DNA of 64,000 nucleotides. Source: Cyanobacteria bacterium FACHB-63 (GTDB taxonomy: Bacteria > Cyanobacteriota > Cyanobacteriia > Leptolyngbyales > Leptolyngbyaceae). Below, piece by piece: positions 1 through 64,000 of this stretch. Where the stretch lies: NCBI GenBank assembly GCA_014695255.1, contig JACJNX010000034.1:62001-126000 (forward strand), in the 5' to 3' direction. The position numbers and the translations under genes were made by a program. Each line of letters starts with the position of its first letter. The first letter of the stretch is position 1. The notes beneath the pieces are model-generated. The model searched no databases and was not told the DNA's origin. It was given only the letters and a program-made list of their open reading frames with translations.

Positions 1-1072
1 GAGCAGTATCCACGCGATAAAACCGATCAAACACATGAAAGAGATCTGCAGCAGGAATACCGATTCCAGTGTCTTGAATCTCTAAAACAGCGTGATTCGA
101 CTGAACGAATAAACGCAGTTCAATCGTTCCGCCTGCGGGTGTGTATTTGAGTGCATTCGTGATCAGATTGACGATCGCTTGCTTCAGTAAATTGGGATCA
201 GCTTTGAGCCAAAGTGCTGCTTCCCGAATGTGGCTCGTTAGCTGAAGATGTTTCTCGATCGCTTGAGGCGTATATTCCTCTACCAATGACTGAACTAATG
301 CAGCAAAATCAATAGCATTCAGTGTTGCTAGATCTAACTTTCCATCTTGGCGTGACAGAAATAACAATTGATCAATCAGTGAACCCATTGATTGGGCAAT
401 CATCACAACTTGAGTTAAGCGCGATCGCATTTCTTGAATGTCTTCCGGTGGCATCAATGCAACCTGAGCTTGGCTCAAAATTCCAGCGACTGGAGTTCTG
501 AGTTCATGAGAGGCATCGGCTGTGAAGCGCTGAAGACGATCGTAAGCATGGCGCGTCGGTTGCAGGGCGATTCCCGCCAAAGTCCAACCAATGACTCCAA
601 TCACTCCAAGCGTCACCGGAAGACCGATGCTAAGGAATAATCGCGCTTGATCTAAGCTTCTTTGCAGCGAATCGAGTGGCACTGCAACTTGTAGATACCC
701 AACAATCCTCGCACCGTTTTTCAGGGGAATCGTCAACTGCCTCAAAGCACTGGCTGCAGATGCGATCGTTCTCCAGCCGATCGTATCTTCTAACCTGAGT
801 GGAGAGCTTTGATCAGAAGCTTGAAGTCGCCTTTTTCGAGCATCATACAATCGAACATAAGCGAATTGAGGATTCGGAGTCATTGATGGCGATTGATTGC
901 TGCGGCTCAATTGACCTGTGAGAATCTGTGTTTGCTTCAGCAGGGATTGATCAAATCGATCGAGTTGTTCATTCACAGTTAGTCCATAGCCGATCGTCGC
1001 AAACAGCGTTAGAACCCCGCCCATTGAGAGCGTGTACCAGTAGGCTAAATTCCGGCGGCTGCGGTGAAACAT
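1..1072 (-). CDS. Two-component sensor histidine kinase (3' end outside window)
   Basis: Membrane sensor kinase. The open frame runs from ATG at 1072 to the window edge without a stop (357 codons seen). Two hydrophobic segments (about residues 9-31 and 145-169) flank a roughly 110-residue extracytoplasmic sensor region. The H-box FTADASHELRTP carries the phospho-accepting His189. The ATPase domain shows an N-box (NLITNALKYTP) and a G1 box (DTGIGIP). No clear HAMP domain lies between the second membrane segment and the H-box. It starts 9 nt after the stop of the response regulator, so the two form an operon and presumably a cognate pair. RppB/NrsS-type kinases (redox or nickel sensing in Synechocystis) have this arrangement, but the signal cannot be read from the sequence. 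Confidence 0.93.
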   Translation of the reverse strand, partial: MFHRSRRNLAYWYTLSMGGVLTLFATIGYGLTVNEQLDRFDQSLLKQTQILTGQLSRSNQSPSMTPNPQFAYVRLYDARKRRLQASDQSSPLRLEDTIGWRTIASAASALRQLTIPLKNGARIVGYLQVAVPLDSLQRSLDQARLFLSIGLPVTLGVIGVIGWTLAGIALQPTRHAYDRLQRFTADASHELRTPVAGILSQAQVALMPPEDIQEMRSRLTQVVMIAQSMGSLIDQLLFLSRQDGKLDLATLNAIDFAALVQSLVEEYTPQAIEKHLQLTSHIREAALWLKADPNLLKQAIVNLITNALKYTPAGGTIELRLFVQSNHAVLEIQDTGIGIPAADLFHVFDRFYRVDTA

Positions 1073-1081
1073 GAGACGCGG

Positions 1082-1768
1082 CTATCTCGCTTCAGAGTCA
1101 ATAGAAATCAATCGATACCCCACACCATACACGGTTTCAAGCCAGTTCTTTGCTCCAACTGCATCAAGCCGTTGTCGCAGTCGTCGAACTAAGGTGGTGA
1201 CTGCATTGCTTTCGGGTTGACTGCCCCAGCCCCACAAGGCTTGCTCTACCTGATCGTGTGTCACCACCTGACGTGGATGCCGCATAAAATATTCCATCAA
1301 CTGAAATTCTCGTCCCGATAGTTGCACCGTCGTTTGTTGGCGCTCTAGAGTCAAGGTGTCGAGGTGCAACTGCAAGTTTCCCAAACTCAGCGTATCGCCT
1401 TGCCACAACGGAGAGCGTCGCCGTAATGCTCGCACTCGCGCCAATAATTCCATTACATCCACAGGTTTAACAAGATAATCATCGGCTCCAGCATCCAGTC
1501 CTGTCACTTTATCGATCGTCGTATCTTTCGCGGTTAGCATTAACACTGGAGCCGTTTTGCCCGCCTGCCGAAACCGCCGACACAGCTCAATTCCGCTGGT
1601 TTGAGGTAGCATCCAATCGAGAATTAGCAGATCATAAGGACGATCGAGCATCAGCGATCGAGCTGTCATGGCTTCAGCGATCGCGTCCACAATATGTCCC
1701 GCTTTTTCTAGTGCGGCTTGCAAGGGTTCTAGTTGAAGAGGATCATCCTCAACCAGTAGAATCAGCAT
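1082..1768 (-). CDS. OmpR-family response regulator (RppA/NrsR-like)
   Basis: DNA-binding response regulator of 228 residues, the normal length for the OmpR/PhoB class. The receiver domain (about 1-115) has the acidic pair EDD at 7-9, phospho-acceptor Asp51 in LLILDWMLP, and the conserved Lys in DYLVKP. The C-terminal winged helix (about 128-222) contains SGREFQLMEYFMRHP and TLVRRLRQRL and ends in the typical VYGVGYRL. It is first in an operon with the downstream histidine kinase. Resemblance to RppA/NrsR is by general pattern only; regulon and signal are not identifiable. The divergent intergenic region (1769-1839) probably holds its promoter. Confidence 0.95.
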   Translation of the reverse strand: MLILLVEDDPLQLEPLQAALEKAGHIVDAIAEAMTARSLMLDRPYDLLILDWMLPQTSGIELCRRFRQAGKTAPVLMLTAKDTTIDKVTGLDAGADDYLVKPVDVMELLARVRALRRRSPLWQGDTLSLGNLQLHLDTLTLERQQTTVQLSGREFQLMEYFMRHPRQVVTHDQVEQALWGWGSQPESNAVTTLVRRLRQRLDAVGAKNWLETVYGVGYRLISIDSEAR

Positions 1769-1839
1769 ATTCGCTCCTCAAACTGACTTTCCTATTCTAG
1801 AGAATGCTTGAAGATTCACCTCAATAAAGGAATGTTCCC

Positions 1840-1998
1840 TTGAAAAGCTTACCCAATCTAGGAATTTGGTTTTGGTTGTCGTTACCACTGCTCGGCATTT
1901 TGTTTTGGACAAGCAGTGGTTGGATTGTTGATCGACAATTGAAACAGGATAATCAAAGCATAGAAAGCATTCAAATTAAAACAGTCGAAATTCGATAG
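1840..1998 (+). CDS. Small single-span membrane protein, TTG start (putative)
   Basis: A 52-codon frame beginning with TTG and ending TAG. A good Shine-Dalgarno AAAGGA (1826-1831) sits 8 nt before the TTG. The only nearby ATG in the ribosome-binding window (1832) runs into a stop after three codons, so TTG is the only sensible start. The product has a short basic N-terminus, a strongly hydrophobic stretch (IWFWLSLPLLGILFW, about residues 9-23) and a charged C-terminal tail, as in small inner-membrane proteins. It is divergent from the RppA-like regulator and could be its target or an accessory to the kinase; that is inference. No family recognised. Confidence 0.42.
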   Translation: MKSLPNLGIWFWLSLPLLGILFWTSSGWIVDRQLKQDNQSIESIQIKTVEIR

Positions 1999-2120
1999 TT
2001 TGATTCGCTTTAAATGGTTCATGCCACGCTCTTAGTTTTGTCGATCTCTTCTGAACGATCGCACCGATCGCTCAGCAAGCAGCATGAATTCGACGGATCG
2101 ACTCGCTGCGTTGTAGACTC

Positions 2121-2243
2121 GCCCCAGAATAGAATTCGGGGCTAACCGTGCGAAGCCCTGTGAACAGGACTAGGAGCAGAGTTCAGGGCTACAGTCCCCT
2201 TCAGTGGACTTTATTCCATTAGCCCCGAATTTCATTCCGGGGC
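2121..2243. repeat. 123-bp imperfect inverted-repeat element
   Basis: The left arm (2121-2145, starting GCCCCAGAATAGAATTCGGG) and right arm (2219-2243, ending GAATTTCATTCCGGGGC) are inverted copies with only a few mismatches. Between them are AGCCCTG...CAGGGCT (2154-2190) and AGTCC...GGACT (2193-2210), so a transcript would form a multi-armed fold. It lies between the small membrane ORF and the 3' end of ppsA and has no coding potential. This looks like a dispersed cyanobacterial repetitive extragenic or MITE-like element; only one copy is in the window. Confidence 0.7.
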
Positions 2244-2267
2244 GGGACGAAATCAGAGCGAGAAGCT

Positions 2268-4751
2268 CTATCGAACTGATGTGCCATCAGACTCAGCTTT
2301 AGCAATTTCTAGCCGCGTTCTCAGCACAGAATCGGGGTTGAGGCTAATTGAGTCAATCCCATTGGCGACTAAAAACCGAGCAAATTCAGGATAATCACTC
2401 GGCGCTTGCCCACAAATGCCAATCTTGCGTCCATGTTGTTTTACAGTTGTGATTGCCATTTTTATCAGTTGTTTGACAGCATCGTTGCGCTCATCAAACA
2501 AATGTGCCACAAGCGATGAATCGCGATCGAGTCCCAGCGTTAATTGAGTTAAATCATTGGAGCCGATCGAAAAGCCGTCAAACACTTGGCAAAACTCTGC
2601 TGCCAAAATAACGTTGCTTGGCAATTCACACATCACATAAACTTGCAATCCGGTTTCTCCTCGAACCAATCCATGCTTTGCCATTTCTGATAACACCCGC
2701 TGCCCTTCATCCGGTGTCCGACAAAACGGAATCATCAGAATCACATTGGTTAAACCCATTTCATCCCGCACTCGCTTCATCGCTTTACATTCGAGCGCAA
2801 ATCCGTCTCGATAGCGATCGTCATAATAGCGGGATGCGCCGCGCCAGCCGATCATCGGGTTTTCTTCGCGGGGTTCAAATTGCCTCCCCCCTAAAAGATT
2901 GGCGTATTCATTGCTTTTGAAATCCGACAGTCGGACAATCACAGGTTTTGGATAGAACGCAGCCGCGATCGTCCCGACTCCATACGCTAATTTATCTACA
3001 AAATACTGCGGCTTATCGTCGTATTGCTCGGTAAGTTTGGCAATTTGAGCTTCGGCAAAGCGATCGTCTAATTCACCAAAATTCAGCAACGCCAGCGGAT
3101 GCACCTTAATCTGATTGGTAATGATGAACTCTAATCGCGCCAATCCAACCCCATCGTTCGGAATCGCTGCTAGCCCGAATGCCTCTTGAGGATTGCCCAC
3201 ATTCATCATGATTTGCGTCCGGGTTTGGGGCAGGTCTTCGAGTAAGATTTCCTGCACTTCAAACGGCAGCACTCCGCCATACACATGACCTTCCTCACCT
3301 TCAGCGCAGGAGACGGTCACTTCTTGCCCGCTCTGCAAAATCGAAGTCGCACGATCGCAGCCGACGATCGCCGGAATGCCAATTTCCCGCGCAATGATCG
3401 CCGCGTGGCAAGTCCGCCCTCCTTGATTCGTGACGATCGCGCTTGCTTTCTTCATAATCGGCTCCCAGTCGGGATCGGTGCGATTCGTCACGAGCACTTC
3501 TCCCGCCTGAAACCGATCGAGTTGATGCACATCCAGAATAACTTTCACTTTCCCTTGTCCAATCCTTTCGCCCACTGCCCGCCCTGATATCAGTCTCGAA
3601 GGATGAGCAGGCAAGCTTAGATGGTAACTTTGCAGGTGGTTTTGAGATTTTTGAGATTGCACCGTCTCTGGTCGCGCTTGCACGATAAAGAGTTCCCCTG
3701 AGATGCCGTCTTTTGCCCATTCAATGTCCATCGGTGTCGGTATTCCACGCACCTGAGAATAGTAGTCCTCAATCACACAAGCCCACTCTGCAAGTTGAAG
3801 AATTTCGTCATCGTTGAGGGCAAATTTCTGACGCTGTTCAGAAGTCACCGAGATATTTTTAGTGAGTTTGGTGCCGCCCACGTCGTAGATCATTTTGATT
3901 TCTTTACTCCCCAATCGCTTATCAAGAATCGATCGAAATCCCTGTTTGAGCGTCGGCTTAAACACCAAATATTCATCCGGGTTCACCGCTCCTTGAACCA
4001 CGTTTTCACCTAAACCATAAGCAGCCGTAATTAGCGCAGCGTCCCTAAATCCGGTTTCCGTCTCGATCGAGAACATTACGCCTGATGCCGCTAGATCTGA
4101 GCGCACCATTTTCTGCACTCCCACCGAGAGCGCAATTTCAAGATGATCAAATCCGCGCTGTTGACGATAGGAAATGGCACGATCGGTAAAAATCGACGCA
4201 AAGCATTTGTGACAAGCTTCTAAAATCCCGCTCAAGCCATGAACATTGAGATAGGTTTCCTGCTGTCCGGCAAAACTGGCATCCGGCAAGTCCTCGGCGG
4301 TCGCACTCGATCGAACGGCGACATCGGTATCAGCGCCATATTGCTCACAAAGCGATTGGTACGCTTCTAGAATTGCGTGCTGTAAATCAGCGGGGAAGGG
4401 AGTCTGAAGCATCAGCGATCGAGCTTGCCTGCCGCACCGTCTTAAATTATCAATATCCTCGACATCCAAAGTGGCAAAGATCTGACGCAGTTGAGCTTCG
4501 ATTCCAGCAGCCTGAATAAAGTAGCGATAAGCCGCAGCAGTCGTGGCAAAGCCGTTTGGAACTTTCACGCCTTTGGAGGCTAATTGCTGAATCATTTCTC
4601 CAAGTGAAGCATTCTTCCCGCCCACCAGCGGAATATCTTTGATTCCAACTTCGTCAAACCGAAGAATCAGCGCTGTTGCTTTAGAATCTTCGCGATCCTG
4701 AGTCGTCGGCTCAAACCGCTTGGGAATTTGATGACCCGAAGTATTGACCAT
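2268..4751 (-). CDS. ppsA: Phosphoenolpyruvate synthase
   Basis: Makes PEP from pyruvate with ATP (pyruvate, water dikinase), feeding gluconeogenesis. 827 residues, near the usual PpsA length. The N-terminal ATP-grasp domain starts with PLVGGKNASLGEM and contains VRSSATAEDLPDASFAGQQ. The central swivelling domain has the phosphohistidine motif GGRTCHAAIIAREIGIPAIVG. The C-terminal TIM barrel has FSIGSNDLTQLTLGLDRDS and the catalytic GICGQAPSDYP. The first about 25 residues before ALILRFDEVGI are poorly conserved, and there is no obvious ribosome-binding site at the chosen ATG, so the exact start is uncertain. Monocistronic; downstream lies the inverted-repeat element. Confidence 0.97.
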   Translation of the reverse strand: MVNTSGHQIPKRFEPTTQDREDSKATALILRFDEVGIKDIPLVGGKNASLGEMIQQLASKGVKVPNGFATTAAAYRYFIQAAGIEAQLRQIFATLDVEDIDNLRRCGRQARSLMLQTPFPADLQHAILEAYQSLCEQYGADTDVAVRSSATAEDLPDASFAGQQETYLNVHGLSGILEACHKCFASIFTDRAISYRQQRGFDHLEIALSVGVQKMVRSDLAASGVMFSIETETGFRDAALITAAYGLGENVVQGAVNPDEYLVFKPTLKQGFRSILDKRLGSKEIKMIYDVGGTKLTKNISVTSEQRQKFALNDDEILQLAEWACVIEDYYSQVRGIPTPMDIEWAKDGISGELFIVQARPETVQSQKSQNHLQSYHLSLPAHPSRLISGRAVGERIGQGKVKVILDVHQLDRFQAGEVLVTNRTDPDWEPIMKKASAIVTNQGGRTCHAAIIAREIGIPAIVGCDRATSILQSGQEVTVSCAEGEEGHVYGGVLPFEVQEILLEDLPQTRTQIMMNVGNPQEAFGLAAIPNDGVGLARLEFIITNQIKVHPLALLNFGELDDRFAEAQIAKLTEQYDDKPQYFVDKLAYGVGTIAAAFYPKPVIVRLSDFKSNEYANLLGGRQFEPREENPMIGWRGASRYYDDRYRDGFALECKAMKRVRDEMGLTNVILMIPFCRTPDEGQRVLSEMAKHGLVRGETGLQVYVMCELPSNVILAAEFCQVFDGFSIGSNDLTQLTLGLDRDSSLVAHLFDERNDAVKQLIKMAITTVKQHGRKIGICGQAPSDYPEFARFLVANGIDSISLNPDSVLRTRLEIAKAESDGTSVR

Positions 4752-4858
4752 AACAAAAAGTTTCTAGAGTGTTGCTCAAGTAATAGCGAAACAATCTAAG
4801 AAAGTTGTGAGGAGTACAAGAGTCAAACCAAATCTCTAAGTCCTCGCGACAGCTCTAG

Positions 4859-4886
4859 GTAAAGATGCGATTCATCGCGTCTCCAC
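4859..4886. repeat. 28-bp palindromic repeat, copy 1 (degenerate)
   Basis: Imperfect copy of the palindrome with half-site GTAGAGACGCGATT that occurs perfectly at 19863-19890 and 53254-53281. It sits in the 306-bp gap between the 5' end of ppsA and the 3' end of the Uma2 gene. Apart from this repeat and the hairpin at 5013-5043, I see no gene in that gap. Confidence 0.7.
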
Positions 4887-5012
4887 GAGGGTAGTGGTGG
4901 GTTGCAGGACTTTTAGGAACAGGTATGAGTGGTCTAGTCCTGTGGAAGAACTATGACAGATGCCGCTTCGATGATTCAGCGGATTTGAGTGGTTGAATCA
5001 GACGCAGCGAGG

Positions 5013-5043
5013 AGGCGATCGTGAGCGAAATTCGCGATCGCCT
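5013..5043 (-). terminator. Hairpin after the Uma2 gene (weak terminator candidate)
   Basis: AGGCGATCG (5013-5021) and CGATCGCCT (5035-5043) are perfect inverted repeats separated by 13 nt, 15 bases beyond the stop of the Uma2 gene. There is no T-run, so factor-independent termination is unproven. The arms are built on HIP1 cores and may simply be paired HIP1 sites. Confidence 0.35.
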
Positions 5044-5057
5044 GTGAGAGATGCAAG

Positions 5058-5762
5058 CTAAGATTCGGGCAAGTCACCGAAACGATCGCGGTATCGCTGA
5101 AGTTCGGCGGCAAGGGCTTCGGCGCGTTGACGTTCCTCCTCGGCGCGTTGGCGTTCTTGAGCAGTTTGCGATTCAGCAGCTTCGAGGGCAGTCGCTAATT
5201 CATCAGGGATCAGCAATTTCTCACCCGTTTCTAAGCGATAAAACCCAATCAGGTTGCCCTCGACGGTGAGACGAAGTTGTAGGGGTTGGCTTTGACCATC
5301 GGCAATGAGTTCGTAAGTTTCGCCTCTCAAGCGATAGCCCCGGAGTTTTTCGGGAATCCATTCGCCTTTAGGATCAAATTGCCAATATTCTTGAACGCCC
5401 AATTGTTCGTAAAGCGTTTTTTTAAAGCTTTCGTCCTGAGTTCTGGTTCCGGGCGAAGTCATCTCAAAAATCACGGCAGGAACTTGCCCTTCTTCCCAGA
5501 TTTTGTAGTTGTCGCGTCCCCCTGGTTCGACCCCAAAAATCACCATCACATCAGGCGCAGTCCCTAATCTGGGAAAGCCTTGCGCGTAGTAGAGAAACTG
5601 GTTGCCCAAAACGGTGGCTTGCTGACCTGTGAGATATTGGCGCAATACTTCCAGGGTGATGAGTAAAGCATAGAAATGGTCGCAAGTTTCTGCCACAGGC
5701 TCACCATCGCCAGTGGGGTAGAAGATTTCGGGAGTTTGAGAAGCAGAAGCAAGAGCCGTCAT
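5058..5762 (-). CDS. Uma2 family endonuclease-like protein (DUF820)
   Basis: PD-(D/E)xK nuclease-fold protein of a family hugely expanded in cyanobacteria; its biological role is largely unknown. Within 234 residues the core motifs are visible: APDVMVIFGVEPGGR, the acidic strand AVIFEMTSPGTRTQD, and KKTLYEQLGVQEYWQFDP. The C-terminal about 45 residues (AAESQTAQERQRAEEE and following) are a predicted coiled coil, common in cyanobacterial Uma2 proteins. A strong GGAGG lies 8 nt before the ATG, fixing the start. Single gene, convergent with nothing; the neighbours are unrelated. Confidence 0.9.
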   Translation of the reverse strand: MTALASASQTPEIFYPTGDGEPVAETCDHFYALLITLEVLRQYLTGQQATVLGNQFLYYAQGFPRLGTAPDVMVIFGVEPGGRDNYKIWEEGQVPAVIFEMTSPGTRTQDESFKKTLYEQLGVQEYWQFDPKGEWIPEKLRGYRLRGETYELIADGQSQPLQLRLTVEGNLIGFYRLETGEKLLIPDELATALEAAESQTAQERQRAEEERQRAEALAAELQRYRDRFGDLPES

Positions 5763-5849
5763 CGCTGTGCCTCCAGTGCGTGTGATCTAGTTTATTTTAT
5801 GATCGTAGCGGAAATCCAAATACTGATGCGCGGATTGGATTGGTGTAGG

Positions 5850-6605
5850 TTATGCGAGCTGTTTCAGCACCTCAATGTAGCGATCGATCGCATGATCCTT
5901 AAATCGCTGACTGACGAAGTTAAGACTAAACCGTCGTCCAATTCGGATCTCTTTGTCTACAGCGCGATATCCCTGCCACCAGCGCGGTAACTCTGGGACA
6001 AGATCCATTCCATGAACGATTCGATAGCTGTTGGGAACCCGCTGATTGAAAGAGTCGCGAAATCCATCGTTTCCGACATTCGGTGCGCCATAAGTGTAGG
6101 CTTCGATCGTCACTTTATCAGAGAAATTGTACTGAACATCTACAGCGCATAAGGTTGCTAAGGCTCCACCTAGACTATGCCCCGTTGCAACGACACTAGA
6201 TATCGCATTGTTTCTAATGTACTCATGAATTTTATCCCGCACCGCGAAATAAGCTGCAACAAAGCCTTGGTGGAGCAGTGCTCCCGAACTACTAGAGCCA
6301 GCATACGGATAGGTTTTTTCCCGTGGCTCAACAATCAACTCTCGAATCACGTTTTGGTCAAACTGAGCGCGTTCTAATTTAGTGTTAAAATTTGTTTCCC
6401 AATCCTCGGAGGATTTGCTACCGCTAAACACAATGGTTGCTGCGGTTCCTTCTACTAAAATCGCGCATTGGGTATCTGTTTTTGGGTCACTAATCAAGAC
6501 AGGAGGGTTAACGGTGATGCCGTCAAACTTAATAGTGTCGAAGTTCTCGTAAACCTTTTGACAGAGAAGGGCGTACCTTACAGCTTTTGCATAATCGATC
6601 GACAT
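5850..6605 (-). CDS. Class 3 (alpha/beta) lipase family protein
   Basis: Probable triacylglycerol lipase or esterase of the fungal lipase-like class 3 family. 251 residues. The nucleophile elbow is ATGHSLGGALATL, the likely acid is Asp in VHGMDLVPELP, and the likely base is His in KDHAIDRY near the C-terminus, giving a full Ser-Asp-His triad. No signal peptide is visible, so it appears to be cytoplasmic or membrane-peripheral. It is a single gene between the Uma2 gene and a divergent dehydrogenase. The natural substrate is unknown; membrane lipid turnover is plausible. Confidence 0.88.
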   Translation of the reverse strand: MSIDYAKAVRYALLCQKVYENFDTIKFDGITVNPPVLISDPKTDTQCAILVEGTAATIVFSGSKSSEDWETNFNTKLERAQFDQNVIRELIVEPREKTYPYAGSSSSGALLHQGFVAAYFAVRDKIHEYIRNNAISSVVATGHSLGGALATLCAVDVQYNFSDKVTIEAYTYGAPNVGNDGFRDSFNQRVPNSYRIVHGMDLVPELPRWWQGYRAVDKEIRIGRRFSLNFVSQRFKDHAIDRYIEVLKQLA

Positions 6606-6811
6606 AGAACCCCTGGTGAAATTAAAGTATTGTTCATTATCTAACTACCATCAAACTGAGTCGTTTTCAGAAGATTTTTCTAAGAAGAAATAGCGATCGC
6701 ATCGAATTAATTTCTTGAGTTCTGATTCTGTTCCCTTTTCTACTAATTAGCTAGAGTGTGAGAAACTACAGTTGCATTCACGACACAGCTATTCTTTTAG
6801 AGCAACTTAAT

Positions 6812-7477
6812 ATGGTAACTTATGTAATTACGGGAGCAAATCGAGGAATTGGCTACGAATTTTGCCGTCAATTGCAAAAACGAGGAAACACGGTGATTGC
6901 CGTCTGCCGCACTGCCTCTGAGGAATTGCAGCAGCTAGGCGTACAGCTTGAGACTGGAATTGATATTACTTCAGACGCTTCGGTTGCAGAATTGCGAAAT
7001 CGGTTACAAAAGACAACGATCGATGTTCTCATCAACAATGCAGGCCTTCTCAAGCGAGTGACGTTAGATCACCTCGACTTCGATAGCATTCGCGAGCAGT
7101 TTGAAGTAAATGCTCTAGGCGCATTGCGAGTCACTCATGTGTTGCTACCGAATCTTAAAAACGGCTCTAAGATTGTCTTGATGACCAGCCGAATGGGGTC
7201 GATCGCAGACAATACCTCTGGCAGTTCTTATGGGTATCGAATGTCGAAGGTGGCATTATCAATGGCAGGAAAGTCATTAGCGCATGATCTGAAACCGCGT
7301 GGAATTACAGTAGCGATTCTGCATCCGGGTCTAGTGCAAACGCGAATGACAAACTTCACGCCCGGAGGCATTACACCAGAAGAATCTGTGAAGGGACTGC
7401 TGGCTCGCATTGATGAGTTGACGCTGGAAAATACAGGGACATTCTGGCACGCAAAGGGTGAAGTGCTGCCCTGGTGA
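6812..7477 (+). CDS. Short-chain dehydrogenase/reductase (SDR)
   Basis: NAD(P)-dependent oxidoreductase of 221 residues. The Rossmann motif TGANRGIG occupies residues 7-14, NNAG marks strand 4, and the catalytic Tyr-x3-Lys is in YRMSK. The motif LHPGLVQTRM follows. I choose the ATG at 6812, because the SDR fold normally begins only a few residues before the first beta strand; an upstream in-frame ATG at 6758 would add 18 non-conserved residues. Its C-terminus (HAKGEVLPW) is typical of carbonyl-reductase-like cyanobacterial SDRs. Substrate unknown. It precedes the ebo operon on the same strand but is separated from it by 280 bp, so it is probably a separate transcript. Confidence 0.9.
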   Translation: MVTYVITGANRGIGYEFCRQLQKRGNTVIAVCRTASEELQQLGVQLETGIDITSDASVAELRNRLQKTTIDVLINNAGLLKRVTLDHLDFDSIREQFEVNALGALRVTHVLLPNLKNGSKIVLMTSRMGSIADNTSGSSYGYRMSKVALSMAGKSLAHDLKPRGITVAILHPGLVQTRMTNFTPGGITPEESVKGLLARIDELTLENTGTFWHAKGEVLPW

Positions 7478-7757
7478 GCCGGAGTCGTCGAGCATGAGTT
7501 CAGCGGCAATCAATCGATCGAACTCACGCGAGAAAACTTGTCGAAGACCACGAGAGAGCACTACAGCCTGATTCCATTCATTCTCTAACAGACTGAACAA
7601 TCTTCATCTCTACATTCAACAATCCTAGAAAACCTGCACGAAAAGATGAAGTTTTCATCAACTTCACTCTAAAAGACTTGAGATATTCAGTGGTTCTACT
7701 TAATGATAGTGCAGCGAGCAAATGCTTGTAGATGTGTAAGGTCACTTCGTAAAAATA

Positions 7758-8642
7758 ATGCAACTACCAACCTTAGTTTCTGGGTTGGCTCCAGCCGCTA
7801 TGCTCTTGTATTCCTGCCTGGAGCGCCGCCTAAATGACACCGCCTTTAGATGGCTAAATGAAACGGTTCATCAAATAGAAGAAGGAGCCTCTGAACGTCT
7901 CTTTATTGCTCGATTTAGCGCTGTCCCCAGACAGTTGGGAAAATCTGATCTTGATCTTGTTGACAAAGATGTGTTCGATCGCATTCATCCGGGATTGTCG
8001 CTGAAGCATTGGAGCCTAGACCAAGCAGGACGAGCCTTATTAGTCCTCGCTTGGGCGGACTATCATCCTGATTCCTACGTTAGTACAGTCGAAAAGCTGT
8101 TCTCAGCAGCAGAGATGGGTGAACTGGTGGCGCTTTATCAGGTACTGCCACTGCTTCCTCATCCCGATCGCTTGCTAAACCCAGCGATCGACGGCATTCG
8201 TACCAATATGACAGCCGTATTTAATGCTCTTACTCTAAACAATCCTTATCCTGCCGAATACTTCAGCGAAGATGCCTGGAATCAACTGGTGCTGAAGGCT
8301 CTATTTGTCGGCAGTCCACTCCATGCGATCGTCGGTTTAGATCGTCGCGCTAATCCTAAGCTGGCTCGAATGTTGTCGGACTATGCACACGAGCGTTGGG
8401 CAGCAGGACGATCCGTAAATCCTGAACTGTGGCGGGTAGCGGCTCCGTATCTGGAGCGCGATCGCATCGATGATCTCACTAGATTGATCTCTAGCTCTGA
8501 TTCACAGGAGCAAAAAGCAGGAGCACTTGCCTGTGCAGCCTCTCTACTACCAGAAGCTCAGGCTCTCCTGGCACAAGTGCCTCACCTGCAACAGCAGATT
8601 CAACACGGTGAACTGTCCTGGAATCACTTTGCTCTGCCCTAA
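7758..8642 (+). CDS. eboA: EboA family metabolite traffic protein
   Basis: First gene of a complete ebo operon. EboA is a family of unknown biochemical activity required, with the other Ebo proteins, for moving a scytonemin precursor out of the cytoplasm in Nostoc punctiforme. 294 residues, largely alpha-helical by composition, with features such as LDLVDKDVFDRIHPGL, LVLAWADYHPD and VGLDRRANPKLARMLSDYAHERW that I associate with EboA. No signal peptide or membrane segment. Assignment rests partly on position directly ahead of eboB-F. The 280-bp upstream gap (7478-7757) holds no convincing gene and should contain the operon promoter. 47 bp to eboB. Confidence 0.85.
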   Translation: MQLPTLVSGLAPAAMLLYSCLERRLNDTAFRWLNETVHQIEEGASERLFIARFSAVPRQLGKSDLDLVDKDVFDRIHPGLSLKHWSLDQAGRALLVLAWADYHPDSYVSTVEKLFSAAEMGELVALYQVLPLLPHPDRLLNPAIDGIRTNMTAVFNALTLNNPYPAEYFSEDAWNQLVLKALFVGSPLHAIVGLDRRANPKLARMLSDYAHERWAAGRSVNPELWRVAAPYLERDRIDDLTRLISSSDSQEQKAGALACAASLLPEAQALLAQVPHLQQQIQHGELSWNHFALP

Positions 8643-8689
8643 ATAGCATTTCTCAAAATCTACACCTGTCCAACATTCAATCAATTGCC

Positions 8690-9613
8690 ATGCAACCGAA
8701 CTCCATGATGTTTATCGATCCTCATATCCATATGTCATCCCGCACCACCTATGATTATCTGGTGATGCAGCAATATGGAGTTGTTGCCCTGATTGAGCCT
8801 TCTTTCTGGTTGGGTCAGCCTCGTACCAGCACGGGAACATTCAAGGACTATTTCAATAGTCTGGTGGGTTGGGAGCGATTTCGGGCTGGACAGTTTGGAA
8901 TGCGCCATTACTGCACAATCTCCATCAATCCAAAAGAAGCGAACAATGAAGCACTGGCGGAGGAAGTCATGGAGCTATTACCGCTCTATGCTGGCAAAGA
9001 AGGGGTAGTCGCGATCGGAGAAATTGGCTTTGATGAGATCACAAAAGCAGAAGAAAAATACTTCCGCCTACAGCTTGAACTTGCAAAAGAACTCGACAAG
9101 CTAGTGCTGGTACATACTCCCCATCGCAACAAAAAAGAGGGAACCACACTGAGCATGGATATTTGCTTAGAACATGGGATCGATCCTCAACGGGTCATCA
9201 TTGATCACTGCAACGAAGAAACGGTTGAAGAAGTGGTGAATCGAGGGTTCTGGTGTGCATTTTCTATCTATCCAAATACCAAGATGGGGAATGAACGAAT
9301 GGTAGAACTTGTGCGGCGCTATGGTAGTCAGCAAATCATGATTAATAGCGCGGCAGATTGGGGAATGAGCGACCCCTTAGCAGTTCCTAAAACTGCCCAA
9401 CTGATGCTTCAGTGCGGAATTCCCGAAGAGCAGGTGAGAGCAGTCAGCTATAGCAACGCGCTTGCAGCTTATGGTCAAAGTGGTGAAATGAAAGAAGAGG
9501 ATTGGCTGAATCCTTCCCCTGTCGATCAGCGTCAACTTTACAGCGGCAACTCGGTTCTACGAGGACAGACCCCTGTGTACGACGCGGAGCAAGAATCTTT
9601 GATCATTCGGTAA
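8690..9613 (+). CDS. eboB: EboB, TatD-like metal-dependent hydrolase
   Basis: TIM-barrel amidohydrolase-type protein of 307 residues. Metal ligands of the TatD class are all visible: His-x-His in FIDPHIHMSS, Glu in AIGEIGFDEIT, His in LVLVHTPH, His in VIIDHCNEE, and Asp in NSAADWGMSD. It is therefore likely a genuine metallohydrolase, unlike EboF in the same operon. No export signal. In known ebo clusters this gene follows eboA, as here. The substrate is unknown; TatD proteins are often nucleases, but the small-molecule context argues for a different one (inference). Confidence 0.88.
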   Translation: MQPNSMMFIDPHIHMSSRTTYDYLVMQQYGVVALIEPSFWLGQPRTSTGTFKDYFNSLVGWERFRAGQFGMRHYCTISINPKEANNEALAEEVMELLPLYAGKEGVVAIGEIGFDEITKAEEKYFRLQLELAKELDKLVLVHTPHRNKKEGTTLSMDICLEHGIDPQRVIIDHCNEETVEEVVNRGFWCAFSIYPNTKMGNERMVELVRRYGSQQIMINSAADWGMSDPLAVPKTAQLMLQCGIPEEQVRAVSYSNALAAYGQSGEMKEEDWLNPSPVDQRQLYSGNSVLRGQTPVYDAEQESLIIR

Positions 9614-9687
9614 TCCTTGATCCCTGTTTCTATTCTTTGAATACCAGGACGAGTCTCTCAATACAACTCTTTTAGAACGCTACCCCA

Positions 9688-10620
9688 ATGAATACAACCA
9701 GTATGCAGCCTGCCTCCCTATGGGCTTACCTGCAATTGATGCGACCTGCTAATATCCTTACTGCCTGGGCAGACATTCTGCTAGGATATGCTGCGGCAGG
9801 GCAAGTGAGTCAGATTCAGACAGTGCTGGCTGGAACGGCATCTATAGTAGAGCTAGTTTCCCTCGGTTGGCTGTTGTTGGCAACGACAGGACTTTATGCT
9901 GGAGCGGTTGTCTTCAATGATGTGTTTGATGCAGAACTAGATGCAGAAGAGCGTCCTGAACGTCCGATTCCTAGTGGTCGAGCCTCAAAACAGGGAGCAG
10001 CGATTTTAGGAAGTGTGTTGCTGCTGGGCGGCATTGTGGCGGCAGCTCAAGTCTCTTTGATCAGTGCTTTGTTGGCGATTGCAATCACGATCTCAGCCTT
10101 ACTCTACGACAGTGCGGGCAAGCACCAGGATCAGTTTGGCCCAATCAATATGGGGCTATGTCGGGGAGGAAATTTACTTTTGGGCATTAGTGCGGCTCCG
10201 GAACTGTTGAGCGATCGCTGGTTCTTGGCTTTGATCCCGATCGTATACATTATTGCGGTCACAGCGATTAGTCGGGGTGAGGTGCAAGGAGGCAAGCGTG
10301 AAACCGGAATTGCCGCGCTGGTGCTAGCTGGAGTCGTGGTTTCAGCGATTTTGCTCCTGGGATTCCTGCCTACTTACAACTTGCTGGCTGCTGTTCCTTT
10401 TGTGCTGTTATTTGCGGGATTGATCCTACCTGCTTTTATTCAAGCGACTCAAGATCCCAGTCCCAAAACCATTCAGAACGCTGTGAAATCAGGAGTCCTT
10501 TCCTTGATTGTGATGGATGCTGCTGTAGCGGCCGGTTTTGCTGGATGGATATACGGAGCGATGTTAGTCGGATTGCTTCCCCTATCCATGCTTCTGGCGC
10601 GATTGTTTGCTGTAACCTAA
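9688..10620 (+). CDS. eboC: EboC, UbiA-family membrane prenyltransferase-like protein
   Basis: Integral membrane protein of 310 residues with about nine hydrophobic segments. The first aspartate-rich motif of the UbiA superfamily is intact: NDVFDAELDAEERPERPIPS, the Mg-diphosphate binding site. The second region is YDSAGKHQD. UbiA enzymes transfer prenyl groups to aromatic acceptors; in ebo operons the acceptor is unknown. Being the only membrane component, it probably anchors the pathway at the inner membrane. It is preceded by 74 bp after eboB and followed by 39 bp before eboD. Confidence 0.9.
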   Translation: MNTTSMQPASLWAYLQLMRPANILTAWADILLGYAAAGQVSQIQTVLAGTASIVELVSLGWLLLATTGLYAGAVVFNDVFDAELDAEERPERPIPSGRASKQGAAILGSVLLLGGIVAAAQVSLISALLAIAITISALLYDSAGKHQDQFGPINMGLCRGGNLLLGISAAPELLSDRWFLALIPIVYIIAVTAISRGEVQGGKRETGIAALVLAGVVVSAILLLGFLPTYNLLAAVPFVLLFAGLILPAFIQATQDPSPKTIQNAVKSGVLSLIVMDAAVAAGFAGWIYGAMLVGLLPLSMLLARLFAVT

Positions 10621-10659
10621 TCTTTGCGTTTTTTGCTACTGTTCATTCTTCAAATAACT

Positions 10660-11862
10660 ATGACATCTTTATTGCGCCGTCCTGCCCGTCCTCAACAGTC
10701 CTCACTCCCAATTCTTAAGCAGCAGTTTGAAGTAAATTTTCGCTATGAAGTTCACTTTACACAAGGTTTATTTCGGACAGATAACCCACTCCTCGCGCAA
10801 GTAATCGCTCAACAAGCAGATTCAGACGCTAAAAAAATGTTGGTTGTGGTCGATGGAGGCTTGCTCCCGCATCATCCACAGCTATTGAATCAAATCGAAT
10901 CCTACACCAAGGCTTATCCAAAGTTAGTTCTCCCTATTTCTCCGATCGTGGTTCCCGGTGGCGAAGCCGCAAAGAACAATCCTCGTTTAATTGACCAACT
11001 GCATCAGGCGATCGATGACATTGGGCTATGTCGTCATTCTTATGTAGTCGCGATTGGAGGTGGGGCGATGCTGGACATGGTGGGTTATGCTGCGGCAACT
11101 GCTCATCGAGGCATTCGCCTGATCCGAGTACCTACCACAGTTCTAGCTCAGAATGATTCTGGGATTGGTGTAAAAAATGGTATTAATGCCTTCAATAAAA
11201 AGAACTTTTTAGGAACCTTTGCGCCCCCCTTTGCGGTGCTGAATGACTTTGAATTTTTAACTACGCTAGACGATCGTGACTGGCGATCGGGCATGGCGGA
11301 AGCAATCAAAGTGGCATTGATCAAATCACCTGAGTTTTTCGCCAACATTGAAGCTCAAGCAGAGGAGCTTGCACAGCGAGATATGCCAGCAATGCAGCAA
11401 CTCATTTATCACTGTGCCCAACTGCATCTAGATCACATTGCTGGACATGGTGATCCGTTTGAACTGGGATCATCGCGCCCTCTGGATTTTGGGCACTGGG
11501 CAGCGCATCGATTAGAGCGGCTCACCAATTATGAATTGCGGCATGGAGAAGCAGTTGCGATCGGGATTGCGCTGGATGCAACTTATTCCTATTTGATCAA
11601 TCTTCTACCTGAAGCGGATTGGCAACGCATTTGTAAAACTCTAAAAACATTAGGATTTACGCTGTTTGCTCCAGAGTTAACTCGCTATCTTGATGAGCCG
11701 GAGCATCCTTTATCCTTGTTCCGTGGTCTGAGTGAATTTCGAGAACATTTGGGCGGAGAGCTAACGTTGATGCTATTAAAGCAAGTGGGTAAGGGTCTGG
11801 AAGTCCATCAAGTTGATTTAGAACAGTACCGCAAAGCGATCGCGCTTCTATCTACGCTCTAA
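10660..11862 (+). CDS. eboD: EboD, 3-dehydroquinate synthase-like sugar phosphate cyclase
   Basis: Member of the sugar-phosphate cyclase superfamily (DHQ synthase, EEVS, DOI synthase). About 400 residues from the ATG at 10660; a TTG at 10624 would add an unconserved hydrophobic leader, so I reject it. NAD-binding motifs VPGGEAAKN and VVAIGGGAMLDMVGYAA are seen. Likely zinc ligands are Glu in GMAEAIKVALIK, His in LDFGHWAAHRLE, and His in LRHGEAVAIGIALD. It is longer than a housekeeping AroB (about 360 residues) and lies in the ebo operon, so I assign it to EboD and not to the shikimate enzyme. It probably forms a cyclic polyol intermediate (inference). Confidence 0.9.
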   Translation: MTSLLRRPARPQQSSLPILKQQFEVNFRYEVHFTQGLFRTDNPLLAQVIAQQADSDAKKMLVVVDGGLLPHHPQLLNQIESYTKAYPKLVLPISPIVVPGGEAAKNNPRLIDQLHQAIDDIGLCRHSYVVAIGGGAMLDMVGYAAATAHRGIRLIRVPTTVLAQNDSGIGVKNGINAFNKKNFLGTFAPPFAVLNDFEFLTTLDDRDWRSGMAEAIKVALIKSPEFFANIEAQAEELAQRDMPAMQQLIYHCAQLHLDHIAGHGDPFELGSSRPLDFGHWAAHRLERLTNYELRHGEAVAIGIALDATYSYLINLLPEADWQRICKTLKTLGFTLFAPELTRYLDEPEHPLSLFRGLSEFREHLGGELTLMLLKQVGKGLEVHQVDLEQYRKAIALLSTL

Positions 11863-11884
11863 AGTTCTATTAGTCATCATAGTC

Positions 11885-13102
11885 ATGCGTCTTTCCACTC
11901 TATCCCCACTTCATCTCACTTATTGCACCAACATTCATCCGGGTGAAAGCTGGAATGCAACCTACGCTAATTTACGAACTTATCTTCCTGTTTTGAAACA
12001 GCAGCTTAGCCCAGATCAGCCTTTTGGCGTTGGGTTGCGGTTGGCAGATGCCGCAGCCCAGGAGCTTCTTAAGGGAGACAACCTGATCGAGTTTCAAACC
12101 TGGCTTCAGGAACAGAATTTGTATGTCTTTACGATCAATGGATTCCCTTTTGGGGGCTTTCACCATCAAATTGTGAAAGATCAGGTCTATGCACCTGACT
12201 GGTCAAAACCAGAACGCCTAGCCTACACCGAACGTCTGATTCGCATTTTGGCAGCTTTATTACCAGAAGGCATAGACGGTGGAATTTCAACCCTGCCGTT
12301 ATCCTATAAACCTTGGTGGCGTGACGATGCAACAGCGCAGGAGAAAGTATTTCACCATAGCAGTTTGAATTTGGCGCAGGCAGTTGTAGCAATGGTTCAG
12401 GTTCATCAACAAACTGGAAAGCTATTACACCTAGACCCTGAACCCGAACCGGATGGATTGATTGAAAACACACAAGAAACGATCGCATTCTTCCAAGACT
12501 GGCTGCTCCCGATCGGAATCCCCGTTGTCACTCAAGCACTAGGGATAGATACCAATACAGCAGAAACCTTAATCCGGCAGCACATTCGGCTTTGCTATGA
12601 TACCTGCCACTTTGCTGTGGAGTATGAGGAACCTGCGATCGCGCTTGCTGCACTAAAAGAAGCAGGCATCAAGGTCGGTAAGTTTCAACTGAGCGCCGCT
12701 CTCAAAATCACCTTACCGGAACTTTCTGAGCGCAACTCTTTGATTCAATCCTTAGCTCCGTTTGCAGAATCCACTTATCTGCATCAAGTTGTGGCTCGTC
12801 ATGCAAATGGAACACTTCAGCACTATGAAGATTTGACTGAAGCGATGCCATTGCTTGCGACGGATGCTGCGATCGAATGGCGTACTCACTTCCACGTCCC
12901 GATCTTCATTGATGACTATTCTTCTTTTGCTTCGACACAAGATCACCTCTATCAAGTACTTCAGAACCTATCGCTTGCACCGGACTGCACACATCTAGAA
13001 ATCGAAACTTACACCTGGGATGTCTTACCGCCTGCAATGAAGCTCGACATTCTAGAGTCGATTCAGCGCGAATATCATTGGGTTTTGCAAACCCTGGCTT
13101 GA
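11885..13102 (+). CDS. eboE: EboE, xylose-isomerase-like TIM barrel metabolite traffic protein
   Basis: 405 residues, the fifth ebo gene, 22 bp after eboD. The start LSPLHLTYCTNIHPGESW and motifs FTINGFPFGGFH, LHLDPEPEPDG, LCYDTCHFAVEYE and FHVPIFIDDY match the metabolite traffic protein EboE family, a xylose isomerase-like (AP endonuclease 2) barrel. His, Glu and Asp residues at barrel strand ends (DTCHFAVEYEE; HFHVP) could bind a divalent metal. Cytoplasmic; no signal peptide. The reaction is not known; a sugar or cyclitol isomerisation acting with EboD is an inference. Confidence 0.88.
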   Translation: MRLSTLSPLHLTYCTNIHPGESWNATYANLRTYLPVLKQQLSPDQPFGVGLRLADAAAQELLKGDNLIEFQTWLQEQNLYVFTINGFPFGGFHHQIVKDQVYAPDWSKPERLAYTERLIRILAALLPEGIDGGISTLPLSYKPWWRDDATAQEKVFHHSSLNLAQAVVAMVQVHQQTGKLLHLDPEPEPDGLIENTQETIAFFQDWLLPIGIPVVTQALGIDTNTAETLIRQHIRLCYDTCHFAVEYEEPAIALAALKEAGIKVGKFQLSAALKITLPELSERNSLIQSLAPFAESTYLHQVVARHANGTLQHYEDLTEAMPLLATDAAIEWRTHFHVPIFIDDYSSFASTQDHLYQVLQNLSLAPDCTHLEIETYTWDVLPPAMKLDILESIQREYHWVLQTLA

Positions 13103-13133
13103 TTGCGATCGTCCTACTCACTCTCAGCAACTC

Positions 13134-14507
13134 ATGAAAAAAACTGTTGTTATCAATGTGGTTGGTCTAAGTTCAAGACTGTTAGGAGACCACACTCCCC
13201 AGTTGCAACACTGGATCGCGCAAGGTCGAAGCGCAACGATTAAACCTGTTCTGCCTGCTGTAACCTGCACTGCACAAGCGACTTACCTCACCGGACGCTA
13301 TCCGACAGACCACGGCATTGTAGCGAACGGTTGGTATTTTCATGATGACTGTGAAATTAAGTTCTGGCGACAGTCAAATAAGCTCGTACAGAGTCCGAAA
13401 ATCTGGGACATTGCCCGAAACATTGATCCTGAGTTCACCTGTGCTAACTTATTCTGGTGGTACAATATGTACTCTTCGGCGGACTATTCGGTGACACCGC
13501 GACCGATGTATCCTGCCGACGGGCGCAAGCTTCCAGATATTTATACCCAACCTGCTGATCTCCGCTCTACGCTCCAGACTGAGCTTGGAGAGTTCCCCTT
13601 GTTTAAGTTTTGGGGGCCTGCGACTTCTGCTGAATCAAGCCAGTGGATTGCAGCATCTGCGAAACGAGTTGAGGAACGATACAGCCCCACGCTGACCCTG
13701 ATTTATCTCCCACATTTAGATTACTGTTTGCAAAAGATTGGCTGTCAGCCCGATGAGATTGCTCAAGACTTGCAGGAAATTGATGCTATCTGTGGCGATC
13801 TGATTGCTTACTACGAAAACCGTGGCGCTCAAGTCATTCTGCTTTCCGAATATGGCATTACTCCGGTTAATCAGCCAATTCATCTCAACCGCGTACTGCG
13901 TCAAGCCGGACTGCTACAAGTTCGAGAAGAATTAGGTCGAGAACTGTTAGATGCTGGAGCAAGTAAGGCCTTTGCTGTTGCAGATCACCAAATTGCTCAT
14001 GTGTATGTCAATGATCCAAGCTGTTTGGACAAGGTAAAGCAATTACTTGAACAAACAGATGGCGTAGATATGGTGCTGGATGAGGCAGGCAAAGAAGCTT
14101 ATCATCTCGATCATCCTCGATCGGGCGATCTGATTGCTGTGGCTAAACCGAACGCCTGGTTCACGTACTACTACTGGATGGACGATCGCAAAGCCCCCGA
14201 TTTTGCCAGAACAGTCGATATCCATCGCAAACCTGGATATGATCCTGCCGAACTATTCATCGATCCCAAGATTAAGTTGCCGAAGCTGAAACTAGGAATG
14301 ACGCTATTGAAGAAAAAACTGGGATTTCGATATCTCATGGAGGTCATTCCACTGGATGCCAGCGTCGTTAAAGGATCGCATGGACATCTTACGCCTGATG
14401 CCGCAGATTGCCCGTTGCTCATCACTCGCCAAGCTGATTTACTTCCTAGAGAGTCCCTAGAAGCCACTGACGTATTTCATGTCATTCTGAGTCACCTCAA
14501 GCGCTGA
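13134..14507 (+). CDS. eboF: EboF, alkaline phosphatase superfamily (NPP-like) protein with altered metal site
   Basis: Last ebo gene, 31 bp after eboE; 457 residues with the fold signature of nucleotide pyrophosphatase/phosphodiesterases: LPAVTCTAQATYLTGRYPTD followed by HG. The nucleophile Thr is kept, but by eye several metal ligands are not. The usual first Asp (VDGL) is Val in INVVGLS, the Asp-x3-His block reads LDYCLQKIG, and the Ser-Asp-His-Gly motif reads LSEYGI. The C-terminal GSHGHLTPDAADCPLL is retained. This may be a family-wide trait of EboF. Cytoplasmic by lack of a signal peptide. Phosphodiesterase activity should not be assumed. Confidence 0.88.
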   Translation: MKKTVVINVVGLSSRLLGDHTPQLQHWIAQGRSATIKPVLPAVTCTAQATYLTGRYPTDHGIVANGWYFHDDCEIKFWRQSNKLVQSPKIWDIARNIDPEFTCANLFWWYNMYSSADYSVTPRPMYPADGRKLPDIYTQPADLRSTLQTELGEFPLFKFWGPATSAESSQWIAASAKRVEERYSPTLTLIYLPHLDYCLQKIGCQPDEIAQDLQEIDAICGDLIAYYENRGAQVILLSEYGITPVNQPIHLNRVLRQAGLLQVREELGRELLDAGASKAFAVADHQIAHVYVNDPSCLDKVKQLLEQTDGVDMVLDEAGKEAYHLDHPRSGDLIAVAKPNAWFTYYYWMDDRKAPDFARTVDIHRKPGYDPAELFIDPKIKLPKLKLGMTLLKKKLGFRYLMEVIPLDASVVKGSHGHLTPDAADCPLLITRQADLLPRESLEATDVFHVILSHLKR

Positions 14508-14686
14508 AAAGTTTGCCCTTTCAACCCTTAAGCGATGCTTACAGCGCTGGAGTAGCCGATCGGCTGTGGTAGATCTTATGCTAGAGTCACAACCCAAGCA
14601 GCAACGTCGCTTTTCGTCTGCGGAGTGTCTCGACTTCAGACTGACGGGCGGAATTTGCTCAGACTCTCATCACAGCGGAGGGGCTA

Positions 14687-16066
14687 ATGAACCTACCAAA
14701 CACGCTACGCACTCCGGCGTTACTCCAGGAATTGCAGTGGGTTGCCGACCCCGTGGGCTACATGGAAAAGGCAGCTCAGCAACATCCTGACCTTTTTTCC
14801 GCAAGCATCTTCGGGGGGACTCATTTAATATTTGTCAATCACCCGCAAGCAATTCAAGAGATGCTTACGAGCGATCGCAAGCGCTTTCTGGCTCCCGGAG
14901 AAATGAATCGGATTCTGGTTCCACTGGTTGGGGACTATTCGGTGATCATGCTCAGCGGCGATCGACATAAGCGTCGTCGCCAATTGTTGATGCCCCCATT
15001 CCACGGTGAACGAATGCGGGCTTATGGTGACTTGATCTACAAGCTCACCGAACGAGTCTTCAGCCAGATCCCGATCGCTCAACCGTTTAAGGCACGAGTA
15101 GCAACGCAGGAAATTTCGCTGCAAGTCATTCTAGAGGCTGTGTTTGGCGTGACTGAGGGAGAGCGATTTACTCGTCTGCGATCGGCGGTCACGGAGATGT
15201 CCGAGCTATTCCGCTCTCCACTCACAGCAAGCTTCTTGTTTTTCCCCTGGATGCAGCGAGATTTGGGGGCTTGGACACCGTGGGGTAAATTTTTGCGCGA
15301 TCGTGCCGAGATTGACAAACTGCTGTATGCCGAAATTGACGATCGTCGCCGAGAGAACGATCCCGATCGTGAAGACATCCTCTCATTGCTGATGGCAGCC
15401 CGCGACGAGAACGGTGAGCCAATGAGCGATCCAGAACTCCGGGATGAGTTGATGACCTTGTTGTTTGCGGGACATGAAACGACCGCAACGGCGATGGCTT
15501 GGGCACTGTACTGGGTTCATCGCTTACCCGAAGTGCGCGAGAAATTGCTGCAAGAGCTGGATTCGATCGGCTCTAATCCTGATCCCACCACAATTGCCCG
15601 ATTGCCTTACCTCAGCGCAGTTTGTAACGAAACTCTGCGGTTGTATCCGGTTGCGATGCTCACGTTTACCAGAGTCGTGAACGAACCGTTGGAACTCTTA
15701 GGACATCCGCTTCAGCCCGGAGTGAATGTGGTCGGTTGTATTTATTTGCTGCATCACCGCGAAGATCTCTACCCAGATTCGCACCAGTTTAAGCCAGAGC
15801 GCTTTTTAGAGCGGCAGTTTTCTCCGTTCGAGTTTATGCCGTTTGGCGGTGGGGCGCGGCGCTGTATTGGTGAAGCGCTTGCGGTATATGAGATGAAGCT
15901 GGCACTGGCAACGATTTTGTCCCGATATGAACTTGCTTTAGCCGATCGTCGTCCCGAAGAGCCGCGTCGTCGTGGGGTGACGCTTGCTCCAGCTAGAGGA
16001 GTCAAGATCCAAATTGTCGGACAAAGATCGGTGCGATCGATTGAAGCAATGGCGCAAGTGACATAG
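14687..16066 (+). CDS. Cytochrome P450 (CYP110-like)
   Basis: Haem monooxygenase of 459 residues. Oxygen-binding I-helix AGHETTATAMAW, K-helix ETLRL (ExxR), PERF loop (FKPERFLE) and the haem-ligand loop FMPFGGGARRCIGEAL are intact. No N-terminal membrane anchor, as usual for bacterial P450s. Similarity to CYP110, the cyanobacterial family linked to fatty-acid or terpenoid hydroxylation, is by overall pattern. A clear GGAGGGG lies just before the ATG. It lies 179 bp after eboF on the same strand, so it may be transcribed independently, but a link with ebo-produced metabolites is worth considering (inference). Confidence 0.93.
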   Translation: MNLPNTLRTPALLQELQWVADPVGYMEKAAQQHPDLFSASIFGGTHLIFVNHPQAIQEMLTSDRKRFLAPGEMNRILVPLVGDYSVIMLSGDRHKRRRQLLMPPFHGERMRAYGDLIYKLTERVFSQIPIAQPFKARVATQEISLQVILEAVFGVTEGERFTRLRSAVTEMSELFRSPLTASFLFFPWMQRDLGAWTPWGKFLRDRAEIDKLLYAEIDDRRRENDPDREDILSLLMAARDENGEPMSDPELRDELMTLLFAGHETTATAMAWALYWVHRLPEVREKLLQELDSIGSNPDPTTIARLPYLSAVCNETLRLYPVAMLTFTRVVNEPLELLGHPLQPGVNVVGCIYLLHHREDLYPDSHQFKPERFLERQFSPFEFMPFGGGARRCIGEALAVYEMKLALATILSRYELALADRRPEEPRRRGVTLAPARGVKIQIVGQRSVRSIEAMAQVT

Positions 16067-16234
16067 AAACGGCTGATTGCTCATTGCTCTAACCTGACAG
16101 GCGATCTCGCTATGCCGGGAAATTGGGCTGCGATCGAAAGGGTCGATGTGATGTCAGGAAAGATTGATTTTGTAGTTCTCGCTACAGAAAATCTTATATA
16201 GTTATGAGTAGACGATTTATGAATAACTCAAATT

Positions 16235-16612
16235 ATGACAACCACACTTGATACAAATCACTCTCAACTCTCTGCTAAGCATCAGGACAACATTATGGCT
16301 GTTCTTGCTCACCGCATCGAAGCCGCTCAAGCAGCCCACAACACACAATTAATTGAATTGTTGGAGCGGGAGAGGCAGCAGCTTGGACAGGCAGCAATTC
16401 CACATCGAGGATCGCTGGCGGCTAAATTTAACGCCTTCAAACAAAGGGTCGCCGACGCATTTTCTAGAAAGTCAGAGTTGCAGGTGTACCAGTATAATCA
16501 GGGCACTGACTGGTGGTGGTATGCCTTTGATCCACGCACAGGAGAGTGTGTGTATGCAGATTCTGAGGCAGAATTACGGCTTTGGATTGAGCAGAACTAT
16601 CGCGGTAGATAA
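16235..16612 (+). CDS. Conserved hypothetical small cyanobacterial protein
   Basis: 125 residues with no enzyme motif. The N-terminal half is helical and charged (AHRIEAAQAAHNTQLIELLE), the C-terminal part is aromatic-rich (GTDWWWYAFDPRTGECVYAD) and ends in a helix. This composition recurs in small cyanobacterial proteins of unknown role. A TATATA at 16195-16200 could be its -10 element. A 7-bp inverted repeat (16093-16099 with 16152-16158) lies upstream. No ribosome-binding site is obvious. No neighbour suggests a function. Confidence 0.7.
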   Translation: MTTTLDTNHSQLSAKHQDNIMAVLAHRIEAAQAAHNTQLIELLERERQQLGQAAIPHRGSLAAKFNAFKQRVADAFSRKSELQVYQYNQGTDWWWYAFDPRTGECVYADSEAELRLWIEQNYRGR

Positions 16613-16893
16613 GCGAAAGCTTGAACAGGCAAATGCTGTTGTCATCACCAGTTGTTTTCATCACCAAGGGAGTTCATAGTCGTGCAAATCCGTGTCCTGC
16701 GATCGTGACAGTCCTCGAAAACAAGAAATAGCACTACATCGTTGCGCCAAAGTAGCTCGCTGGCCAATGACGCAGCACACCCTAAATTCGCTCAATGCGT
16801 ATAGATACGATCGCGACAAAACCCGCTTTAAGATTGGTGTCGCTACCTGCTATTTTTTCTAGTTTTGAGTCAAGTGTTTGTCGCTGTTGCCGT

Positions 16894-17895
16894 ATGTACC
16901 TCGTCACGACTAAAGCCGATCGCCTCCCCAGCGACTATCAAATCATCATGGTCGATGGCACAGTCCCGGATTGGGAGGCGAAACCGGGCGACCTGCATTG
17001 GGATCATCATCGCCCCAATGGAGCCGATGTGCAGATCGATGAAATTCCTGCACCGAAAGAGCGATCGCTCCTCGAAGAACAATCCACCGATCAGCCTGCT
17101 TGCTTGGTCACGACTATGGTTGATCCCGATGCTTGCTGTGCGGCAGCCTGGGTGCAGTTGCCGCGTGAGGTGCTGAGTGATGAAACCATTGCCAAACTGA
17201 AAGCGATCGCTTGGGATTGTGATCATCTCAGCGTTCCGGAGGAGTTAGAGCAGTATGCGGAGTTTGCAGCAAAAGCGGTAGTAGCGCTCAAGCATTCGAG
17301 CGAAGGAATTGCGGCAGAGTTAGGATTGCCCTCAGAGCGCAAAGATTGGACAGAGGATCATTGGCAAGCTTATTCTTCTGAGTCATTTCGACGGGGGACA
17401 GAATGGCTGATTGCAGCCGCAAACGGTGATCGTCCTTATCCGGGAGAGTGTGGGGAGGCAGATGATTACTGGCAACAGCTTGAAGCAGATACGCGAATGC
17501 TGATAGATAACCATCGAATTCAATTGATCAAGACTGATCGAGGAGAAATTGCCGTTTGCGATCAAACTCATGTTGGACATGGAATTGATCCGCGATCGTT
17601 CTACCAGGCAATTCCAAGACTGCGGGGTGCATCAACGGTTCCTCTACGTCCCGAAGCGATTACCGTTCGAGAGCATCGCTCAGGTGGAACGCAATACACG
17701 CTGGGTAGCATTCCCCTACATCCAAAGCAACACACGCTTGATTTTACTCAGGGAACATTTGATCGTCTCACAGCAGCAGAGCAAGCCAAAGATCCAGAAG
17801 CTGGGGCTTGGGGTGGACGACGCACTGTGGGCGGCTCTCCTTGGAATACGCCTTCTCAATTGACGATCGAAGAAATTATTGCCTTGCTAGATTAA
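16894..17895 (+). CDS. Uncharacterised protein with His/Asp-rich putative metal site
   Basis: 333 residues counted from ATG 16894, where recognisable sequence (MYLVTTKADRLPSDYQIIMV) begins. An in-frame ATG at 16795 would add 33 weakly protein-like residues. Distinct motifs are DLHWDHHRPNG (about 30-40), VDPDACCAAAWV, and AWDCDHLSVP, followed by an Arg/Trp-rich C-terminal half. Clustered DHH, DxD and CDH residues look like a divalent metal centre, loosely reminiscent of DHH phosphoesterases or exopolyphosphatase-like proteins, but the order is not diagnostic. I do not recognise the family. Same strand as, and 229 bp ahead of, the HerA-like gene. Confidence 0.7.
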   Translation: MYLVTTKADRLPSDYQIIMVDGTVPDWEAKPGDLHWDHHRPNGADVQIDEIPAPKERSLLEEQSTDQPACLVTTMVDPDACCAAAWVQLPREVLSDETIAKLKAIAWDCDHLSVPEELEQYAEFAAKAVVALKHSSEGIAAELGLPSERKDWTEDHWQAYSSESFRRGTEWLIAAANGDRPYPGECGEADDYWQQLEADTRMLIDNHRIQLIKTDRGEIAVCDQTHVGHGIDPRSFYQAIPRLRGASTVPLRPEAITVREHRSGGTQYTLGSIPLHPKQHTLDFTQGTFDRLTAAEQAKDPEAGAWGGRRTVGGSPWNTPSQLTIEEIIALLD

Positions 17896-18124
17896 TTGCT
17901 ATTCTGGCAAGAACTAAGCCGCTTCGATTAGAAAGTACAATGCGATCAGGGCATTTGGGGAACGATTTCAACGGTCATTTGCTCCCAATCCAGAGAACCC
18001 TCGTAAAACAAAGCTACGAATTACAACAAAGCTACGTGAGGTTCAGCATGCCTTGCGAATTTGACAAGTTTAGTACACCTGCTCCAAGCTGAATTAAGAT
18101 AGAACAATTGCTTTGGACGGGGTT

Positions 18125-19825
18125 ATGGATTTTGAGAAGCCATTGGGATCAGTTATTCAAGGATCTCTGAGCCAAGGATTAGAAGTGCGGCTGCATCCTG
18201 ATATATCAGTCGAAGAGATGCGAGTCGGCAAGTTCTTAGTCGTGCAGGGAACGCGATCGCGCTTTTTCTGTATGCTCACCGATGTTTCTCTCGGAACTGC
18301 CAGTCAGCGCATTATCGCCAATCCCCCAGAACCCACTAACTTATTCTTGCAGGAAGTTTTAGCAGGAAGTGGAACATACGGCACGATCGAACTGTCTCCG
18401 ATGCTGATGTTTACGCCGACTGAAAAGCCTGTTGAGAAAAAGAAAAACTCTTCAAAGTTGGCATCGTTTGAAGCCAATTCGAGTGAAGCGATCGAGCTTT
18501 TACCCGTAAAAACGATTCCGAGCCACTTCAGCCAGGTCTATGACGCGAGTGAGCGAGATTTCCGCGCCGTGTTTGGTTGGGAAGATGATCCGCATCGGCG
18601 GAATTTTGCCATTGGACAACCGATCGATATGGAGGTCGCAATTTGTTTGGATCTCGATCGCTTTGTCGAGCGCAGTAATGGTGTGTTCGGTAAATCAGGA
18701 ACCGGAAAATCGTTTCTCACCCGACTGTTGCTTGCAGGCATTGTGCGAAAACAAGCGGCGGTCAATCTCATCTTTGATATGCACTCAGAGTATGGATGGG
18801 AAGCAACTCGCGAAGGAAAGCAGTTCAGCACAGTAAAAGGTTTGCGGCAACTATTTCCGGGACAAGTTCAGATTTTCACGCTCGATCCAGATTCGACAAA
18901 ACGGCGAGGAGTTCGCGATGCTCAAGAACTCTATGTCAGCTATGACCAAATCGATGTTGAAGATTTAATGCTAGTGCGCGGAGAGCTAAACCTTTCAGAA
19001 GCCGCATTAGAAAATGCAATCATTCTTCGTAACGAATTCGGTAAGGCTTGGATCAATCGTCTCCTCACTATGAGCAATGGCGAAATTCAGGAGTTTTGTG
19101 AGACGAAAATGGGCAGTAAGTCCTCGATTATGGCGCTGCAACGGAAGCTCAATCGTTTAGATGAACTGAAATACATTCGGAATAGTTGTCCGCATAACTA
19201 TGTTGGTCAAATTCTTGAAGCGATCGAGAGCGGAAAGCATGTTGTGATCGAGTTTGGATCTCAATCGAATTTACTGTCGTATATGCTGGCGACAAACATC
19301 ATTGCGCGGCGAATTCACCAGGCTTATGTGCGAAAAGCAGAGAAATTTTTGCAAACCAAAGAAGTGAGCGATCGACCCCAACAGCTTGTAATTACGATCG
19401 AAGAAGCTCACCGATTTCTTGATCCGGCAACGGTTGGACAAACTATCTTTGGTACGATCGCACGCGAAATGCGGAAATATTTTGTCACGCTGTTAGTGGT
19501 CGATCAACGTCCGTCTGGAATTGATAACGAAGTGATGTCACAGATCGGAACGCGGATTACTGCACTGTTGAATGACGAGAAAGATATTGACGCGATTTTT
19601 ACCGGGGTATCCGGGGGGCAAAGTCTGCGATCGGTACTGGCAAAACTCGATTCAAAACAACAGGCGTTAATTCTAGGGCATGCAGTTCCAATGCCTGTCG
19701 TAGTCCGGACTCGCCCCTATGATGAAACGTTTTACAGAGAGATTGGTGATACGGCTTGGGAAGAGTTACCGGATGTTGAGGTGTTTCGGGCGGCTGAGGC
19801 GGCTAAGGCGGATTTGGGATTTTGA
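18125..19825 (+). CDS. HerA-like helicase/ATPase (DUF87, FtsK-HerA superfamily)
   Basis: Hexameric DNA-translocase type ATPase, 566 residues. The N-terminal beta-rich HAS-like domain (1-90) is followed by the ATPase with Walker A GKSGTGKS (189-196), Walker B-like hydrophobic strand QLVITIEEAHRF, and a downstream arginine segment VVDQRPSGIDNEV. I take ATG 18125; a TTG at 18113 would add four residues. HerA usually works with NurA nuclease in end resection; no NurA is adjacent here, so it stands alone, as is common for this protein in cyanobacteria. A perfect 28-bp palindrome follows the stop by 37 nt. Confidence 0.88.
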   Translation: MDFEKPLGSVIQGSLSQGLEVRLHPDISVEEMRVGKFLVVQGTRSRFFCMLTDVSLGTASQRIIANPPEPTNLFLQEVLAGSGTYGTIELSPMLMFTPTEKPVEKKKNSSKLASFEANSSEAIELLPVKTIPSHFSQVYDASERDFRAVFGWEDDPHRRNFAIGQPIDMEVAICLDLDRFVERSNGVFGKSGTGKSFLTRLLLAGIVRKQAAVNLIFDMHSEYGWEATREGKQFSTVKGLRQLFPGQVQIFTLDPDSTKRRGVRDAQELYVSYDQIDVEDLMLVRGELNLSEAALENAIILRNEFGKAWINRLLTMSNGEIQEFCETKMGSKSSIMALQRKLNRLDELKYIRNSCPHNYVGQILEAIESGKHVVIEFGSQSNLLSYMLATNIIARRIHQAYVRKAEKFLQTKEVSDRPQQLVITIEEAHRFLDPATVGQTIFGTIAREMRKYFVTLLVVDQRPSGIDNEVMSQIGTRITALLNDEKDIDAIFTGVSGGQSLRSVLAKLDSKQQALILGHAVPMPVVVRTRPYDETFYREIGDTAWEELPDVEVFRAAEAAKADLGF

Positions 19826-19862
19826 ACCCGTGAATTTGGGTCGATCGATTTAACCCGACGTT

Positions 19863-19890
19863 GTAGAGACGCGATTAATCGCGTCTCTAC
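19863..19890. repeat. 28-bp perfect palindrome, copy 2
   Basis: GTAGAGACGCGATT followed directly by its exact reverse complement. It lies between the converging ends of the HerA-like gene and aar. A second inverted pair, GATTTAATCG (19904-19913) and CGATTAAATC (19925-19934), overlaps the aar stop. The palindrome could act as a bidirectional transcription terminator or a protein-binding repeat. Confidence 0.8.
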
Positions 19891-19927
19891 AATGTTTTGG
19901 AATGATTTAATCGATTAAATTATCCGA

Positions 19928-20947
19928 TTAAATCAACAACGGACGGAACCCATGTTTCACCGAAGCCTCTCCAATCTGCTCCATTTTCTCAACCGTGATC
20001 CGATTACGTCCCCAAGAGAAATTCGTGTGCAACTTCTCAAACTCCAACAGCATCGATTCCGCAAAACACGCAAACAACTGACGTGCAGGCACATCCATAT
20101 TCACGATGCTCATAATTCGCCAGTCAATATCTAGCGAATGTTCCACAATCCCACCATTAAGAACCGTAATCCCTGGATGCTGTACCTTTGTCCCCAAGTT
20201 TTTCGGATAGCCGCCATCGATTAGCAAGCAAGGCTGCTTCAACTGTGTTGGATCGATCTCCACACCCTTCGGCATACTCGCGACCCAAACAATGATGTCC
20301 GCTTGTGGTAAGGCTTCCTCTAGGCTCTGAATCTTGCCTCGTCCGAGTTCAGCTTGCAGATCCTGAAGCCGCTCTTGATTTCGTGCAATGAGCAGCAGTT
20401 CCGCTACATCAGCGCGGGAATTCAACCAGCGACAAACCGCGCTGCCAATATCTCCAGTTGCGCCACAGATCGCCACCGTTGCTTTTGACAACTCAATGCC
20501 TAACTGCTTCGAGGCTTGTTCGACTTGGCGGCAGATGATGTATGCGGTGTGCGTGTTTCCAGTTGTGAATCGCTCAAACTCCAACATGACGTTTCGCACT
20601 TGCCGGATCTGCGACAGATTGAAATTCTCAAAAATAATTGAAGAAAATCCGCCCAGTGCCGTGATATTAATGCCGTGTTTTTGCGCGTGTGCCATCGCGT
20701 TAATGATCTTTCGAGTTGCAGCTTTGATGCGGCGGGTTGCCAGCATTTCTGGGAGGAAGCAAGACTCAACGTAACGTCCTTCGATTTCTTGTCCCGTGAC
20801 ACTTTTGACTCGAATAGTATCGACAATCTGCGGCGGGGCACTGCACCAGAAATCTAAGCCTTGATCCGCGTATTCGGGATATCCTAGCTCTCGTGCAACA
20901 GACTGAGCGTGTTCTAAGCTTGTGAGATGACCAATTAGACCAAACAT
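19928..20947 (-). CDS. aar: Long-chain acyl-[acyl-carrier-protein] reductase
   Basis: Reduces fatty acyl-ACP (or acyl-CoA) to fatty aldehyde with NADPH, the first step of cyanobacterial alkane synthesis. 339 residues, typical for the family. The start [15 protein letters not shown] is characteristic. The nucleotide-binding motif is [18 protein letters not shown]. Cys294 in [10 protein letters not shown] matches the acyl-thioester cysteine reported in Synechococcus elongatus AAR. It follows ado by 152 bp on the same strand, the usual ado-aar order, so the pair can be co-transcribed. The product aldehyde is used by ADO. Confidence 0.97.
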
Positions 20948-21099
20948 CGATCGTGTATGAAGTAGCCCGACTTCAGGCGGTGAGATGGATAAACGAAACC
21001 GTTAAACTGATGTAAGAGAAAATGCCACAAATCGACGATGGACGCAAGCAGATCAAGAGTCCACCGTCGGAGATTGAAGCGATCGTCGTTGTTGCGCCG

Positions 21100-21795
21100 T
21101 TAGACGGCTGCAAGTCCGTGCGCCGACATCCGCATGACATCGCGGGTCGTAAAGCCAATGTTAGTCAGCGCTTCACCGTATTGAATCATAAAGTCTTCGA
21201 CCAATGCTTCGCGCTCCATTCCGAGAACGCTAGCATCTGCCTCGACTTGATTCAGCATTTTCCAAACTAAGGGAAGATTTGCTTTGTTTGCTTCTTCTAA
21301 TTCGGCTTTCGAGGCTTCAAAGTTTGCTTTCAGCCATTCTTCGCCGTAGTTCAAGTGCAGATATTCGTCTTTGACGACACCTTCGGTAATTTTGCGAGCG
21401 AAGTCATCTGCAACCGGAATGTAGATGTTGTATGCCGAAATCGCAAAACATTCGATAATCAGCGATTGAATCAGCAGACAGGTGACGATCTTACCTTCGG
21501 CGGCGGCAACTTGAAAGTTGTTGTGCAGCGCGGAGAAAAATTCGCGAGCAAACTCCATATCGGCGACGACGCTGAGGTTACGACCACAGGCTTCAAAGCC
21601 TTTTTTGTGGCGGTTTTCCATCTTTGCGAGTCCCATTAACTGGTCTTTATCATTGGGCAGGAGTTCTGCCAGTTTTTGATAGTTTTCGTGTGCCTCTTGT
21701 TCGCCCTCGATGACGATCGCGTTAATTCGGCTATAGGCATCTTTGTATTGTTCACTGTGGAAGTCAATCTCTAAGGTCGCCTCAAGTTGGGGCAT
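21100..21795 (-). CDS. ado: Aldehyde deformylating oxygenase
   Basis: Ferritin-like di-iron enzyme converting C16/C18 fatty aldehydes and O2 to C15/C17 alkanes plus formate. 231 residues. All six di-iron ligands known for the Prochlorococcus enzyme are in register: Glu32, Glu60, His63, Glu115, Glu144 and His147 (in ENRH, IECF and DEYLHLNY). Upstream of aar on the same strand. Both genes complete means the organism is expected to make heptadecane/pentadecane, which sit in thylakoid and cytoplasmic membranes. Confidence 0.98.
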
Positions 21796-21907
21796 AGATC
21801 AGATTTCTCCTGGTCATGACGATAATTTCCGCAGAGTCGCGGAGGTTCGGGTGGGATTGAACACGGTATCTCCCATTCTTTCCCCCCTCTCACTTTACCG
21901 TCTAAGG

Positions 21908-21936
21908 TTGAGAATGACGCTAAGAATCGATAAAAT
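21908..21936 (+). promoter_or_regulatory. Sigma70-type promoter candidate for the permease gene
   Basis: TTGAGA (21908-21913), 17-nt spacer, TAAAAT (21931-21936). The predicted start of transcription would be about 50 nt before the ATG at 21997. Based on consensus match only. Confidence 0.4.
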
Positions 21937-21996
21937 ATCTGCGCTAATGAGCATTGAAGCGCTAAAATATCCGATTCTTTGGGGCGTGTGGGGAGT

Positions 21997-22800
21997 ATGA
22001 AGAGTGAGTGGAAGCGTGTGCTCAGTTTAGCGCTACTGATTGCCGGGGCAGGAGTAGTTCTGCTGCCGCTGGGAGTGGTATTGATTACGTCGTTTAAGCC
22101 GCCGGGAAGTTCCCTGGATGCTTCGGGTTGGTCGCTGGAGAATTATCGCGAAGCTTGGCAACGGGGAGGATTTTTGCTGGCGTTTGCGAATTCGATTTTG
22201 GTGGCGATCGCCGTAACCCTGTTCCAGATTCTCACGTCGGCGCTTGCGGGTTATGCGCTGGCTCGATTGAAATTCCAAGGCAAGCAGGCGATTTTATTAA
22301 TCGTTCTCACAACGTTGGTGATTCCGTTTCAGATTTTGGTGATTCCGATTTTTCTGGTGCTGAAATGGGGGCATTTGATTAATACGTATGGGGCGTTAAT
22401 TTTGCCGACTGCGGCGAATGGATTCGGGATCTTTTTGATGCGGCAGTTTTTTCAAGGGATTCCGATCGAGCTTGAGGAAGCGGCGATGCTGGATGGAGCC
22501 GATCGACTGCAAGTGCTGTGGAAGGTGATGTTGCCGTTGTCGCGTCCGGCGTTGGTGACGTTGGCGCTATTTACGTTTATTGGGGAATGGAACGATTTAT
22601 TTAAGCCGCTCGTGTTTACGACGCGCCCGGAGTTGCGGACAGTGCAGTTGGCACTCGCAAGTTTTCAGGAGCAGTTTACGAATAGTTGGACGCTGTTGAT
22701 GGCGGCGATCGTATTGGCGACGATTCCGATCGTGGTGATTTTTGCGATCGGTCAGCGTCAACTAATTCGGGGCATTGCAACGACGGGAATTAAGAATTAA
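21997..22800 (+). CDS. Carbohydrate ABC transporter permease (MalG/SugB-like)
   Basis: Inner-membrane permease of a binding-protein-dependent sugar importer (CUT1 class). 267 residues with about six hydrophobic segments. The EAA loop that contacts the ATPase is clear: IELEEAAMLDGADRLQVLWK with the following PLSRP. The start at 21997 is chosen over an in-frame codon at 21979 because GGGGAGT lies directly before it and because the conserved segment begins there. No partner permease, binding protein or ATPase is nearby, so it is an orphan subunit that must assemble with products of other loci. Substrate unknown. Confidence 0.9.
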   Translation: MKSEWKRVLSLALLIAGAGVVLLPLGVVLITSFKPPGSSLDASGWSLENYREAWQRGGFLLAFANSILVAIAVTLFQILTSALAGYALARLKFQGKQAILLIVLTTLVIPFQILVIPIFLVLKWGHLINTYGALILPTAANGFGIFLMRQFFQGIPIELEEAAMLDGADRLQVLWKVMLPLSRPALVTLALFTFIGEWNDLFKPLVFTTRPELRTVQLALASFQEQFTNSWTLLMAAIVLATIPIVVIFAIGQRQLIRGIATTGIKN

Positions 22801-22809
22801 GGGGTCGCT

Positions 22810-23232
22810 TTAGTCTGGAATGTAAATTAATCCAGAAACAAGCCAGAGCGGACGTTCCTTCAAAATGCTACTACGATTTAGTTGAAGAAGGCGAATTGTC
22901 GTTCGCGCTTGAGCAGTTAGAGGAATAAGTTCAGCTTCTTTCAATTGAAAATGCTCCTGCCAGCGATCGCGTCTTGGATTGTAGAGCGGTGTAATCTCAT
23001 CTGTTTCAGGATCAATTGAAGCAATATCACTGCCTTTGTATGTATTACAGAGTTTACAAGCAAGCGCGAGATTATCCTCGGTGGTTGTCCCGCCATGTTT
23101 TTCTGCAATCACATGATCTACTTCATGAATGCTCAAGGAAAAGAGTTCTGGGCGCAAACAGTATTCACAACAACGGTTAGCCCGTTCTATAATTTTTCGC
23201 CGCAACTGAGCCGGAACATAGGTTTTACTCAT
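22810..23232 (-). CDS. HNH endonuclease
   Basis: 140 residues with a complete HNH core. Zinc-knuckle Cys pairs CEYC (22-25) and CKLC (59-62) flank the catalytic IHEVDHVIAEKHGGT and TEDNLALAC elements. It is a small stand-alone nuclease of a kind common in cyanobacteria. The ATG overlaps the stop of the upstream small gene by 4 nt (ATGA), so translation is coupled and the two products probably act together. The pair could be a selfish, defence or toxin-antitoxin-like module, but that is inference. No restriction methylase is nearby. Confidence 0.92.
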   Translation of the reverse strand: MSKTYVPAQLRRKIIERANRCCEYCLRPELFSLSIHEVDHVIAEKHGGTTTEDNLALACKLCNTYKGSDIASIDPETDEITPLYNPRRDRWQEHFQLKEAELIPLTAQARTTIRLLQLNRSSILKERPLWLVSGLIYIPD

Positions 23233-23591
23233 GCGCTCGCGCTAGATTTCAGCTTTAAATAGGCTTTTGCTTTTGCCATGCTGACTAGATGTTCAAGATA
23301 TTCATACTGTTGCCAGAGTTGCTGCTCTTGAGGCGTGAGGGCTTCAGCTTTGTGTTTCTCAGCCAGCTGGTCGATCTGGGTTTGCAGCGTCTCTGAGGGA
23401 CGAAGGGCAAGAATCTCTTCGGGTGTGGGAAGGTTGGCTAGAAATTCGAGAACTTCTGCAAAGCCTGTAAATCCAGGTTGGGGTCTAGCAGAGAGTTCAT
23501 TGATTCCTAATTCCAAGACTTGGGGCAGACTTTGCTCCAGAGCATTCAGCTTGGTCAGAAGCGCTTCGGGAAGGTCGATCGTGATTTGCAT
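23229..23591 (-). CDS. Small partner protein of the HNH endonuclease (function unknown)
   Basis: 120 residues from ATG 23591. The longer frame back to 23786 adds 65 residues without protein character, and the family-like start is MQITIDLPEALLTKLNAL. That N-terminus has the look of a ribbon-helix-helix strand plus helix, as in antitoxins; the rest is helical and Glu/Gln-rich (EQQLWQQYEYLEHLVSMAKA). It overlaps the HNH gene by 4 nt. The arrangement, small DNA-binding-like protein first and nuclease second, fits an autoregulated two-gene unit, but no function is established. Confidence 0.75.
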   Translation of the reverse strand: MQITIDLPEALLTKLNALEQSLPQVLELGINELSARPQPGFTGFAEVLEFLANLPTPEEILALRPSETLQTQIDQLAEKHKAEALTPQEQQLWQQYEYLEHLVSMAKAKAYLKLKSSASA

Positions 23592-23803
23592 GGGGAGGGT
23601 GAAGTTGCATCTACGATTATTCTGACATGAGCATTCTGTACGAATAGTATCGATCGCAGATTTAGCACAGAGCAGTGTGAGCGATCGTAGTGATTTGCGT
23701 AAAAAGCTTAATGATTTATGACTGGCAGAATCATCTAATTTTTGATACACAGTACTGAGTGTTATCACGATGGTGCCCATCTTCATTGAGGTCAGTGCTG
23801 AGT

Positions 23804-26515
23804 ATGAGGAATGAGTTAGGAATTACTCTGGAGCAGCCGATTCCCATTTTGGAGAGAGAGTGGGAAGTGAATGGGCGGGAGTTGCTCAAGGCAGTTGGAA
23901 AAGCGATCGCAGATACAGCATTCGGAAACTGGAATAATGTGGCGCTGGATGCAGTTGAAGCAGCAGTGGCGTTAGGGTTGGGCAAGACTGAGGGAGAGTT
24001 AGCTTGGCAACTGGTGTTGCGATCTCTGGGCAATGCGATGACGCATCTGGTGTGGGATAACCGGGATTTGATTAAGCCTGAGTTTAGTTTTCAAGGATGG
24101 AAACAATTAACCGATGAAATTAGCTTTTCGTTGGGGCAGACCGAGTTGACGATCGACGATGAGTTTTTCAGGCAGCCGAAGCGATCAACGATTTTGACAG
24201 TGATTCAGCCGTCGTTTCAGCGCTGGTTGACGTTCATCATGGAGAACGAGGCACAGGCGCAAAGCATGACTGCTCGATTGCCTGCTTATTTTGTCTATGC
24301 GCTGCATGAGGAATGGTTGAACCATCGGGAACAGTATGCAGTGTTGCAGCAGCAGTTGGATACGCCGTTTAGCTCGGCGGCAGAGCAGCAGCAAGGATGG
24401 GGGCGATATAGTGCATGGCTTCAGAAACAGGTGCAGGAGCCGATGTTTCTGGAGGCATTTGGGTTGGCGCAGGTGTTTGTGCCGCTCTGTGCGTACTATG
24501 TCGAGAAGCAAACGGCGGGGGATGCAGAGCTAGAGTTTCGAGAGCGGGGGCTGCGGGAGAAACACGATCTCAAAATTGTGATTGATTTGGAAACGCAGTT
24601 GGAAGCGTGGCTGGAAAAGCACGATCAACAGGATGCGTTGCGGGTGATTAGTGGTGGACCCGGTTGTGGGAAGTCCTCGTTCACCAAAATGTTTGCAGCC
24701 AAGCAAGCGGAGCGTGGAGCGTTTCCGGTGTTATGGATTCCACTGCATCAGTTTGAGCCAACGAATGATCTGATCGAAGCGACGGGAGACTTTGTGCGGT
24801 TGGATGGGTTTCTGAGGCTGAATCCGCTTGATCCAGAGTATCTAGAACCGAAATTGCTGGTGGTGTTTGATGGGCTGGATGAGTTGTCGATGCAGGGGAA
24901 GGTCGGGGCGCAAGTGGCCCAAGATTTTGTGCGGGAGGTGCAGAAGAAACTCGATCGCTTGAATCAACATCAATTGCGGGTGCGGGCAATCATTAGTGGT
25001 CGAGAGTTAGTGGTGCAGGCAAATCAAACGGAGTTTCGCAAGCCGGGAGAGGTGCTGCATATTCTGCCGTATTTTGTGAAGCCAGAGGACAGAGAAGAGT
25101 TTGTCGATGAGCAGCAGTTGTTGGTCGAAGATCGGCGCGATCGCTGGTGGAGAAGCTATGGCAGCGTGAGTGGGCGGGGGTTCGATCAGTTACCGTCTGA
25201 TTTGAGCCACGATAATTTGAGTGAGATTACGGCTCAACCCTTGCTCAATTATTTGGTGGCGTTGAGCTATGTCCGAGGGGAGTTAAGGATTACCGAAGAC
25301 AGTAACCTCAATGAAATCTATGCAGACCTGCTGAAGGAGATCTATGTGCGCCGTTGGGCAGACAAACGGCAACATGAATCAATTAGGGACATGACTCAAG
25401 ATCGGTTTGAGCGAATTCTAGAGGAGATTGCGTTGTCGTCTTGGCATGGAGATGGACGAACGACAACGGTTAGAGAGATTGAAGCTCATTGCAACAATAG
25501 CGGACTCAAGGGATTGCTGAATGTCTTTCAAGAAGGAGCGCAAAGCGGGGTGACGCGGTTGCTAATGGCTTTCTATTTTCGGCAAAGCGGGATGCAGGAT
25601 GGAGAGAAGACGTTTGAGTTTACGCATAAGAGCTTTGGTGAGTATCTAACAGCACGGCGAGTAGTGCGGGAGTTAGAGCGAATTCATGAGGAGTTAGAAG
25701 CCCGTGAACGAAAAATAGATCGTGGATGGGATGAGCGACAGGCACTTGAAGCTTGGGCTAATTTGTGTGGGTCATCCGAGATGGATCGCTATCTGTTTCG
25801 ATTTATCTGTGATGAGATGCGATTGCAGCCTCTAGAGACTGTTCGGATTTGGCAAGAGATGCTGAGCCATCTCATCGGATTCATGCTGAAGCAGGGAATG
25901 CCGATGGAGAAGCTTCATCCTCGACCGAGCTATCTAGAAGAAACTCGACAAGCGCGGAATGCAGAAGAAGCACTGCTAGCGGTACTGAATGCTTGTGCCC
26001 TTTGTACTAAGGAACTCTCTCATGTTGATTGGAGTGTTCCAGAAGCCTTTGGAGCTTGGCTGTCACGTTTGCAGGGTCAACGGACAGGGGGTAAAAATCC
26101 ACTTGCTCTAGATTGTCTGAGCTTCCTTGACCTTCAGGACTGCATCCTAGATTTCAGAGATCTGTATGGAGCGAGGCTGGATGAAGCGAGGCTGGATGGA
26201 GCGGGTCTGGTAGGAGCGAGGCTGGATGGAGCGAGTCTGTATAGAGCGAGGCTGGATGGAGCGAGTCTGGATCGAGCGAGTCTGTATGGAGCGAGGCTGG
26301 TAGGAACGAGTCTGGATCAAGCGAGTCTGTATGGAACGAGTCTGTATGGAGCGAGTCTGGATCGAGCGAGGCTGTATGGAGCGAGGCTGGATCAAGCGAG
26401 TCTGGATGAAGATACAAACCTATACAAGGTTACAGGATTAGATCAAGCGATTAACGTTCCCCCAGAATTTCTAGAACTCTGGCGACAGCAAAACGCAACT
26501 CTAGATAAACCCTGA
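23804..26515 (+). CDS. NACHT-domain STAND ATPase with C-terminal pentapeptide repeats
   Basis: Large signalling-type NTPase, 903 residues. Residues 1-250 form an unrecognised helical N-terminal domain, a possible effector or trigger. The NACHT module has Walker A GGPGCGKSS (284-292), Walker B LLVVFDGLDELS (351-362) and the sensor-like RAIISGREL. A helical winged/arm region follows (RYLF, RIWQEMLSHLI). The C-terminus (about 785-880) carries some 16 pentapeptide repeats of the form A-(R/S)-L-(D/Y)-x, where the usual Asp/Asn before Leu is replaced by Arg/Ser. ATG 23804 is chosen over an upstream codon at 23759 by sequence character. Such proteins include anti-phage sensors (bacterial NACHT/Avs types); that role here is inference. 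Divergent from the HNH pair. Confidence 0.88.
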   Translation: MRNELGITLEQPIPILEREWEVNGRELLKAVGKAIADTAFGNWNNVALDAVEAAVALGLGKTEGELAWQLVLRSLGNAMTHLVWDNRDLIKPEFSFQGWKQLTDEISFSLGQTELTIDDEFFRQPKRSTILTVIQPSFQRWLTFIMENEAQAQSMTARLPAYFVYALHEEWLNHREQYAVLQQQLDTPFSSAAEQQQGWGRYSAWLQKQVQEPMFLEAFGLAQVFVPLCAYYVEKQTAGDAELEFRERGLREKHDLKIVIDLETQLEAWLEKHDQQDALRVISGGPGCGKSSFTKMFAAKQAERGAFPVLWIPLHQFEPTNDLIEATGDFVRLDGFLRLNPLDPEYLEPKLLVVFDGLDELSMQGKVGAQVAQDFVREVQKKLDRLNQHQLRVRAIISGRELVVQANQTEFRKPGEVLHILPYFVKPEDREEFVDEQQLLVEDRRDRWWRSYGSVSGRGFDQLPSDLSHDNLSEITAQPLLNYLVALSYVRGELRITEDSNLNEIYADLLKEIYVRRWADKRQHESIRDMTQDRFERILEEIALSSWHGDGRTTTVREIEAHCNNSGLKGLLNVFQEGAQSGVTRLLMAFYFRQSGMQDGEKTFEFTHKSFGEYLTARRVVRELERIHEELEARERKIDRGWDERQALEAWANLCGSSEMDRYLFRFICDEMRLQPLETVRIWQEMLSHLIGFMLKQGMPMEKLHPRPSYLEETRQARNAEEALLAVLNACALCTKELSHVDWSVPEAFGAWLSRLQGQRTGGKNPLALDCLSFLDLQDCILDFRDLYGARLDEARLDGAGLVGARLDGASLYRARLDGASLDRASLYGARLVGTSLDQASLYGTSLYGASLDRARLYGARLDQASLDEDTNLYKVTGLDQAINVPPEFLELWRQQNATLDKP
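26162..26406 (+). repeat. 15-bp coding tandem repeat (about 16 units)
   Basis: Near-identical 15-bp units such as GCGAGGCTGGATGGA and GCGAGTCTGTATGGA encode the pentapeptide repeats. Unit divergence is limited mainly to three codons, implying recent duplication or gene conversion. Open frames on the opposite strand here are artefacts of the periodicity. Confidence 0.9.
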
Positions 26516-26642
26516 GCTATTCACGTCGATTCTTATCGGATTCGCGATCGCATTCTAAACTCCACCGAGGGGTCATACCCCTTTGCGTATTGCTTGTAAT
26601 ATTTATCACAGTGGAAGAATCTTTTCTCTTTGAGGTTCTTCC

Positions 26643-27116
26643 ATGAACATTAGTGCAACCCTTTCTCAAGCCGATCGAGACGCGATCGCCCAAGCCATTG
26701 ATACCATACAGAAACATCTCCCCTTTCTGATCGATTTAGTCGCGGAAGAACGCTCCTCGCTGCCAAAGCTCAGTCCCAAATCTCGATCGTTCGTCAACAC
26801 GGCCTTCGATGTCGCCAATCGCAATCCCGACTTCTTACCGCGATCGTTTGATGTGGAAGAAATGCGAAAAGACCTGGAATTGTTTCAAGACCTCAACCAA
26901 ATTTTGATGAGCCTGACTCAACTGCAAGACATGGTTAACGATACTTGTATGGTCGTTGGCAGTGAAGCGTATACGGCTGCCCTAACAGTCTATGACTATG
27001 CCAAGAAAAGCGGAGTCAATGCAAACGGAATGGAGCCGATCGTCGCTGAGATGCGAGAACATTTCCGTCGATCGCGCAAACCCAAGCCTTCCCAAGAAAA
27101 GAGCGCAGTGAACTAA
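26643..27116 (+). CDS. Conserved hypothetical helical protein
   Basis: 157 residues, mostly amphipathic helix with no Cys-based or catalytic motif. Recognisable stretches are LPFLIDLVAEERSSLPKLS, FVNTAFDVANRNPDFLPRSF and LYxxL-like FQDLNQILMSLTQLQDMV. I recall similar proteins in cyanobacteria and Bacteroidetes without known function. GAGG lies 10 nt ahead of the ATG. A strong intrinsic terminator follows 30 nt after the stop, so it is a monocistronic unit. Confidence 0.75.
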   Translation: MNISATLSQADRDAIAQAIDTIQKHLPFLIDLVAEERSSLPKLSPKSRSFVNTAFDVANRNPDFLPRSFDVEEMRKDLELFQDLNQILMSLTQLQDMVNDTCMVVGSEAYTAALTVYDYAKKSGVNANGMEPIVAEMREHFRRSRKPKPSQEKSAVN

Positions 27117-27146
27117 GCGCCACGATCGGTCTCGTTGTACCTAAAG

Positions 27147-27170
27147 GAGCATCACAATGATGCTCTTTTT
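27147..27170 (+). terminator. Intrinsic terminator after the 26643-27116 gene
   Basis: GAGCATCA / TGATGCTC perfect 8-bp stem with a 3-nt loop, followed directly by TTTTT. Confidence 0.9.
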
Positions 27171-27195
27171 CTATGAAAAGCTCCTCTGATTCTTC

Positions 27196-27388
27196 TTGAA
27201 GCAGCAACGATCGAGAAAGAAGGCACGATCGTTGCCACTCAAAGCAGTAACAATTGAGGAAGAAGGCATGATCGATTCCTCTCGAAGCGGCAAGAATTGA
27301 GGAAGGGGGCACGATCGATTCCTCTCAAAGCACGATCGAACCCACTCAAAGCAGTAACAATTGAGGAAAAAAGCACGATCGTTGCCTG
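27196..27388. repeat. 43-bp intergenic tandem repeat, 4.5 copies
   Basis: Units at 27196-27238, 27239-27281, 27282-27324, a 21-bp truncated unit 27325-27345, and 27346-27388. Core features are TCAAAGCAGTAACAATTGAG and GGCACGATCGATTCCTC, with about 5-10 differences per unit. Since 43 is not a multiple of three, no reading frame is maintained, so this is not coding. It fills most of the 416-bp gap between the terminator and the convergent exported-protein gene. Confidence 0.85.
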
Positions 27389-27532
27389 TTGAAGCTTGAT
27401 TGTTTCTGGCGATCGCACCAACCCTTGCATTCGTTGACTCGATCGTGACATTAATCCTGCAAATGATACTTCACCGACCTGCAAACAGCGGCTTAAAATA
27501 GGGTCAACCTCCAAGCCTGTTGCAAAATTGCT

Positions 27533-28291
27533 TTAGTTAGCGCTTTGAGGTTGTGAGTCTTTGCGCCGCTGTTTGCGGACGCGAAACGCTAGTTTTCCAA
27601 CACCTGTAAGCAGTAACCCAGGCAGCGGAGAGAAGGCAAAGGGAACGGGTTGAACCGTGAATTGAGCGATCGGCGTTGCAACGTTGGGATTACCCGTTGT
27701 TGCGTTAAAGCTGCCAGTGGCAGTAAGAGATTGACCTCCAAAAGTGCTATCCGCATCGATGAGAGGAAAGATACCACTTCCATTACCCGTATGACTTAGG
27801 GTGATCAGCAGTGAACCTCCAGTATAGGTATAAGGTGTGGTGAAATTAATGACTGAACCGAACGCATTCGGGTTTGCACCACTAGGAAATGAATTGGCAA
27901 CAAAAGTAAGCGACCCATTCCGCACCGTAACTCCATCAGAAGCAATGTTAGCGGCAAAGGTTGTACTCAAGGAGCCAGGAGCGTTAATACTTTGGCTCAA
28001 TTGAATGACGTAATTGGAGAAGGTCAGAGCTGGACTCGGAGAGCTTTCGCTGTTATTAAGACGAAAGGCAATGCCTGTAATCTGGTCTCCGTTAGCCAGT
28101 CCACCCAATGCAGAGGTTGGATAAATAAATTGAATTGTCGCAGCGTTGCTACTAAGAGGAAGACCAGAAGCGCTATTTCCGTCAGTAGACATAGCACTAT
28201 TCGGTGCAACCACGGTAAGCGCATGAGCAGCAGACATGGGGGCAGCAAGGCTCAAAACAGCCCCGAACCCAATTAGGGTTTTCTTCATCAT
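27533..28291 (-). CDS. Exported protein with PEP-CTERM-like C-terminal sorting tail
   Basis: 252 residues. The signal peptide spans about residues 1-25 (MMKKTLIGFGAVLSLAAPMS ending near AHA). The body is Ser/Thr/Gly/Asn-rich and beta-strand-like, as in extracellular beta-sandwich proteins. The C-terminus has the tripartite layout of exosortase substrates: PFAFSPLPG motif, short hydrophobic stretch (LLLTGVGKLAF), and basic tail RVRKQRRK. Cyanobacterial variants read PFEFSP, so this is a slightly altered form. It is expected at the cell surface or in the matrix. The exosortase is not in this window. Confidence 0.8.
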   Translation of the reverse strand: MMKKTLIGFGAVLSLAAPMSAAHALTVVAPNSAMSTDGNSASGLPLSSNAATIQFIYPTSALGGLANGDQITGIAFRLNNSESSPSPALTFSNYVIQLSQSINAPGSLSTTFAANIASDGVTVRNGSLTFVANSFPSGANPNAFGSVINFTTPYTYTGGSLLITLSHTGNGSGIFPLIDADSTFGGQSLTATGSFNATTGNPNVATPIAQFTVQPVPFAFSPLPGLLLTGVGKLAFRVRKQRRKDSQPQSAN

Positions 28292-28524
28292 AAGTAGATA
28301 ACGAATGAGGGTTTCATCGAACTATTCCAAAGTATTCCCCCTCAAATTTCAGAACTCTTACGCGATCGGTAGGGTGCGACCAATTCAGACCAGTAGAATT
28401 ACGATCGTGAGGTCAAGATTTCATGATGCAGTCACGAGTCATCGCAAACATTCCATAATATGATTCGCGATCGAACCCAACCACCTGTCCATACTAAACC
28501 TGATCAGATTCCTGAATGTGAGCG

Positions 28525-29595
28525 ATGGAAGTGCAAAAGGGAAATGTCTTAGTGGTCGATGACATCGAAACCAATCTCGATCTACTCAGTCGTCGGCTCC
28601 AGCGGCAAGGGCATCACGTAATTTTGGCAGAAGGTGGACATCAAGCCTTGACCCTGCTGAAACAACAGGCGATCGATCTGGTGCTGCTCGATGTGATGAT
28701 GCCAGAAGTAGACGGCTACCAAGTGCTAAAACAGATTAAATCAGACGAGCAACTGCGCCACATTCCGGTACTGATGATTTCTGCATTAGACGATCTCGAT
28801 TGTGTAGTGCGCTGTATCGAAATGGGTGCAGAAGACTATCTGTTCAAGCCGTTCAATCCAGTCTTACTGAAAGCACGAGTGAATGCTTGCCTAGAGAAGA
28901 AGCGATTCTACGATCGCGAACAAGCCATCTATCGCCAACTACAAATCGAGCAGGAAAAATCCGAACGATTGCTGCTCAGCATTCTCCCCAAACCGATCGC
29001 CGATCAACTCAAGCAAAGTCCCAGCACGATCGCCGATTATTTTCCAGAAGTGACCGTCCTGTTTGCAGATATCGTCGGATTTACCCATCTGTCCAGCCAG
29101 CGATCGCCAATCGAGGTCGTGACTCAGTTAAATCAAATCTTTTCCATGTTTGATCACCTTGCCGATCGGCATGGGCTAGAGAAGATCAAAACAATCGGCG
29201 ATGCTTACATGGTGGTTGGAGGTTTGCCGCTACCCCATCCAGATCATGCCGACGCGATCGCAGAGATGGCGCTAGATATGCAAAATGCAATCGCTCAACT
29301 GAATCAAGCAACAGGAGAATCCTTCGCTATCCGAATTGGCATCAATACCGGAGCAGTCGTTGCAGGCGTAATCGGAGCGCGAAAGTTTACTTATGATTTG
29401 TGGGGCGATACGGTCAATATTGCCAGTCGTATGGAATCTCAAGGCGTTCCTGGATCTATCCAAACTACCCGCGCCACCTATGAACGATTACGCGATCGCT
29501 ACCTCTTTGAGAAGCGCGGCGCGATCGAAGTCCGAGGACGGGGAGCAATGATTACCTACTGGCTAAAAGAGCGACGATCCGCGATCGCGGCTTAA
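28525..29595 (+). CDS. Receiver-domain class III adenylate cyclase
   Basis: 356 residues. An N-terminal response-regulator receiver (about 6-122) with Asp56 in LVLLDVMMP is followed by a coiled linker and a class III cyclase domain (about 172-350). Catalytic features: first metal Asp in VLFADIVGFTH, KIKTIGDAYMVVGG supplying the adenine-specifying Lys and second metal Asp, and YDLWGDTVNIASRMES with the other purine-contact Asp plus transition-state Asn and Arg. This set fits an adenylate, not guanylate, cyclase. cAMP output is thus likely controlled by a phosphorelay; the kinase is not adjacent. Confidence 0.94.
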   Translation: MEVQKGNVLVVDDIETNLDLLSRRLQRQGHHVILAEGGHQALTLLKQQAIDLVLLDVMMPEVDGYQVLKQIKSDEQLRHIPVLMISALDDLDCVVRCIEMGAEDYLFKPFNPVLLKARVNACLEKKRFYDREQAIYRQLQIEQEKSERLLLSILPKPIADQLKQSPSTIADYFPEVTVLFADIVGFTHLSSQRSPIEVVTQLNQIFSMFDHLADRHGLEKIKTIGDAYMVVGGLPLPHPDHADAIAEMALDMQNAIAQLNQATGESFAIRIGINTGAVVAGVIGARKFTYDLWGDTVNIASRMESQGVPGSIQTTRATYERLRDRYLFEKRGAIEVRGRGAMITYWLKERRSAIAA

Positions 29596-29682
29596 ACGTA
29601 GGATCAATGGCAATCGCAGGCTTCTTCGAGCGATCGCTGCTTTCTTGATATCGGAAGTTTTCTCTCTTGAAGTTTTCCTCTG

Positions 29683-31470
29683 CTATGGAGCAGTCGGTGT
29701 GGATGTAGTTGAGCCAAGTTGCAGGGCATAAAGGTTAGCGTAAATCCCTTGTTGTGCCAGTAGTTCCGAGTGCGTTCCGTGTTCCACAATCTGTCCGCCT
29801 TGAACGACTAGCACTTGATCCGCTTGAGTCACCGTACTGAGACGATGAGCAATCACAAAACTTGTGCGATCTTGGAGAAGTCGTGCGATCGCGTCCTGCA
29901 CCAGTGCCTCAGTCCGCGTATCAATGCTGCTTGTTGCTTCATCTAGAATCAAAATTCGCGGCTGAATCAACACTGCCCGCGCAATACTAATTAACTGTCG
30001 CTGCCCTTGACTCAGCATCGCTCCCCGTTCCCCTAGATAGGTTGAATATCCTTGCGGTAGGGTGGTAATCAGTTCGTGCACGTTTGCAACCTGTGCGGCA
30101 GCTTCAATCTCGGCTTGAGTTGCCGTAGGACGACCAAACGCAATATTTTCGGCAACAGTTCCGCTAAACAAAATCGTGTCTTGTAAAACAATCCCAATTT
30201 GGCGACGTAGACTAGCTTGAGTCACAGTTCTGACATCAATGCCATCAATCAGCACTGTTCCGCCAGTCACATCATAAAAGCGAAGAATTAAGTTGATAAT
30301 CGTACTTTTTCCCGCTCCAGTTGCACCAACAAGCGCGATCGTTTGTCCCGGTTTAGCCAGCAAATTAACTTGATTTAAGACGCGCTGATTTGCGGTATAG
30401 CCAAAAGAAACATTCTCAAATCGCACCTCACCTTGGATCGATGGTAGCTCGATCGCATCGGGAGCATCATTAAGCTGTGAGGGTTCATCGAGTAAGCTAA
30501 AAATTCGTTCGAGTCCCGCGATCGCAGATTGAGCTTGAGTGTAAAACTGACTCAAAATCTGAATCGGTCTAAAGAATTGCTGAACATAAATCAAGAACGC
30601 AGTCACAACTCCCACTGTTGCTTGTCCGCTCACCGCTAAATAGCCACCGTATGCTAAGACACCTGCTGTTGCTAAGGTATTGAGAAAGTCGATCGACGGT
30701 AAGAAGGCTGCGGTAATTGCGACCGCTTGAATGTTCGCATCGCGATTTGCAGCATTGAGATGGTCAAATTCATCAATGTTCAGTTGCACACGATTAAACG
30801 CTTGAGCTTCGCGCACACTGCTAATATCTTCTTCGAGCTTAGTCGAGAGTTCTCCGATCGTTTTGCGCGTGACTCGAAAGCGCGATCGTGCCCAGCGTGA
30901 AAAGACTGCTGTCGTTATAATCATCAATGGCACAACAAAGTTACTGACCAATCCCAATTGCAGATTGATCAATAACATTGCAATGATGATGCCAACTAAG
31001 CTAAATAAGTTGCCAAGCATTTGCGCCACGGTTTGACCAAAAGCCTGATTCACAGTGCTGACATCATTCAACAATCGACTCATCAAATCTCCCGCTTCGC
31101 TACGATCGAAGTAACTTAACGGTAGACTTTGCACCTTCGTAAAGATGTCTTGTCGCAGTTGTGCCAGAACATTCTGAACAATCCAACCCACTCGAACAAT
31201 CTGTTCGCGAATGGCTTGAACTCCAACAAGGTAAATCAGCGTGAGTGCAAGCAAAGCCATCAGTAAGCCATCAAGATTTCCTTGTGCAATCAATTGATCG
31301 ATCGACCATCCCACGAAAAAAGGTCCGACTGCCTGCGTTGCTGCTCCAACTAACACACACAGCAACGCGATCGGAACTTGTTTACGATATGGCTGAACAT
31401 AGTTCAAAAACCGTCTTACTGTCGATACCTGACGAGTTGACTTTTCGGTGGTTGCCAAAGAACTGTTCAT
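29683..31470 (-). CDS. ABC exporter subunit with canonical ATP site
   Basis: Half-transporter of 595 residues: six-helix membrane domain (about 25-320) fused to an ATPase. Walker A GATGAGKST, Walker B ILILDEATSSID with the catalytic Glu, and the His-switch VIAHRLSTV are canonical, but the signature is LSQGQ in place of LSGGQ. It overlaps the upstream ABC gene by 4 nt, and the two clearly form a heterodimer. The partner supplies the good LSGGQ, so one consensus and one degenerate ATP site result, as in TM287/288-type multidrug or lipid exporters. Substrate unknown. Confidence 0.94.
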   Translation of the reverse strand: MNSSLATTEKSTRQVSTVRRFLNYVQPYRKQVPIALLCVLVGAATQAVGPFFVGWSIDQLIAQGNLDGLLMALLALTLIYLVGVQAIREQIVRVGWIVQNVLAQLRQDIFTKVQSLPLSYFDRSEAGDLMSRLLNDVSTVNQAFGQTVAQMLGNLFSLVGIIIAMLLINLQLGLVSNFVVPLMIITTAVFSRWARSRFRVTRKTIGELSTKLEEDISSVREAQAFNRVQLNIDEFDHLNAANRDANIQAVAITAAFLPSIDFLNTLATAGVLAYGGYLAVSGQATVGVVTAFLIYVQQFFRPIQILSQFYTQAQSAIAGLERIFSLLDEPSQLNDAPDAIELPSIQGEVRFENVSFGYTANQRVLNQVNLLAKPGQTIALVGATGAGKSTIINLILRFYDVTGGTVLIDGIDVRTVTQASLRRQIGIVLQDTILFSGTVAENIAFGRPTATQAEIEAAAQVANVHELITTLPQGYSTYLGERGAMLSQGQRQLISIARAVLIQPRILILDEATSSIDTRTEALVQDAIARLLQDRTSFVIAHRLSTVTQADQVLVVQGGQIVEHGTHSELLAQQGIYANLYALQLGSTTSTPTAP

Positions 31471-33230
31471 GACCGTTTTACCTGAGATTCCAAAATTGCG
31501 CTGTAGAGTGGGCTAGTCCGCATCAGTTCTTCGTGTGTTCCCTGTGCAACTAACACTCCTTGATCCATCAGCAAAATTCGATCGGCATTTCGCACCGTGG
31601 TGATTCGTTGGGCAATCACAAATGCAGTACAGGTTTTTTGCTCCATCAATCGATCGAGCGCGGTTTGAATTTCTGCGGCGGTTTTAGCATCCACGGCTGA
31701 GGTACTATCATCGAGAATCAGAATGCGATAGTCGGTTAACAAGGTTCGAGCGATCGCAATGCGCTGTCTCTGTCCGCCGGATAGCCCGACACCCCGCTCG
31801 CCAACGATCGTGTCATATCCGTCCGGCAGTCCTGCAATGAAATCGTGAATCTGCGCGTTTTTCGCCGCCTCAATGATCTCTGCTGAAGACGCATCCGGTT
31901 TGGCATAAGCAATGTTTTCTCGCAGCGTACCAGAGAACAAGGTTGTTTCTTGAAATACAATGCCAATGCGCGATCGCAAACTTGTCAGGCTGAACTCTCG
32001 CACATCATGCCCATCAATTCTGACTGCGCCTCTAGTCGGGTCGTAAAATCGCGGAAGTAGATTGATGATCGTACTTTTGCCTGATCCGGTCATGCCCAGA
32101 ATTGCAATCAGTTCGTTCGGCTTCGTTTCAAAGGAAACGCCCCTGAGCGCTTCGGTGGTTGCACCGGGATAGCGAAATGAGACGTTTTCAAACGTAATCC
32201 TGCCGCCACATTTCACAAACGGAATCGCATGGGGTCGATCGCGAATTTCAACTTCAGCATCGAGCACTTCATACACTCGTTGTGCTGAAGCTGCCGCTTG
32301 AGCGATCGCAGGTGCAGCAAATCCAATCAGCAAAATCGGCTGAAGAATGAACAATAGATATGAGTTAAACGCAACCAGTTCGCCAATAGAAAATTGTCGA
32401 TTGATCACTTGTGCGCCACCATACCCGACCACCACAACTGTAATCAGATTGCTTAATAGAAAAATCAACGGAAATGTATTCCGAATCGCGTACAGCGTTT
32501 TCATGCTGACAGCGATCAACTCATTGTTTAGTGCGGTATAACGCGCTTTCTCCTGCGATTCTCGAACAAACGCTTTCACCACGCGCACACCAAGTAGATT
32601 CTCTTGTAAAACCGCATTGAGATCACCGAGTTGCTGCTGTACGCGCTGGAACACGCTGCCATTTCGACTAAAGAATCGCGTTAATAACCAACCTGCGATC
32701 GGCACAACGATGAGTGTAATCAGTGCTAACTGCCAGTTCATCACTAACAGAATTGTTGCGATCGTAACCAGCGTGATCACAGCGCCGAATACTTGAATCA
32801 AGCTTGTGCCAACCAACGATCGGATCTGCTCAACATCGCTCGTTGCGCGAGTGATTAACTGTGAGGTTTGACTACGATCGTGATAGCTAAAACTCAGCGT
32901 CTCAATCTTGGTAAACAATTGATTGCGTAAATCATATGCCACACCTTGCGAGGTCGCTTCCGACCAAAAAGTTTGCCCAAAGTTGAACAATCCCCGTGCG
33001 ATCGCGGCAACTACCATCAAGGCTGCACTTTCCCACACCACAGTAAAGTTTTTTGCGGCAATGCCTTGATCAATGCCCCATCGGAAAATTTGAGGAGTCA
33101 CAGCGGTCGCAGCAGTTAACAGCAGCAAGCTTAAAAAAGCACCGATCGCTACAAACCGATGCGCTTTTAAGCCTTGCAGCACTCTTCTGAGTGGAGCCAT
33201 TGAAGGCGCGTCTTCACGAAGTTGAGTCAA
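31467..33230 (-). CDS. ABC exporter subunit with degenerate ATP site
   Basis: 587 residues, membrane domain plus ATPase, first gene of the two-gene operon. Walker A is GMTGSGKST and the signature is LSGGQRQR, but Walker B reads ILILDDSTSAVD (catalytic Glu replaced by Asp) and the His-switch reads VIAQRITTV (His replaced by Gln). These are the expected substitutions of the degenerate half of an asymmetric heterodimeric exporter. Inner membrane. The substrate could be a drug, lipid or peptide; nothing next to it decides. Confidence 0.94.
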   Translation of the reverse strand: MTQLREDAPSMAPLRRVLQGLKAHRFVAIGAFLSLLLLTAATAVTPQIFRWGIDQGIAAKNFTVVWESAALMVVAAIARGLFNFGQTFWSEATSQGVAYDLRNQLFTKIETLSFSYHDRSQTSQLITRATSDVEQIRSLVGTSLIQVFGAVITLVTIATILLVMNWQLALITLIVVPIAGWLLTRFFSRNGSVFQRVQQQLGDLNAVLQENLLGVRVVKAFVRESQEKARYTALNNELIAVSMKTLYAIRNTFPLIFLLSNLITVVVVGYGGAQVINRQFSIGELVAFNSYLLFILQPILLIGFAAPAIAQAAASAQRVYEVLDAEVEIRDRPHAIPFVKCGGRITFENVSFRYPGATTEALRGVSFETKPNELIAILGMTGSGKSTIINLLPRFYDPTRGAVRIDGHDVREFSLTSLRSRIGIVFQETTLFSGTLRENIAYAKPDASSAEIIEAAKNAQIHDFIAGLPDGYDTIVGERGVGLSGGQRQRIAIARTLLTDYRILILDDSTSAVDAKTAAEIQTALDRLMEQKTCTAFVIAQRITTVRNADRILLMDQGVLVAQGTHEELMRTSPLYSAILESQVKRS

Positions 33231-33397
33231 GCAACACCACCCTTAACAGTTGATCTGTGCGATTCTATAGGACTAAAGTGAGTCTAGCATCTGCTTTAGG
33301 GCAGGCATATTTTGTGTAAACACGCCGCATCATTGCTTAGCTCAACACAAACATTCAACACAAACAACCGTTGAAAAGTGTTTCAACTATACATAAA

Positions 33398-33457
33398 CTG
33401 ACATTTAGATAAATTAGATAAATGTTTTGCAGCTAACCGTAAAGAAATGTCAGTTCG
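33398..33457. promoter_or_regulatory. 11-bp perfect inverted repeat in the gap before the ABC operon
   Basis: AACTGACATTT (33398-33408) and AAATGTCAGTT (33447-33457) are exact inverted copies, 38 bp apart, in an AT-rich 288-bp gap between the ABC operon start and the cupin gene stop. It could be an operator pair or RNA stem. The rest of the gap shows no gene. Confidence 0.35.
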
Positions 33458-33518
33458 ACGAGGTTTCTACTTTAGTTTGAACAGTCTTTCATACTTAAAC
33501 TTTCTCTCGATTTGAAGC

Positions 33519-33980
33519 TTATGTGTTCTCAGGAACTGGATATTGATCAAACCGCTGCATTAAGTCGAGTAGTTCCTCTTGGCTAGGTTGCCTTCCATCT
33601 TTTGTCAAATCAGCTAACCCCTCAAAATACTGCTCGCGTGAATCAGCAGGACAAAACATAATCAGTAATGTTGCTTGGGTCTGCCCAGCATTAGAGAATC
33701 CGTGAGGAGTGTTTTCTGGTACAAGGATGAAGGTTTTCGGCTCAGCAATAACTCGGCGCTCACTTAAGACGAGTTCTACCTCACCTTCTACAACATAAAA
33801 CATCTCAGTCAACTCTTTGTGAATGTGGGGGCTAGCACCATTCGCTCCGGGTTCCATCACAAACTCAAACAGCCCAAAATGCCCGTGAGTCTCTTTGCCT
33901 GTTGCTTTGAATGTACAAGTGCTCGTGCGAATTTGTACCGATCGTCCTTCACCAGGTTGCAGAATTAGAGGAAGTGACAT
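33519..33980 (-). CDS. Cupin domain protein
   Basis: 153 residues, single-domain cupin. Motif 1 is PHIHKELTEMFYVVEGEVEL (His, His, Glu metal ligands) and motif 2 is PENTPHGFSNAG (final His), so a mononuclear metal site is probably intact. The cupin core is followed by a short C-terminal helix region (QPSQEELLDLMQRFD). AGGAG lies 7 nt ahead of the ATG. The family ranges from dioxygenases to sugar-binding regulators; the function cannot be named. Single gene, divergent from the glycosidase. Confidence 0.85.
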   Translation of the reverse strand: MSLPLILQPGEGRSVQIRTSTCTFKATGKETHGHFGLFEFVMEPGANGASPHIHKELTEMFYVVEGEVELVLSERRVIAEPKTFILVPENTPHGFSNAGQTQATLLIMFCPADSREQYFEGLADLTKDGRQPSQEELLDLMQRFDQYPVPENT

Positions 33981-34233
33981 AGCTTACTCCTAAGTATCAG
34001 ATTGTTGGGAACCGTTGCGATCGCATTAATTTCAAACAATAACTCATTCACTGATGACCTTGGAATAAGGATTTTGGCAGGTTTGCGGTCTTCTTCGCTC
34101 ATTTCTAACAGATGTTGTCAATGTTCTATGGCTCTTTTGGGTTCGTTACTTTAAAACTGCGATATGAGCAGAAAATGACTTAAAAAAGCTTTAGCAATGT
34201 TCTGTTTTGTTTACTTTTGGAAGAATTTGTACT

Positions 34234-36489
34234 ATGTCCCAAATTGAGACCTTGCTAGAAAGCCTGACTTTGGAAGAAAAGGCGGCGTTGACTGTCGGAC
34301 AAGATTTGTGGACAACAGTACCTATTGAGCGCCTCAATATTTCTTCGATCTGGCTTTCTGATGGTCCGACCGGATTACGTAAATCGCCTAGTTCCACAGA
34401 AGTGGGAATCGGGAGTAGCTTACCCGCAACAGCCTTTCCTACTGAGTCCGCGATCGCATCCTCATGGAATCCTGCCCTAGCTTATGAGGTGGGCAGGGCG
34501 ATTGCGATCGAAGCCCAAACGCACGATGTCCAAGTGTTACTGGGTCCGGGTGTCAACCTCAAGCGCTCTCCGTTGGGCGGACGCAACTTCGAGTATTTTT
34601 CCGAAGATCCCGTTCTCAGTGGTTTAATGGCAGCAGCAACAATCAATGGAGTACAAGATCAAGGGGTTGGCACTTCGCTCAAGCACTTTGTCGCAAACGA
34701 GCAAGAAACGGGGCGGATGTACTCCAACAGTCTGGTTGATGAACGGACGTTACGCGAGGTTTATCTCACCCCATTTGAGATCGCCATTACTCAAGCAAAT
34801 CCTTGGTCACTGATGGCAGCCTACAATCAGGTCAACGGCACCTACGCCTCTGAGAACTCGTACATCTTGCAGGACATTCTCAGGCAGGAGTGGGGCTATA
34901 AGGGAATCGTGATATCGGATTGGCTTGCAGTCAACTATCGAGTTGCAGGTATCAAAGCAGGTCTTCATCTCCAGATGCCTGGTGGAGGTTCAAGTGTGGG
35001 CGCGATCGTTGCGGCAGTAAAGTTAGGTCAGCTTCCTGAGCAACGCCTTGACGAGATGGTGAGCGAGCTACTAGAAGCTATCCTTAAAGTGAATACTGCC
35101 CGTAAATCCGGCGTGACTTTTGACCCTGAAGCGCACCATGCACTTGCACGCCGAGCGGCTGGGGAGAGTATTGTCCTGCTCAAGAACGATCGTGATGTAT
35201 TGCCGCTTGCAGGTGAGGTACTGTCTTCAGTGGCGCTAATCGGACGCTTTGCAAAGTCGCCCCGATATCAGGGATCAGGTAGTTCGCAAGTCGTGCCCAC
35301 TAAAGTAGAGAACGCCCACGACGAGTTAATTCGCCTGATGGGAAGCCGAGAAGCGATCGCTTACGCTGATGGCTACACTGAAGACCATCAATCCGACTCT
35401 GTGCTATTAAAGGAAGCACAAGCGGTTGCTAAAGCAGCGAAAGTTGCCGTTGTCTTCGTCGGACTGCCACCATCCTTCGAGAGTGAAGGGTACGATCGCG
35501 AACATATTGACCTGCCACAGGCGCACAATGAATTAATTGAAGCAGTATGTGACGTTCAACCGAATGTTGTGATCGTGCTGACGAACGGTGCAGCAGTTAC
35601 TATGCCGTGGGTATCGCGGGTATCTGCAATTATCGAAGGATGGTTAGGCGGTCAGGCGGCTGGTGCAGCCGTGGCGGATGTTTTATTAGGACAGGTTAAC
35701 CCTTCAGGTAAGCTGTCGGAAACCTTCCCGATCAAGCTTGCTGATACTCCCTCATCTCTCAGTTTTCCGGGTCAAGGACGGCAAGCTATCTATACGGAAG
35801 GACTGTTCATTGGTTATCGATGGTATGATGCTCGCGATATCGAGCCGTTGTTTCCCTTCGGTCACGGCTTGTCGTACACCACATTTGGCTACTCGGAACT
35901 GAAGATAGACCAGCCGACGTTTAAGGATACCGATACGCTCACTGTATCTCTCAGGGTAAAGAACACAGGTTTGCGGGCGGGTCAGGAGATTGTGCAACTC
36001 TATGTGCATCCGAAACAGCCGCGCTTATGTCGTCCGTACAAGGAACTCAAAGCATTTGAGAAGGTGTTACTCCAGTCGGGAGAAGAAAAGAAAGTTCAGT
36101 TGCAGTTAAGTCCCCGTGCCTTTGCTTACTACGATCCTGACGTTAAAGCATGGGTGAGCGATAGTGGAGAATTCGACATCCTGATTGGCGCATCCTCGCG
36201 TGATATCCGCCTCCAGACGACCGTGACTCTCACATCCACTCGATCGCGACTCTTCCACTACGACCGCCTCACTTCCATTGGGGAATGGATGAGCAATCCG
36301 GCGACAAGCTATTTGCTGCAACCGATTCACGATCGATTGATTGGACGAGCAAAGATGTCGGAGGATGCAGCAGTCGCTGATTCAATGAGGCGTTTCTACG
36401 AGGATATGCCAGTTGCCAAACTGGTGCTGATAGGTCTGCTAACCGAGCAGCAACTACAACAGATGATCGAAGAAGTTAACCAGGGGTAA
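34234..36489 (+). CDS. Glycoside hydrolase family 3 beta-glucosidase-like enzyme
   Basis: 751 residues, cytoplasmic (no signal peptide). The N-terminal GH3 barrel contains GPTGLRKS, GRNFEYFSEDP, KHFVANEQETGR and the nucleophile Asp in IVISDWLAV. The second alpha/beta domain contains YQGSGSSQVVP, where substrate contacts lie. The C-terminal fibronectin-III-like domain includes VSLRVKNTGLRAGQEIVQLY. Family members release terminal glucose or xylose from beta-linked oligosaccharides or glycosides. GGAAGA ahead of ATG 34234 supports that start over one at 34207. The divergent cupin gene could be related. Confidence 0.94.
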   Translation: MSQIETLLESLTLEEKAALTVGQDLWTTVPIERLNISSIWLSDGPTGLRKSPSSTEVGIGSSLPATAFPTESAIASSWNPALAYEVGRAIAIEAQTHDVQVLLGPGVNLKRSPLGGRNFEYFSEDPVLSGLMAAATINGVQDQGVGTSLKHFVANEQETGRMYSNSLVDERTLREVYLTPFEIAITQANPWSLMAAYNQVNGTYASENSYILQDILRQEWGYKGIVISDWLAVNYRVAGIKAGLHLQMPGGGSSVGAIVAAVKLGQLPEQRLDEMVSELLEAILKVNTARKSGVTFDPEAHHALARRAAGESIVLLKNDRDVLPLAGEVLSSVALIGRFAKSPRYQGSGSSQVVPTKVENAHDELIRLMGSREAIAYADGYTEDHQSDSVLLKEAQAVAKAAKVAVVFVGLPPSFESEGYDREHIDLPQAHNELIEAVCDVQPNVVIVLTNGAAVTMPWVSRVSAIIEGWLGGQAAGAAVADVLLGQVNPSGKLSETFPIKLADTPSSLSFPGQGRQAIYTEGLFIGYRWYDARDIEPLFPFGHGLSYTTFGYSELKIDQPTFKDTDTLTVSLRVKNTGLRAGQEIVQLYVHPKQPRLCRPYKELKAFEKVLLQSGEEKKVQLQLSPRAFAYYDPDVKAWVSDSGEFDILIGASSRDIRLQTTVTLTSTRSRLFHYDRLTSIGEWMSNPATSYLLQPIHDRLIGRAKMSEDAAVADSMRRFYEDMPVAKLVLIGLLTEQQLQQMIEEVNQG

Positions 36490-36679
36490 ACAGTGAGACT
36501 GCCCGAAAGATTATGATGGGGTGCAAAACGGGAGTGACCCTCTCCGGTGAATCGACTAAGGCTAACACTTTCAAGAGGTTGTATCTGTGATAGATGCTGC
36601 TTAGATTAGCATCAGTGGAATTTATCCAGAAATTTCATCAAACTAGAAAAACACTTGATCTTACTCAGGAGCAAAAATT

Positions 36680-37708
36680 ATGAAAGAGTCTATTTACGCT
36701 GCTTTGACTTGTGCCTGTCTGCTCACAAATATGCCTTTTAATCCAAAGCAAGCCTCTGCTGTACCCTTCCCCAAAGCTGTTGCACCTGCTCCGGTTCCTC
36801 TGTTTCAACAAGTAGAGCGCAGCACCATCACGATCTCTGGCCAAGCTTCCAAGCAAACTGTAGATTCAGCAGATATTTACCTCCCTAGCTCTCCTGCAAC
36901 TCCTGCAAAACGTCCTACAAAATCTCCCACAAGATTTCCCATTGTGTTACTCCTGCAAGGAGCATTAATTGATAAGTCAGCGTACTCAAGCTTCGCCACG
37001 GAGGTTGCTCGTTATGGATTCATCGTCGTTGTTCCCAATCACACGCGATCGCTGAAGGCTCCTAATGGACAAAGCATCACGGGATTAGCAGCCGAACAAC
37101 AGCAAGTCAACGATGTGCTTAAACAAATGATTGCCGAAAATTCCAACCCTACATCCCGCCTTGCTAACCGAGTTGATACAACCAAGCTAGGACTAATAGG
37201 GCATTCGTTCGGCGGCTATGCCGGATTAGGAGCAATTCAAAATCAGTGCTTTCCAGGAGTTTGTACAGGCAGCTTTACTCGCCCCCCAGAGCTAAAAGCG
37301 GGAATCTTTTACGGCACTAATTTCCAAACTCCACCGATTACAGGCACATTTCCAGCAATCAATAACCAGAGCATTCCGACCGCTCTAATTGCTGGCAGTC
37401 TTGATGGCGTGTCTACTTTAGACGAAACCCAAAGAACTTACGAGCAGATTCAAACTCCACCGAAAGCACTGATTATTGTCAAGGGAGCGAATCACTATGG
37501 CATTACCAATCAAGATAGTCCTCGTGATCCACGCCGATCCACCTTAAATCAAACTCAGTCAATCACAACGATCGCTCGATGGAGTGCATGGTTTTTACGC
37601 GCTCATTTACTGAGTGATCCAGTCGCGCTCGATCGAGTGTATAAACAGGGAAATCCTTACGACAGTAACGTTACTGTAACCAGTGTCAATGGGCAGCGTG
37701 AGGATTGA
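36680..37708 (+). CDS. Exported alpha/beta hydrolase (chlorophyllase/dienelactone hydrolase-like)
   Basis: 342 residues with a signal peptide-like N-terminus (hydrophobic to about residue 27, ending near QASA). The nucleophile elbow is LIGHSFGGYAGLGA. The likely acid is in AGSLDGVSTLDE and the base His in VKGANHYGITN, so the triad appears complete. Pro/Ser/Thr-rich segment 60-75 precedes the core. AGGAG lies 8 nt before the ATG. Homologues are described only as alpha/beta hydrolases or chlorophyllase-like, often periplasmic. Monocistronic, convergent with the next gene. Confidence 0.85.
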   Translation: MKESIYAALTCACLLTNMPFNPKQASAVPFPKAVAPAPVPLFQQVERSTITISGQASKQTVDSADIYLPSSPATPAKRPTKSPTRFPIVLLLQGALIDKSAYSSFATEVARYGFIVVVPNHTRSLKAPNGQSITGLAAEQQQVNDVLKQMIAENSNPTSRLANRVDTTKLGLIGHSFGGYAGLGAIQNQCFPGVCTGSFTRPPELKAGIFYGTNFQTPPITGTFPAINNQSIPTALIAGSLDGVSTLDETQRTYEQIQTPPKALIIVKGANHYGITNQDSPRDPRRSTLNQTQSITTIARWSAWFLRAHLLSDPVALDRVYKQGNPYDSNVTVTSVNGQRED

Positions 37709-37852
37709 CTTCCAGACGAGCATTCGTAAAATCTGCATCAAAGAAATCATCCTAGAAATCATTCTATTGTGCTGGGTCGCGATAAACTCGCTCATTGTGA
37801 TTGCATAAATTGTGATTGCATAATTAGGCTTCTCCTTCAAGTTTGTCGGAGA

Positions 37853-38182
37853 TTAGGGTGTTGTCAGATCATTGTGCAGCGATCGACCTGCTTGGGCGAG
37901 CGTCTGTCCCAATTGATCAACTTTTGCAGCTTCTTGCTCCTGAGCAACAGTTGCACAAGTCGCTTCACCTAATTCTTCAAGCATCGCTGCGATCGCTGTT
38001 GTACGTCCTTCTAGAATGGCTCGCTTCAGTTCACTTAACTTGCCAAACAAAGGAGTGTCTTGAAGCTGTATTTCCCAGCGTTCAATCAGCGCGATCGCAG
38101 CAGCAGGATCAGCCGCAGTCAGATTTTGTTGCAGCAGATTGAGTGTTGAATCTAAATCATTCATTTGAATGCGATGAGGCAT
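37853..38182 (-). CDS. Possible internal gene for the C-terminal helical domain
   Basis: Within the hydrolase fusion, in frame, ATG 38182 is preceded by AGGAG (38191-38195 on the plus strand, spaced 8 nt). It would give a separate 109-residue protein starting MPHRIQMNDLDSTLNLLQQN, helical, ending SLHNDLTTP. Two products, long fusion plus short domain, could thus arise from one message. Alternatively the Shine-Dalgarno is a relic of two genes that fused by loss of a stop. Confidence 0.4.
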   Translation of the reverse strand: MPHRIQMNDLDSTLNLLQQNLTAADPAAAIALIERWEIQLQDTPLFGKLSELKRAILEGRTTAIAAMLEELGEATCATVAQEQEAAKVDQLGQTLAQAGRSLHNDLTTP

Positions 38183-39085
38183 CTTCTGTTCTCCTGACGA
38201 CGAATTCAGCAGTGTTAGATACTTCCGAATCAACCCGATCGCGATCTCGGGCAGTTCGAGATGTGGGGTGAGCCGACCCTCCTCAATAGTCTCAGAACTT
38301 CGGATTGCAGACGGATTAATCTCGGCGAACCGCCGTCCCATCTCTGGATCGGTATATTCGGTTTTCTGTCCCCAAAGCAAAGCAGTTGGTGTTGTCAGCT
38401 TGGGAATGTACTGCGCCAAATCAAAGCTTAAGTCGCCGCGCACAAATGCGAGAGCGGCATATTCTGCATTTGGCTGCTGTGCGGATTGCAAATAAGCTTG
38501 AGCAATTTCGGGATAGACACGATCTCGATTCGCAAATTGCCGCTGCTCCAAAAATCCCCGAATTCCTGATTCTGTAGCTACTCCAGCACTATAGAAAAAT
38601 CGATCGAGAATCGGAATTTTGATAATTTGAGCAAACAGATTCTCACTGTAATTCCGTCCGAAGTCATTTAAGCCTGCCGCAGTAACAAGAATCAGCGATT
38701 TAAACAATTCGGGGTGTTCTACTGCGGCTCGAACCGTGAATGCTGCGGTCAAGCCGGATGCAATTACGGTAACTGGAGCATTGCAGGTTTGCTTGATAAA
38801 CTCGACGATCGTTTGCACATAATCTTCGATGCGATAGTTGCGAGCGGGATGGGCTGACCGTCCCCATCCAATCAAGTCCGGTGCTAAAACCCGATAGTCA
38901 GCAGCAAAAGCCGGATAGACCTTTGACCACTCATACGCCGAGGAACCTCCGCCTAGAGCATGGAGGAATACTAATGGTTCTGAAGCGGAATTTTGGTTCC
39001 AAAGCTTTCCTTCGGCAGTGTAGTACACGATCTCACCGAGCGAGGTATTAAGCGATCGTGTTCCAAATCCAGGTGGTATAAACAT
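37853..39085 (-). CDS. Alpha/beta-hydrolase-fold protein lacking nucleophile, fused to a helical C-terminal domain
   Basis: 410 residues from ATG 39085, which has a G-rich Shine-Dalgarno; an upstream ATG at 39118 has none. Residues 1-300 are an alpha/beta-hydrolase fold (FLHALGGGSSAYEW oxyanion loop, LAPDLIGWGRSAHP). By eye the nucleophile elbow reads VIASGLTA, so the Ser position is Gly111. The acid region reads WGQKTEYTD, where the usual Asp is Thr; the final His (LTPHLELPE) remains. This suggests a pseudoenzyme. The C-terminal 109 residues are a separate helical domain that begins with its own Met and ribosome-binding site (see the internal gene). No signal peptide. Confidence 0.8.
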   Translation of the reverse strand: MFIPPGFGTRSLNTSLGEIVYYTAEGKLWNQNSASEPLVFLHALGGGSSAYEWSKVYPAFAADYRVLAPDLIGWGRSAHPARNYRIEDYVQTIVEFIKQTCNAPVTVIASGLTAAFTVRAAVEHPELFKSLILVTAAGLNDFGRNYSENLFAQIIKIPILDRFFYSAGVATESGIRGFLEQRQFANRDRVYPEIAQAYLQSAQQPNAEYAALAFVRGDLSFDLAQYIPKLTTPTALLWGQKTEYTDPEMGRRFAEINPSAIRSSETIEEGRLTPHLELPEIAIGLIRKYLTLLNSSSGEQKMPHRIQMNDLDSTLNLLQQNLTAADPAAAIALIERWEIQLQDTPLFGKLSELKRAILEGRTTAIAAMLEELGEATCATVAQEQEAAKVDQLGQTLAQAGRSLHNDLTTP

Positions 39086-39113
39086 AAAAATGACCCCCGA
39101 CTTGATTTGGTGC

Positions 39114-39128
39114 AGCATTAATAATGCT
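39114..39128. promoter_or_regulatory. Short palindrome upstream of the pseudo-hydrolase gene
   Basis: AGCATTA-N-TAATGCT, a perfect 7-bp inverted repeat with one central base, about 29 bp ahead of the preferred start at 39085. Possible repressor operator; unproven. Confidence 0.3.
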
Positions 39129-39241
39129 ATTTCTGCTGTAGAACAGAATCAGTCTCAGGGTCAGATTCGATTAGTTGTAATCTTGTTAAATAATTTGGTG
39201 AGATAGCGCCCTGAAGAAATACTGTATTTTTTTGCGTAATG

Positions 39242-39733
39242 CTACTTTTTGGCTTTCTGAGTGAGAGGCATCAACCACCAAATCACGCCAATCGTGCACC
39301 CAATGAGGATAGCAGCAACCGTTGACCAGGGCTGCCCAACCACTTCATTCATCACTAATTGCGTTGTAGAAATCAACGCGATCGAAAGCGCGATCGTTCC
39401 TACGATAATGATTCGCGTCGATAGCCGTTTAAATCGTCCCCGATGCCTCAAAGGTCTTCTAATTCGATGCTGTGCGGCTGGCGCACTAAAGCAGACTAAA
39501 CTTGCGATCGCGCCAATAAACGCAACAATATAGACCCACTTCTCAAACGCTGCAATCTTAGAAAATCCCTCACTAAACGGAAGCAAGATGAGAAATCCAG
39601 TCAATATCTGACTTCCCTGTTGCAAGACTCGCAATTCCTGCAACATCTCGTTCAGGCTTTGCTCGTCATGCTCACCAGGGTTGATTGAAGTTAATGAATC
39701 TTGGGCAATAAGCGATGTAGTCTGTTGTGTCAC
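39242..39733 (-). CDS. DUF6328-type small membrane protein
   Basis: 163 residues. The cytoplasmic N-terminus holds SLNEMLQELRVLQQGSQILTG, a pattern typical of the DUF6328 family, followed by four hydrophobic segments (around residues 44-60, 68-85, 107-125, 138-155) with basic loops (RIRRPLRHRGRFKRL). Inner membrane, function unknown. Monocistronic. The 338-bp stretch upstream contains no gene. Confidence 0.8.
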   Translation of the reverse strand: MTQQTTSLIAQDSLTSINPGEHDEQSLNEMLQELRVLQQGSQILTGFLILLPFSEGFSKIAAFEKWVYIVAFIGAIASLVCFSAPAAQHRIRRPLRHRGRFKRLSTRIIIVGTIALSIALISTTQLVMNEVVGQPWSTVAAILIGCTIGVIWWLMPLTQKAKK

Positions 39734-40071
39734 TGAGTCTGTCCTCTCGCTTGCAAGCTGTGAGCCTAAAATTTGAGTTCACAGGGTAAAGTATAAATTA
39801 AGAGTAGATTAAAGAAATGATTTGGCGTGTCTTGCGGTAGATAGACTTCGCGAATTCAAACCACTCCCCGTAGTAACTATTCAAAGCTAAGGATTCAAAA
39901 GCCAAGAAATTAGTCGCTCGACTGAATAGAATCATCTGGGTTGAAGGCGGCGATCGTCTTACACAATTCATCCTGCAATTCCCTCTGAATCAGCAAGCCT
40001 GACTCTGTGGCGCGTCTTTACCCAGATCTGTCGCGAGGATTTAGAGATTTCGCATAAAGCTTACTTTGCAA
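39734..40071. other. Intergenic region, no gene seen
   Basis: 338 bp between the DUF6328 gene start and the ndhB terminator. All frames are broken by stops. There is an AT-rich part near 39790-39820 (candidate promoter for the DUF6328 gene, on the minus strand). No tRNA fold or repeat recognised. Confidence 0.5.
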
Positions 40072-40104
40072 TAAAAAAGCCGACTGATTTCAATCAGTCG
40101 GCTT
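40072..40104 (-). terminator. Intrinsic terminator of ndhB
   Basis: GCCGACTGATT (40079-40089) and AATCAGTCGGC (40092-40102) form a perfect 11-bp stem with a 2-nt gap. Read on the minus strand it is followed by TTTTTTAT, a good factor-independent terminator 19 nt beyond the ndhB stop. Confidence 0.92.
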
Positions 40105-40122
40105 CCTAAATTTCGCCTAAAC

Positions 40123-41706
40123 CTAACCTCGAATTTTAGCTTGAACCAGTTCAGCCGTTTCTTGAGGCTGTGCCGCGATCGGTTGGCTCTTCACGACTGC
40201 TTGCTGCAAGAGCGGCGATCTTACGACCGAATCATTTGCCAGCGTAAACAGAGGATTCGAGAGAATACCCGCGATCGAAGTTGCAATCAGGGTCAGAATC
40301 AAACCGACTTGCAGCGGACGCAACCCAGGAAGATTCCAGACGATCGGCGGATAGTTTTTGACCACGTCCGACATTTCTTGCGGCTCTTTCACGACCATCA
40401 TCTTCACCACTCGGATGTAGTAGTAAATCGAGATCACGCTCGTCACCAAGCCCAAAATCACCAGCGTATAAGCTCCCGCTTGCCAAGCTGCCCAGAATAA
40501 ATACAGCTTACCGAAGAAGCCTGCCAAGGGAGGAATCCCGCCGAGTGAAAGCAAACACACGCTTAACGCCAAAGTCAGCAATGGATCTTTCTGATACAAG
40601 CCGGAATATTCGCTGATTTGGTCGGTTCCAGTCCGCAGCGAGAACAGAATGATGCAGGTGAACGCACCCAAGTTCATGAACAGGTAAATCATCAGATAGA
40701 ACAGCATACTGGCATAACCAGCATCTGAGCCGATCACTAGCCCGATCATCACAAAGCCTGCTTGACCGATCGACGAATACGCCAGCAGTCGCTTCATGCT
40801 GGTTTGCGCCAGAGCGACCACGTTTCCAAGCACCATACTCAGAATCGCCAGCGTCGTCATCACCAAATGCCACTGATCTGTAACTTGTGGGAATGCCGTC
40901 ACCAGCAAACGAATCGCCAGACCGAATCCAGCCGCTTTTGAACCAACCGACAGGAACGCGACCACCGGAGTGGGCGAACCTTCATAAACATCCGGTGTCC
41001 ACTGGTGGAACGGAACGGCTGCAATCTTGAAGGCAATACCCGCGATCGCAAATACCAGCGCAATCACCAGCCCGATCGACTGATCTAACCCTGCGGCTGA
41101 GATTTGTTGTGCGATCGTCGAGAGTTGAGTTTCACCGCCCGACAGTCCGTACAGCAGTGATGCACCGTAGAGGAAAATCGCCGAACTCGATGCGCCAATC
41201 AAGAGATATTTCAGCGCGGCTTCGTTCGATCGCGGATCGCGTTTGGTGTAGCCCGTCAATAAATAAGACGAGATACTGAGCGTTTCTAGCGACACATACA
41301 CCGAAACCAATTCATCCGAGCCACAGAGGAACATTCCGCCCAGCGTCGCCGTAAGCAAAATCGTGAGGAATTCAGCCAGTGCGGTTCCCGACTGCTCGAC
41401 ATAGCGCACTGACATCAGAATCGTGACGGCTGCCGAGAGCGCAACGATCCCCCGAAGCACGATGCTCAAGTCATCGCTATTAAATTCCCCCAAAAATCCA
41501 ATTGGGGTGGGGCTATCCCAAAGCGTGAACAATGACCCTACCGCCGTCAGCAAACCGCCGATCGCAAAATAGGGTGTCCATTTTGAGGAATTTTGTCGCC
41601 CTACAATTAAGTCGCCCACAATGACGACCATGATGGTAGTGATCACGATCACTTCTGGAAGGATCGTCCCAGCATTGAGCTGAGCCACGAGAGAAGCAAA
41701 ATCCAT
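40123..41706 (-). CDS. ndhB: NAD(P)H-quinone oxidoreductase (NDH-1) subunit 2, NdhB
   Basis: Proton-pumping membrane subunit of cyanobacterial NDH-1, essential for respiration, cyclic electron flow and CO2 uptake. 527 residues, the usual length. About 14 hydrophobic helices. Characteristic segments include [58 protein letters not shown] (with antiporter-family charged residues), [16 protein letters not shown] and [13 protein letters not shown]. Start [18 protein letters not shown] is conserved. Monocistronic with its own terminator. Confidence 0.97.
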
Positions 41707-42208
41707 AGCACGAAGTCCGTAGGAGCAGGAATTAACAAAAATTTATGCTAGGCGCACTTTCATTTGAGTCAAGCGAATACTTCGCCTTCTAGGGATTCTA
41801 TCGTGCAACGGCTGCCTCGTTCTCGTTGAATCTCGCTTCTCTGGTGCATCTTGTAATTGGGATCGTTATGATTCACCCATCAAGTGTGATCTATATTGAT
41901 CAAGCAACTGCCGTCAGAATGAGTTTCCGCCAAAAGATAGACGATCGACGATCTATCGTCTACAGTCATAGACTTAGATGTTTGTGACAGTTATTTCGAC
42001 TGGTCTATTTCTTCTTCTGGATTTGGAACATTTTCTGGTGAATCAAATTGAGCAGTTGGGTATGGTTATAAGTTAGAGGCAAGTGGCATCACGGCTGCTA
42101 TACGCCTCAAGCGTGGTTTTCCGTACCCCACGATCGATCAAAGTGAGTGATATTGGTATCAATACGCCCTGATTCTTGTTGAACAGCGATTTCTAGTTAG
42201 ACAGACTC
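41707..42208. other. 502-bp divergent promoter region of ndhB and topA
   Basis: No open frame of substance and no RNA gene recognised. A hairpin TAGACGAT (41938-41945) / ATCGTCTA (41955-41962) with a 9-nt loop sits midway, and the flanks should contain promoters of both divergent genes. The unusual length for a divergent intergenic region may indicate long leaders. Confidence 0.55.
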
Positions 42209-44920
42209 ATGCCAACTCTTGTCATTGTCGAATCTCCGACGAAAGCCCGTACCATTCGCAACTACTTGCCTCGCGGCTACCGCGTTGAGGCATCGATGGG
42301 ACATGTGCGCGATCTCCCTCAATCCACAAGCGATGTCCCCGATTCGATTACCGATAAACGGGTACGGGAACTCGGCGTCAATATTGAGGCAGGCTTTGAG
42401 CCAATTTATCTTATTCCAAAGGATAAATCGAAAGTCGTCAAGACCTTAAAAGATGCGCTGAAAGAAGCGGATGAATTGGTGCTAGCAACTGACGAAGACC
42501 GCGAGGGTGAAAGTATTAGCTGGCACTTGCTCCAGCTTCTCAAGCCGAAAGTGCCCGTCAAGCGCATGGTGTTCCACGAAATCACCGAAGACGCGATCAA
42601 GCGGGCGATCGATAACTGCCGCGATATCGATGTGAGATTAGTCCGCGCTCAGGAAACGCGCCGGATTCTCGATCGCTTGGTCGGCTACACGCTGTCGCCG
42701 CTGCTCTGGAAGAAGATTGCCTATGGTCTGTCTGCCGGTCGGGTGCAGTCGGTTGCCGTGCGGCTGCTAGTGAATCGGGAGCGTCAACGCCGCGCCTTCC
42801 GCAAAGGGACGTATTGGGATTTAAAGGCACTCTTGGCGGTGGATGCCGCTCCGAAACAAGAATTTGAAGCGAAGCTCGTTACATTAGCGGGACGAAAAAT
42901 CGCGACGGGTGCGGATTTTGATGAATCGACCGGGCAAATTGCCGCAGGTCGAAACGTCGTATTGTTGAGCGAAGAAGAAGCAAGAGCCTTACACGCCCGA
43001 TTAGACGGCAAAGTTTGGACGGTTTCGGATCTAGAAGAACGTCCGGTTACTCGGAAACCTTCGCCTCCGTTTACGACTTCGACGCTGCAACAAGAAGCGA
43101 ACCGTAAATTAGGCTTATCGGCGCGGGATACGATGCGGACGGCGCAGAGCCTATACGAGCAAGGCTACATTACTTATATGCGGACGGACTCGGTGCATTT
43201 ATCGCAGCAAGCGATCGCCGCTGCCCGCAGTTGTGTTGAAGCGATGTACGGAACCGATTACCTCAGCCCCCAACCGCGCCAATACACCACTAAGAGCAAA
43301 GGTGCACAGGAGGCACACGAAGCGATTCGTCCCGCAGGAAGTACCTTCCGCACTCCGAGAGAAAGTGGACTAAGAGAGCGCGAATTAAAACTGTACGACT
43401 TGATTTGGAAGCGAACCGTTGCGTCTCAAATGGCAGAAGCACGCCAAACCCAGGTGACGGCGCAGATTCAGGTTGAAGATGCCGGATTTAGAGCGAGCGG
43501 CAAGCGGATCGATTTTCCAGGATTCTTCCGGGCGTATGTGGAGGGATCAGACGATCCGAACGCCGCGATCGAGAACCAAGAAATCATTCTGCCGCCGATG
43601 CGGGCTGGCGACCATCCCAAGTGCAATCAATTAGAAGCGATCGGGCATGAAACCCAACCGCCCGCCCGTTTTACCGAAGCTTCTCTCGTCAAAATGCTAG
43701 AAAGTGAAGGGATTGGACGGCCTTCGACCTACGCCAGCATTATTGGCACGATTACCGATGAACGTAAAGGCTATGCTCAACTGGTCGGAAATACTCTCGT
43801 TCCAACCTTTACAGCATTTGCGGTCGTAGATTTGCTTGAAAAGCATTTTCCGGACATTGTAGATCTGCGGTTTACGTCCAAAATGGAGCAAACCTTAGAT
43901 GACATTGCCACGGGTGAAGTCGATTGGCTGCCGTATTTGAAGCAGTTTTATCTTGGGGATCAAGGGCTTGAAACTCAGGTCAAAGAGCGCGACAGCAACA
44001 TCGACCCTAAAGAAGCACGAACGATTCATCTTGATGATCTAGAAACAAAAATTCGGATTAGCCGCACCGGAGCGTACATTGAATCCGAGAACGGCAACAT
44101 CAATTTGCCGAAAGATATGCCACCTGCGGATCTTAACCCCGAACAGGTTGAGGTCTTGCTGAAAGGTCCGAAAGTGCTGGGGTATCATCCCGAATCTGGA
44201 GAGCCAATTTACGTCAAGCTGGGTCCTTACGGGCATTATATTCAGCTTGGCGATAAAACCGACGAGAATCCAAAACCAAAGAATGTCTCGATTCCGCCGA
44301 AGGTGAAGCCCGAAGACGTGACTCTGGACATGGCGGTTGGATTACTGTCGTTGCCTCGAACATTGGGTGTTCACCCAGAAACGGAGCGGAAAATTCAAGC
44401 CGCGATCGGTCGCTTTGGTCCCTACATCGTGCATGATCTGGGCAAAGACGAAGAAGGCAAAGCGCAGAAAGACTATCGATCGCTTAAAGCAGGCGATGAT
44501 GTGACGACAATTACGCTTGATCGAGCTTTACAACTGTTTGCAGAACCGAAAGCTGTTCGCGGCAAACGCGGTACTGCTACCCCCCTTCGAGAGTTAGGCG
44601 CACATCCCGACGATGGAGAACCTGTCAACATCTACAACGGACCTTATGGTGCTTACCTCAAACATGGCAAAGTGAACGCCTCACTGCCTGAGGGTCAGAC
44701 GGTTGAGGACATCACGATGGATGTAGCGGTTCAAGCGTTAGCGGCAAAAGCTGGCACGAAGAAAACTACCAAGTCTAAGAAGACCACAACCACGAAAACC
44801 ACTGCGAAGAAAACGGCGGCTAAGAGTTCGACGAAAACTGCGGCAAAGCGATCGACGACGAAAGCGGCAGCGGCGAAAAAATCGACAGGTACAAGCAAGC
44901 GCGTTAAGGCAAATGACTAA
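42209..44920 (+). CDS. topA: DNA topoisomerase I (type IA)
   Basis: Relaxes negative supercoils. 903 residues. The Toprim domain starts with [13 protein letters not shown] and has TDEDREGES. The active-site Tyr, predicted at 323, is in [27 protein letters not shown] and [12 protein letters not shown] are also present. In place of the zinc fingers of the Escherichia coli enzyme the C-terminus has repeated TopoI C-terminal-type domains with motifs such as [20 protein letters not shown] and [10 protein letters not shown], and ends in a Lys/Thr/Ala-rich tail of about 55 residues (about 848-903) likely to bind DNA. This layout is usual for cyanobacteria. Confidence 0.97.
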
Positions 44921-44925
44921 TCCAC

Positions 44926-44973
44926 AGTTGGAGAAGCTAATGCGATGATTTTTTCTGCATGGCTTCTCCAACT
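44926..44973. terminator. 12-bp inverted repeat between convergent topA and BrkB genes
   Basis: AGTTGGAGAAGC (44926-44937) and GCTTCTCCAACT (44962-44973) are exact inverted copies. The left arm touches the stop of the BrkB-like gene, and the right arm lies within its last codons. There is no T-run following either arm. It may serve as a shared end-of-transcript structure. Confidence 0.4.
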
Positions 44974-45839
44974 ACAGCATTCACTAAACCGCCTAACAGC
45001 ATCACAAACGCGCTGAGGTAAAGCCAGAGCAGCAAAACAATCACAGCCCCGATCGCGCCGTACACTTGGCTGAAATTCCCAACTTGAGCCACATAAAACC
45101 GCAGCAATCCAGACAGCATTGCCCAGAGTAACGCGGCTAGAATTGCTCCCGGCAGAATTGGTGTTCCATGCTGCCACTGGCTCGTCCCAAACCGATAAAT
45201 AAAGCTCAGCGCTAACGCCAGAATCACTAATGCGATCGGTAAGCTCAAATGGTGCCAGAGGTGAAATACGCTATGGGCAAACCCGCCACTGTTAAAGGCG
45301 ACAATCTGGACTGCAACATCGCTAATCACGACAATCAGCAGCGCAGCCACAAGCAGCAAAACTGTTCCTAGTGCTAAAGCGAGTGCGACTAATTTCGCCT
45401 GCCAAAACGGTCGCACTCGTTGACGCGGAATCCGATAGATCTGATCTAAAGCTGCCATTGTTGAACCTGTCACGCTCGAAGACACCCAGATTGCCGCTAA
45501 GAAACTGAGCGAGAATAACTCCTGATTGCTTCTTGCTTGTAGATATTTCAGTGATCCCCGAATGAGGGTGACTGCTTGTTCCGGAATGACTTGATTCAGT
45601 TGGTTAGTTAGGGTGCGGAAATTGGCTTCGGAAAGCTCGAACAGCCCGATCGCGCTCAAGACAGCGAGTGCCGCTGGAAACAGTGCAAAAATCGCATTGT
45701 AAGCAATTTCAGCCGAGAGTCCGGGTAAGCGATGTTGAGCAGCCCGTCGAATAACGACTGCCACCGTTTTGAAGTTAAGGTACTTGAGGAATTGAAAAAA
45801 GCGGATTATCAGAGCTAAACCGGACAGGCGTTTCAGCAT
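44937..45839 (-). CDS. YihY/BrkB family inner-membrane protein
   Basis: 300 residues with six hydrophobic segments. Family signatures are LSAEIAYNAIFALFPAALAVLSAIGL near the N-terminus (quoted in part as AEIAYNAIFALFPAAL), AIWVSSSVTGSTMAALDQIY in the middle, and GAIGAVIVLLLWLYLSAFV followed by LLGGLVNA. The family was once called ribonuclease BN by mistake; its members are putative transporters of unknown substrate. Convergent with topA; 63 bp downstream of the membrane-protein gene on the same strand and possibly part of that transcript. Confidence 0.92.
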   Translation of the reverse strand: MLKRLSGLALIIRFFQFLKYLNFKTVAVVIRRAAQHRLPGLSAEIAYNAIFALFPAALAVLSAIGLFELSEANFRTLTNQLNQVIPEQAVTLIRGSLKYLQARSNQELFSLSFLAAIWVSSSVTGSTMAALDQIYRIPRQRVRPFWQAKLVALALALGTVLLLVAALLIVVISDVAVQIVAFNSGGFAHSVFHLWHHLSLPIALVILALALSFIYRFGTSQWQHGTPILPGAILAALLWAMLSGLLRFYVAQVGNFSQVYGAIGAVIVLLLWLYLSAFVMLLGGLVNAVVGEAMQKKSSH

Positions 45840-45902
45840 TGTGAATCGGTGACATTCTCGCGAATCCTAGCAGTTTAGCCAATGCAACCGGAAAACGCTG
45901 TA

Positions 45903-47633
45903 TCAGAGGCGTGAAAAATTAGTGATACAGGCTGTATCTAAAAGCGTGAATTGCGGTGTGTTGAAGACTGAGCAGCGTGTGAGTTGACTGAGGGCAGGCG
46001 TTTTTCCTTGCTGTAGATTGGTAAGCGCGATCGAATATGCAGGCTGAAAGCTTTGCAGCCAGGTTGCATCCGTTAGATATTTAGGTGTGAAAGAGGATTG
46101 CTCGATTAACCAAAACTTGATGTTGTAGCGGTCGATCGCTTGTTTTGCCAAAGTTAAATCTGAACTATATTGCGCCTGCAACACATCAATAATCCGCTGG
46201 CGAATTTGACGGTAATAACCTAGATGAAACGGAAGTGAATGTTCTCTGCTAAATAAAACAGAGCGTTGAGCAAAGGTTGAAATATTGTTCGCTTCGTCGG
46301 AAAGCGTTGCGATTAAGGCATCTTTGGGCTGAGTTTGCAGAAATTGGTAGAGCGGGGCAGTTCCGACCCGGAAGTTTGTGCTGGGAAAGCCTCGCGAGAA
46401 CTGAGGATAGAACACTAGCACAATGCCGATCGCGCTAATCAAACTGAATCTTACACCCAGCGCCATCCATCGCTGCCGGATCGCTAAACTTTCACAGGCT
46501 CGAAGGGCGGTATCAACTAGAACAGTGAGCGTAATTCCGGCTGCGATCACCAATACAATTCGGAAACTGTGCGCTGTGTATCTTGTGGGAAAAAATAGCC
46601 TGAGCAACAAGAGATGAGCCGCAACATATAGCCCTAATGAAACCCAAACGATTTGCGGTAAAACTGCGATTTTGCGATCGATTTGTTGTACCAGCGGAAA
46701 TCTTGAGGGATATCGCATCAAAATCGGCAGTAATAATCCAAGCCAGATGAACGGAGGCATCAGGGGCGGAATGATTCCGCTGTGTTCGCCAAATAGCCAA
46801 AAGACCCAGGGATTCGGATTGAAGAAGGGATGTCTTCCTCCTGGATATAGTTCTGGCAACGTTAGGGCTTGCGATCGCGTGATCACAGGCGCAAATTCTG
46901 CAGAAGAAATCGCATAAGGCACAAGTGCGATCGCGCTGAATCCGATGCAAATCCCAACGAATTTAAGTTGGTCAAGACGAAGTTTTCTAGATTCCCAATT
47001 CCATAGTCTCAGACATAGAAGCGCGATCGTAATCAGCACCAAAGGTGGATAAATTAATGCTTGTAAAACTAACGTGATTAGAATACCGAGTCTTTGATTA
47101 CGAATCAAATAATATAAAAACGCTAAGAATAACGGTGTGACAAATGCTCTAGGAGTCGCAGAATTCAAATCATCTCGAAACCATAGACTTTGATTCAAGA
47201 TTAGTGTAGCGATGAATCCGGTAATAGCAAATGGAAACAATCGTAAGCAGAGAGCAAAGCTATACAGGGTTGCGATTAATCCAAGCGCGATCGGAAGCAC
47301 TTTACTCAACCAAAGTGGCTGCACTCCAAACATCGCCATCACCTGATAAATGGCTGCATATCCGGGTGGAGTAATTGATTTGAAATACTGAGCGATTAGA
47401 TCATTGGGTAGCAGCGTTGGATCAATAAAGCGCTGCATCCAAAACACATATTCTCTTGCATCATCCTGCACCACAAAATCGGCTCGAAATGCTTTCTGTA
47501 GCGCAAGAATGCCGTAATAAAGGGCAAAAACGAGACTCAGACCGAGCCAGAGGGCAATCGCACGAAACTTCTTCGTAGGATTGTTCTCTGGCTCGATCGG
47601 AGTCATCAGAAATTGATGTGCCCTGGTGAGCAT
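45903..47633 (-). CDS. Polytopic membrane protein, GT-C glycosyltransferase-like (putative)
   Basis: 576 residues, about ten to twelve hydrophobic segments and a soluble C-terminal part of about 140 residues. The first lumenal loop has VVQDDAREYVFWMQRF; an acidic pair (DD) directly after the first helix is a hallmark position in GT-C type transferases using lipid-linked sugars. The C-terminal region (ALIATLSDEANNIS, KFWLIEQSSF) resembles that of uncharacterised cyanobacterial membrane proteins. The ATG lies 2 nt after the pmbA-like stop, so it is in the tldD-pmbA operon. Activity not proven. Confidence 0.72.
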   Translation of the reverse strand: MLTRAHQFLMTPIEPENNPTKKFRAIALWLGLSLVFALYYGILALQKAFRADFVVQDDAREYVFWMQRFIDPTLLPNDLIAQYFKSITPPGYAAIYQVMAMFGVQPLWLSKVLPIALGLIATLYSFALCLRLFPFAITGFIATLILNQSLWFRDDLNSATPRAFVTPLFLAFLYYLIRNQRLGILITLVLQALIYPPLVLITIALLCLRLWNWESRKLRLDQLKFVGICIGFSAIALVPYAISSAEFAPVITRSQALTLPELYPGGRHPFFNPNPWVFWLFGEHSGIIPPLMPPFIWLGLLLPILMRYPSRFPLVQQIDRKIAVLPQIVWVSLGLYVAAHLLLLRLFFPTRYTAHSFRIVLVIAAGITLTVLVDTALRACESLAIRQRWMALGVRFSLISAIGIVLVFYPQFSRGFPSTNFRVGTAPLYQFLQTQPKDALIATLSDEANNISTFAQRSVLFSREHSLPFHLGYYRQIRQRIIDVLQAQYSSDLTLAKQAIDRYNIKFWLIEQSSFTPKYLTDATWLQSFQPAYSIALTNLQQGKTPALSQLTRCSVFNTPQFTLLDTACITNFSRL

Positions 47634-47635
47634 GA

Positions 47636-48961
47636 TTAAAGCGTATAAGTGAAGTTCTCCACGAGCATACCAGGAACGTGAACTCCGCCTAAATTCCGAT
47701 GTCCGTAGGTTCCGACTTCAGGAACGAACTCCTGAAAATTGGTTAATGCGATCAGGTTCTCGCCCCAGAACTGATACAGACTATCATCGAATCTGAGATT
47801 CTCGATCGGCGCAACAATCTCGCCATTTTCCACCCAGAAGCAAGCGTACCGAGTCATTCCAGTAATTCGACCCGTGGGACGATCGCTCCAGTTGAGATAG
47901 TGCAAATTCGAGAGATAAAGCCCTGTACCGAGTTCTGCCAGAATTCGATCGTGGTCTAAGTCACCGGGGAGAATTTCGGGCGATCGTAGTCCTTCGCTCT
48001 CAGATGCGCCATTCGCTTCTAGTCCGTACTCCTTCGCGGTTCTGGAAGAAGTGAGCATATTAACCAGTTCACCAGATTCAATCAGCGAGAGTTCTAAGGG
48101 TGCAATTTCGCCAAGTTCATTAAATCGCGGCACTAAGCCTGATTTGAAGTTTTCTTTCAGCGTGAACCTGGGAGACAGCTTTTTCTCACCGCGCCGCATT
48201 GCACTAAAACAGCTTCCGCCTTGTTGATGAGATGCCTCACTAAGGCCACCCCACGACAGCATCGAGGCGAGTTCTGCGATCGCAGCAGGGGCAAGATACG
48301 TGCGATATTGTCCGCGTTGAATCGGTTTGGGCGGTTGCGCCATGCGGCTTAACTGCGATCGAGATTCTTCAATCCTCGCTTGATACGCCTCACCCTCCCA
48401 ATCTGATCCGGCAAGTGTTCCCTTTACGGCTTGTCCATCTGGGGTAAACAGCGAATAATCGAGCGAATACGAATCCGTCGCAAACCAGTGTGTTTGCCCG
48501 ACTGAATCAGCATAGGCACGAATCACCGATCCGGCTGCATAAATGCCCGTGAAATCAAGATCGGATACAACAGGCAGCAACGTTGAAACGACTGCTTCTG
48601 GATCAAGCAGTTGACCTGTGTGAACTTCACGACTGGTATGATTGCCCGTCGGAAGCACCAGATAAGGATTCTCTGGAAGCTGTGCGACTTCTTCACGCAG
48701 TGATGCGATCGCACGGATTGCTGTTTGTCGATCGTTGGCAAAATCGCCCGTAAACGGAAACTCTCGATAACTGCTGCGCTGATTGTGCATTAACACCAAT
48801 TGCAGGTTGCCATCGTTGACGCTTCCAGTTTGGCGAACTTTGGCATGATTAAATCGCGTGAACTGGCTTTGCTCACTATCTAGCGTCAGCGTGAATTGCT
48901 CATCGGGTTTTAACTGATTGCGGATATCCTCAACCAGTTGATTAAAGCTCTGTTCCAACAT
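47636..48961 (-). CDS. pmbA: TldE/PmbA-type metallopeptidase partner subunit
   Basis: 441 residues of the TldD/PmbA (U62) family. It lacks the HExxxH motif seen in its neighbour, as expected for the TldE (PmbA) subunit of the TldD-TldE heterodimer. Segments TGRITGMTRYACFWVENGEI and HRNLGGVHVPGMLVENF fit the family's C-terminal domain. In E. coli TldD/E cleaves peptides such as microcin B17 precursor and CcdA; the cyanobacterial substrate is unknown. The start follows the tldD stop by 2 nt. Confidence 0.9.
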   Translation of the reverse strand: MLEQSFNQLVEDIRNQLKPDEQFTLTLDSEQSQFTRFNHAKVRQTGSVNDGNLQLVLMHNQRSSYREFPFTGDFANDRQTAIRAIASLREEVAQLPENPYLVLPTGNHTSREVHTGQLLDPEAVVSTLLPVVSDLDFTGIYAAGSVIRAYADSVGQTHWFATDSYSLDYSLFTPDGQAVKGTLAGSDWEGEAYQARIEESRSQLSRMAQPPKPIQRGQYRTYLAPAAIAELASMLSWGGLSEASHQQGGSCFSAMRRGEKKLSPRFTLKENFKSGLVPRFNELGEIAPLELSLIESGELVNMLTSSRTAKEYGLEANGASESEGLRSPEILPGDLDHDRILAELGTGLYLSNLHYLNWSDRPTGRITGMTRYACFWVENGEIVAPIENLRFDDSLYQFWGENLIALTNFQEFVPEVGTYGHRNLGGVHVPGMLVENFTYTL

Positions 48962-48963
48962 TA

Positions 48964-50403
48964 TTATGCGCCCCCGCCAAAAACTTCGATATTTGCAAAC
49001 ACTGCGATCGGTGAACCATGTCCGACTGTAATCGCTTGATTCGGTTCGCCTTTACCGCACATTGGTGTGCCGTACATTTGCCAAGTGGAACGATCGCCCA
49101 CGGCAATTAATCCGCCCCAAAATTGCGGCGTAATGCTGCGATAGTTAGGATTGCGTAGAGTTGCGGTGAGTTTGCCGTTTTCGATGCGTTTAGCGTATTC
49201 GCAACTGAACTGGAATTTGTGGCGCTGATCGTCGATCGACCAAGAGCGATTCGATTCCATGTAAATGCCGCGATCGATCCCTGCAATGATTTCCTCAAAG
49301 CTTTGATCACCAGGTTCAAGATTGAGATTTGCCATGCGGTCGATCGGCGGACGATTCCAGGATGAAGCCCGCGCACAAGCCACTCCTTTTACACCAGTTC
49401 TAGCTTGACTTTCGAGGCTACCCACTCCGCGCTGTAAAACGCCTTCTTTGATCAAATGTTCACGGCTTGCAGGTGCGCCAGTGTCATCAAAACTGTAGCT
49501 AGCAAATTCTCCAGAAACCGTCGGATCAAAGGTAATGTTCATCAACGGAGAGCCATACACCAAGTTTCCGAAGTCTTGGAGTTTGACAAAGCTACCGCCT
49601 GCATAGTTACGCTCATCGCCCAAAATGCGATCGAGTTCCAATGGATGCCCGACACTTTCATGAATTTGCAGTAGCATTTGATCCGGTGCGAGAACCAGCG
49701 TCGTGGTTTCATTCGGACACTCTTCAGCTGTCAGCAGCTCGATCGCTTGTGTCCCAATCTGCTGCACTCGTGCCCACAGATCCGGAGTAATGAAGTATTC
49801 CAAGCCACCCTGATAACAGCTTGCTAGCCAACCATTGTTCGATCGACGCTGAACGATCGCGCCTTCTTGAGCGGTTGCCGAATAGTCAGTTCCGATGCGA
49901 AAGAAATGCTGATACACTTCTGAACCGTTTGTGCTGACAAACCAGGTTTCTGTCTCAGTCGTGAGTGCGGTGGCACTGGTTTGCACAATTTGATCAGAAA
50001 CCTTGAGTTCGCGGGTGATCTTAATCAGGATGTCATTGATTTCACCAGGGCTAAGCGCATCAAACGGCTTCACCAACGGAGAAACATACTGCCCGACCAC
50101 TTTCGGACGCGCCGAAATCGGGGTCGAGTAAATGTTCCATTCTGAAGCAGCGATCGCTTGACGATATGCCTTTTGTGCTGCGGCTTGAATTCCTGCAAGC
50201 GTGATCAAATTGGTTGCGGCATACCCGATCTGACCGTTCACCAACACTTCGACCATCACGCCCTGAGTCAGCGATGAGCCGTTCGTTTCGGGAATGCCAT
50301 CACGAACCGATCGCGTGGTGGATGCTTCCTTGGTTGCCCTAAGTCCCACCCAATCGGCGGGGACATCGATCGCATTGAGAAAATGAGAAAGTTCAGAAAT
50401 CAT
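48964..50403 (-). CDS. tldD: TldD metallopeptidase subunit
   Basis: 479 residues. The zinc motif HExxxH is present as LLQIHESVGHPLELDRILGD, with a further conserved block ASSWNRPPIDRMANLNLEPG and C-terminal GELTA-like KLTATLRNPNYRSITPQFWG. First gene of the operon tldD-pmbA-membrane protein. With its partner it should form the barrel-like heterodimeric protease that cuts unfolded peptides. Both subunits are widespread in cyanobacteria, where a peptide-maturation role is possible but not shown. Confidence 0.93.
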   Translation of the reverse strand: MISELSHFLNAIDVPADWVGLRATKEASTTRSVRDGIPETNGSSLTQGVMVEVLVNGQIGYAATNLITLAGIQAAAQKAYRQAIAASEWNIYSTPISARPKVVGQYVSPLVKPFDALSPGEINDILIKITRELKVSDQIVQTSATALTTETETWFVSTNGSEVYQHFFRIGTDYSATAQEGAIVQRRSNNGWLASCYQGGLEYFITPDLWARVQQIGTQAIELLTAEECPNETTTLVLAPDQMLLQIHESVGHPLELDRILGDERNYAGGSFVKLQDFGNLVYGSPLMNITFDPTVSGEFASYSFDDTGAPASREHLIKEGVLQRGVGSLESQARTGVKGVACARASSWNRPPIDRMANLNLEPGDQSFEEIIAGIDRGIYMESNRSWSIDDQRHKFQFSCEYAKRIENGKLTATLRNPNYRSITPQFWGGLIAVGDRSTWQMYGTPMCGKGEPNQAITVGHGSPIAVFANIEVFGGGA

Positions 50404-50494
50404 GGGGCTTGGGATTAAGTGAGAATAGTTGATCTCAATCTCCGATGAAAAACTTGCTATCAGAGATTAGTCATTATAGTGCGGTACTTCTAGT

Positions 50495-51916
50495 CTAGCG
50501 ATGCCAAATCGTTTCACCGCCCGGTTTATCGATTAGGGTGATGCCTTGGGCTTGAAGCTCGTTGCGAATGCGATCGGCTTCGGCATAGTTTTTCGCCTTT
50601 TTCGCGGCTTTGCGTTCTTCAACTAGAGCGCCGATCGCGGCATCGGATAATCCCACCACTGTTTCTTCGGGTTGCGCTTCGAGTCCCAAAACTTTCGCCA
50701 ACTCGATCAGCGTTTTCCACTGGGCAAGAAGAGTTTTAGGTTCCGCTTCGGTTTTACCTTCGTGTACGAGAATGTTGCCTTCGCGCTGTAATTCTTTAGC
50801 AATTGGGAATAGAGCCGCTAATGCACCGGACGTATTGAAATCATCATCCATTGCGGCTTGAAACTCTTGCGTGGTTGAGGAAGTTCGATCGAGTTCTCCA
50901 TCAGAAGTTGAATCGAGCTTAAATCCAAATAGCAATCCCTCTTTTAAGGTATTCCAGCCGTTTTCAGCAGCAGTTAGAGCCTCATCGGTAAAATCGATCG
51001 GCTTTCGATAGCCTGCTTGCAAGACAAACAAGCGAACCACCATCGGATCAACGCCTTTTTTGTCCAGCAAATCCCGAATTGTAGTGAAATTACCCAGCGA
51101 CTTCGACATTTTCTCGCCGCCGACATTCACCATGCCGTTATGCAACCAGTAATTAGCAAGCGATCGACCCGTAACCACTTCCGACTGAGCAATCTCATTT
51201 TCGTGGTGTGGAAAAATCAGATCCGCGCCGCCGACATGGATATCGATCGACTCTCCCAAAAATTCCCGCACCATTGCCGAGCATTCGATATGCCAACCCG
51301 GACGACCTTTACCCCAAGGAGAATCCCACGCAGGCTCACCAGGTTTCGCCCCCTTCCACAAAGCAAAATCGAACGGATAGCGTTTTTTCGGCTCTTCGTC
51401 ATCGACGCGCCCACTTGCACCCGCCTGCATCTCTTCTAGCTTGCGCCCCGAAAGCTTGCCGTACTCTTTATCTCGCTGAACGGCATAATAAACATCGCCC
51501 TCTGCCGCATACGCAAATTCTTTCTCTTCCAATTCGCGAATCAGGCGCTTAATGCCGTCGAGCGTTTCGGTAGCGCGGGGATAAGCATCAGCATCGAGAA
51601 TATTCAATCGCCGCATATCCTCGAAATACGTTTGAATATTGCGTTCTGCCACGGCTTCCATCGAGGAACCTTCTTCCCGCGCTCGTCTGAGAATCTTGTC
51701 ATCAATATCGGTAAAATTCTGCACGTAGCGCACTTGATAGCCGCGCCAGATCAAATACCGCCGCACCGTATCCCAGACAATGTACGATCGCGCATGACCC
51801 AAATGGCAATCGTCATACACCGTAACTCCGCAGCAATACATCTTTACCTGATCGGGATCGATCGGCTCAAACGGCTCCTTCCGGCGAGTTAGGGTGTTAT
51901 AGACGACTAAAGCCAT
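50495..51916 (-). CDS. cysS: Cysteinyl-tRNA synthetase
   Basis: Charges tRNA-Cys. 473 residues from ATG 51916; a GTG at 51931 could add five residues, but the conserved sequence [15 protein letters not shown] begins at 51916. Class I motifs: [20 protein letters not shown] (zinc Cys and HIGH-like HLGH) and KMSKSLGNF. Further zinc ligands are in WHIECSAM and PHHENE. The C-terminal anticodon-binding helices end in [20 protein letters not shown]. No regulatory T-box, as expected outside Firmicutes. Confidence 0.97.
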
Positions 51917-52007
51917 GAAATTCTTAAACACAATAAAGACTGATAGCCCATCTTAATCGATTCTGATCGGCAATAATGGGGGAAAAGATATTTGATGCGA
52001 TCGTGCT

Positions 52008-53246
52008 ATGCAATCAGTCAGCACTCAGTCTGAGTCCACAATGGATATGCCCAAAACTGGGCTTCCGGTTACGATTATCACAGGGTTCTTGGGTAGCGGT
52101 AAAACCACGCTGCTGAACCACATTCTGACGAATCAACAGGGCTTGAAAACTGCCGTGTTGGTGAACGAGTTCGGTGAAATTGGTATCGATAACGAACTGA
52201 TTATCCAGACCGATGAAGATAAGAATATGGTGGAACTCAGCAACGGCTGTATCTGTTGCACCATCAATAACGACCTGGTAGATGCGGTCTACAAGGTCTT
52301 AGAACGCCAAGATCAGATCGATTATCTCGTCGTCGAAACGACTGGACTTGCCGATCCGCTCCCGGTGGCGCTCACCTTTCTGGGAACGGAACTGCGGGAT
52401 CTGACTCGGTTGGATTCGATTATTACGGTGGTCGATTCGGAAAACTTCAGTCTGGATCTGTTCAACAGTGAAGCCGCTTACAGCCAAATTGCTTATGGCG
52501 ATATTATTTTGCTGAACAAAACAGATCTCGTAGACGAAGCCAATGTAGATGCGCTTGAAGTTCGGATTCGGGATATCAAAGACGGTGCAAGAATTCTTCG
52601 CACGGTGAAAGGACAAGTTCCGTTAGCGGCTTTGCTGAGTGTGGGATTGTTTGAATCAGACAAATATTTTGATTCAGGATCTGAATCGGATGATCACGAT
52701 CGCGACGCTCATGATCAGTCCCACAATCACGCTGATCAGTTCCACAACCACGCTGATCAGTTCCACAACCACGCTGATCAGTTCCACAACCACGCTGATC
52801 AGTCCCACAACCACGCTGATCAAGCTCACAACCACGCTGATCATCACGATCATTCTGACTGCGATCATGATCATGGTCATTGCGCGCACGATCACGATCA
52901 TCATCATCACCACTCGAATCACTTAGAGAATGATGGCTTCACTTCCGTTTCATTCGAGAGTGATAAGCCGTTCAGTATTCGGAAGTTCCAGCATTTTCTC
53001 GACAATCAGCTTCCAACGAATGTGTTCCGCGCCAAGGGCATTCTCTGGTTTGATGAAAGTCCGAAGCGGCACATTTTCCACTTGAGCGGCAAACGCTTCT
53101 CGCTCGATGACGATGAATGGAAGAGCACTCCAAAGAATCAACTCGTGCTAATCGGACAGAATCTAGATCATGAGGAATTACGATCGCAAGTCGAAGCCTG
53201 TCTCTGTCCGTCCTCCCAAAACAAAGGCAAAGGTTTCGGACGATGA
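52008..53246 (+). CDS. CobW/COG0523 GTPase with His-rich repeat linker (putative zinc chaperone)
   Basis: G3E-family metallochaperone of 412 residues. Walker A GFLGSGKT (26-33), the metal-binding GCICC (80-84), VETTGLADP, and the NKTDLVD base-recognition motif are all present. Between GTPase and C-terminal CobW domain lies an about 80-residue His/Asp linker built from six HNHADQx heptads and then HDHDHHHHH-type runs, a probable zinc sink. Members of this kind (ZNG1/ZigA-like) deliver zinc during shortage. Start uncertain: ATG at 52008, 52041 or 52047. A zinc-responsive (Zur) site was not identified. A 28-bp palindrome follows the stop. Confidence 0.9.
   Translation: MQSVSTQSESTMDMPKTGLPVTIITGFLGSGKTTLLNHILTNQQGLKTAVLVNEFGEIGIDNELIIQTDEDKNMVELSNGCICCTINNDLVDAVYKVLERQDQIDYLVVETTGLADPLPVALTFLGTELRDLTRLDSIITVVDSENFSLDLFNSEAAYSQIAYGDIILLNKTDLVDEANVDALEVRIRDIKDGARILRTVKGQVPLAALLSVGLFESDKYFDSGSESDDHDRDAHDQSHNHADQFHNHADQFHNHADQFHNHADQSHNHADQAHNHADHHDHSDCDHDHGHCAHDHDHHHHHSNHLENDGFTSVSFESDKPFSIRKFQHFLDNQLPTNVFRAKGILWFDESPKRHIFHLSGKRFSLDDDEWKSTPKNQLVLIGQNLDHEELRSQVEACLCPSSQNKGKGFGR
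52719..52844 (+). repeat. 21-bp coding tandem repeat, six units
   Basis: Six consecutive units like TTCCACAACCACGCTGATCAG encode HNHADQ(F/S/A). Units 2-4 are identical at DNA level, showing recent expansion. In-frame, so copy number can vary without breaking the protein. Confidence 0.92.
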
Positions 53247-53253
53247 AAGTGTC

Positions 53254-53281
53254 GTAAAGACGCGATTAATCGCGTCTTTAC
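53254..53281. repeat. 28-bp perfect palindrome, copy 3
   Basis: Half-site GTAAAGACGCGATT followed by its exact reverse complement. It starts 7 nt after the CobW gene stop and differs from copy 2 by a compensated pair of bases, which keeps the stem. Confidence 0.8.
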
Positions 53282-53342
53282 CCGGACGATAAGGGCAGTC
53301 TAAGGCATACCGGATAAAATCCTTCTCCCGCCTTAACTGCTA

Positions 53343-53627
53343 ATGTTTTCTAAACAAATTCTCGTTTGCCAGTACCAAAGCTGTCTTGCTCAAGGATCAG
53401 CCGAGGTGCTGGCAGCTTTTTTAGACTGTTCGATTTCTGAGGTGTCGATCGTTCCCAGTGAATGCCAAGGACAATGCAATCTCGGTGCAACCGTGAGAGT
53501 TTTACCCGATGAAGTCTGGTATTGTCGAGTGAAACCCAGCGATGTCAGTGCGATCGCGGAATCTCATCTGCAAAACGGTCAACCTGTCGATCACTTACTT
53601 CATCCCCGCTTTCATCGGTCTTACTAA
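53343..53627 (+). CDS. Thioredoxin-like [2Fe-2S] ferredoxin domain protein
   Basis: 94 residues. Cys9 and Cys14 (VCQYQSC) plus Cys41 and Cys45 (ECQGQC) form the four-cysteine pattern of thioredoxin-fold 2Fe-2S ferredoxins (NuoE-like/COG3411). The remainder has [18 protein letters not shown], the usual continuation. The electron partner is unknown. The dtd gene starts 4 nt after the stop, so they form a two-gene transcript. Confidence 0.9.
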
Positions 53628-53631
53628 GTTT

Positions 53632-54066
53632 ATGCGTGTTGTTCTCCAGCGAGTTCTATCTTCTCAAGTGGTTGTGGATGGAGAAGTGATTGGGAAAATC
53701 GATAGTGGTCTAAATCTCCTAGTCGGAATTGCCGCAACGGATACCGAAGCCGAACTCGATTGGATGGCGCGGAAATGTTTAGAGTTGCGAGTGTTTTCCG
53801 AGGAAGGCAGATTTGATCAATCCGTTCAAGACATCAACGGCGAAATTTTAGTGGTTAGTCAATTCACGCTGTACGGGGATTGCCGCAAAGGACGGCGACC
53901 TTCGTTTGATCAAGCAGCAGCACCCGATCGAGCCGAACAACTCTACAATCAATTTGTTGAGAAACTGCGATCGAGCGGCTTGAAAGTTGAAACCGGGAAA
54001 TTCGGGGCGATGATGCAGGTGTCGATCGAGAACGATGGACCTGTAACACTGCTCTTAGAGCGGTAA
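53632..54066 (+). CDS. dtd: D-aminoacyl-tRNA deacylase
   Basis: Removes D-amino acids from mischarged tRNA. 144 residues, standard length. Motif SQFTLYGD (76-83) and the Gly-cis-Pro-type loop NDGPVTL (GPVT at 136-139) that enforces chirality are both intact. ATG 53632 is chosen since [17 protein letters not shown] is the canonical N-terminus; a longer frame from 53542 overlaps the ferredoxin gene. Co-directional with the ferredoxin gene and convergent with dxr, 39 bp apart. Confidence 0.97.
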
Positions 54067-54105
54067 TCATTTGCGCGATCGCCCAACACGACGATCGCAC
54101 CTTTC

Positions 54106-55278
54106 CTACACCTCAACCAACTGACTCGCAGACACTACCGTTTGTCGCGCCCATTCATCCGCCGCCAGAATTTCTTCAAGGGTTGGCGTTGAACGATTTT
54201 GAGTTGTGTAACGATCGCACGTTTCCTCAATCAATCGCGGAATATCCAAGAACCGAATTTTTTCTTCTAAAAATAGCGCCACCGCTTGTTCATTCGCCGC
54301 ATTCAATACCGCAGGCATACAGCCTCCTGCTCGACCCGCCGCATACGCCAACGCCATGCAAGGATATTTCGCATGATCCGGCTCTCGGAAGGTTAGCGTG
54401 CCTAACTTCACCAGATCCAGCCGTTCCCAACTCGTTGGAATGCGATCGGGGTAGGACAACGAATACAGCAACGGCAATCGCATATCCGCCCATCCCAACT
54501 GTGCCAGCACTGAGGTATCTTGCAGTTCAATCAGCGAGTGAATAATGCTCTGAGGATGAATCACAATTTCAATATCGTCATAATCAACCCCAAATAAATA
54601 ATGCGCTTCGATCACTTCTAAGCCTTTGTTCATCAGCGTGGCGGAATCGATCGTAATCTTCCGCCCCATCGACCAGTTGGGATGTTTCAACGCATCTGCA
54701 ACCGTTACCGATGCCAGCTTTTCAACAGGTAGATCGCGGAACGAACCACCCGAAGCCGTTAAAATAATTTTCTTCAATCCGCCTTCTGGAACACCCTGCA
54801 AACACTGGAAGATTGCAGAATGTTCCGAATCCGCAGGGAGCATTTTTACGCCATGTTTTTGAATCAGGGGTAGCACCACAGGCGCACCCGCAATAATTGT
54901 TTCTTTGTTTGCTAAAGCAATATTCTTTCCTGCCTCGATCGCTGCCAATGTCGGGAGCAATCCGGCGCAGCCCACAATTCCACTCACAACCGACTCTGCA
55001 TCGCCGTAGCGTGCAACTTCGACGACTCCTGCTTCACCGGAGAGAATGATCGGCTGCGGGTCGAGATCGGCGATCGCGTCCTTTAATTCTGCTAACTTAC
55101 TCTCGTCACAAATAGCGACGATTTCAGGGCGAAACGTGCGAATCTGCTGCGCGAATAATGCCACATTGCGTCCGGCTGCCATCCCGACAATGCGAAACTG
55201 ATCCGGATGCTCGGACACAATATCCAGCGTTTGTGTCCCGATCGATCCAGTTGAACCAAGAAGGGTGATTGCTTTCAC
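54106..55278 (-). CDS. dxr: 1-deoxy-D-xylulose 5-phosphate reductoisomerase
   Basis: Second step of the MEP isoprenoid pathway, DXP to MEP with NADPH. 390 residues. NADPH-binding [16 protein letters not shown] at the N-terminus; metal and substrate residues in [58 protein letters not shown] (in part) and [18 protein letters not shown]. Monocistronic. Cyanobacteria depend on this pathway for phytol, carotenoids and quinone tails. Confidence 0.98.
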
Positions 55279-55325
55279 GGGTTATTTGTTTGACACTTCA
55301 CCCCATATCTTACGGGGAAGGGGGA

Positions 55326-56567
55326 TCAAGGATTGAGGATCTTTGAGACACTCAAGACATCTTTATCGCCGCGCCCGGAGCAGTTGATTACAATCCGAGG
55401 ACTTCCAGATAGTTGAGGGCAGAGCGTATCGAGATAAGCGATCGCGTGTGAAGTCTCCAGTGCCGGAATGATTCCTTCTAGCTGCGAAAGCTTCTGGAAT
55501 GCCGCTAAAGCTTGCTCATCGGTGACAGCGTAGTATTCTGCTCGTCCGACTTCCATCAGATAGCTATGTTCAGGACCCACACCGGGATAATCTAATCCCG
55601 CGCTCACCGAATGCGGCTCGATCACTTGTCCATCTTCATCCTGTAACAAGTAGCTCATTGCCCCATGAAGCACGCCGACGCGCCCTTTGGTTAAGGTTGC
55701 AGCGTGTTTATCGGTTTCGACTCCATGCCCTGCGGCTTCAACACCGATCATCCGAATGCTGGGTTCTTCAACAAACTCATGAAACAATCCCATTGCATTC
55801 GAGCCGCCACCCACGCAAGCGAGTAGAATATCTGGCAAGCCGCCCCATTTTTCCTGACATTGAGCGCGAGTTTCTTGCCCAATAATCGCGTGGAAATCGC
55901 GCACAATCATCGGATAGGGATGAGGCCCTGCGACTGATCCGAGAATGTAATGGGTTGTTTCTACATTCGTCACCCAATCCCGGATTGCTTCAGAGGTGGC
56001 ATCTTTGAGCGTTCCGGTTCCGGCTGCAACGGGACGAACCTCTGCCCCCATCAAGCGCATTCTAAACACATTTAACGCTTGACGTTCCATATCGTGAACG
56101 CCCATGTAAACGACACACTTCAGCCCAAATCGAGCGCAGGCAGTTGCAGTTGCGACTCCATGCTGTCCGGCTCCGGTTTCCGCGATCACGCGCTGTTTGC
56201 CCATGCGTTTAGCGAGGAGGGCTTGAGCGATCGCATTGTTAATCTTGTGCGCTCCGGTATGATTCAAATCCTCGCGCTTGAGGTAAATCTGCGCGCCTGT
56301 GCCATCTGGTCTTGCGTAATGTTGGGTTAATCGCTCTGCAAAATAAAGCGGACTCGGACGACCGACATAATCGCGCAGAAGCGACTGGAGTTCTGCTTGA
56401 AAGTTGGGATCTTGACTGTACTGTTTGTAAGCGGCTTCGAGTTCTGCCAGTGCAGGCATCAATGTTTCAGGCACATATTTCCCACCGAATTTGCCGAATC
56501 GACCCAGCGTATCGGGGCGGTTTTCAATTGAAACAGACTGATTAGGAGGAAGCGGAGTAATAGTCAC
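55326..56567 (-). CDS. trpB: Tryptophan synthase beta chain
   Basis: PLP enzyme joining indole and serine. 413 residues. PLP lysine Lys108 is in [10 protein letters not shown]; catalytic Glu in [13 protein letters not shown]; phosphate-binding [16 protein letters not shown]-terminal [10 protein letters not shown]. The N-terminus has the conserved [19 protein letters not shown]. TrpA is not adjacent, as usual for cyanobacteria where trp genes are scattered. Monocistronic. Confidence 0.98.
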
Positions 56568-56602
56568 GATCGCCCTTTCAAAAATTCAGAACATCTTTAA
56601 TC

Positions 56603-57232
56603 TTAAGGCATCCATTCTAATCCGATGCCAAATCGGCTCTCTTTCTGAATCGGAGAATTGCGTTTCTGAAACTCCGTGGAGAGTCTGAGATTGTGTGTAA
56701 GGGCATAACTGATCGATAAAGTCGTCAATCCTGTTTGTTCTGGACTGAATGGAGCCACCCAGCTTTGAGTCAGGCTAATATCTGCACCGCCACCGCGAGA
56801 GAGAACAAATAAAGCTTTAATTCCTAAGTTTGCGCCGTCGATCGTTCGTCCCTGCACATCCAAATGCCGATATCCCACAAGCGGCGCGAGATTGACATAA
56901 CTTCCAAGCGGGCGGACATAGTAATGCAGATCCGCACCCCAATTTGAGAATTGATAATTCGCGCTGGTGGTGACACGGGTGCGAACACTGCGTGGAGCGG
57001 AGCTACCGATTCGCAAATCTTCAATTCCAATATTTAATTCTGAAGCAGAATAGCCAATCCGTAATCTTGTGCGAAAACTCGGATCAGTTTTAATTTCTTC
57101 TGTCACATTTGGGACTTGCTTTTGCCAGCGCTGTAAGACTGGGCTGTTTTGAATGACTTTCGGATCAAGGTCAAGTTCTGCTGCATGAGCGGGTGATCCA
57201 AGCAGCAAAACTCCCAAAATAAAGGCTCTCAT
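56603..57232 (-). CDS. Exported, probable outer-membrane beta-barrel protein of unknown function
   Basis: 209 residues with signal peptide MRAFILGVLLLGSPAHA cut before AEL. After a short segment, alternating strands (RLRIGYSASELNIGIEDL; VRTRVTTSANYQFSNWGADL; YYVRPLGSYVNLAPLVGYRH; LRLSTEFQK) end with a C-terminal strand SRFGIGLEWMP. This pattern is typical for small beta barrels. The family is seen in cyanobacteria without known role. It starts 82 bp after the divergent-region methyltransferase gene, same strand. Confidence 0.75.
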   Translation of the reverse strand: MRAFILGVLLLGSPAHAAELDLDPKVIQNSPVLQRWQKQVPNVTEEIKTDPSFRTRLRIGYSASELNIGIEDLRIGSSAPRSVRTRVTTSANYQFSNWGADLHYYVRPLGSYVNLAPLVGYRHLDVQGRTIDGANLGIKALFVLSRGGGADISLTQSWVAPFSPEQTGLTTLSISYALTHNLRLSTEFQKRNSPIQKESRFGIGLEWMP

Positions 57233-57313
57233 CTTAAACGCTCATGTCTAACTTGCACACAATATCACTCGTGCAATGAAGATAGACCGTTAAGGTATGT
57301 TTCCATACCTAGA

Positions 57314-58021
57314 CTATTTTTCAAAAATAAAGATGTGCTGCTGAGGTAAACCGTTGCGCGTTTCAACATACCGAAGACCTGCAACCGTCATTTCTTGCCG
57401 CACTTGTTTCTGAGTCATTTTGTGTAGCGGCTTGATCAACACGAACGGATTTTCGCCCCGGTATTCGACTAAGGCTACTCGCCCGTGCGGTTTAAGCGAT
57501 CGTACAATTCCCGCCATCATTTCACGCGGATATTCAAACTCGTGATACGCATCGACCATTAAAGCTAGATCGACGCTATTCTCTGGCAGATTTGGATTTG
57601 TTTCACTGCCTAAAATTGGCTCAACACTCGGGATTTTCTTCTCATCTTTAAGGATGTTCAAAATCTCTAGCATTTCCGGTTGAACATCTACTGCATACAC
57701 CTTGCCTTGTGGAATCCCAGCGGCAATTCGGAAGCTAAAATATCCGGTGCCGGCTCCAATATCTGCGACGACACTATCTGGTTTAAGATTCAGTGCGGCA
57801 ATGACTTTTTTCGGTTGTTCTTCCGATTCGCGGCTCGATCGTTCTAACCATCCTGCGCCCTGATGCCCCATGATCTGAGCAATCTCGCGCCCCATGTAGA
57901 TTTTGCCAATTCCATCTGGATCGTGATTTGTGCGAGTTTGATAAACCTCTACATCTGCCCACACCGGCAAACTTAAACACATCCAAATCGCCAAAATTAC
58001 CCCTAGCCTTCTCCAAAGCAT
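57314..58021 (-). CDS. SAM-dependent methyltransferase with N-terminal signal or anchor sequence
   Basis: 235 residues from ATG 58021 with GAGAGG before it. The leader MLWRRLGVILAIWMCLSLPV followed by WAD reads as a signal peptide or membrane anchor. The class I methyltransferase motif I is VVADIGAGTGYFSFRIA (84-100), then VYAVDVQPEML and the acidic LALMVDAYHEFEYP. The SAM site thus looks intact, yet a periplasmic location would lack SAM, so the leader may stay as an anchor with a cytoplasmic face. Divergent from the M23 peptidase gene (start about 70 bp away). Confidence 0.82.
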   Translation of the reverse strand: MLWRRLGVILAIWMCLSLPVWADVEVYQTRTNHDPDGIGKIYMGREIAQIMGHQGAGWLERSSRESEEQPKKVIAALNLKPDSVVADIGAGTGYFSFRIAAGIPQGKVYAVDVQPEMLEILNILKDEKKIPSVEPILGSETNPNLPENSVDLALMVDAYHEFEYPREMMAGIVRSLKPHGRVALVEYRGENPFVLIKPLHKMTQKQVRQEMTVAGLRYVETRNGLPQQHIFIFEK

Positions 58022-58093
58022 TTTTCGCCTCTCGATACAATTCCCGTCTTGCCAAACTGTAAACTGTTGGCAGTTTTGTATCAACTTAATGCC

Positions 58094-58957
58094 GTGTTCC
58101 TGACAAAGCGTTCCACTCTGTTCTCTCTGGTTATCGCACTATTGACCGCGCTGTCGATCGTCTTTCTCACCACTCCGTCCCGCGCGCTCCAAGCTCAAAT
58201 TACGCCACGATCGCCCGCGCTTGGAGATACGATTTCCGTCATCACCCAATCTCAAACCGCTCCAACGATTAGCTTTAACGGTAAGACTTATCCATCCTTC
58301 GATCTCGGCAATAACCGTCACCGATCACTTCTGCCCACCACACCGCTCGATCGTCCCGGTCGCCTCTCGATTCAAATTTCTGCGGGAACGGAGACTCAAA
58401 CAATTCCGATTACCTTGCGGAATCGATCGTTTCCGACTCAAAGCATCTGGCTCCCACCGGGAAAAGATGACGACGGCAGCGATGCTGAATTCGATCGCAT
58501 TGATGCGTTTAAAGCAATTGTCTCCTCAGAAAAACTTTGGTCAGGTAAGTTTGCGCGTCCAAGTCAGGGTGGAGTGACTTCAGGGTATGGCATTCGTCGC
58601 TATTACAACGGAGTCTTTGCTAAAGATTACTATCATCGCGGGATTGACTATGCAGGCGGCTCTGGATCAGCGATCATCGCACCAGCAGCAGGTCGCGTCG
58701 TCTTAATTGGGCGAGAATCCGAAGGCTTTAAGGTGCATGGAAACTGCGTCGGACTCGACCATGGTCAGGGAGTCGAAACAATCTACATTCACATGAGTCG
58801 AATTGATGTTCGAGAAGGAGATTTTGTCAGACCCGGACAGCGCATCGGTGCGATCGGAGCCACTGGATCTGCGACTGGACCTCACCTGCATTGGGGCTTA
58901 TTCGTGCATGGGGCAGCCGTCGATCCAACCCCTTGGCGCACGAATCCATTTGAATAA
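58094..58957 (+). CDS. M23 family metallopeptidase (LytM domain)
   Basis: Peptidoglycan DD-endopeptidase type protein. About 287 residues from GTG 58094, chosen because a classic signal peptide starts there (FLTKRSTLFSLVIALLTALS then TPSRALQAQ). A TTG at 58049 would lengthen the leader. The C-terminal LytM domain carries zinc ligands in YHRGIDYAGGSG (His and Asp) and ATGPHLHWGLFVHG (His-x-His). A beta-rich N-terminal domain (PRSPALGDTISVITQ) may be a cell-wall-binding part. Likely periplasmic, acting in cell-wall remodelling. Confidence 0.9.
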   Translation: MFLTKRSTLFSLVIALLTALSIVFLTTPSRALQAQITPRSPALGDTISVITQSQTAPTISFNGKTYPSFDLGNNRHRSLLPTTPLDRPGRLSIQISAGTETQTIPITLRNRSFPTQSIWLPPGKDDDGSDAEFDRIDAFKAIVSSEKLWSGKFARPSQGGVTSGYGIRRYYNGVFAKDYYHRGIDYAGGSGSAIIAPAAGRVVLIGRESEGFKVHGNCVGLDHGQGVETIYIHMSRIDVREGDFVRPGQRIGAIGATGSATGPHLHWGLFVHGAAVDPTPWRTNPFE

Positions 58958-59065
58958 GTTTCGCAAATCTACCTTGCGACGATCGGCACCTTCTCACTTT
59001 AGCCAGATAAGCGATCCCACGTCTCCCCGTTAAATTGAGCATGACCTCTACGGGAAATTTTTATT

Positions 59066-59557
59066 ATGTCTAAAGTAGAAGATGCAATTGAAAAAGCTAA
59101 AGAAATGCTGCCGAATGTCACGCCTACGCCGCCTGGATTGAAGGCGCAGTCTTCAGTTCACGACCTGAAGTCTCGTTTGGAGTGGGGCGAACCTGGGCTG
59201 ACAATTTTGGATGTGCGCCCGCGTGATATTTACAACCAAGGTCACATCATGGGAGCAATGGAGTTCCCGGTGGACAAACTGGTTGATTTAGCAAAGAACA
59301 ACCTTGAAACAAATCGTGATATCTACGTTTACGGTGCAAGCGATCAAGAAACGGCTGAAGCTGCAAATCTGCTCCGTCAAGCAGGTTATCAGAATGTTTC
59401 AGAGTTGAAAGGTGGACTGGAAGCTTGGAAAGCGGTAGCAGGTTCGACTGAGGGAATTGACGAATCTCTTGCTGATCCGGGCAAAAATGCTTACAACGTA
59501 GTGGATAACGTGAAAAACCACTTTGAGCGGCAAGAAATCGATTTTGAAAAGCCATAG
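59066..59557 (+). CDS. Rhodanese-fold protein without cysteine
   Basis: 163 residues. The single rhodanese domain (about 30-128) has LTILDVRPRDIYNQGHIMGAMEF and ELKGGLEAWKAVAGS, but the active-site loop reads YVYGASDQETA with Gly90 in place of the catalytic Cys, and the whole protein contains no Cys. It cannot be a sulfurtransferase and is presumably a binding or regulatory version. The N-terminal amphipathic helix and the C-terminal tail (NVVDNVKNHFERQEIDFEK) are extra. A terminator-like hairpin follows the stop. Confidence 0.88.
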   Translation: MSKVEDAIEKAKEMLPNVTPTPPGLKAQSSVHDLKSRLEWGEPGLTILDVRPRDIYNQGHIMGAMEFPVDKLVDLAKNNLETNRDIYVYGASDQETAEAANLLRQAGYQNVSELKGGLEAWKAVAGSTEGIDESLADPGKNAYNVVDNVKNHFERQEIDFEKP

Positions 59558-59581
59558 TTTGCCACTGTATTAAACTCGCCT

Positions 59582-59617
59582 GAACTCCGATTCTCTCAAC
59601 GAAGTCGGAGTTCTTGT
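59582..59617 (+). terminator. Terminator-like hairpin after the rhodanese-fold gene
   Basis: GAACTCCGA (59582-59590) and TCGGAGTTC (59605-59613) form a perfect 9-bp stem, 14-nt loop, followed by TTGTGTG, a weak U-tract. 25 nt after the stop. Confidence 0.6.
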
Positions 59618-59650
59618 GTGCTGAGGAAAGCCTTCTAAATTACGCTTTTT

Positions 59651-60304
59651 ATGTGCGGAAGATTTACCCAAACTCATCTAGCAGAAGCGATCGCGCAAAC
59701 GTTCGATCTCGATGAAATCCCCAACTGGCAACCGCGCTACAACATTGCCCCAACTCAATCCATCGGCGCGATCGTTGAACCGCATCACTTCAAGCTCTTA
59801 CGCTGGGGCTTGATTCCTGCTTGGGCGAAAGATGCGACGATCGCAAATAAACTAATCAACGCCCGCGCTGAAACAGTCAGTGAAAAACCTTCATTCCGTG
59901 ATGCGTTTAAGCGCCGTCGCTGTTTGATTGTGGCGGATGGCTACTACGAATGGAAAAAGCAACCGGGTCGGAAACAGCCCTTCTACTTTCAGCGAGAAAA
60001 CCATCAGCCTTTTGCCTTTGCGGGACTTTGGGAGCGCTGGAACTCTCCAGACGGTGAAACTGTTGAAACCTGCACGATTATTACGACTGAAGCGAATGAG
60101 CTTGCAGCAACCGTTCACGATCGAATGCCCGTAATTCTCAGCGAAGACGAGTACGATCGCTGGCTCGATCCAAGCTTCAAATCAGCCCAATCGCTGCTTC
60201 ACCCCTACGCGAGTGCTGATATGCGATCGTATCCGGTTCCGTTGACTGTCAATAGTCCCACCCACGATGCGCCGGACTGTATTGCACCCCTTAGTCAAGA
60301 CTGA
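59651..60304 (+). CDS. SOS response-associated peptidase (HMCES/YedK family)
   Basis: Cross-links to abasic sites in single-stranded DNA and so protects replication forks. 217 residues. The catalytic Cys2 follows the initiator Met (MCGRFTQ), which requires Met removal. Substrate residues appear in INARAETVSEKPSF, GYYEWKK (Glu) and TVHDRMPVIL (His). Length and motif order are those of YedK. No LexA box was recognised upstream, although cyanobacterial LexA sites are not well conserved. Monocistronic. Confidence 0.95.
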   Translation: MCGRFTQTHLAEAIAQTFDLDEIPNWQPRYNIAPTQSIGAIVEPHHFKLLRWGLIPAWAKDATIANKLINARAETVSEKPSFRDAFKRRRCLIVADGYYEWKKQPGRKQPFYFQRENHQPFAFAGLWERWNSPDGETVETCTIITTEANELAATVHDRMPVILSEDEYDRWLDPSFKSAQSLLHPYASADMRSYPVPLTVNSPTHDAPDCIAPLSQD

Positions 60305-60371
60305 TGAGATTCCCTCAATCCTTCTGTGTTAAATAGAATACAATCAGCTTTAAGTATCACGGATTTGGTCT

Positions 60372-61247
60372 ATGCGGCATCAGTCATCCTGGATTCGGTA
60401 TGGATTAGCGCGGCTGCGCCCGTTCGGTCGTCCCGTCGTTTGGGCACCTGCGATCGCGCTGTTGTTTTTGGTGTTGTTTACCTGGGAATTTTTCAGCCGT
60501 ACAGAAGTTGCCCGCGAGCTTGAGAACCCGACGGTTGAGAACACCTTGTCACCAGAGGATCGGGCGATCGGTGCCGATATCGATTCTTTGTCGCTCTTAA
60601 TGAACGATATCAAAGCGGCATCCAGACCGGAAACGGCTCAATTTCTCATTGCTCCAACTGCGACAGAGCAAAATGCCGCGACTTCAAATCGACTCTTTTC
60701 TACCCCAACTAACGCGATCGCCCAATCCGAGCCAGAAACACAAGAAACAACCGGGACGCTTAGAAGTGCCTCATTAACAGAACTGGGGCTTCCCTACACA
60801 ATGCGACACACAATGCAACCCGCTACATCTGAAACCGCACTGCCACCAAACCGACTGCAAGAAGCACTGACGAAATTAGCCACCGAGAACCGTCCGATCG
60901 TCTCGCAAACTCCGATCGAAGGCACAATTCGCCTGGACACCAATCCAGGAACCTCGATCAATGCCACACCTCAAAATTCATTTTCATCGCTAATCGAGGG
61001 CATACAGCCGATCGTTCCTGGAACCATTCCGACTGTTTCTGCGCCTTTACCCATCGCGCCTCCGATCAATGCACCTGTTCCTTCACCTGTTGCACCGCAA
61101 TCTCTCACCCCCCAACCTGTTGAAGCTCAAAATTTTGGCGTAATGCAGAATGCTCCAGTTGTGAACCAGCAACCATTTACCGTACCGCGATCGATTCCCG
61201 GACGCACGATCGGCGGCGGGAATATCAACACCTTCTCGAATCCCTGA
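60372..61247 (+). CDS. Single-span membrane protein with Pro/Thr-rich extracytoplasmic region
   Basis: 291 residues. One membrane helix near the N-terminus (APAIALLFLVLFTWEFF, about 25-41) preceded by a basic segment gives an N-in topology. The rest is low-complexity and rich in Pro, Thr, Ser and Asn, including PIAPPINAPVPSPVAPQSL, without Cys or catalytic motif. It looks cell-envelope-associated. I do not recognise a family. The stop is followed by the icd terminator. Confidence 0.72.
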   Translation: MRHQSSWIRYGLARLRPFGRPVVWAPAIALLFLVLFTWEFFSRTEVARELENPTVENTLSPEDRAIGADIDSLSLLMNDIKAASRPETAQFLIAPTATEQNAATSNRLFSTPTNAIAQSEPETQETTGTLRSASLTELGLPYTMRHTMQPATSETALPPNRLQEALTKLATENRPIVSQTPIEGTIRLDTNPGTSINATPQNSFSSLIEGIQPIVPGTIPTVSAPLPIAPPINAPVPSPVAPQSLTPQPVEAQNFGVMQNAPVVNQQPFTVPRSIPGRTIGGGNINTFSNP

Positions 61248-61285
61248 AAAAATCGGGATTGAACTTCACCCGAACAATCCCGATT
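61246..61285 (-). terminator. Intrinsic terminator of icd (bidirectional stem)
   Basis: AATCGGGATTG (61251-61261) and CAATCCCGATT (61275-61285) form a perfect 11-bp stem. On the minus strand a run of six T (61247-61252) follows it, the typical intrinsic terminator between the converging 60372 gene and icd. Confidence 0.82.
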
Positions 61286-61291
61286 CTCAGC

Positions 61292-62713
61292 TTAAAAATT
61301 CCGAATAATGGCATCCGCAAATTCAGAACATTTCAGCGGCGGATCAACTGGAGGCTCCATCAATCGCGCCAAATCATACGTCACCTCACGCTGCTCGATC
61401 GCTTTCGCCAGTCCGCCCTTGATTAAATCTGCTGCCTCTTGCCAGCCCAAATACTCCAGCATCATCACACCAGAGAGAATCAGCGAACCGGGATTCACTC
61501 GATCGAGTCCTGCGTGTTTGGGAGCCGTACCGTGGGTTGCCTCAAAAATCGCGCAGACATCTCCAATATTCGCACCCGGAGCCATTCCCAAACCGCCCGC
61601 GATCGCAGCCGCAGCATCGGAAATATAATCTCCGTTCAGGTTCATCGTCGCTAAGATCGAGTATTCATCCGGGCGGGTCTGAATCTGTTGGAAAATGCTA
61701 TCCGCAATGCGATCATTGATCATCACTTTTTCTTTCCACTGCCCGTTGCCGTGTGTATCCCAAATCGAGTCAAGAACCGTTTGCACTTCTTTGCAGATTG
61801 ACGCTTGCTTATCCGGAGTCATCGCCTCGTAACCGGGATCAATTTGACGGGCATTTTCTTCGATCGTCAAATTCGGATTTTTCTCTTTGTTGCCGAGAAT
61901 CCAAGATTCGCGCTCAGTCACGCACTCCGATCGAAATTCCGTTGTTGCTAGCTCATACCCCCAATCCCGAAACGCGCCTTCGGTGTACTTCATAATGTTG
62001 CCTTTGTGAACCAGCGTCACCGTTTGTTTGTGCTTCGGCAATCGGAGCGCGTGTTGAATCGCTCGACGCACAAGCCGCTGTGATCCTTTCTTACTGATTG
62101 GCTTAATCCCAATTCCTGAATCAAGTGGAATCTGCTTTTTCCCGTGTTCTGGAGTGCTGGGAATCAGATCTTCGTTCAGCAGCTTGATCAAACGATCGCC
62201 AATCTCGCTGCCTTGCTTCCATTCAATCCCTAGATAAATATCTTCAGTGTTCTCTCGATAGATAATGACATCGAGTTTCTCCGGGTAGCGATGTGGCGAA
62301 GGCGTTCCCGCGTAATACTTACAGGGACGCACACAGGCATAGAGATCAAAGATTTGGCGCAACGCCACATTCAGCGATCGAATCCCACCGCCGATTGGGG
62401 TTGTCAACGGGCCTTTGATTGCTACACCGAACTCTCGAATCGCTTCTAGCGAATCTTCAGGTAAATATTGATACGTTCCATACTGTTCGCAAGCTTCATC
62501 TCCAACATAAACCTTGAACCAGGTGATTTGACGCTTCCCGCCATATGCCCTCTGAACTGCCGCGTCAAAGACCTTTTGCGATGCCGGCCATAAGTCAATG
62601 CCCGTCCCATCTCCTCGGATGAATGGAATAATCGGGTTATCTGGAACGATCGGTTCTCCGTTCTCAAATCTAATCGCAGAACCCGTCGAAGGAGGTGTAA
62701 TTTTTTCGTACAT
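61292..62713 (-). CDS. icd: Isocitrate dehydrogenase (NADP+)
   Basis: Converts isocitrate to 2-oxoglutarate, the carbon skeleton for ammonium assimilation in cyanobacteria. 473 residues, matching cyanobacterial ICD and longer than the E. coli enzyme. Motifs: [35 protein letters not shown] (substrate Ser/Asn/Arg), [28 protein letters not shown], and the metal/NADP region [19 protein letters not shown] and [11 protein letters not shown]. Start [11 protein letters not shown] is conserved. Probably NtcA-regulated, but no clear NtcA box was recognised. Confidence 0.97.
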
Positions 62714-62993
62714 GATCGAGCAATTCTCAAGTTAGGATAGGTTGGCGGTATGCTAAACAAGCAAACCAATCTTGCAATTTATCTCTTATTGAGTAGATAA
62801 AAACAAGATAAATTCAAGTAGCTAGAACATAAAGATAAGCCTGAAACCTCAGAGCAATCAGTCGCTGGGATACCATAATAAGGGAAAAATTTCGGTTAAT
62901 CCGTTGACTAACTGAGTGAACCGTTAAGTTTGTTTCCTGGTTTCAATAGCACGACAGGTAGAAATTAATCGGCTTGAGCTTCTGGAGAGGCGC

Positions 62994-63674
62994 ATGAAAA
63001 AAATTTTGATTGTCGATGATGATACTGCACTGCGAGTCGCACTCATTCGATTTTTAGAAAAACGCGGATATGCGGTACAGGGTGCAGCATCGGGAATCGA
63101 AGGACTAAACTTATTTGAACAAGATTTGCCAGACTTAGTGGTGTCTGACGTGATTATGCCGGAAATGGACGGACTCGAATTCTGTCGCCGCTTACGATCG
63201 CTCAGAACCGGACAACTGGTTCCCTTCATTTTTCTCTCCAAGCGTAGCGAAGTAGAAGACCGGGTTCAGGGTCATTCGATCGGAGCCGATGATTATTTGA
63301 CCAAACCCTTTGAACCGAGAGAACTATTGGCAAAGATCGAAGGACAACTGGAACGATCGCGCCGCATCCACATTGAGATTGTGCGCCTGATGCAGCAGTC
63401 GAACTTACCGTCGAATGAAACCTCCGCGCAGGCTGTCGCTCCACTCCCTCTAACTCCTGCCGAAGAAAAAGTGTTCTGGGAAGTCATTCAAGGTCACACC
63501 AACAAGCAGATTGGCGACCATTTATTTGTTAGTCCGCGCACTGTGCAAACGCATTTGAGCAACATTTTGAGCAAACTACAGCTTGAAAATCGATCGCAAC
63601 TCGTGCGCTATGCGTTTGAAAGAGGCTACCGATTGCCCTCCACTGAACCTGTGACCCGCGAAGAAAATGCATGA
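62994..63674 (+). CDS. NarL/LuxR-family response regulator
   Basis: 226 residues. The receiver domain (1-118) has the DDD cluster (8-10), Asp52 in LVVSDVIMP, and the Lys in DYLTKPFEP. The C-terminal LuxR-type helix-turn-helix (about 150-215) contains LTPAEEKVFWEVIQGHTNKQ, VSPRTVQTHLSNILSKL and RSQLVRYAFERGY. Similar cyanobacterial proteins (Ycf29/NblR-like pattern) act in stress or light regulation; assignment to one is uncertain. Its stop overlaps the start of the next gene by 4 nt (ATGA), so the two are coupled. The kinase is not in the window. Confidence 0.93.
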   Translation: MKKILIVDDDTALRVALIRFLEKRGYAVQGAASGIEGLNLFEQDLPDLVVSDVIMPEMDGLEFCRRLRSLRTGQLVPFIFLSKRSEVEDRVQGHSIGADDYLTKPFEPRELLAKIEGQLERSRRIHIEIVRLMQQSNLPSNETSAQAVAPLPLTPAEEKVFWEVIQGHTNKQIGDHLFVSPRTVQTHLSNILSKLQLENRSQLVRYAFERGYRLPSTEPVTREENA

Positions 63675-64000
63675 GTGCGGGTATCTATTCTCTAAAAGCG
63701 CTACAAACGGCGATTGCAACTGATCGCGATCGCTGGCGACCGCTGGTGGTGACCAACGGCTGCTTCGATCTGCTGCATCTGGGTCATGTGCGCTACCTCA
63801 ACTCCGCTAGACAACTCGGACGATCGCTCGTGGTCGGATTAAATAGTGACGAATCAATTCGATTGATTAAGCCCGATCGCACTCCGCCCCGCCCGATTGT
63901 GAGTGAGCTAGAACGCGCCGAAGTCTTAGCGGCACTAAAATCTGTCGATGGAGTCGTGATTTTTTCTGAAAAAACTGCTTGTCAGCTAGTTGAAGCACTC
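63671..64000 (+). CDS. RfaE/HldE C-terminal-like nucleotidyltransferase (3' end outside window)
   Basis: 110 codons seen. MSAGIYSLKALQTAIATDRD is followed by LVVTNGCFDLLHLGHVRYLN, carrying the cytidylyltransferase-type HxGH (HLGH), then VVGLNSDESIRLIKPDR and the RPI-x-ERAEVLAAL pattern of the D-glycero-beta-D-manno-heptose 1-phosphate adenylyltransferase domain (RfaE2). Stand-alone forms occur in many cyanobacteria. Overlaps the response-regulator gene by 4 nt. The C-terminus is cut by the window edge, so full length and domain set are unknown. Confidence 0.88.
   Translation, partial: MSAGIYSLKALQTAIATDRDRWRPLVVTNGCFDLLHLGHVRYLNSARQLGRSLVVGLNSDESIRLIKPDRTPPRPIVSELERAEVLAALKSVDGVVIFSEKTACQLVEAL

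Follow-up and report, generated by a model that had tools for sequence, protein, structure and literature searches.

The window analyzed here, a stretch of 64,000 nucleotides from Cyanobacteria bacterium FACHB-63, contains a minus-strand gene in which a hydrolase-like domain and a small helical domain share one reading frame. The features of this gene, all on the minus strand, are as follows.

37853..39085, minus strand: fused gene, pseudo alpha/beta hydrolase plus helical C-terminal domain, 410 aa
38207..39085, minus strand: hydrolase domain, residues 1-293 (Pfam Abhydrolase_1; unfused orthologues end at ~290-300)
38753..38755, minus strand: Gly111 at the nucleophile place, elbow ASGLTAA (PDB and family alignments)
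38360..38362, minus strand: Thr242 at the acid place (PDB and family alignments)
38270..38272, minus strand: Leu272 at the catalytic His place (PDB and family alignments)
38183..38206, minus strand: linker NSSSGEQK, 8 codons
38191..38195, minus strand: internal Shine-Dalgarno-like AGGAG, 8 nt before the ATG at 38182-38180
37853..38182, minus strand: 109-aa C-terminal domain starting at the internal ATG; a standalone gene in other cyanobacteria

The preliminary description of this DNA had reported a joint between the hydrolase and the C-terminal domain, marked by AGGAG and an in-frame ATG, and all three were found at the positions claimed, with the start codon and its Shine-Dalgarno (SD) stretch lying at the domain joint. 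A second in-frame ATG lies upstream of the fused ORF at 39118 (minus strand); we place the translation start at 39085 because relatives conserve the start MFIPPGFG/MFVPSGFG. Full-length relatives of the fused gene occur in two other genomes, G006 (90% identity) and G005 (78%). That the joint is an artifact of assembly or sequencing is next to impossible: we found no point in its support, and three different genomes have this frame open, at 76-90% identity and with in-frame insertions and deletions in the linker. Ratios of dN/dS, computed by hand from NG86 and YN00 rate estimates, are 0.05-0.08 (NG86) and 0.08-0.10 (YN00) for the hydrolase part of the three fused genes and 0.19-0.28 (NG86) and 0.23-0.45 (YN00) for the C part. 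These low values argue that selection keeps both parts, the latter more loosely, and by this measure the fused gene is not decaying.

The N-terminal part belongs to the alpha/beta-hydrolase fold by profile, with a match to Abhydrolase_1 (PF00561) over residues 37-259 (E 3.9e-16, 59.9 bits versus a curated cut-off of 25.8). Profile comparison with the PDB likewise matches it to many solved alpha/beta hydrolases, and its sequence matches include haloalkane dehalogenase, meta-cleavage product hydrolase and epoxide hydrolase. The domain scores far under the cut-off of every NCBIfam model listed, and an AlphaFold2 model of the full protein, built with 3 sequences, has a mean pLDDT of 41. Where it differs from active alpha/beta hydrolases is in the absence of the triad Ser, Asp and His. 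The nucleophile-Asp-His triad characterizes active enzymes rather than the fold, and its three places are taken here by Gly111, Thr242 and Leu272. In the PDB alignments, Ser falls at the place of Gly111 and Asp at that of Thr242 in two of two cases, and His at that of Leu272 in one of two; L006 and L007, relatives from the same genome, have S-D-H at the triad places, in support of this assignment. The loss of Ser and Asp proposed in the preliminary description is thus borne out by both kinds of alignment, and the catalytic His, which it had overlooked, is gone as well.

This loss extends well beyond the fused gene. We aligned 58 distinct hydrolase sequences from 60 loci (L009 was unmatched and one was a duplicate), set aside four with less than 40% identity, and retained 54 family members, the fused gene here included; these come from the higher-scoring loci and are a subset of all matches. 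At the nucleophile place, 42 of them have Ser, 7 Gly and 5 Ala; at the acid place, 38 have Ser, 10 Ala, 6 Thr and none Asp; and at the His place, 49 have Leu, 4 Val, 1 Phe and none His. Among the four set aside, L006 and L007 read S-D-H, L010 reads G-M-L and L003 reads S-S-H. Gly at the nucleophile place also occurs in the unfused L097, L098, L101 and L002. A relative on a plasmid of Deinococcus aetherius (L158:2390-3376), annotated as an alpha/beta hydrolase and 37% identical, is without the triad too. With the acid Asp and the His absent from all 54 members and from the Deinococcus relative, triad loss is not linked to the fusion, and we rejected the idea that it accompanied the fusion, since unfused members are without the triad too. 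Judged from these alignments, the loss is old, family-wide and predates the fusion. The dead hydrolase of the preliminary description therefore stands, but its tie between "dead" and "fused" does not, the loss being shared by the family and older.

To us the larger point is the conserved triad-less family, none of whose 54 members examined is equipped with the residues that the textbook reaction requires. A hydrolase match at E ≤1e-100 was found in 138 of 388 class genomes, two hydrolase relatives lie on plasmids (E 1e-20), and two annotated family records carry the plain name "alpha/beta hydrolase". A literature search returned no paper on the triad-less hydrolase or the helical family among the matches listed, by which we do not claim absence from print. 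We infer that the role of the hydrolase domain is to bind a ligand or a protein and not to cleave it. It could instead be an enzyme with a catalytic set other than Ser-Asp-His, an explanation compatible with both readings of the internal start discussed below. Such a set might be sought among the 73 positions identical in at least 53 of the 54 members, including H42, S48, S49, E52, S54, D70, D88, E193, D222 and E277. However, the residues at the three canonical places are unable to act as Ser-Asp-His, we know of no alpha/beta-hydrolase mechanism with such a catalytic set, and we regard this explanation as quite improbable.

The last 109 residues have no Pfam or NCBIfam match at E 1. A predicted model of the C-terminal domain (2 sequences) has a mean pLDDT of 75 and five helices, and a Foldseek search of this model against the PDB gave 0 matches at E ≤0.001. 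The best VIA-align row, 8y7f (a Csx1-Crn2 construct) at Z 9.2, falls within the range that the tool describes as usual for helical bundles, and matches of the domain profile in the PDB to a designed helical repeat (0.006) and apolipoprotein A-IV (0.01) were taken as matches of helical composition; from the model, we claim no fold. A Pfam scan of 30 members of the C-domain family hit 29 families, of which the 25 shown were each hit by one or two members (best row KfrA_N, one member, 0.00084), and Phasin is absent among those 25. Identity with phasins is not supported: hhalign gives a probability of 0.5% against the five phasin-like proteins encoded beside unfused relatives of the hydrolase. The C-domain was not found in a plasmid search at E 1e-3, viral contigs contained no confirmed relatives of either the hydrolase part or the C-domain, and the best E in a PHROGs search was only 0.3. 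Homologues of the domain are standalone cyanobacterial proteins of ~105 aa at 29-55% identity, for which we found no Pfam or NCBIfam model. Unlike the fused domain, they are encoded by separate genes, and in some the helical domain stands twice in tandem in a frame of 291-293 aa (L076:3652-4527 and L083 (G008:C531)).

The preliminary description had offered a recent gene fusion as one explanation and had suggested a search for relatives that encode the two parts separately. That search found standalone small genes and unfused hydrolases. The C-domain is present at E 1e-4 or better in 21 of the 58 genomes searched (its own counted) and at 1e-6 in 36 of 388 class genomes; the genome here holds two further clear copies as small genes plus one weak match (E 6.7e-4), as well as an unfused hydrolase of the second group (52%). 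Among the matches listed for the 388 class genomes, three show the fusion (this one, G006 and G005), all in one genus; the hydrolase matches beyond those listed are weaker than a full-length fusion would be expected to give. The remaining five genomes of the genus have only hydrolase matches of ~50%, from the second group. The closest unfused hydrolase comes from G133, in whose family no fusion was seen among the matches listed for 36 genomes. A recent fusion is supported by these distributions, and the contrary picture, in which relatives always carry the fusion and an intact triad, is false on both counts.

On the C-domain tree, the fused domains form one clade (100/100) nested among standalone ones, with L044 nearest. 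Hydrolase and helical gene share a single frame in one Leptolyngbya-like cyanobacterial genus, and the fused C-domains have one origin on the tree. The hydrolase tree places L097 (78%), the closest unfused gene, as sister to the fused group, and puts the unfused, long-branch L098 inside that group, though unsupported (89/0), so that it leaves a single origin of the fusion unsettled, whereas the C-domain tree gives one clade. L097 ends four codons past a shared Leu-Leu, and the linker here is the eight codons before the ATG, which fits loss of a stop codon just ahead of the start of the next gene. In this scenario, the hydrolase and the helical gene would once have been operon neighbors, and loss of the hydrolase stop codon would have made them a single frame. 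No adjacent but unfused pair was seen, by contig positions among the matches listed, and the stop-loss step is for this reason one that we infer.

The linkers of the three fused genes (NSSSGEQK, NSSGEQQ and NLGENQ; 8, 7 and 6 codons) differ by whole-codon insertions and deletions with no frameshift, and AGGAGAA-N6-ATG is present in all three, a small sample. Synonymous sites are near saturation between this gene and that of G005 (dS 1.0-1.7 over both methods). As background we used 464 kb of DNA from the same genome, window included, with 312 ad hoc genes and 1325 internal in-frame ATGs. AGGAG stands at -15 to -5 before 18 of the 312 gene starts versus only 2 of the 1325 internal ATGs, one of them the site in the fused gene, which speaks against mere chance. 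The other lies at 54318-54316 (minus strand) of the window, in a frame of 358 aa. By duplex energy with the anti-SD, a looser test, the site is not exceptional: 32 of the 1325 internal ATGs, the one at the joint counted, pair at least as well. Given the linker residues and codon usage, the chance of AGGAG is 0.05, 0.05 and 0.10 in the three genes, the first two of which are not independent. Folding around the internal start is -9.8 kcal/mol in this genome versus a median of -9.6 for internal ATGs; the start is open in G006 (-3.7) and G005 (-3.9). Among non-fused C-domain genes, an SD-like 4-mer precedes 33 of 50 starts, a set that includes a few tandem or long frames with a guessed start; with the set restricted to the 44 genes of 100-120 aa, the count is 31. 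No clear SD precedes L044, L119 or L120, the nearest three standalone genes listed, so the internal SD need not descend from a gene like theirs.

The case for the start signal, which comes from three sequences, two of them close, is suggestive. The preliminary description had proposed two proteins from one gene, and conservation of the signal in all three fused genes found lends this circumstantial support; initiation at the internal ATG stays putative. We lean, by a little better than an even chance, toward a stop-loss fusion of two neighboring genes, with the long protein and probably also a small one as its products. The mRNA would give the 410-aa fusion, and initiation at the kept AGGAG/ATG would also give a free 109-aa helical protein. 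The hydrolase domain would bind a ligand or protein and the helical part would serve as a binding module, so that the free protein would adjust how much of the fused one there is, or its stoichiometry. Somewhat short of even is the chance that only the full-length fusion is made and that the internal AGGAG/ATG is the leftover of a former gene start, kept by chance and through the Gly-Glu and Met residues that it encodes. That there are only three sequences, that GGA and GAA are common codons in the fused genes, that the internal start is folded in its own genome and that the nearest standalone genes are without a clear SD all agree with a leftover; however, the motif stays identical although synonymous sites are near saturation and the rest of the linker varies. 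If the small protein is made, the internal start is a small case of a fusion that keeps the second gene's own translation start.

The fusion also suggests a partner to look for in the case of the triad-less family. A broader and unlikely proposal is that this family is an ancient, widely kept cyanobacterial binding hub with small helical partners, which would be a fused module (plus a free copy through the internal start) in this genus and an upstream phasin-like protein in another lineage. Were this so, the balance between hub-bound and free helical protein in the cell would be under translational control alone.

Two known systems resemble a gene with the proposed internal start. Cas11, which is encoded by its own gene in other CRISPR types, offers a likeness in that an SD-like stretch and an internal in-frame start lie within a larger gene. 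In Haloferax, cas8b gives rise to Cas11b, a small product of such a start, according to passages of PMC11899642; as those passages have it, the internal start there is experimentally established, whereas here it is putative, and the proteins are unrelated. The other system is cyanobacterial, like ours: an internal ribosome binding site in the single ccmM gene yields a second, shorter protein (M58/M35), as described in part of PMC5784247, and the SSUL modules at the C-terminus are retained in the short form, by an excerpt of PMC8580825. In CcmM, the two forms were seen on immunoblots (PMC5784247, same part), whereas the shorter protein here is predicted from sequence. The scaffold or regulatory role hinted at in the preliminary description is possible.

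Several observations concern the neighborhoods of these genes. At five loci, a phasin-like gene of 107 aa lies within ~15 bases upstream of an unfused triad-less hydrolase (PF05597 at 4.5e-8 and 2.1e-7; two of the five scanned):

L016:1163-1483, phasin-like gene
L026:1172-1492, phasin-like gene
L027:2395-2715, phasin-like gene
L029:2434-2754, phasin-like gene
L030:2412-2732, phasin-like gene

A DUF4330 gene is convergent with the unfused hydrolase at two loci (L016:2464-2991 and L103:2643-3173). Around standalone C-domain genes, the five loci sampled showed no common operon, and the genes nearby encode DUF3140, Zn alcohol dehydrogenase, Coq4, Gfo/Idh, ferredoxin, ferritin-like and glycosyl-transferase-like proteins. 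Downstream of the fused gene in G006 and G005 lies a SnoaL-like gene of 169-173 aa (SnoaL_2, E 3.1e-15 for G006), with an SD-like AAGGAG or GAGGA before its ATG. The genome here has no other copy of this gene at E 1e-8; only a 5' remnant of it is present in the window at 37689-37821 (minus strand), and ~490 bases are lost between this remnant and the 3' end of the neighboring plus-strand gene.
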